DNA from: a virus
Length of the DNA stretch: 23,490 nt
Strand: one strand, 5' to 3'
IMG/VR virus record: IMGVR_UViG_3300034375_001321
Location: 1-23,490 of that record
Positions within the stretch are counted from its first letter, which is position 1. Every line of letters begins with the position of its first letter. Positions 1-23,490 of this stretch are shown here, one piece after another. The notes under the pieces were generated by a model, which searched no databases, was not told the DNA's origin, and saw nothing but the letters and a program-made list of their open reading frames with translations. The translations under genes and the position numbers were made by a program.

Positions 1-62
1 TCGACTCTGGACACGCCGAACGCAAGCTGACAATCTTCTACCGATTGGACAGCATGATTTGA
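1..62 (+). CDS. C-terminal end of an unidentified upstream gene (partial)
   Basis: One frame is open from the left edge to a TGA at 60-62 and encodes about 19 residues ending in FYRLDSMI. The stop overlaps the TTG start of the RusA-like gene as TTGA. The same kind of tight overlap joins RusA to the annealing-protein gene downstream, which supports this being the real end of an upstream gene in the same operon. Too little is visible to name the product. From its position it may belong to the replication/recombination block, but that is inference only. Confidence 0.5.
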   Translation, partial: DSGHAERKLTIFYRLDSMI

Positions 63-496
63 CCGACAGCGTTACCTTCGCCGTTCACGGCATCCCCGCT
101 CCTCAAGGCTCGAAACGCCATGTTGGACGCGGAGTCATGATCGAGTCCAGCAAGAAGGTAAAGCCCTGGCGGCAAGACGTTAAATACGCCGCTATCGAGA
201 AAAAGCCTGCCGTCTGGGATATGGCAGCGCCAATGCTCCTCTCGGTCGTCTTCCGTTTTCAAAGACCTAAGTCCCATTTCAACAAAAGTGGCTTACGCTC
301 GACCGCCCCCCCGCACTGCATGTCTGCTTCTACCGGAGATCTAGACAAGCTCCTGCGAAGCACCAACGATGCCCTAACCGGCGTCCTCTTCGACGATGAC
401 CGCCAAGTCATCTCCATCGACGCCACCAGGCGTTACTGCATCGGTAACGAACCTCCTGGCGCAATCATCACGCTCACTGCGCTTTCATCCACTTAA
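59..496 (+). CDS. rusA: RusA-like Holliday junction resolvase
   Basis: A 145-aa protein of the RusA endonuclease family, which cuts four-way DNA junctions during recombination and before packaging. An N-terminal GIPAPQGSKR stretch (residues 11-20) fits the family's substrate-binding loop. The core GDLDKLLR (93-100) followed by NDAL and LFDDDRQV (110-117) carries the cluster of acidic residues (D94, D96, D112-D114) expected to bind the catalytic metal, with K97 nearby. The length is close to E. coli RusA, about 120 aa. The start is TTG at 59, the only start consistent with the beta-strand at the N-terminus and coupled to the upstream stop. The stop TAA overlaps the next ATG as TAATG. Its partners here are an annealing protein and SSB, a normal phage recombination set. 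Confidence 0.9.
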   Translation: MTDSVTFAVHGIPAPQGSKRHVGRGVMIESSKKVKPWRQDVKYAAIEKKPAVWDMAAPMLLSVVFRFQRPKSHFNKSGLRSTAPPHCMSASTGDLDKLLRSTNDALTGVLFDDDRQVISIDATRRYCIGNEPPGAIITLTALSST

Positions 497-1194
497 TGAC
501 CATTCCAAACCTCGCGGGTGTCATCTCTAAAGATGATGTCTTCCGCAAAGGCTCTGGCTCCTACGCCGCTGATTACGTCAGCTGGGCAAGGATTGCTAAC
601 CACCTGCATACGGCAGCCCCTGGCTTCCAGATGCAGATTCGCCCCGCTCCTGAACGCGACGGGCATGTCTGGCGTGCTCCTGACGGCACTGGTTATCTCG
701 TCGTCTACTTCAAGCACGTCGATGGCACCGAGACGACTGATTTCGTCTATGCCATTACCGACAACCGAAACACCCCGGTAGCTGGCGACAAGATCACCAG
801 CCGAATGATCTGCGATTCGCATCGCCGTGCCCTCTGTGCGGCTGCTGCGTACTTCTTCTCCCTTGGCTACGAGCTTTGGGCGAGGGAGGAGATCGAAGAC
901 GCGAAGACCGAGCCTGCCGTCAATGTGCAGACTCCTGTCACAGTCAAGCAAGCACCGGCAGCCGCTGCTAAACCGAAGGCTCAAGCTCCTGAGCTGGACC
1001 CTCAAGAGACGCCCTTGAGCGATATTGACCTGAAGACAATCCGCTCTCTACTTAAAGAGGAGCCGGTTGCCAGCAGGAACAAGATCATCAAGGAGTTCCA
1101 AAAGGAGTTCAACGTGCCAGAAGGTGAGCTCATCTCCTCGCACATCACCCTCCCCAAACACCTGCGGTTCATTCAGGAGCGCTTAACCCAGTAG
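496..1194 (+). CDS. Single-strand DNA annealing protein, DUF1071/Sak3-like
   Basis: A 232-aa protein. Residues about 20-135 resemble the DUF1071 family of phage single-strand annealing proteins: YVSWARIANHL near residue 27, a central beta-rich part, then ITDNRN (87-92) and an alanine-rich helix RRALCAAAAYFFSLG (110-124) followed by ELWAREEIED. Proteins of this kind anneal complementary single strands and work with SSB. An Ala/Pro/Lys-rich linker (about 138-170) leads to a separate C-terminal helical region (about 175-232) that I do not recognise. That region could be a protein-interaction domain. The start overlaps the RusA stop, and the next gene begins 4 bases after the stop. Another annealing family (ERF, RedB) is a less likely alternative. 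A profile search would settle the family. Confidence 0.7.
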   Translation: MTIPNLAGVISKDDVFRKGSGSYAADYVSWARIANHLHTAAPGFQMQIRPAPERDGHVWRAPDGTGYLVVYFKHVDGTETTDFVYAITDNRNTPVAGDKITSRMICDSHRRALCAAAAYFFSLGYELWAREEIEDAKTEPAVNVQTPVTVKQAPAAAAKPKAQAPELDPQETPLSDIDLKTIRSLLKEEPVASRNKIIKEFQKEFNVPEGELISSHITLPKHLRFIQERLTQ

Positions 1195-1198
1195 CGCC

Positions 1199-1462
1199 AT
1201 GACCGACGAGATGATGCACGCCCAGATGGCGGCTCTTTACGCTCAACAGCGGCTAAGCCCAAAATCTTTGGATCATCTCGAAACCGTTCTACCGCCTCAC
1301 CTTTGTGAGTCCGTGCGGCATTACGCCCAATCACGCGACTACAGCACAAAGCAGGCTCTCTCGCACATCGTTTCTAAGTTTTTCGGCTCATGCTTCAAAT
1401 CACCGCAGTCGGCAACCTCGCAGCCGACCCCGAAGTCCGCACCGTTGGCGACAACGACGTAG
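1199..1462 (+). CDS. Small ribbon-helix-helix-like protein, function unknown
   Basis: An 87-aa protein with no clear family. Residues about 27-62 read LPPHLCESVRHYAQSRDYS followed by KQALSHIVSKFFG. The spacing of a short strand, a helix, a turn with a polar cap, and a second helix resembles ribbon-helix-helix DNA-binding domains of the CopG/Arc type. The last 24 residues are rich in Ser, Thr and Pro and are encoded in the 73-base overlap with ssb. They may be little more than a consequence of that overlap. The start is ATG, 4 bases after the annealing-protein stop. If the fold is right it could be a small regulator or DNA-binding accessory protein. That function is inference. Confidence 0.55.
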   Translation: MTDEMMHAQMAALYAQQRLSPKSLDHLETVLPPHLCESVRHYAQSRDYSTKQALSHIVSKFFGSCFKSPQSATSQPTPKSAPLATTT

Positions 1463-1722
1463 CTAACTTCACCATCATCTGCAACAAGAAGATCAAAGGC
1501 GAGGATCACACCTCCGCACTCCGCTGCGCCGTATGGGGTCCCCGCGCCAAGGTCGTATCCGACTTCCTCACCAAGGGCTCGCAAGTCACCGTTACCGGGC
1601 AGGCTTACATCGAGACCTACGAAACGAAGAACGGCGAGACCCGCGCCAACCTAAACGTCGCTGTCAACGACTTTTCCCTGCCTCCTAAGCCGAAGGTTGA
1701 ATCCGGCGAAATGCCGTTCTAA
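1390..1722 (+). CDS. ssb: Single-stranded DNA-binding protein
   Basis: A 110-aa OB-fold SSB. It has the typical opening LQITAVGNLAADPEVR, then the core with FTIICNKK, ALRCAVWGPRAKVV and LTKGSQVTVTGQAYIETY. A short linker leads to the acidic tip SGEMPF, equivalent to the partner-binding C-terminal tail (DDDIPF in E. coli). The protein is shorter than bacterial SSBs because the disordered linker is reduced, as in many phages. It should coat single-stranded DNA and recruit recombination partners such as the annealing protein encoded upstream. The ATG lies inside the preceding ORF, so translation may be coupled. A strong terminator begins 7 bases after the stop. Confidence 0.93.
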   Translation: MLQITAVGNLAADPEVRTVGDNDVANFTIICNKKIKGEDHTSALRCAVWGPRAKVVSDFLTKGSQVTVTGQAYIETYETKNGETRANLNVAVNDFSLPPKPKVESGEMPF

Positions 1723-1728
1723 TGTCCC

Positions 1729-1751
1729 GGGGGGCTTGCCCCCCTTTTTTT
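1729..1751 (+). terminator. Rho-independent terminator after ssb
   Basis: Six G (1729-1734), a CTTG loop (1735-1738) and six C (1739-1744) form a perfect 6-bp G:C stem, followed directly by seven T (1745-1751). This is a textbook intrinsic terminator for rightward transcription. It sits between the ssb stop and the sigma-factor ATG at 1760. Confidence 0.88.
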
Positions 1752-1759
1752 GCGGGTTA

Positions 1760-2686
1760 ATGTCCAGCTCAATCAGCGATTACCTGAATCAGATCGGAAA
1801 GATCCCGCTGTTGACTGCTGCGGAAGAAATCGAGCTCGGCAACGCTATTCAGCAGATGATGCCCCTCGTGGGCAAAGAGGACCTAACAAGAGAGGAGAAA
1901 AAGATCGTTCGGATTGGCGAGCGAGCAAAGCGCCGGATGATTCAAGGCAACCTTCGCCTTGTAATCCGAGTAGCAGGCAAGTTCAGCAAGATGACAACCC
2001 GGATCACGATGCAAGATCTGATCCAAGAGGGGAACATCGGGCTAATACGTGCCGCTGAAATGTTTGACCCGTCACGCGGCTACAAGTTCTCGACTTACGC
2101 CTACTGGTGGATCAAGCAAGGCATTATGCGAGCCTCTCAGGTTCAAGACCGCATCATCAAGCTGCCAAGCGGTGCGCCTGACATCCTTCGGAAGATCAGG
2201 ACCTACACGATTGAATACCGCGAGCAGCACGGCACAAATCCGACCGTCGAGCAGTGTGCTGAGCTTGTCGGGATGCTGCCGGAGACAATCCGCACCTACC
2301 TCAACAGCGCCAGTGACGCGAGTAGCCTTGATGCCAAGGCTAGAAACAAAGACGACGACGGTAGCAACATTGTCGATCTAATCCCAGGACAGGAAGACCA
2401 ACCTGAAGAGGAGGTCTTACTTGACACTCAGATCGAAGCTGTTCAAAGCGCCCTAAAGCAGTTAAGCCCTAACGCTCAAAAGCTATTAGCGCTGCGCTAC
2501 GGCTTAAACGGTCACGAGTATGTCTCAGCTACCAGCCTTGCCAAACAACACGGAGTTTCACGGGAAGCAATGCGCCGCCAAATTATTTTCGCTGAACAAG
2601 AAATCAAAGCGGTTTTACTAGGTGAATCGCCGGGAAAGCCGCAGAGACAGAAGAGCAGCTCCAGCTTGATCTGGGGTTGGAGCTAA
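1760..2686 (+). CDS. RNA polymerase sigma factor, RpoD-like (group 2, cyanobacterial type)
   Basis: A 308-aa sigma-70 family factor that would direct RNA polymerase to chosen promoters. Region 1.2 is at residues 4-31 (YLNQIGKIPLLTAAEEIELG). Region 2 spans about 55-130 with NLRLVI, DLIQEGNIGLI and the promoter-melting/-10 helix STYAYWWIKQGIMRA (111-125). Region 3 is about 131-210. Region 4 is about 225-287 with LRYGLNG and the -35 helix GVSREAMRRQIIFAEQEI (265-282). There is no long region 1.1, as in group 2 factors. The reading frame is also open upstream to an ATG at 1697 inside ssb, but I chose ATG 1760 because region 1.2 starts immediately and the upstream extension would cross the terminator hairpin. 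Residues in both DNA-contact helices differ from E. coli RpoD, and the C-terminus has a Ser-rich extension. The NrdR-like gene follows after 3 bases. Confidence 0.92.
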   Translation: MSSSISDYLNQIGKIPLLTAAEEIELGNAIQQMMPLVGKEDLTREEKKIVRIGERAKRRMIQGNLRLVIRVAGKFSKMTTRITMQDLIQEGNIGLIRAAEMFDPSRGYKFSTYAYWWIKQGIMRASQVQDRIIKLPSGAPDILRKIRTYTIEYREQHGTNPTVEQCAELVGMLPETIRTYLNSASDASSLDAKARNKDDDGSNIVDLIPGQEDQPEEEVLLDTQIEAVQSALKQLSPNAQKLLALRYGLNGHEYVSATSLAKQHGVSREAMRRQIIFAEQEIKAVLLGESPGKPQRQKSSSSLIWGWS

Positions 2687-2689
2687 ACA

Positions 2690-2989
2690 ATGGGAGCGAA
2701 TCGGATGGGGGCACCTTGCCCTGAGTGTGGCAGCCAAGTTACGGATGTCATCATGACACGCAGCACTAAAGACAATGACAAGGTTCGCAGAAGGCATTGC
2801 TTTTCATGCGGGCACAGGTATTACACCGTGCAGCCAGCTGAAATGATCGCAGAGGGTTCTAGCATCAAGTGGGTCCGCACGAATTATCGTTGCACGATTG
2901 ACTGGTGGGACTTTCAGGAGCCCCTTAAGAGGTTGCTAAGACGCCAAGCCGCGAATCACTTGAGTCATGGTTCGCATCACTGTCGTTAG
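2690..2989 (+). CDS. NrdR-like zinc-ribbon protein lacking the ATP-cone
   Basis: A 99-aa protein whose first 52 residues match the zinc ribbon of NrdR, the repressor of ribonucleotide reductase genes. The cysteine pairs are C10/C13 (CPECGS) and C37/C40 (CFSCGHRY), and the arginine stretch KVRRRH lies just before the second pair. Full NrdR is about 150 aa and carries an ATP-cone after the ribbon. That domain is absent here, and the rest (KWVRTNYRCTIDWWDFQ, then a basic His-rich tail) is unlike it. The protein probably binds DNA but would not sense nucleotides as NrdR does. It lies 3 bases after the sigma-factor stop, so the two are probably co-translated. Its last 54 bases overlap the end of a minus-strand gene. 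Confidence 0.7.
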   Translation: MGANRMGAPCPECGSQVTDVIMTRSTKDNDKVRRRHCFSCGHRYYTVQPAEMIAEGSSIKWVRTNYRCTIDWWDFQEPLKRLLRRQAANHLSHGSHHCR

Positions 2990-3352
2990 CAGACCAGCAA
3001 AAGCACCAACCAGCCAAGGAAACGGAGCAAGCGCTATCAGCAGAAGCGTTACAAACAGGCTTCGGTCCCGAGTGTCATTTTGATGAGTCAGATCCCAATT
3101 TCCAGACTCGCACAACAATCTGACGGTCTCGCTTCGCTCCGGATCAGGCTTGTCAAGCCCCTCTAGCACCTGCATTAACTCAAGCTGGGTTATGTGACCT
3201 GTCGCTTGCCTGACCAGCCGACTCAGGTAAGCGTTTTGTTTGACCAGGGAGGCGCAGAGCTTAGCGACTTGTTGGCTGTCCCCACAATGGAGTACCGTCC
3301 GCGCTTGGCTTTCTATTCGTAGCTCCTCCTCAACGGAAAACTCTACGATCAT
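2936..3352 (-). CDS. Hypothetical protein with a C-terminal membrane segment
   Basis: A 138-aa protein of unknown function. Residues 1-95 are hydrophilic and helical, with several charged stretches (SVEEELRIESQAR, LEGLDKPDPERSE). Residues about 99-124 form one long hydrophobic segment (SLFVTLLLIALAPFPWLVGA), followed by a short amphipathic tail, so it is probably a tail-anchored membrane protein. I prefer ATG 3352 because GGGGA lies 6 bases before it. An ATG at 3370 would add six residues and has no such site. The gene is the last of the minus-strand block and converges on the NrdR-like gene with a 54-base overlap. I associate its sequence with cyanophage proteins but cannot assign a role. 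Lysis or membrane modification is possible. Confidence 0.65.
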   Translation of the reverse strand: MIVEFSVEEELRIESQARTVLHCGDSQQVAKLCASLVKQNAYLSRLVRQATGHITQLELMQVLEGLDKPDPERSETVRLLCESGNWDLTHQNDTRDRSLFVTLLLIALAPFPWLVGAFAGLLTTVMRTMTQVIRGLAS

Positions 3353-3402
3353 CCATTGTCCCCAGGACATCGAGTTCTAGGCATATCTCGAAGGGTAGCC
3401 CT

Positions 3403-3570
3403 ATGGAACCGCCAAGGCTTAAAAGGATCGTTACAGATGGCGTTGAAAAATACCGGGTCTGCTACCTAGGCATGACCCGCGACTTCACTAAGGATTACGC
3501 CGCGCTGTCCTTTTACGAGCATCTTTGCCAGTGCTACGTCCTAGACCTAGCCAGCAAGAAGCATCAATAA
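3403..3570 (+). CDS. Small hypothetical ORF on the plus strand
   Basis: A 55-aa ORF beginning ATG at 3403 with an AAGGG stretch 6 bases before it and ending TAA at 3568-3570. The product starts MEPPRLKRIVTDGVEKYRV and contains a helical stretch rich in Tyr and Cys (ALSFYEHLCQCYVLDL). Composition and the ribosome binding site look gene-like. It is the only gene candidate in the 210 bases between two minus-strand genes, and its last 7 bases overlap the endolysin stop. No family recognised. It could instead be a chance ORF in the spacer. Confidence 0.45.
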   Translation: MEPPRLKRIVTDGVEKYRVCYLGMTRDFTKDYAALSFYEHLCQCYVLDLASKKHQ

Positions 3571-4661
3571 TCCCAGCGGATGCGTGGTGCCTGAGCGAGG
3601 TCTCGACCGTTAGCTCGGACCCCTAGGTGCACAAACCCCTTGCTCGCACCGTAGCCGACGCTATGCGGCCAATACTTGTCGCACCAGTCCTGCACCTGTT
3701 TGATGTCTACGCCTGAAACGTAGAAGTCAACAGCGCCGCATCCTGGCTTGTACAAGTGCTCCGAATCACGAGCACCACCAACAGCGGAATTGACAACAGG
3801 CGGACGATAGCCGCTAGTAATGACGATGGGTTTGTTGCCAAAGGCAGAGCGCACCTTCTCAAGGAACGTCGCCAGGTACATCGCCGTTTTGATCTGGTCC
3901 GGGCGGTCAAAACGCCTGCGCTCCTCCCGTAAGGCGAACTCACCCAGGCTAATATTCGGCGTCAGATGGGCGCTAAACGGTGCGTCAACGCTAAGCGCAG
4001 TAGCAGCTGAACCGTTCTGCTTGACGCCTTTTGACCATACCTCTGCCTCTGCCTTGCGACGCCGCAGCAAACCAGCCTCGACATTCGTGCCAGGGTTTCG
4101 ATAAAGCTCCAGAGCAGCAGGGACCGCAGCCCAATCCTTTTCACGCAGGCACCGGCTGATCGTCTCAAACCCAGCCGCCCCGTAAAATCCGCTGCCCAGG
4201 TTATAGGCAAAGCTAATCAGCGCACATTTCTGCTCGTCGAGCATCTCGCTCCACGCAGGGACGCTAGTCCGTAGCTTCCGCTCGATCCGGTCGATCTCAA
4301 GGTCCAGGAGCATGTCTGCTTCAATGACCGTAATCTTGTCGCCGCGTTTAACAGGCTCCCCGCCGCTGTACCGCGTCGTGCCATAGCCAATAGTCCACGG
4401 ATCGCCGCCTGACAAGGGATCGGGGTAAGCCGAGAGATGGCAGCCCTCAAACTCCTTAATTAGATGCTTTGCAAGCTTTAGGTCAGCCTGTTTCCCGTCC
4501 TGGCTCCAAGTCTTAAACCACGGGCGATCACGCCGCATGACTTCGCAATAGTCATTGCACTGAAGGTCAAGCTCAAGCTCCTGGATGGCAGCCTGCTGGT
4601 GCGGCAAAGCTCGAAAATACTTAAACAGCGCCTCAAGCTTGATCGGTGCCGGGTTGCTCAT
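3564..4661 (-). CDS. Endolysin with GH24 muramidase and M15 peptidase domains
   Basis: A 365-aa cell-wall hydrolase with two catalytic parts. After a helical N-terminus (ALFKYFRALPHQQAAIQELE, 11-30), residues about 62-212 are a T4-type lysozyme (GH24). E72 in EFEG, D81 in YPDP and T90 in WTIGYGTT match the Glu-Asp-Thr catalytic set, and it should cut the MurNAc-GlcNAc backbone. Residues about 230-350 resemble the zinc-dependent M15 D-Ala-D-Ala carboxypeptidase family: SGYRPP (283-288), H302 in DSEHLY, D312 in GAVDF and H345 in GFVHLG as likely zinc ligands and catalytic residues. I see no signal peptide, so release through a holin is expected. Holin candidates are encoded just upstream. The N-terminal coding end overlaps the small gene at 4633-4848. 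T4 lysozyme has only the first activity and is 164 aa. Confidence 0.92.
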   Translation of the reverse strand: MSNPAPIKLEALFKYFRALPHQQAAIQELELDLQCNDYCEVMRRDRPWFKTWSQDGKQADLKLAKHLIKEFEGCHLSAYPDPLSGGDPWTIGYGTTRYSGGEPVKRGDKITVIEADMLLDLEIDRIERKLRTSVPAWSEMLDEQKCALISFAYNLGSGFYGAAGFETISRCLREKDWAAVPAALELYRNPGTNVEAGLLRRRKAEAEVWSKGVKQNGSAATALSVDAPFSAHLTPNISLGEFALREERRRFDRPDQIKTAMYLATFLEKVRSAFGNKPIVITSGYRPPVVNSAVGGARDSEHLYKPGCGAVDFYVSGVDIKQVQDWCDKYWPHSVGYGASKGFVHLGVRANGRDLAQAPRIRWDY

Positions 4662-4848
4662 CAGTTGCCCAGGGTGCAGTTATTCGCAGCTCATCGCTGC
4701 TGATAATTGGTGGCGGCACCGCAGCCGGTTGCGTCTTGTGCCAATCCTCGATTGCATTGTCGAGCTTTGGTTTTAAGGTCGCGTGAAACTTGTAATCACG
4801 CGCAACCTTGCTTAGCTGATGCCGCCAACCCTTGTCGCCAAAGCGCAA
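4633..4848 (-). CDS. Small basic hypothetical protein
   Basis: A 71-aa protein, no family recognised. The first half is basic and aromatic (WRHQLSKVARDYKFHATLKPKL), followed by a Pro-rich linker and an acidic end. No membrane segment. The only start that gives this length is TTG at 4848, 17 bases after the stop of the upstream membrane protein, so it may depend on translational coupling. The 3' part overlaps the endolysin start by 29 bases. The rare start and absence of a clear ribosome binding site lower confidence, but the ORF fills an otherwise empty stretch in a densely packed operon. Confidence 0.5.
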   Translation of the reverse strand: MRFGDKGWRHQLSKVARDYKFHATLKPKLDNAIEDWHKTQPAAVPPPIISSDELRITAPWATDEQPGTDQA

Positions 4849-4865
4849 GAGCCAGGTTGTGCTGC

Positions 4866-5003
4866 CTACTTTTTTCTGGCGATGACGTTCAAGACGTTAA
4901 TAAGAAGCTGCACCCAACTATTGCTACGGATCGGCAGCAGGGTCAGGACTTCAGAGCCAGCAGCCGCGACGATGGCGATGACGGCGATTGTGGTGGGATC
5001 CAT
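4866..5003 (-). CDS. Very small membrane protein, holin candidate
   Basis: A 45-aa ORF. It starts MDPTTIAVIAIVAAAGSEVL and ends in a short amphipathic basic stretch (SNSWVQLLINVLNVIARKK). Residues 5-24 form one hydrophobic segment, and the second part could lie on the membrane surface. Size, single membrane segment, basic end and position two genes upstream of the endolysin all suit a small holin, the pore that releases endolysin. I associate this sequence type with small proteins near cyanophage lysis genes. The holin role is inferred from context, and the other small membrane proteins of this cassette compete for it. Confidence 0.6.
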   Translation of the reverse strand: MDPTTIAVIAIVAAAGSEVLTLLPIRSNSWVQLLINVLNVIARKK

Positions 5004-5034
5004 TACTTAATTGGAATTAAGTTGTCTGCTCAAC

Positions 5035-5235
5035 CTAGCTGCGGCTTTCGATCTGACGCAACCGCTGCTCGTGATCGTCTAGCCGCTCCTTGTGATCGCT
5101 ACGCAATGCGGTGATCTGCTCAAGAATCAGCGCCATTCGCGTATCCATAACGCTGGCACGTTTGTCGATCCGCCATAGTGCGCCGACACCAGCGATGATC
5201 GCTGCCGTGACCAGTGGTGTCAAGAACGGATCCAC
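5035..5235 (-). CDS. Small membrane-anchored coiled-coil protein
   Basis: A 66-aa protein starting with GTG at 5235. Residues 4-22 are a hydrophobic membrane segment (FLTPLVTAAIIAGVGALW). Residues about 30-64 are a charged heptad-like helix (MALILEQITALRSDHKERL) likely to form a coiled coil. This N-anchor plus coil layout is seen in phage holin-like and inner-membrane spanin proteins. It lies in a series of small genes upstream of the endolysin. The GTG start follows the previous stop by 23 bases. Confidence 0.65.
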   Translation of the reverse strand: MDPFLTPLVTAAIIAGVGALWRIDKRASVMDTRMALILEQITALRSDHKERLDDHEQRLRQIESRS

Positions 5236-5258
5236 GGCTGCGATTCAACAGGGTCATT

Positions 5259-5396
5259 TTATCGAGGGGGCTTCCACGGATCAGGTTTGCCCCGCAGGAT
5301 TGCGACGGCTCGGACGTAGTAATCGCAGTCAGTTTTCCCTGCTGCCTCTAGAGCTTTTTTAATCTTGCGCCAGTTCTCTAGCGTTTCAGCGTCCAT
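5259..5396 (-). CDS. Conserved-looking 45-aa hypothetical protein
   Basis: A 45-aa soluble protein running MDAETLENWRKIKKALEAAG then DYYVRAVAILRGKPDPW. It is predicted to be two helices with a Pro-rich end. Its ATG at 5396 directly follows the TAG of the upstream gene (5399-5397), so the two genes abut without a gap. The spacing and protein-like composition make it a convincing gene despite its size. I associate the sequence with cyanophage small proteins of unknown function. Confidence 0.65.
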   Translation of the reverse strand: MDAETLENWRKIKKALEAAGKTDCDYYVRAVAILRGKPDPWKPPR

Positions 5397-5678
5397 CTAC
5401 TTTCTGCAAGATGCTTGCTGTCTAAGCCTTTCAACCTCCGCCTGCAATACTTGAATCGCGGAATCCTGTTTAACGTCATCAGGTAACGCACCCATCTCTC
5501 CACGCGGCCAGAGAATGCGAAACTCGGTGTTCTGCTCCACATTCATGTTGAGCTTCATCACCTCATGCTCGATGTGGAACATCTTTGAGTTGACGCCGCT
5601 TGCCCACCAGACAGCAATACCAGCCTGCACGGCGATAGCAAGGATGCCGCCGATCAGCTCAAGGTTGATTTTGTCCAC
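5397..5678 (-). CDS. Small membrane protein with coiled-coil end
   Basis: A 93-aa protein starting with GTG at 5678. Residues 7-27 form a membrane segment (LIGGILAIAVQAGIAVWW). A helical middle (HIEHEVMKLNMNVEQN) and a C-terminal heptad-like helix (AIQVLQAEVERLRQQ, about 72-88) follow. Layout and position again suit a holin or spanin-like lysis accessory protein. The stop abuts the next ATG. Function is inferred from context only. Confidence 0.65.
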   Translation of the reverse strand: MDKINLELIGGILAIAVQAGIAVWWASGVNSKMFHIEHEVMKLNMNVEQNTEFRILWPRGEMGALPDDVKQDSAIQVLQAEVERLRQQASCRK

Positions 5679-5691
5679 AGCAGCTAAACGG

Positions 5692-5931
5692 CTAGCAGCC
5701 GTCGTTGAGTTGTTGCTGTAGATATTCTCGCAAGGCTTTGTCGTTTGGCGTTTTGTTCGCCTTTAGATCCAGCTCAAAAATGCGGTCCCGTAGTTGCTGC
5801 TTACGGGCTTGGCAAAATTGCTGCTTAACTTCGGCTGATTTGGCGTAGCGCGAGTCGATGGTGACCGTTGTCGCCACAACAGTGGTTAGCAGTGCCAGCA
5901 GACCACCGAGCAGCGACAAACGGTTGTCCAT
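5692..5931 (-). CDS. Small membrane protein with charged helical tail
   Basis: A 79-aa protein starting with ATG at 5931, directly after the upstream stop. Residues 5-25 are hydrophobic (LSLLGGLLALLTTVVATTVT). The rest is a charged helical region with cysteines at about 40 and at the last position. It resembles the preceding membrane proteins in layout, though not obviously in sequence. An i-spanin or holin-like role is possible. Nothing in the sequence proves it. Confidence 0.65.
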   Translation of the reverse strand: MDNRLSLLGGLLALLTTVVATTVTIDSRYAKSAEVKQQFCQARKQQLRDRIFELDLKANKTPNDKALREYLQQQLNDGC

Positions 5932-6069
5932 CTATCTGCCCTGACCACGCAAGGGCTTTTTGCCGCGTCGGCGGGGACGCGAATGCTGTCCGTAACCCTG
6001 GGATGTGGTTTTGGGGCGACCGGCTTTGTGCTCAACCCGCCCCAGTGCAGTCTTGGACTTGACCGCCAT
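5932..6069 (-). CDS. Tiny Arg/Lys-rich protein
   Basis: A 45-aa, strongly basic ORF starting MAVKSKTALGRVEHKAGRPK and ending in RPRRRGKKPLRGQGR. Its ATG overlaps the TAA of the upstream gene by one base (TAATG) and its TAG abuts the next ATG. Coupling on both sides is strong evidence that it is translated. No hydrophobic segment. The charge suggests binding to nucleic acid or to an acidic partner. I associate this sequence with cyanophage genomes but know no function for it. Confidence 0.65.
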   Translation of the reverse strand: MAVKSKTALGRVEHKAGRPKTTSQGYGQHSRPRRRGKKPLRGQGR

Positions 6070-6413
6070 TACCAGGGCACTCCGTTGATGGTCTTAGGAG
6101 TGATGGCGTCGTTGATGCGCTGCTGCAAAGCGGCTTCGATTTCGGCAACCTTTTCGTCACCGCCAAGCTTTTCCTTGACCCAACCAATTACCTGATCCTC
6201 AGTCAGTTCGTCAAAGGGAATCAGGTCACCTTCGGGACGCTCCAGACCCACAGAGCCGTAGGCGCCTTGGCTGTAAGGATTGCCTGCGGGGTCAAGGGTG
6301 CTGCTAACAGCGTTCACCGAATAGTGAGCAGTGAAAACGTAACCGTCAGCCAGTTCACGCTCCAGAGTGTTGATGCTCCAGGTGAAGGTCGTTTTCGGGG
6401 TAGCGGTGGGCAT
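6069..6413 (-). CDS. DUF7936-like conserved phage protein
   Basis: A 114-aa protein with the opening TFTWSINTLERELADGYV and a highly characteristic end NGVPW. In between are a variable loop and a helical part (DELTEDQVIGWVKEKLGG). This pattern fits a family common in marine cyanophages, which I believe is called DUF7936. Its function is unknown, but it is usually found among structural genes, often near fibres, so it may be a virion or assembly protein. The start is ATG at 6413, 81 bases after the S74 fibre stop. Confidence 0.7.
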   Translation of the reverse strand: MPTATPKTTFTWSINTLERELADGYVFTAHYSVNAVSSTLDPAGNPYSQGAYGSVGLERPEGDLIPFDELTEDQVIGWVKEKLGGDEKVAEIEAALQQRINDAITPKTINGVPW

Positions 6414-6448
6414 GGTAGTAGCCAGGTCTGTTTGACTTTAAGGGTGGT

Positions 6449-6474
6449 GCAACCAGTTGGGAACGGCCGGTTGC
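6449..6474 (-). other. Inverted repeat in the spacer after the S74 fibre gene
   Basis: Arms 6449-6456 and 6467-6474 pair over 8 bp (GCAACCGG with CTGGTTGC on the minus strand, one G:T pair) around a 10-base loop. No T-run follows on the minus strand, so this is not a standard terminator. It may be an RNA structure separating the fibre gene from the lysis cassette, or chance. Confidence 0.3.
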
Positions 6475-6494
6475 CCGCCTAGTGAGTAGGACTA

Positions 6495-8099
6495 CTAAGC
6501 AATGCCAGCATCATTTAGACGCTGCTCAAGGGTTTCGATCTTGGCAAGTGCTTCCTGCAACGCAGCCGTCAACAGCGGCACCAACTTCGACTGGTCGATA
6601 CCTTGGTAGACGGGGTTGCCGTCATCATCGACAGCATCCTTTTCACCAGTCACGCACTCAGGAACAACGGCCTGGGCTTCGTGTGCGATAAAGCCGTCAA
6701 CCGTAGTGTCAGGATTAGAAATAAAGTTAAAGCGGCGAACTTGGAGTTGCTTGACGCGATCAGTGGCGCCAGTCAGTGAAACAATATTCTCTTTAAGGCG
6801 GTAGTCGGAGGAGGTGTTATATGCTATTGCTGACCCGTTCCAGCTAATTGATCCATATTGAGTGGTGCTAATGTTAAATCCAATATATTGAGTTCCACTT
6901 ATTAAAGTGTTTGCGTTCATGGCTATGCCATATTCGCTATTTCCTCCGGCAAACGTCATGTCAAACTGGACCGTATTGTTTGATGTTTGACTTGTTGACC
7001 CTAGATAAAGTCTGCCATTGCTATCAATCCTCATCCGCTCCGTCGGGCTGCTCGATCCGTCGGCAGTAGTGGAGAACACTAGGCGGCCTGGCATATCGTT
7101 GGAGCCGGGGGTTGCGTCTACCGCAACATCAATGCGAGCAGCCTCAACCATCTCAGCTCCATCGTTTCCGAAGAAGCTGATTTGACCACAAGCATCCCCA
7201 GATTGAACAACGGTGTTTCCTCCTACACCTCCAGATCTGTTCTTGCCTAAAAGAATTAGTGGGGCGTTGCCATTGTTAGAGGAGTTAACTACAGAGAAAG
7301 CGGAATTTGTGTCAGTAGTAGATTCAACCTGAACAAGAGCGCCACCCCAGCTTGAACTATTAAACCAATTCCCACGGTTAGAAGACGTGCCAACTAACAG
7401 GCGTCCCGAGCTGTCGATGCGGGCGCGTTCAGATCCAGCAGTTGAGAACTCCATTGAGTTCGAGCTGTGTGAATACCGAATCAATCCAGACTGTGCTGCT
7501 GTATCCGAGAAATAAAGGCGGGATGATCCGGCCGTTCCGGTTGACTTAATTTCTACATCAGCAAATCCATTTGTATCTACTCCGGCCGCCTCTATAATTG
7601 ACGCACCTGTTAAACCTGTTACTTTAAAATAAGATCCTGCACTAGCTTCGCCGATGCCAATCTTTCCATCACTTGCAACAAACAACCGCCCAGTGCCACC
7701 AGTCGAGATGGCTACTTGGTCAACGCCAGGTGAATAAACACCCGTATCAGTACCCGAACCAGTAAAGGCAACGCTCGGTGCAGCAGCCGTTCCATCAGGA
7801 ACAATCACAGGCAGCGTGCTAGTCACCGCCGTGGTGCTCACCGTCATCCGGCTAGAGCCGTTAGTGGCAATACCTACCGTGTCGGTGGTGCCAAGAAAAA
7901 TCCCGTTTCCATCATCCGACTCAAAGGCAATCGCCGGGGCTGCTGCCGTTCCATCCGGCACACCCTTGAACAACTCGCCAACGGTGATCTTTTTGTTCTT
8001 GTCCGCTGCAGCGGCTTCGCTTACGTCAACAATGGGCAGGACATCAGCACTAGCCGGAGTGGTCAGCGCGGTCAGATCCGTAATCTTGCGGTCAGCCAC
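6495..8099 (-). CDS. Tail fibre with C-terminal S74 intramolecular chaperone
   Basis: A 534-aa fibre. Residues 1-46 are a likely attachment region. Two copies of a VPDGTAAAP module (47-99 and 100-150) follow, then a long Ser/Thr/Gly/Asn-rich beta-strand shaft and tip. Residues about 430-534 are a peptidase S74 domain: SSDYRLKENI (430-439) with S431 and K436 as the likely self-cleavage dyad, FIAHEAQAVVPE, and a final coiled coil (LQEALAKIETLEQRL). S74 domains fold the trimer and then cut themselves off, leaving the receptor-binding tip. The start is GTG at 8099. No ATG fits the frame. The central part of the gene is much richer in AT than its neighbours. It would be the distal receptor-binding fibre. 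Confidence 0.9.
   Translation of the reverse strand: MADRKITDLTALTTPASADVLPIVDVSEAAAADKNKKITVGELFKGVPDGTAAAPAIAFESDDGNGIFLGTTDTVGIATNGSSRMTVSTTAVTSTLPVIVPDGTAAAPSVAFTGSGTDTGVYSPGVDQVAISTGGTGRLFVASDGKIGIGEASAGSYFKVTGLTGASIIEAAGVDTNGFADVEIKSTGTAGSSRLYFSDTAAQSGLIRYSHSSNSMEFSTAGSERARIDSSGRLLVGTSSNRGNWFNSSSWGGALVQVESTTDTNSAFSVVNSSNNGNAPLILLGKNRSGGVGGNTVVQSGDACGQISFFGNDGAEMVEAARIDVAVDATPGSNDMPGRLVFSTTADGSSSPTERMRIDSNGRLYLGSTSQTSNNTVQFDMTFAGGNSEYGIAMNANTLISGTQYIGFNISTTQYGSISWNGSAIAYNTSSDYRLKENIVSLTGATDRVKQLQVRRFNFISNPDTTVDGFIAHEAQAVVPECVTGEKDAVDDDGNPVYQGIDQSKLVPLLTAALQEALAKIETLEQRLNDAGIA
7650..7961 (-). repeat. Two tandem copies of a PDG-A-AP fibre module
   Basis: Residues 47-99 (7803-7961) and 100-150 (7650-7802) of the S74 fibre both begin VPDGTAAAP and continue through a Gly/Asp-rich loop to a strand pair ending in a GSSR or TGR turn. 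The same module occurs in the neighbouring collar fibre gene at 8822-9103. Confidence 0.75.
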
Positions 8100-8146
8100 A
8101 GCGGGTCAGAACATAGTCAGTACCTCGATTGTAGGCCTGCTGGCAA

Positions 8147-9391
8147 TCAGGTCTTGATCACATACATCATGGAGATGTTGCGCGGACGGTTCTCGGTGCC
8201 GCTGTTGTTGTTGATTGAGATGCCGGTTGTACTCGAATTAACGATGGTGGTGCCAGAACTCACAACGCCGTGATTACGGTTGCCCGCACCTTGGGTGATA
8301 CCACTGGAATTCGGGTTTTCAAGATCCTGGTTGCTGGTGTGCGTGTGCCCAGGGTCAGTAATCCCGTGATTGTGCGGACCAATCATCTCGGTCTGCAAAC
8401 TGGCAAACGTTCGCCCGCTGTCTTGGCCGCGTCCGTTATCCCAGCCTCGGACAAACTCGCCCCTTAGGTCTGGCACGTTAAACGTGGTGGAACCGTTGCC
8501 ACTGCCCCAAACCGTGCCAATCGCTGCGAACAAATCGGCGTACGTTGTACGGCTAACGGCTGCTCCGTCACACTCCAAATAACCGCTAGGCACCGTTGCA
8601 GTAGCCAGCATGAACACCGAGCCGGTCGGTGTCGCTGATGGCGTTGAAACTGTTGCCCAGCTCAGATTTCCGCTGCCGTCAGTCTTCAGGTACTGATCAG
8701 CGTCACCGTCAGACGTCGGCAAAGTCAGGCTGACATTCGCGCTAACAGTGCTGGCTGCTTTCAGTTCGACGTAATGGCTGCTGTCAGCGTCGTAGTAGCG
8801 AACCGGCTTTTGCGCCAGAACGCTCAAACCGTTGCTATCAAACTGTGCTCGCTTGGTGCCGCCCGTCGTAACAGAAATTTCATCTGCCAGGGCAAAGTAA
8901 AGCCCGGTGTTTTCGTCGCCAGTGTTGGTCAGACTTGGCGCGGATGCGCTGCCATCAGGCAGCCTGACAGGAACGTTTGCCGTGCTGTAGGTGCTGGTGA
9001 AAGCGTGGCTCAGTGTGCCGCCAGCCGTCACGTTGACCGTGTTAGCTGCTGCGCTGTAAAGGCCGGTATCGTTGTCGCCCGTGAACCGCACGCTCGGAAG
9101 GCTGACCGTCCCAGCCGCAATGGTGACATTCCCGGTAAAAGTCGGGCTGGCTTGCGGTGCCAATCCCAGGTTGGTGGTATTTAGATCGCCAACTGTCAAA
9201 AACGCCGTGTTGCCGCTATTGCGGATCTTCAGCAGACCATTCGCAGTGTCCGCATACCACATGTAGGCATAGGTCGTGCTTGGCTCTGATGCCCCGCTGT
9301 TATTCGTAAAACACGCCGCGAAATTATTGTTGATGTCACTACGGACGTTTGAACCCGTGTCGTTTTGTACGATGCCGTCCGCTTGTGCCAT
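8147..9391 (-). CDS. Tail fibre with tail-collar domain
   Basis: A 414-aa fibre. The N-terminus (IVQNDTGSNVRSDINNNFAA) is of a type seen in cyanophage fibres and probably docks to the tail tip. Residues about 97-190 contain two shaft modules ending NTGLY and VTTGGT. Residues about 256-320 are a phage tail-collar domain: GSVFMLATATVPSGYLECDG, then FAAIGTVWGSGNG and FNVPDLRGEFVRGWD. A His-rich part follows, with HNHG and HTHT (340-351), the kind of HxH pairs that bind metal along T4 fibre tips. The end (ENRPRNISMMYVIKT) is typical of the family. The start ATG overlaps the J stop as TAATG, so it is coupled to the tail-tip gene. It likely forms a proximal or side fibre that contacts the host surface. 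Confidence 0.88.
   Translation of the reverse strand: MAQADGIVQNDTGSNVRSDINNNFAACFTNNSGASEPSTTYAYMWYADTANGLLKIRNSGNTAFLTVGDLNTTNLGLAPQASPTFTGNVTIAAGTVSLPSVRFTGDNDTGLYSAAANTVNVTAGGTLSHAFTSTYSTANVPVRLPDGSASAPSLTNTGDENTGLYFALADEISVTTGGTKRAQFDSNGLSVLAQKPVRYYDADSSHYVELKAASTVSANVSLTLPTSDGDADQYLKTDGSGNLSWATVSTPSATPTGSVFMLATATVPSGYLECDGAAVSRTTYADLFAAIGTVWGSGNGSTTFNVPDLRGEFVRGWDNGRGQDSGRTFASLQTEMIGPHNHGITDPGHTHTSNQDLENPNSSGITQGAGNRNHGVVSSGTTIVNSSTTGISINNNSGTENRPRNISMMYVIKT
8822..9103 (-). repeat. Fibre modules shared with the S74 fibre
   Basis: Residues about 97-143 and 144-190 of the collar fibre each have (L)P-S..(F/N)TGD.(N/D)TGLY followed by a V..(A/T)GGT strand. The second copy opens LPDGSASAP, closely matching VPDGTAAAP in the adjacent fibre gene. 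Four copies of one module thus lie across two genes. Confidence 0.7.
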
Positions 9392-12300
9392 TAGCCTTTT
9401 CCGTACCCGGTGGCGGTCCAGTCAAAATTGCGCACCACACGGGTGCCACCCGAATTGTAGAAGCTGATGTCAAATCCGGTTGCACTGCTGTTCGATGCGG
9501 TGTAGTAGTCACCTGTCGCCATGTTGAACGCCGTGATTCCGATCACCGGGATAGCCGCGAACTTGTTGGTGTAGGTGATGGTCACGTCGGCGCTTGCGCT
9601 GCTTGTGCCCGTGCCACGGGTTGTACGGCTGACCATGTTGCTGTCAATCCGCAACTGATCCACCGCAATCTGCTCGGTGTTGTTTTCGGTGCTGAACTCG
9701 GCTTTCACCTCGTAAGCGCGAGCCTTGAACTCGGCATTGTTAAACAGGCGCCAGCTAGACCACGTTGGCGATCCGGTTGGATCATCTTCGGTTGTCCGCA
9801 AATACAATTTCACATCGCAGCCGGTTGGTGCCGCACCATCGAAATCCTTGATGGTGTCAAACTCGGTCACGTCATCAATGCGGTCTGCATAGGGGTAGAA
9901 AGATCTGGCACGCAAAGTGCTATCCAATTTGATGCTGAACACATCACTTAATGTGATTGGATTATTTTCTAGGTAATAAGTTCCGCTGGTGTTCAGCGTG
10001 GTATCGCCTTCTAGTACCAGCTTCCCGTCAATTTCAGTTGGCTCGGTTTCACCTTCCTGCAGGAAAGTATCGATGCCGCTTTCAAGCAAAAGCTCAGAAT
10101 CGTCTTCGGCGGTGATAATGCCAAGTGGATTTCTGGTGCTGGTGCCATCCTCACAAAGGATAAAACCACCATCTTCGGCAAGAAAATCACCGGCAGATGC
10201 AGTTTGCCCGCCGTCTGGTGACAACCCAAGTTCGCCAAGATCGCTATCTACAACCAAGTTGGTCTTGGTGCCTAAGAAATCTGGGTCGTCTTGCTGACTG
10301 TCAACATTGACCAGATCTTCAAGGTCGGGCTTTGTAAATTCAATCAGGGTCGCGGTTAAACTTTCACGCCCACCTGAATCAACGAATTTCGCAAGATACG
10401 TTCCAGACTTCAAGTCTGCGTAAGCTTCGGTGGCACTACCGGCAAGATCTTGGGAAATACTGGTAGAACTAGACCATGAAACACCCGTCAGGTCTGGCGA
10501 GTGGCGCAGACGAACATAACCACCAACACGAACATCAAGCTCCGTTGAACGAGCCCAGGTGAGTTTTGCCTGCCCGTTCACTGGAATCATGCTGAAATCA
10601 GCTACTGCTTGGGGCGCAGCAGTATTGCCAGCAATGTTTTTGACTAATTCGCCGGGATCTGAACGCTTGCCAAGTGCAGAAATTGCAGTGACTCGAAAAG
10701 TGAATCTGCCGGTTTCATCCGTCAGGAAAGTCAGGTTGTTGTAGGGCGTGTCCCCGACAGTGAAAAAGCTCAGGTTGTTGGCAGTTTTGTAAGAAACTTG
10801 ATAACCCGTAGCGCCTTCAACGTTGCGCCAGGAAATCTCAACCTCTGTTGTGACGCGGTTGCCTGACTCAACCAACTTTTCGCTGACGCTGATGCCGGCA
10901 GGTGATTCAGGCTTTTGGTTAAGCGTGGTGATGTCACGCGGTTGCAGTGTCAGCCCGTCTTCAATAAATCCGTACTTGCTGTCGTTGTGCTCTAGTGCGG
11001 TGATCTTGTAGTTTTCGCCGTCCTCTGTGACGCTGATTACGCGGAAGGTTTGAGCCTCAACCGTGCTGGTTTCAACCATATAAATGGTCTGGGCTTGAGG
11101 CGCTTCACTAAAAGCTGTGCTGACCGTGATGGTCTTGGCGTCAAAATCGCCGTCATCAATTTCGCGTTGCTCTACGCGACCGTCAGGCATGATCACGCTT
11201 ACGGTGTCGCCTTCATTTACGGCGATGCTTTGATCCAGCGTCAGCTCAGTGGTTGTAGCGCTAGCAATGCGTCCACCCCGACGAGCACCAGCTCGCATCT
11301 GATCCGCAACCTTAATGATCTGCCCAGGGCGGACAATCGCGCCATCAAGACCGACAGTAAATGTGCAAGTGGTTGTTTCTTCCTGCTCGGAGTACAGAAG
11401 CCAGCGACCCAGGCGGTTTGCTTGACCGCGACTTGTGCAGCCAAACGCTGCCATGCGGACTTCAATGATCCCGTACTTAACGATTGCGGCTTCGTCGGAA
11501 ACGTATTCAACGCGCTGCTGGTAGGCGTTTTTAGGGTCGTTCCAAGTGACTAGGGCGACGGTGTGGCGAGCTTTTAGGCTGCTGCCTTCATAGTTGAAGA
11601 TGCCTTCAATGACGTTGCCGTTGTTGAATAGCGCGGCGGCATCTTTGGGGCTGTCCTGGGTAAAGGCGATCTGACCAGCAGACCAATAAGCCATGCCACG
11701 GAAGCATGAGCAAAAATCTTGGACGACGTTGTAAGCCTCTTCCCGAGACTGAAGGTAGACATTGCACAGGAATCGCGGTTCGGTGCCGCCTTCGCCATCA
11801 GGCACACTTTGGTTGGTGTATTTACTGATTTCGTAGAGCGTCCATTTATCAACTCGGTCGATGGCGCCACTGCCAACAAAACGCCCTAATCCATAGCGGG
11901 CATCTAGCAGCAAGTCACGCAAAATCCACGCCGGATCTGCACACCAAGCAGTCTTAAAACTGCCGTTCCAAACACCGGAATAGGTCAGGCTGCCGTCATC
12001 GTTGACAGTGGCATTGGTGGGGATCTGAACCCTGACGCCCTTGATGTCATAGGCGCGGGTTGGGATTGCTTGGAATTGAGAAGCCTCAAAACGCAAGCCG
12101 ACCAGTGCGGTTAAGGGATAACGCAGCTTGGCGTCGATGACCTCGGTGTAGCCGGCAAAGGTCATTAGCCGGACGTTGGTCGTATCGTCATTGACTCCAG
12201 AAACTCGGCGCAGCCTGATGTCCCAAGGAGCATCACCAGTTAGCTCAATTCGATGGCTGCGTTCATACGCGCTTGTGCACTTGCCGTTGACTGTTGTGTT

Positions 12301-12837
12301 AATAACTTCTGTATAGCCCCCGCCGTCAGATTGAAGGTCAATGGCGTACCCAATAGAGGTAGCTTTTAAGCCGTTATCTACGCGGAAAATTTGATTAAAA
12401 AGAATGCGGACAATGACTGCATCTACGTCACTATCCGTAGTTGTGCGAACAACAGAATCGCCAACGTCATCGCCAACTTTGCTGTTGACATTAACGGCAT
12501 TTTCGCTGGAAGCAAAGCCGGGAATATAAAGCTGGTTTTGAGTGCCTAGGCGGTATGCAAAGTCGTCATAAACAAAGTTATCCGTGCCGTCTTCGTTCCT
12601 TAGGGGTGTGTCATCAAAAAAGATAGACTTACGCGGATCGTCGGCGTCAGCGAATCCTTCAATTTCGCCTTCACTAATAACATCAATTAGGCGGATGCTG
12701 GATTTACTAAACAACGAGTTAGCGTCATCCTCTGCCTTGGCGGCTTGCACAACCACCGTTTGCTGGACGTTGACGTTCTGTTGTGGTGCAGGTTGTGAAC
12801 GGCGACCGCCGCCAGCGCCAGCAATACGCTTTGTCAT
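9391..12837 (-). CDS. Tail-tip attachment protein, lambda J-like (host specificity)
   Basis: An 1148-aa protein, close to lambda J (1132 aa), which forms the central tail tip and contacts the receptor. The N-terminal region has SSIRLIDVISEGEIEGF (about 46-62) and the typical J core with WILRDLLLDARYGLGRFV. Residues about 644-740 and 742-830 look like two fibronectin type III domains (SPAGISVSEK..., DFSMIPVNGQAKLTW). Residues about 850-960 are very acidic with repeated EDG/LLLE motifs. The last 100 residues (FAAIPVIGITAF, GFDISFYNSGG, FDWTATGYGKG) form a beta domain often found at fibre ends and likely bind the receptor. ATG 12837 overlaps the I stop, and its stop overlaps the collar-fibre start. 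Confidence 0.93.
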   Translation of the reverse strand: MTKRIAGAGGGRRSQPAPQQNVNVQQTVVVQAAKAEDDANSLFSKSSIRLIDVISEGEIEGFADADDPRKSIFFDDTPLRNEDGTDNFVYDDFAYRLGTQNQLYIPGFASSENAVNVNSKVGDDVGDSVVRTTTDSDVDAVIVRILFNQIFRVDNGLKATSIGYAIDLQSDGGGYTEVINTTVNGKCTSAYERSHRIELTGDAPWDIRLRRVSGVNDDTTNVRLMTFAGYTEVIDAKLRYPLTALVGLRFEASQFQAIPTRAYDIKGVRVQIPTNATVNDDGSLTYSGVWNGSFKTAWCADPAWILRDLLLDARYGLGRFVGSGAIDRVDKWTLYEISKYTNQSVPDGEGGTEPRFLCNVYLQSREEAYNVVQDFCSCFRGMAYWSAGQIAFTQDSPKDAAALFNNGNVIEGIFNYEGSSLKARHTVALVTWNDPKNAYQQRVEYVSDEAAIVKYGIIEVRMAAFGCTSRGQANRLGRWLLYSEQEETTTCTFTVGLDGAIVRPGQIIKVADQMRAGARRGGRIASATTTELTLDQSIAVNEGDTVSVIMPDGRVEQREIDDGDFDAKTITVSTAFSEAPQAQTIYMVETSTVEAQTFRVISVTEDGENYKITALEHNDSKYGFIEDGLTLQPRDITTLNQKPESPAGISVSEKLVESGNRVTTEVEISWRNVEGATGYQVSYKTANNLSFFTVGDTPYNNLTFLTDETGRFTFRVTAISALGKRSDPGELVKNIAGNTAAPQAVADFSMIPVNGQAKLTWARSTELDVRVGGYVRLRHSPDLTGVSWSSSTSISQDLAGSATEAYADLKSGTYLAKFVDSGGRESLTATLIEFTKPDLEDLVNVDSQQDDPDFLGTKTNLVVDSDLGELGLSPDGGQTASAGDFLAEDGGFILCEDGTSTRNPLGIITAEDDSELLLESGIDTFLQEGETEPTEIDGKLVLEGDTTLNTSGTYYLENNPITLSDVFSIKLDSTLRARSFYPYADRIDDVTEFDTIKDFDGAAPTGCDVKLYLRTTEDDPTGSPTWSSWRLFNNAEFKARAYEVKAEFSTENNTEQIAVDQLRIDSNMVSRTTRGTGTSSASADVTITYTNKFAAIPVIGITAFNMATGDYYTASNSSATGFDISFYNSGGTRVVRNFDWTATGYGKG

Positions 12838-13538
12838 TAGATGTCCGTCGTACTAACGCCTGCCGATACCACTACGCTACCGACGCGCATCCGTCCGTAA
12901 CAGAGAGGAACTGGATTTCCTTGAGCGGTCAGGTTGACAGCACCGTTGTAGATGTAGCTAGCGCGGTTGTCGGCTGGGTCGTTGTTTGCTGGGTCAAAGG
13001 AATTGCCGCGTGCACCAGTTGCGCCAGTCAGTCCAGGCAGCTCTGCAGGCTGGGGCGAAAGAAGCTGTGCCGTACCAGCAAGAATCATGCTGACGCCAAT
13101 AAAGCCGACAGCAGTCGCAAAGCCACCACCGACCAGACCCAAGCTGAGTGCAGCACCTGCGCCAGTAGCACCACCTAAGCCAGCACCAATGCCAAGAAAA
13201 CCGCCAGCAGCCGGACCAATAACAAAAGCCGCAGCAACTAGCGCAACACCAATCAGAATCTTGCCAACCCCACCACCAGCACCAGCCAGCACGGGCGTAA
13301 TGCTGATTTCTTCGCTTTGACCCGTTGGGTTATGGATTTCGTCTAACTCTTCAATCGCTAATTTCCCGACCTGAACGATATAACCAACGCCGCGTTCAGC
13401 CGCAGTAACTAACGCCTGCTGAAAACCTTCAAAGTTCGCGCACAGTGCCCGGATAGCCTCTGCCGGGGTATTCAGGTCAAAGTGATGAACACGGCCAAAC
13501 TGCTTGCCTAGTTCACCGCGTAGCACCACTTTTTTCAT
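12837..13538 (-). CDS. Tail assembly protein, lambda I-like
   Basis: A 233-aa protein. The N-terminus (VVLRGELGKQFGRVHHFDLN, then AEAIRALCANFEGF) is the small ubiquitin-like part typical of the lambda I family. A long Gly/Ala-rich hydrophobic middle (about 85-165) and a C-terminal AQGNPVPLCYGRMRVGSVVVSAG signature follow. The protein acts in assembly of the tail tip with K, L and J. The frame is open upstream to 13595, but ATG 13538 is preferred. It has AGGAG 8 bases upstream and overlaps the K stop as ATGA. The stop overlaps the J start. The hydrophobic region is usual for this family and is not evidence for a true membrane protein. Confidence 0.9.
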   Translation of the reverse strand: MKKVVLRGELGKQFGRVHHFDLNTPAEAIRALCANFEGFQQALVTAAERGVGYIVQVGKLAIEELDEIHNPTGQSEEISITPVLAGAGGGVGKILIGVALVAAAFVIGPAAGGFLGIGAGLGGATGAGAALSLGLVGGGFATAVGFIGVSMILAGTAQLLSPQPAELPGLTGATGARGNSFDPANNDPADNRASYIYNGAVNLTAQGNPVPLCYGRMRVGSVVVSAGVSTTDI

Positions 13539-14245
13539 AGCCGACTCCTGTGCCGCAGGATATGAGTGGTGTTCTTCCGATAATAGCCAGACCACAGGTC
13601 ACGGCTAGAAAGCCGCCGCTCTAGGTGCTGCAGGATCAGGTCATCACCGATATAGATCGCAACGTGGTTGGACACGGGCGAAACGATCTGCATCAGTAAG
13701 GCGTCACCGTATTGGGGTTCTGCGTCCTGCCCAACTGACACAAAATCTTCGTTGGCAAAGTTTTCAACAAAGGTGTTCATGCCTTTGTGCCACCACTCGC
13801 CGTGCCGTTCATAGTCCGCCAGCTCTAAACCCCATTCCTGCTTGTACCAGTCACGCGCTAGGGCGTAGCAATCCAGCGTGCCGTAACACCATTCCCGCCC
13901 GATCAATGGCGGCTGCCAGCCTTCTGGCTCATAGCTCGCCCAAGTTGCTGTTGGCCATCCAACGATGTGCCAGGGCAGCCCTGATGCTTCCATTGCAGCC
14001 TTGTCCGCCATGCTCGCTTTGGGCTTTATGTTCGGATGGCTATGCACCACCGCCGTGATTGCGCCAGCGTCATCAGCAGCGGCGTAGTCAGCAGGCGACA
14101 TTACAAAGCTCATTTCCTCCGTCGCTGTGTTCTGGCACGGCCAATAGCGTTCTTTGCCTTTGACAATGACCACCAGACCGCAGGCTTCGCGGGGATATTC
14201 CTGCTCTGCGTGCGCTTCTGCCGCTGCCTTGGTTTCCGGCTTCAT
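13535..14245 (-). CDS. Tail tip protease/hydrolase, lambda K-like (JAMM plus NlpC/P60)
   Basis: A 236-aa protein with two domains. Residues 1-105 are a JAMM/MPN metalloprotease: E20 in REACG, and the zinc motif HSHP with S78 and D81 (H68, H70). Residues about 112-236 are an NlpC/P60 peptidase with C126 in DCYALARDWY, H194 in SNHVAIYIGD and H207 as the likely Cys-His-His set. Lambda K has the same pair of domains. They are thought to process tail tip proteins or cut peptidoglycan during entry. ATG 14245 was chosen over an upstream start at 14314 because it overlaps the L stop as ATGA and the protein begins at the usual helix. Confidence 0.92.
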   Translation of the reverse strand: MKPETKAAAEAHAEQEYPREACGLVVIVKGKERYWPCQNTATEEMSFVMSPADYAAADDAGAITAVVHSHPNIKPKASMADKAAMEASGLPWHIVGWPTATWASYEPEGWQPPLIGREWCYGTLDCYALARDWYKQEWGLELADYERHGEWWHKGMNTFVENFANEDFVSVGQDAEPQYGDALLMQIVSPVSNHVAIYIGDDLILQHLERRLSSRDLWSGYYRKNTTHILRHRSRL

Positions 14246-15141
14246 CCAATCAGTCCCGCACCTGGGAAGCCACCATACGGAATCTCGGCATTCTCGCCAA
14301 AGCGCAGCTTGCAACTAGACAGGCGGTGTCCACAGACATCATTGGCAACGTCATCTACTTCGTTGTCGTTGGCGTCAAAATAGTTTGTGCCGGTGTAGTT
14401 GCAGCCTGCGCCTTTGTATGTCCACGGACAAACGTTTTGAATAATTTGGCGCCGTGGCAGTTTTACGCCAGCGACATCGAAACTAGCGGCAAGCTCAAAG
14501 CTGACGACTGCGCGGTTTTCCGCCACCTTGCGGTCAACGGTGTAAATCTCACGCGGAAATTCGGCAAACGGGTCAGCCGTTGCGTTGGTGCCGCTGGTGA
14601 AATTAGTGGCGTCTAGGTATTTCTTGAGCGTGCGGATCCGGGTGACCGTTGCACCGACCAGATCGTTGTACTCAAGCACCAGCGTGGTGCCCAGGCTTAG
14701 AACGTTGCTGATGCTGATGGTCGGGCGTGGAAGTTGTCCGCCGCCTTCATAGGTAAAACCAGTCGCTTCAACCGGATACCGCTGATAGGTGTTGCCGTTC
14801 CAAACGATATTTCCGCTGATCTGTTCGTTGACGCCAGCGTGGAATCGGTAGATCTGATCGACGCCGATACTGGTTGCTGTGCCGTCTAGCTCGAACAGCT
14901 CGATCACGGCGCTTGGCGCCAATTTGTTCAGCTCTTCGCCAACTGCGCTGACAGCTTCCCAGACAACAGTGCCATCCTCAACCTCAGCACCACGGACAAC
15001 CGGCCACGGGTCAGGCTCAGTCGCTGCACTTGTACCGGCAGTGGTACAGCGGAAAACTAAGCCCGAAGGCTGAACGGAACTGGCGCGGCGGACATCGCTA
15101 ACGCTAAAAGCCGTGCTAGCTGACCAAGCGGTAAAAGCCAT
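14242..15141 (-). CDS. Minor tail protein, lambda L-like, with extra N-terminal module
   Basis: A 299-aa protein. Residues about 70-299 match the lambda L family: VIELFELDGT, the YRFHAGVNEQ region, and a C-terminal domain with four cysteines (NVCPWTYKGAGCNYTG, then DVCGHRLSSCKLRFG). In lambda L such cysteines hold an iron-sulphur cluster. Residues 1-65 are an added module: AWSASTAFSVSDVRRASS, LVFRCTTAGTSAATEPDPWP, then DGTVVWEA. It resembles small carbohydrate-binding or virion-decorating modules common in phage structural proteins. Lambda L is 232 aa, so this module explains the extra length. ATG 15141 overlaps the M stop as TAATG. It sits in the tail tip between M and K. Confidence 0.87.
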   Translation of the reverse strand: MAFTAWSASTAFSVSDVRRASSVQPSGLVFRCTTAGTSAATEPDPWPVVRGAEVEDGTVVWEAVSAVGEELNKLAPSAVIELFELDGTATSIGVDQIYRFHAGVNEQISGNIVWNGNTYQRYPVEATGFTYEGGGQLPRPTISISNVLSLGTTLVLEYNDLVGATVTRIRTLKKYLDATNFTSGTNATADPFAEFPREIYTVDRKVAENRAVVSFELAASFDVAGVKLPRRQIIQNVCPWTYKGAGCNYTGTNYFDANDNEVDDVANDVCGHRLSSCKLRFGENAEIPYGGFPGAGLIG

Positions 15142-15482
15142 TACGGTTCAAATACCTGGCGGAATGTTGCTGTGATCGTGGCGCGGTTCAAGTAAGGAAT
15201 CGACTTGCTCCATTGCTCGCAGACCCAGTTGTATTCGGTGGATTCACCCAATGGGGTCCACTCAAAGCTGGCTCCATCAGCAGCGCGGGCATCAAGGAAG
15301 GTTTCGATGGTGTCCGCGTCAGTCTCAGACACGTTCCAAGTCAGATCCCACTGCTTCGGGTTCTGATTCAGTCCAAAGGTGGTGCGCTGTTCGTAGCCAT
15401 CACCGAAACGGGCGATGCGGACGTTTGGGGCGCTGCTTTTCTGTGCGCCGTAGGTCGGGTTGACGGAAGGGAAAGTAGCCAT
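15141..15482 (-). CDS. Minor tail protein, lambda M-like
   Basis: A 113-aa protein, close to lambda M in size. Its start MATFPSVNPTYGAQKSSAPN leads to VRIARFGDGYEQRT, then WDLTWNVSETDADTIETFLD, which is typical of the family of distal tail proteins that cap the tube and bind the tape measure end. The gene has the conserved place between tape measure and L, with TAATG overlaps on both sides. Confidence 0.9.
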   Translation of the reverse strand: MATFPSVNPTYGAQKSSAPNVRIARFGDGYEQRTTFGLNQNPKQWDLTWNVSETDADTIETFLDARAADGASFEWTPLGESTEYNWVCEQWSKSIPYLNRATITATFRQVFEP

Positions 15483-17674
15483 TAGGCGAGCAAGCCTCCG
15501 GGACGCTTCTGACGTAGCAATTCAGCACGGACAGCGGCGCCAAGTGCTTCGCCCAGCTTATTTGCGTTAGGAGCGTCGCCTTGAACCTGTGTGCCGGTGG
15601 CGTCAACGTTGACGGTGATATTGCCGCCGAGTGCATTGTTGGGGATGATGCTGCCGCTGCGCCCTGGCATGAACAGCTCAGGACCGCGCTCGCCAACGAT
15701 TGCAGGCTTGCCGCCGGAGATGCTGCCGCCATCAGCAAAGCGGGGCAGACTCTTGAACAACGATGAGCCAGGGAACAGGCTGAACAGGGCAGTGTTGACT
15801 GCGACCTGCAGGAGCTGGTTCGCCAGGTTGCGGAGCATGTTGGAGGCGACTTCTGCCAGCGACTTAGTTTTGTCCATAGCAGCCGTCAACATGTCGGTTA
15901 CGCCGCTTGCGATGGTTTGCCCAAGCTGCCCGTAGATCTGCTCAAGGCGTTCTGCGTCTGCGATTTGCTTCCTGGTTGCGTTTATTGATTCAAGCTTGTT
16001 CTTGACATCAGCCTCAGACAACCCCTTGGTGTCTTTCATGATGTCCCTGATCTGCTGCTTAAGGATTACCTCGGCTTCATTACCATTCAGCCTTGCTTGG
16101 AGCAGCTCCTGCTCATCGTTTAAATCTTGCAGGCGATCAATTCCTGTCTGCCGTTGCTGAAGATCAAGAGCAGCAAGTTCTTTCAGCGTCTGGTATTTGC
16201 TCTGGTTAAGTTTTTCCTCAACGGCTGCTAGCTGTAGTTTTTTCTCTGCCTGCGGCACATCGCTGGCTTGAATCGCGGCAGCCTCGTGAAGTAGCTCGAC
16301 ACCGCGTTGAATCCCATTAAGACGGATAACCTCTCCTTGGTTTTTAACGATTTCTGCTTCAGCAATCCTTGCCTGTAAAGCTTCTTGCGAGCGAATTAAC
16401 CCGAGTTCACGCTCAAGCTGAGGGATGCGACTTTCGCGTGTCCTACCCTTGCCTTTGCCTTTAGGTTGTGTATCCGCTCCCAAAGCAGGGGGTGCATCTC
16501 TATCGCCTGCACCTTGCGCCTTAAAAGTAATAGCTTTTGGGATAAAAAGGGTAGTGCCAGTTAACCTGGCTAGCTCTGCCTCGAGATCCGTCCTCATGGA
16601 TCGGAGCTGTGCAATCGTTTCTCGGAAGCCTTTAGCAGCTCCAACACCGCCAGGGGCAGCCTCATTAACAAGGCTTAATTGCCTTTGCTGGTTAGCAATT
16701 CGATCGTTAAGACCTTTAATATCCTTCTGGACATCAGTGATTGTTGTTGACCGCAGACTTCTCATAAAGTCGTTGTATGCGGTCTGCATATACTGAAGAC
16801 CCTTCACGAAGGTGTTAACCATCGCTGTAATATCGTCAATAATGCTTGCGAGTGCCGGTGCCATTGTCTCGCCAAAGACCCTGGCAAGATTGTCAACGTT
16901 GTCCTGCAGAGTGCTTAGCTTGCCGCTGAGGGTATCGCTTTGCGCAAAAGCGCCCTCTGCATACTTACCACCTGTCTCAGTTAATTTTTCCAGGGCAAAG
17001 TTAACGGCATCAGCGCCGATGCGCCCTGCAGCTAGCGCCTTCTGAAACTCCTCCGCCGTTAATCCATAGGCTTCCCGCAAAGTTCCCTGGAGATCAACGC
17101 CACGCTCCTGGAGCTGTAGCAGTTCCTCGCCCTGCAAGCGACCTTTTGCCTGAATCTGACCAAAGGCAGTAGCAATGCCTCCGAGGTCAGCGCCAGTAGC
17201 GCCAGCGATGTCAGAGAGCCGTTTTGTAACTTCAACGATCTTTTCTGTTTCAAACCCAAATGCCTTAAGGCGCTTTGCTGTTTCAATTAGCTCTGCGCTG
17301 GTGAATGGCGTTACATTCCCAAATTCTTGCAGCTCAGCGATAATGCCTTTTGCGGTCTCAAGCGAGCCGGTCAAGACTTTAAGGCTTCTTGTTTGTGTTT
17401 GAAGCTCTGCCGTCTTAAAGAAGACAAACTTGCCAATTCCAATAACAGAGATTGCGGCTCCAAGTTTCCCTAGCGCACCAGCTAAACCATCTACGCCTTT
17501 CTTTGCCTGCTGGGCTCCAGCACCCATCCCGATAAAACGACCTTTTGCGTCTCGCAGTCTTCCGTTAGCGTCCCTTACTGCCCCTTCTAGCTTGCGGGTC
17601 GCCTGCTCAGTCTGCTTGAGCGGGGTTAGCGCCTTGCTCGCGTCGACAATTAGCTGTACCGACGACTGAGCCAC
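15482..17674 (-). CDS. Tape measure protein
   Basis: A 730-aa protein that sets tail length and is carried inside the tube. The N-terminal part (about 85-200) is a recognised tape-measure domain: LTGSLETAKGIIAELQEFG, FTSAELIETAKRLKAFG and GRLQGEELLQLQERG. A long region of charged coiled coil follows (about 290-570). The C-terminus has the hallmark ADGGSISGGKPAIVGERGPE and FMPGRSGSIIPN. At about 0.15 nm per residue, the tail would be near 110 nm. It starts with GTG at 17674, with AGGTAG about 8 bases before it. The frame has no earlier fitting start. It lies just after the G-T frameshift gene, as in lambda, and ends overlapping the M start. Confidence 0.95.
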   Translation of the reverse strand: MAQSSVQLIVDASKALTPLKQTEQATRKLEGAVRDANGRLRDAKGRFIGMGAGAQQAKKGVDGLAGALGKLGAAISVIGIGKFVFFKTAELQTQTRSLKVLTGSLETAKGIIAELQEFGNVTPFTSAELIETAKRLKAFGFETEKIVEVTKRLSDIAGATGADLGGIATAFGQIQAKGRLQGEELLQLQERGVDLQGTLREAYGLTAEEFQKALAAGRIGADAVNFALEKLTETGGKYAEGAFAQSDTLSGKLSTLQDNVDNLARVFGETMAPALASIIDDITAMVNTFVKGLQYMQTAYNDFMRSLRSTTITDVQKDIKGLNDRIANQQRQLSLVNEAAPGGVGAAKGFRETIAQLRSMRTDLEAELARLTGTTLFIPKAITFKAQGAGDRDAPPALGADTQPKGKGKGRTRESRIPQLERELGLIRSQEALQARIAEAEIVKNQGEVIRLNGIQRGVELLHEAAAIQASDVPQAEKKLQLAAVEEKLNQSKYQTLKELAALDLQQRQTGIDRLQDLNDEQELLQARLNGNEAEVILKQQIRDIMKDTKGLSEADVKNKLESINATRKQIADAERLEQIYGQLGQTIASGVTDMLTAAMDKTKSLAEVASNMLRNLANQLLQVAVNTALFSLFPGSSLFKSLPRFADGGSISGGKPAIVGERGPELFMPGRSGSIIPNNALGGNITVNVDATGTQVQGDAPNANKLGEALGAAVRAELLRQKRPGGLLA

Positions 17675-17700
17675 TGTCGCTACCTATCAATACCTAGATC

Positions 17701-18233
17701 TTACCGGCGCTGCATCTTGGCGCGGTCCATCTCCCTTTTCTCTCGCTCGCCCTTTACCTCAAAGTAAGCGGCGTAATAGACAAACTCGGCATCAGTCAGC
17801 TCGCTTCGTAGGCGGCTGACTGTCATGCCAAGCTCGCAGGACAGGAAGAACTCAAAAAAGAGCCAGTTGTCCTGCGCTAGTCGTTTTTTGCTGCTTCGAG
17901 CTCTTCAGCTTCGCCAAGCCCGAACAAGAACAGCTCAAGCTCGTTCAGGACAGACTCAGGCAGCTGACGCTGGAGCTTTGGTGCGTCAGCAGAAACAAAA
18001 GCCTTGCTGCCATCCTGCAGCTCAGCCATCTGACACAGCATCTGGGTGCTAATGTCCAGCGCCTCTTCAGTACCAGCAAGCGACTGCGCTTTCTTCCGAT
18101 CAGCGCGGGTAATAGGACGGAAATAAAGATCCACCACAGGCTGCCCTGCGGCGTTCTTTAGAACAAACTTGCGGCGCTGGCTGAGGTCAAATGCCTCAAC
18201 CAGCAGATCCACAGTACGTTTGGTGCCTGCCAT
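17701..18233 (-). CDS. G-T tail assembly chaperone made by -1 frameshift
   Basis: Reading the G frame from 18233 and shifting -1 at the A AAA AAC site (17889-17883) avoids the TAG at 17879 and continues to TAA at 17703-17701. The product is about 177 aa: 117 residues of G, then 60 residues starting RLAQDNWLFFEFFLSCELGM and containing FVYYAAYFEVKGEREKREMD. The added part is Cys- and aromatic-rich with a basic end, like the T part of lambda G-T. G-T binds the tape measure while G supplies the excess chaperone, and the ratio set by frameshifting is needed for tail assembly. The T frame has no good start codon of its own, so frameshifting is the only simple way to make it. Confidence 0.88.
17877..18233 (-). 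CDS. Tail assembly chaperone, lambda G-like
   Basis: A 118-aa protein made without frameshifting (lambda G is 140 aa). It opens MAGTKRTVDLLVEAFDLSQR, continues VVDLYFRPITRADRKKAQ, and ends in an acidic helix ELELFLFGLGEAEELEAAKN just before the TAG. It coats the tape measure and keeps it soluble before the tube polymerises. It lies between the tail tube and tape measure genes. The start codon is covered by an inverted repeat (18232-18257), which may limit its translation relative to the tube protein. Confidence 0.9.
   Translation of the reverse strand: MAGTKRTVDLLVEAFDLSQRRKFVLKNAAGQPVVDLYFRPITRADRKKAQSLAGTEEALDISTQMLCQMAELQDGSKAFVSADAPKLQRQLPESVLNELELFLFGLGEAEELEAAKND
17883..17889 (-). promoter_or_regulatory. 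Programmed -1 ribosomal frameshift site (A AAA AAC)
   Basis: In the G frame the codons are GCA AAA AAC GAC TAG. The seven bases A AAA AAC fit the X XXY YYZ slippery rule exactly, in the correct phase. Both tRNAs can re-pair on AAA after moving back one base. The site sits 3 bases before the G stop codon, the classic arrangement, and the -1 frame then runs 60 codons without a stop. Confidence 0.9.
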
Positions 18234-18257
18234 CAGAGCCTATTTAATCGCTCTGAT
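18232..18257 (-). promoter_or_regulatory. Hairpin covering the start codon of the G gene
   Basis: On the minus strand ATCAGAGC (18257-18250) and GCTCTGAT (18239-18232) form a perfect 8-bp inverted repeat with a 10-base AT-rich loop. The second arm contains the first two bases of the G start codon (ATG at 18233-18231), and the short TAGG stretch before it is partly in the loop. The structure could dampen G/G-T translation or stabilise the end of the abundant tail-tube message. There is no T-run, so termination is unlikely. Confidence 0.5.
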
Positions 18258-18268
18258 ATTACACCTCA

Positions 18269-18691
18269 TCACTCAAGGTTGCCGGTAATAGCACCGCTGG
18301 TGATGAAGTTGCAGCTGACAACAACCAGCTCGCCAACAGTGGAGCTGATCTCCATGTCGGTGATGATGCCAGCAAAACTGACCGAATCAGAGCCGGAAGT
18401 CGAGCCGGTGGTGAACAGCTCGAAGGTAGCGTCTGCCGGATCGGCAGTGGTCAGCACATCTTCCAGGAAGCCAGCTTGACCAGTTGCGTCGGGGTCATAG
18501 ACCAGCTCGACGGTGCCGGAACCGGAGATCAGGCTGCCGACAAAGGAGCGGAAGGTGTCGCCGTGATCGGTGACATCCAAGGTTTCCTTAGTAGTGGTCA
18601 GGCTCCAGCTGCGGGTGCCAACGATGGTGGCGTTAGTGCTGCCAGCTGCGTCGAACTGAACAGAACCTTGTTCGCCTCGGAGAATTGCCAT
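18269..18691 (-). CDS. Major tail (tube) protein
   Basis: A 140-aa protein with the features of the siphovirus tail tube family: GEQGSVQFDAAG, TRSWSLTTTKETLDVTDHGD, SGSGTVELVYDP and a closing SFAGIITDMEISSTVGELVV. It stacks as hexameric rings around the tape measure. It is much shorter than lambda V (246 aa) and lacks an added Ig-like domain. It lies between the tail terminator and the G chaperone, as expected. The ATG is 3 bases after the upstream stop. The gene is probably strongly expressed, as the tube is the most abundant tail component. Confidence 0.87.
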   Translation of the reverse strand: MAILRGEQGSVQFDAAGSTNATIVGTRSWSLTTTKETLDVTDHGDTFRSFVGSLISGSGTVELVYDPDATGQAGFLEDVLTTADPADATFELFTTGSTSGSDSVSFAGIITDMEISSTVGELVVVSCNFITSGAITGNLE

Positions 18692-18694
18692 GGG

Positions 18695-19120
18695 TCAGAG
18701 TCCCTCGATGGATTCAAAGGTCACACGGACCTGGGTTTGGAAATAGCCCTCGGGAGCTGGTGAAGCCAGAGCCTCTGGACCTGTTGGAGCGTCGAAGAAA
18801 ACCCCCGACACGTTGACCCTATTGTAGAGATCGCGGATTCTTTTCCCGATGGTGTAGTTAGCACCAGGACCAACACCGGGAGCCGTAAAGATGTTGAAAA
18901 CGACTAGCCCGAAGATTCTGTTCTGCGAGTTGCTAGTCCCGCCTTGGCTGAGGTACTCGTTAGCACCGAAGGTCGTTAAGCACTGCACCCAACTAGATGC
19001 CGGGGTGGGCTCGTACGCCATGTTGTGAAAGACCACAGGGATAGCAGGGCTTTCCGCTAGCTCGGTTGCTAATCGCGCTTCGATGGTGGCGCGAACCGTG
19101 TTGAGGTTGATTGCTGCCAT
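18695..19120 (-). CDS. Tail terminator protein, lambda U-like
   Basis: A 141-aa protein (lambda U is 131 aa). It begins with a helix NLNTVRATIEARLATELAES, then IPVVFHNMAYEP and SSWVQCLTTFG, a strand pattern with FGLVVFNIFTAPG, a helix IGKRIRDLYNRV, and ends FQTQVRVTFESIEGL. This order matches tail terminator proteins, which cap the finished tube and join it to the head. Position between the gp10-like gene and the tube gene agrees. ATG overlaps the upstream stop as TGATG. Confidence 0.8.
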   Translation of the reverse strand: MAAINLNTVRATIEARLATELAESPAIPVVFHNMAYEPTPASSWVQCLTTFGANEYLSQGGTSNSQNRIFGLVVFNIFTAPGVGPGANYTIGKRIRDLYNRVNVSGVFFDAPTGPEALASPAPEGYFQTQVRVTFESIEGL

Positions 19121-19488
19121 CAGTCTTCAGCGATGATGTCGCGCCATTCCTTGCGGACATAAGCCTCAAGCTCCTTGCCGATCAGATCGGGGAAGCCGGG
19201 TTTAGTGCCCTGCCTGGTGCGGTACTTACCACCCCACGATGGCGGGAGGTTGGTGCCGTAGCAAACTGCCTCGGCGTACTCGACGTTGTTAAAGACAACG
19301 CCCTGGTAAGGATTATCTGTGTTGACCTGCCAGCCCTGGATCAATCGCCCGGTGTCAACAGGCGTTCCGATAGGCGGCTGACGGAGCTTTAGCTCTGCCT
19401 GCCATTGCAGCGTCGTGCGCTTGACTAGCTTTTTAACCTGATCGTCCATCAGGTCACCGATCTGATCTAGGCGGATCTGGCGTGGCAT
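19120..19488 (-). CDS. HK97 gp10-like tail completion protein
   Basis: A 122-aa protein with the recognisable pattern TPVDTGRLIQGWQV near residue 42, then VVFNNVEYAEAVCYGTN. These are typical of the HK97 gp10-like family that acts at the head-tail junction or in tail completion. It is followed by a C-terminal helix (IGKELEAYVRKEW). It lies between head closure and tail terminator genes, the usual place. The downstream terminator gene overlaps its stop by one base. Confidence 0.85.
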   Translation of the reverse strand: MPRQIRLDQIGDLMDDQVKKLVKRTTLQWQAELKLRQPPIGTPVDTGRLIQGWQVNTDNPYQGVVFNNVEYAEAVCYGTNLPPSWGGKYRTRQGTKPGFPDLIGKELEAYVRKEWRDIIAED

Positions 19489-19490
19489 CG

Positions 19491-19847
19491 TTAAGCCCTC
19501 AGGATCAGTTCGTAGACAATCGCCGTATTCGCCTGCTCCGTGATGTTTACCTGAATGACCTGGTGAACAACGCCGCCGATCACCACGCGATCCTTGGTCT
19601 CCGGTGCAGTGGTCACGGCAGAGGCAGCAATCAGCAAGCGCTTGTCGCCTGCTTGGATCAGCTCGTTGACCTCTCTCAGGCTGACGTCAGACAGGACGCC
19701 TTTAACCGTGGAGTCAGACTCGCTTTCAGTAATCGCGCCTGTCGTCGTGTTGTAACTGCCGCCAGTTACGATCCGCACCGTCACATCACCGCCAAACTTG
19801 CTGACGACCTTGCTGGCAACCTTGCGTAGCGAGCTGGAAAGTGCCAT
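19491..19847 (-). CDS. Head closure (stopper) protein
   Basis: A 118-aa protein, mostly beta strands after an N-terminal helix (ALSSSLRKVASKVVSKFG). It includes VTVRIVTGGSYNTTTGAITE, VKGVLSDVSLREVNEL, LIAASAVTTAPETKDRVVIGG and ends IVYELILRA. Pattern and place suit the SPP1 gp16-like stoppers that close the head after packaging. The frame is open to 19868, but ATG 19847 is preferred because it overlaps the upstream TGA as TGATG and the first residues form the expected helix. The assignment is by order and general pattern. A homology search is needed for the exact subfamily. Confidence 0.7.
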   Translation of the reverse strand: MALSSSLRKVASKVVSKFGGDVTVRIVTGGSYNTTTGAITESESDSTVKGVLSDVSLREVNELIQAGDKRLLIAASAVTTAPETKDRVVIGGVVHQVIQVNITEQANTAIVYELILRA

Positions 19848-20101
19848 CAAATCTTGTACGCAATACACGCCCCATTCTGGAGCTCGATGCTGGTGAAGTA
19901 TCCAATCAGGTGAGCGCCTTGATCAATCGATGCACCGGCAAAGCTGTTGTCGATGACGTTGGTTGAAATGATTGCAGTCACCGTGCTGCTTTCATAAAAG
20001 TCAATATGCCGGAATTTGCCCACATGCACCACAGTGTCGTTGATGACTTCCGCCCCAACCGCGTAATTGATGTCAGTGACGCCACCGTTGGATTTTGCCA
20101 T
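19847..20101 (-). CDS. Small virion-like protein, paralogue 2
   Basis: An 84-aa protein, clearly related to the neighbour at 20104-20361. The two share the pattern Y-(S/A)-(I/V)-GA-(x)-(V/I)-N, a central T.(F/V).A(L/I), N(S)(I/F).G.S and the end A(C/V)(I/V)AYKI. It is a beta-rich small protein with no known activity. It has diverged more than its partner and lacks the aromatic W at the centre. A decoration or fibre-base role is possible from context. Coupled to the head closure gene by a TGATG overlap. Confidence 0.7.
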   Translation of the reverse strand: MAKSNGGVTDINYAVGAEVINDTVVHVGKFRHIDFYESSTVTAIISTNVIDNSFAGASIDQGAHLIGYFTSIELQNGACIAYKI

Positions 20102-20103
20102 GT

Positions 20104-20361
20104 CTAAATTTTATAGGCGACCACCGCGCCTGAACTGCTCAGGGCGAAGGCCGTGAACACACCTTGGATTTCAAAGCCTGCAGGCAGCGATTCGCCAACA
20201 ATGCTGTTTCCTGTCCAGTTTTGCGCGGTCAGAGCACTGAAACTGGTGTTGTTCTTTAGGATCGTGATTCGATTCCACCTGCCGGCTTGGGCATCAGTGC
20301 TGTTCACAAAATCAGCGCCAATGCTGTAGCTAGGATCGATTTCGGCTGAAGAATGGGACAT
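20104..20361 (-). CDS. Small virion-like protein, paralogue 1
   Basis: An 85-aa protein: SIGADFVNSTDAQAGRWN, ITILKNNTSFSALTAQNWTG, SLPAGFEIQGVFTAFALSS, ending AVVAYKI. The type GRW..I..L......ALT..NWTGN......LPAG....G.FTAF is one I associate with cyanophage and other marine phage genomes, always of unknown function. The start ATG follows AGGA by 8 bases. The upstream spacer of 46 bases is one of the longer gaps in the block and could hold regulatory signal. Next to its paralogue with a gap of only 2 bases. Confidence 0.75.
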   Translation of the reverse strand: MSHSSAEIDPSYSIGADFVNSTDAQAGRWNRITILKNNTSFSALTAQNWTGNSIVGESLPAGFEIQGVFTAFALSSSGAVVAYKI

Positions 20362-20407
20362 CGCAACGGTCCTATAAAGACTTGTAGCCGAATTACTAAT
20401 CTATCGA

Positions 20408-20716
20408 TCACGCAAACACCCGGTAAGGCTGCTCAGGGGTTACAGCGTACTGCTCCCAACCAGCAGGCAACTCACCAACGTAGTTGACGTGCCAGCCATC
20501 AAGCACGGTGGGTTCAGTGATGACGTTGCCTTCTTCGTCCCACTCACCACCACGGGGAATGGTGCCGATTACATCAAGGGCGTGATAGTGGCTAGCGGTG
20601 ATGGGATTCTGGTCGTCATCAAGCAGACCAGCGTCATCAAGTGCAGCCATGCCGACAGCAGCATCCGCAAACCGGAAGAACGGACCGATGGGCGGTGTGA
20701 GGAGTTCTTCTTCCAT
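20408..20716 (-). CDS. Hypothetical acidic protein downstream of the spike
   Basis: A 102-aa acidic protein: LTPPIGPFFRFADAAVGMAA, then GLLDDDQNPITASHYHALDVIG, and a conserved-looking end LDGWHVNYVGELPAGW followed by YAVTPEQPYRVFA. I associate this end with small proteins near phage tail genes but know no function. The gap to the spike stop is 2 bases. It could be a small structural subunit or an assembly helper for the spike. Confidence 0.65.
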   Translation of the reverse strand: MEEELLTPPIGPFFRFADAAVGMAALDDAGLLDDDQNPITASHYHALDVIGTIPRGGEWDEEGNVITEPTVLDGWHVNYVGELPAGWEQYAVTPEQPYRVFA

Positions 20717-20718
20717 AA

Positions 20719-22509
20719 TTAGGTAGTAATGGTTTGCAGGGTGTCGTTAGAAAGGCGGGTTGGCCAGTAGGTGAAACGTGAAAGAGAAAAGTTGCCTTGG
20801 AAGGTACTGTTTGACCGCTGACCAATTCTTAGGTTGTCAACAGTTGGCATTGTCACCGATTCAGCTAACGTTCCCAGGGATCGGTTAACCGCAGCTATTG
20901 TAGAAGTGGCAGAAACAGCAAACGCACTTTTAATTTGGGCGTTAAAGTTTGACTGATTGTCTGAAGCAATGTTGGCTTCAATATTACTGTTTGATCTGAC
21001 CGTGTGCGTGGTATCATCAGTGCTTGTGCCCTTAAACGCAAAAATCTCTTCTGCAATAGCACTGCCTTCTGCAATGTCGTAGATGAACTGATTAGAGCCG
21101 TTATCACCATTAACAACAAAATCGCTAAACACCGTCCCCTCACTGTCGTTATACCAGCTTGAGAAGTTCGTCCCCGTAATACTCGCCACGTCAGCAGCGC
21201 GGGTGACGGTAGAACCTTCGGTGGGGATGTAGCTGGTGGGGAAGGATACGTTATCTTCGTACTGCAAACCCCAAGCATAAATCTCTTCGGTTCCTGCCGC
21301 CGTCCAATTGGTGATTGCGAAAGTAGTAGAATCTGGACTCATGCCAACCGTCGGTCCATTTGTTCCACTAGTCGTGCCGACTGCCCAAATGCGGATCCAG
21401 TCATTAGAAAAATTTTGATACCCTGCGTCAATGTTTGTATATGTTCCATTTCCTCCTTGTCCTAAAAGACGGTTTGACGTGAGTCCTGGTTCAATATCAA
21501 ATAGTGCAGCAAAAGAATTGCCTAATCCTCCAAACCCAATATAAACGTATCGGTAAGTGCTTTTTTTAACAAACGCACTTACAACAATACTATTGGCAGA
21601 AGACGCAGATTGATTTATTCTAATACCGCCCGGGTCGCCGCCGCTTAATCCAGAATCCGCAAGAATTTTATAGGATCCTGTTGATCCAGTTGGATTAATT
21701 ACAGAAGAATCGAGGGGTGTAGTTATACTATTTTTAGTGTAACCTGACAAATCTTCGCTATACGTCAACAAATTCGTCCTACTTTCCTCCACCAACAACC
21801 CCAAGCTCTCACCCGTCGTTGGGTCGTGATCAAACCGTGGAGCACTGTTGATCGCGGTGGTGGTTTTGACGTATTGTCCGACGGTGCTGGATTGCTCTAG
21901 CTGGGCTCCCCAGATGTAGATGCCTAAAGGATTGTCTGAAGAGTCCCTAGTAACAAAACCATTTCTAGTTCCAGTTGCTGTTGCAGTAAATGTAAACTCA
22001 AATCTCTGCCATGAAGATGTCGCCGTAAAATTGTCACTAAATTGGATACTGTCTCCAAACAGCCTGAACGTATCTTTAGATAACCCAGCACTTTTAATGT
22101 ACGCACTTATGGTATAAGTTGTTCCAGAAACCAAAGAAATTGGTTGGTTGACAAAGTTATTATTGCCTGTACCTTCAATTAAATCAGCAGTTAATGATCC
22201 GTCAGGTGCTGTTGTTTGGTTAACGGTTATTGTGACACTTATGGGTTTTGTCCACGTCGTCGAAAAGTCTTCCGACTGTAGGAACAAATTAGTAACCGCC
22301 GTTCTAATCACCCCATCGCCGTCAACATACGTTGCGCTACTTTGGCGGGTGTGATCAACAAGAGTCTTGCCCGTAACACTGTCAACAAGACTCTCATTGC
22401 TTGAAAAATTAAGGTCAAGAGTGGGTCTAGCTCCACCAAGATCGTAGAGCTGGTCACCAAGACCGTTATAGGAACTTGATGCGCTTGCCTTGGTGACGCC
22501 CAGTTTCAT
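20719..22509 (-). CDS. Lectin-like head or tail spike protein
   Basis: A 596-aa adhesin-type protein. An N-terminal stretch RPTLDLNFSSNESLVDSVTG (28-47) and SSATYVDGDGVI precede two tandem jelly-roll repeats. Repeat 1 (about 73-216) begins TNLFLQSEDFS and ends YIWGAQLEQSSTVGQYVKT. Repeat 2 (about 245-430) begins TNLLTYSEDLS and ends YAWGLQYEDNVSFPTSYIPT. Both resemble carbohydrate-binding modules (CBM4/9-like, phage head-spike type). Residues about 440-596 look like a concanavalin/LamG-like lectin domain ending FTYWPTRLSNDTLQTIT. It probably binds glycans on the host surface. The location among head-connector genes suggests a head fibre, though tail attachment is possible. The centre of the gene is AT-rich compared with neighbours. 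ATG 22509 overlaps the upstream stop. Confidence 0.8.
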   Translation of the reverse strand: MKLGVTKASASSSYNGLGDQLYDLGGARPTLDLNFSSNESLVDSVTGKTLVDHTRQSSATYVDGDGVIRTAVTNLFLQSEDFSTTWTKPISVTITVNQTTAPDGSLTADLIEGTGNNNFVNQPISLVSGTTYTISAYIKSAGLSKDTFRLFGDSIQFSDNFTATSSWQRFEFTFTATATGTRNGFVTRDSSDNPLGIYIWGAQLEQSSTVGQYVKTTTAINSAPRFDHDPTTGESLGLLVEESRTNLLTYSEDLSGYTKNSITTPLDSSVINPTGSTGSYKILADSGLSGGDPGGIRINQSASSANSIVVSAFVKKSTYRYVYIGFGGLGNSFAALFDIEPGLTSNRLLGQGGNGTYTNIDAGYQNFSNDWIRIWAVGTTSGTNGPTVGMSPDSTTFAITNWTAAGTEEIYAWGLQYEDNVSFPTSYIPTEGSTVTRAADVASITGTNFSSWYNDSEGTVFSDFVVNGDNGSNQFIYDIAEGSAIAEEIFAFKGTSTDDTTHTVRSNSNIEANIASDNQSNFNAQIKSAFAVSATSTIAAVNRSLGTLAESVTMPTVDNLRIGQRSNSTFQGNFSLSRFTYWPTRLSNDTLQTITT

Positions 22510-22856
22510 CAGAGAAGCTCCGTAAGCTCCAAAGTACCGTCAGTCGTGCCGTTCCGTAATACGGCGATATTTGGAGTCACAGGGACCGCTAAATCAAGCC
22601 GCTCACCATTTGCAATGAAATGAGTCGTTGCTGTTGCGGTTTGACTGGTGCTGCCGATTGCGTAACGAATGTCAGCGCCTACAGCCCTTATGCTGATACG
22701 GCGGCAAGTGGTCGTTAAAGCTGTATTTGTGCTGGTGTTACCAGCAGCGAGCTGACGCGCAGTGCCGGGAACGCTTAAGGGCTCAACAGCTTCGACATAA
22801 GTGCCATCCGGGCGGCGTAGGGCTGTGATGTCGTCTGCGTTAAGGCTATAAGCCAT
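22509..22856 (-). CDS. Hypothetical beta-rich protein upstream of the spike
   Basis: A 115-aa protein. Notable pieces are MAYSLNADDITALRRPDGTY, RRISIRAVGADIRYAIGSTS and HFIANGERLDLAVPVTPNIA, ending GTLELTELL. It has the look of a small beta-sandwich virion protein. Gene order (this, spike, 102-aa protein) suggests that it is the base or anchor of the spike. That is inference. The ATG lies 3 bases after the adaptor stop, and its stop overlaps the spike start (TGATG). Confidence 0.65.
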   Translation of the reverse strand: MAYSLNADDITALRRPDGTYVEAVEPLSVPGTARQLAAGNTSTNTALTTTCRRISIRAVGADIRYAIGSTSQTATATTHFIANGERLDLAVPVTPNIAVLRNGTTDGTLELTELL

Positions 22857-22859
22857 GGA

Positions 22860-23420
22860 TCAGCTCCGCTTGACGGCGATGTTGCCTGGTCCGCTAATTC
22901 TAAGCCCAGTGAAATACCGCTCCACCATCGGCGGGATCCGATCAGCACCTGTCGCGCCATAGGTGTTAGGCGTAACGTCCAGGTTGCCGATCTTCACGTT
23001 CTTGTAGTCCTCAAGCCCGCTAAGACCCAGCCCGTCTTTGTTGTTGTTCAGGTAGACCGCCAGAACCGCCTGCGCCTTCTTGACCTGATCTGGGATCTCG
23101 GTGTCCGTAAAGTAGTCAGTCGTAATACGAAACGGAAAACCAACCGAGTAAGTATTGATGTAGGTGTCTGGCTTTCGGACCCCAGTGCGCGGCCACTGGA
23201 GAGACTGCGTATCAGTCGCACGGGCACCTAAAAAGCGTTCACGATCAATCCGCTGAGTAGCGGTGTACAAGGCACGATTCTTCTGATCGTCCGTAGCAGA
23301 CGCCCAAGCAGCTACGTCATCGTCCTGGACTAAGCCGTCGATGATCGCGTTAGCGTCACTCAGTGTCAGGTAGCTGTTTGCGCTTGCGCCCCCGACTGTT
23401 GCGTCGATTGAGATTGCCAT
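22860..23420 (-). CDS. Head-tail adaptor, DnaT-like family
   Basis: A 186-aa protein: NSYLTLSDANAIIDGL at 15-30, then a helix bundle with DDQKNRALYTATQRIDRERFLG and SLQWPRTGVR. The helix DQVKKAQAVLAVYLNNN and the end VERYFTGLRIS follow. The pattern matches the phage DnaT-like family, generally regarded as a head-tail adaptor below the portal. The W-P-R after the second helix is characteristic. It stands at the start of the connector genes, as expected after the capsid region. It should form a ring linking portal to head closure protein. Confidence 0.8.
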   Translation of the reverse strand: MAISIDATVGGASANSYLTLSDANAIIDGLVQDDDVAAWASATDDQKNRALYTATQRIDRERFLGARATDTQSLQWPRTGVRKPDTYINTYSVGFPFRITTDYFTDTEIPDQVKKAQAVLAVYLNNNKDGLGLSGLEDYKNVKIGNLDVTPNTYGATGADRIPPMVERYFTGLRISGPGNIAVKRS

Positions 23421-23490
23421 CGGGCGTCTCGGAAGGTTTATCAGTTACAAGCTCGGGAGGGGCAGAGGCTGCCGCCGTAGCAGCAGCCTC
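23356..23490 (-). CDS. C-terminal end of an upstream gene (partial)
   Basis: From the right edge one minus-strand frame is open for 44 codons to a TGA at 23358-23356. The residues are Ala/Pro/Glu-rich, followed by DGNLNRRNSRGRKRKQL. The other two frames stop within 60 bases. It would overlap the adaptor start by 65 bases, which is longer than other overlaps here. The product looks like the low-complexity basic tail of a small protein. The gene is likely but cannot be named. Confidence 0.4.
   Translation of the reverse strand, partial: EAAATAAASAPPELVTDKPSETPDGNLNRRNSRGRKRKQLPDTE

Follow-up and report, generated by a model that had tools for sequence, protein, structure and literature searches.

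A phage sigma factor gene between a terminator and a zinc-ribbon gene

The window analyzed here, a 23,490-base IMG/VR record of a virus of marine cyanobacteria, carries a sigma factor gene at 1760-2686 on the + strand, and a search of the whole record identified this open reading frame (ORF) as its sole sigma. The 0-frame product of 308 amino acids spans regions 1.2-4.2. Pfam matches to sigma regions 1.2, 2, and 3 lie above cut-off; region 4 scores below it (19.2 versus 24.1 bits) but is nevertheless recognizable in the alignment and in a predicted model, where the helix-turn-helix of region 4.2 looks normal (helices at 257-264 and 268-286). The model (mean pLDDT 75, pTM 0.43) matches solved sigma factors, and a sequence comparison gives cyanobacterial SigA proteins as the best relatives in the PDB. 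ORF, alignment, and model together bear out a preliminary description of this locus, which had listed all sigma-70 core regions as present. With regions 1.2, 2, 3, and 4 and no region 1.1, the protein has the makeup of a group 2 sigma-70 factor. It scores 244.9 bits against NCBIfam TIGR02997 (cyanobacterial RpoD-like group 2), for which the curated value is 384.5, and is thus related to this subfamily yet outside its curated bounds.

An intrinsic terminator (GGGGGGCTTGCCCCCC followed by TTTTTTT; 1729-1751, +) separates ssb from the sigma gene. Such a terminator lies at most 60 nt upstream of sigma in all 19 loci of the clade to which this sigma belongs, named here for a methionine at the position of RpoD T440 (the Met440 clade), versus 1 of 80 loci of other phage sigmas. 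A TTGAAT-N15-TCTAAT sequence just before the terminator of the window was rejected as a promoter, as these bases encode the C-terminus of the ssb product (VES..MPF stop). In the L129-like subclade only, a candidate promoter, TTGCAG-N17-TACCCT, directly precedes the terminator.

Directly after sigma, at 2690-2989 (+), lies a gene for a small protein with an N-terminal zinc ribbon. A zinc-ribbon ORF follows sigma in 18 of 19 clade loci, the 19th being cut off, versus 3 of 80 others, one of which is NrdR-like. The ribbon is of the NrdR N-terminal type (PF22811) in 10 of 10 proteins; the protein shares this element with NrdR but differs in having no ATP-cone domain and in being joined to a phage sigma, and we class it as a zinc-ribbon protein, not as NrdR. 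Similarity to Ogr/Delta activators was weak (2 of 10 proteins matched, best E 0.0064), and no clamp motif was evident in the zinc-ribbon protein. One locus outside the Met440 clade, L136, also encodes an NrdR-type zinc-ribbon ORF directly downstream of sigma.

Promoter-contact residues and descent

The preliminary description had pointed to altered promoter-contact residues, and alignment to E. coli RpoD from MG1655, which also supplies our numbering, confirmed each of them. In the -10 helix, WWIKQGIMR, Q437 is retained and T440 is replaced by Met, and the -35 helix, SREAMRRQII, keeps R584, E585, and R588 while carrying R586A, Q589R, and I590Q. Region 3.0 adds two substitutions beyond those listed earlier, H455G and E458D. 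Met440, Ser454, Gly455, and Asp458 are invariant in 13 of 13 clade sequences, whereas 100 of 105 host sigmas have T440 and 101 have H455; the contact residues of regions 2.4 and 3.0 are therefore fixed otherwise than in hosts. The -35 residues behave differently. At 80% region 2 identity, mean region 4.2 identity is 34% in the clade, versus 58% for the remaining phage sigmas and 66% for host sigmas, and dN/dS of the clade sigma is 0.16 in region 4.2 versus 0.027 in region 2. The invariance of regions 2 and 3.0 and the divergence of region 4.2 indicate that the part reading the -10 element is frozen in an altered state and the part reading the -35 element is drifting, being less constrained. 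Because region 4.2 varies inside the clade, the altered -35 residues do not amount to one fixed new specificity.

In a tree built by a quick method, all phage sigmas form one branch among cyanobacterial group 1/2 sigmas (SH-aLRT 97), with a single MAG contig falling inside it, and the Met440 clade is one branch of its own (SH-aLRT 99). The phylogeny that had been proposed as a check thus places the protein as group-2-like and outside every sampled host clade. A group-2-like sigma of cyanobacterial group 1/2 descent forms part of the overall explanation set out below, toward which we lean slightly.

Close relatives of this sigma, at 53-98% identity, are encoded at loci L002-L008 and L122-L131, and relatives occur on at least 586 IMG/VR stretches. 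Annotated homologues are present in Synechococcus phages S-CBS3, S-CBS1, KBS-S-2A, and S-LBS1 at the same genome position, and P-SS2 carries a group 2 sigma (PMC2784084). A full-size group 2 sigma had been thought unusual in cyanophages, and these examples overturn that view.

A shared -10-like motif upstream of late genes

Clade contigs have two arms. The leftward arm encodes, in order, a replication initiator, TerL, portal, head, tail, and endolysin; the rightward arm encodes an exonuclease, RusA, Sak, SSB, sigma, and the zinc-ribbon protein. The window covers the final stretch of the rightward arm together with the distal portion of the leftward one. Here, as in four published phages, sigma lies distally in the rightward replication arm and faces the point where the late arm ends; in the published phages it is convergent with the endolysin end. 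Given this distal position behind an intrinsic terminator, the sigma is probably made with a delay or from its own promoter.

We also noted some local features. A tail-fibre gene region of the window (6480-7745, -) is, in pieces, about 86% identical to podovirus S-RIP1, a match that makes exchange between phage families likely, the siphovirus being otherwise unrelated. Between the arms of one genome (G002, 18650-18920) and at equivalent sites (L027) lie a small leftward ORF, a terminator-like hairpin, and GGATCC-containing repeats, and this divergent region is possibly a repressor with its operator. In G017 (28438-29664; L235), an endolysin homologue is on the strand opposite to that in other clade genomes.

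By comparing orthologous upstream regions we found a -10-like motif, TAAACT/TACAAT, without a -35 element, upstream of the leftward, late genes. TA[AC]A[AC]T is present in 43 of 43 distinct portal upstream sequences (shuffled mean 1.3), from contigs that are not all known to carry a clade sigma, and lies about 26-33 nt before the start, mostly at -31 to -33. Upstream of the major capsid protein (MCP), TAAA[AC] occurs in 35 of 41 sequences, mostly at -22 to -25 (shuffled mean 2.1). Matches to a -35 element near the portal and MCP motifs were no better than in shuffled sequence. In clade genomes TA[AC]A[AC]T precedes 26 of 330 leftward starts versus 0 of 196 rightward starts (Fisher p 4e-6, the genomes being related), and occurs inside genes 3 times leftward and 2 times rightward; in the rightward arm there are, in its place, a few TATAGT/TATTGT boxes. 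The window has one well-placed copy, a candidate late -10 element TACAAT at 8133-8128 (-), 34 nt before the gene at 6495-8099, with the spacing seen at the portal of relatives; taken singly, it is compatible with chance. A shared upstream motif, which had been proposed as a check, therefore exists before late-arm genes, and it looks like a late promoter.

Other motif searches gave less. A de novo EM search of all upstream regions returned mostly coding signal and yielded no promoter, and standard sigma-70 promoter consensus matches in the first 5 kb of the window were in no excess over shuffles. In most MCP upstreams of L343-L422, a palindrome, GGGCTGCGCCC, stands just upstream of the TAAAC box, often with a second sequence, GGCTGCGCC.

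The preliminary description had further suggested that the sigma directs host polymerase to a distinct promoter set. A shared late-arm motif is there, but it is not specific to Met440: KBS-S-2A and phages with Thr, Gly, or Gln at position 440 have it as well, so we dropped Met440 as its determinant and assign the motif to the phage group. As phages of other sigma clades carry it, the motif might be read by host SigA, and the sigma could then serve host reprogramming, for example of metabolism, with SigA transcribing the late arm at TAAACT. Consistent with such a role, S-CBS3 RpsD4 expressed in S. elongatus altered growth and acetyl-CoA, according to the account of Sawa 2019 given in PMC10452541, and the promoters used by Microcystis phage Ma-LMM01 are all SigA-like (PMC5780444). 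However, the late motif differs from TATAAT at two positions, lacks a -35 element, and is absent from the rightward arm, and every sigma-bearing contig tested that has MCP or portal upstreams shows it or a close variant. We therefore regard host reprogramming as quite improbable, and favor a late sigma of the clade that may itself recognize the motif.

A conserved slippery site near the end of the sigma gene

Near its 3' end the sigma gene contains an in-phase -1 slippery heptamer, G_GGA_AAG (2632-2638, +), seventeen codons before the stop in every clade sequence. The site is kept in 21 of 21 tail variants, as GGGAAAG in 14 and AAAAAAG in 7. In the L129-like subclade, which has A_AAA_AAG, the preceding Pro codon switched together with the heptamer, CCG becoming CCA. 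Across 67,675 codons of eight clade genomes, only 11 in-phase GGGAAAG or AAAAAAG heptamers occur, and 8 of them are the sigma site. A Shine-Dalgarno-like AGGTGA (2620-2625, +) lies 6 nt before the heptamer and is a possible frameshift stimulator; by inspection, most relatives have purine-rich tracts resembling it. The heptamers are those of two known sites that likewise have an upstream Shine-Dalgarno-like tract: A_AAA_AAG is the dnaX heptamer and G_GGA_AAG that of lambda G-GT. To our knowledge no sigma factor gene has a -1 frameshift site of the dnaX/lambda type, and in our incomplete coverage of the open literature we found no sigma with a frameshift-encoded tail. In E. coli, G_GGA_AAG is highly shift-prone and A_AAA_AAG is also shift-prone (PMC5009743).

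The codons around the heptamer evolve under unusual constraint. In the last 21 codons of sigma, pS is 0.195, versus about 0.5-0.7 elsewhere. The most variable codon position is the third before the heptamer and the second after it, the latter being the wobble position in frame -1; the resulting phase difference is +5, a value that none of 63 control windows reached (mean -9.8, max -1). For codons -20 to -6, frame 0 has a pN/pS of 1.10 and frame -1 one of 0.67, compared to about 0.5 and 1.0 upstream, and frame -1 falls below frame 0 solely around and after the heptamer. For both tests we relied solely on 15 sequences retrieved by protein similarity, because an exact pattern search necessarily yields contigs conserved within the pattern. 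The 0-frame tail, SSSL[IT]WGW, is conserved as well, so the effects of frame 0, frame -1, and RNA structure are not fully separable and some frame 0 constraint remains. At the level of sequence, the locus nevertheless has a conserved in-phase X_XXY_YYZ heptamer with selection on the shifted frame downstream, as expected of a programmed -1 frameshift site, and ribosomes may slip here.

Slippage would continue translation into a frame -1 extension, AAETEEQLQLDLGLELNNGSESDGGTLP and a stop (2638-2724, +), yielding a predicted product of 321 amino acids that would contain ...PGKAAETEEQLQLDLGLEL. Across clade variants, frame -1 ends 11-38 nt past the sigma stop. Nearly all frame -1 variants encode T-E-x-Q-L-Q-L-D-L-G, in which QLQLDL (2656-2673, +), lying after the folded domains in a flexible tail, matches the hexameric beta-clamp-binding motif QLxLxL (PMC4564189). 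The predicted tail peptide, TEEQLQLDLGLEL, is a candidate binder of the host DnaN clamp. Heptamer and motif occur together in 25 of 25 distinct Met440 sequences but in none of the 100 other phage sigmas compared. For the codon usage of the window and a fixed 0-frame peptide, the probability of a heptamer with an open frame -1 containing QLxLxL is 0.0008.

KBS-S-2A, an independent lineage, has a sigma (L039, 7779-8708, -) with the 0-frame C-terminus MLQLPLIP, the sole such C-terminal motif among 505 ORFs. A C-terminal clamp motif is not supported as a general phage sigma trait: outside the frame -1 motif of the clade, just 2 of 100 have a 0-frame match (KBS-S-2A and a weak QIGLL). A sigma of a neighboring lineage (L133, 760-1668) contains GGGAAAG 5 codons ahead of the stop, and its frame -1 there reads DLRLDLEDEQLELGDLLDED, which includes QLEL; it is possibly a second frameshift case, and a search for its close relatives found none.

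The same stretch also holds an 11-bp hairpin (2657-2684, +) that spans the sigma end, and this suggests another reading of the conservation. The sigma could be an ordinary group 2 factor made only as the 308-residue 0-frame protein, its 3' end an RNA or DNA element, and the heptamer and QLQLDL by-products; the hairpin might, for instance, hide the Shine-Dalgarno sequence of the zinc-ribbon gene and couple translation. The 3' arm indeed covers a GGAG just before the next start codon, likely that Shine-Dalgarno sequence, and the hairpin is almost invariant in the clade. The 0-frame tail is conserved too. Pair changes in the hairpin were one-sided only, with no compensatory changes, and an Rfam search of the region gave no match. 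An element of this kind does not account for the heptamer, which precedes the hairpin by 18 nt, for the simultaneous change of CCG GGA to CCA AAA that keeps the heptamer slippery, or for the flip in coding phase between heptamer and hairpin. We consider it unlikely, though it deserves more weight than host reprogramming. As a frameshift stimulator the hairpin would be farther off than the usual 5-9 nt from a heptamer.

Frame -1 could also be reached by transcriptional slippage, or the pattern could be a sequencing artefact. A run of six A, as in A_AAA_AAG, can cause polymerase slippage; however, GGGAAAG, the form in most sequences, lacks any long homopolymer, and contigs from numerous separate metagenomes show the same pattern. 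Either origin thus seems very improbable, and translational frameshifting remains our preferred reading.

A proposed model for clamp-coupled late transcription

We propose that the sigma would turn host RNA polymerase toward the leftward arm, which builds the virion, recognizing promoters mainly through region 2, at TAAACT/TACAAT without a -35 element. A fraction of ribosomes would slip -1 at the heptamer, swapping the last 15 residues for a 28-residue tail with QLQLDL. The longer form may attach to host DnaN, and clamp-bound sigma would favor late promoters on replicating phage DNA, as T4 gp55 does. The zinc-ribbon protein is probably a partner or regulator of the sigma. We incline, by a small margin of confidence, to this explanation as a whole: a late sigma partly frameshifted into a clamp-binding form, like T4 gp55 in action yet not gp55. 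On the narrower proposition, that programmed -1 frameshifting adds the clamp tail to create clamp-coupled and free forms, and with them replication-coupled late transcription independent of T4 gp55, our judgment is evenly balanced.

Coupling of late transcription to replication through the sliding clamp is known from T4-type phages. If our model is true, such coupling arose in a different sigma family, using the host clamp, and ribosomal frameshifting determines the proportion of coupled and uncoupled sigma; we know of no description of recoding used in this way. The analysis also makes available, for cyanobacterial siphoviruses of an abundant group, a late-promoter motif that can be put to the test.

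The nearest described proteins are the sigmas of S-CBS3 (RpsD4), S-CBS1, KBS-S-2A, and S-LBS1, the four cyanosiphovirus sigmas compared here, with P-SS2 ORF113 outside the comparison. They belong to the same family, at 34-42% identity to the window sigma, and are likewise located where the replication arm ends, convergent with the final part of the late arm. Unlike the window sigma, they have neither Met440 with Gly455 nor the upstream terminator, the adjacent NrdR-type zinc-ribbon gene, or the slippery heptamer. The sigmas gp36 of phiEco32, whose promoters are single-element (PMC8948821), and gp47 of phage 7-11 also send host core polymerase to late promoters, but they belong, as far as is known, to another sigma subfamily with another promoter consensus and no reported clamp motif.

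The closest parallel in proposed function is T4 gp55, which works with gp33 and the gp45 clamp. T4 late promoters consist of a -10-like element only, and gp55 has a C-terminal clamp-binding motif (PMC7892883); here a -10-like motif precedes late-arm genes and frame -1 encodes a match to the clamp motif, and a late role like that of gp55 is proposed. T4 gp55 is a short, highly diverged sigma with homology to region 2 only, whereas the window sigma is a full group-2-like protein nested among cyanobacterial sigmas, and, since regions 1.2-4.2 are all present, it is not a gp55 family member. Its candidate clamp motif, unlike that of gp55, lies in frame -1. The authors of the T4 structure expected further natural instances of clamp-coupled late transcription (PMC7892883), and the Met440 clade may provide one.
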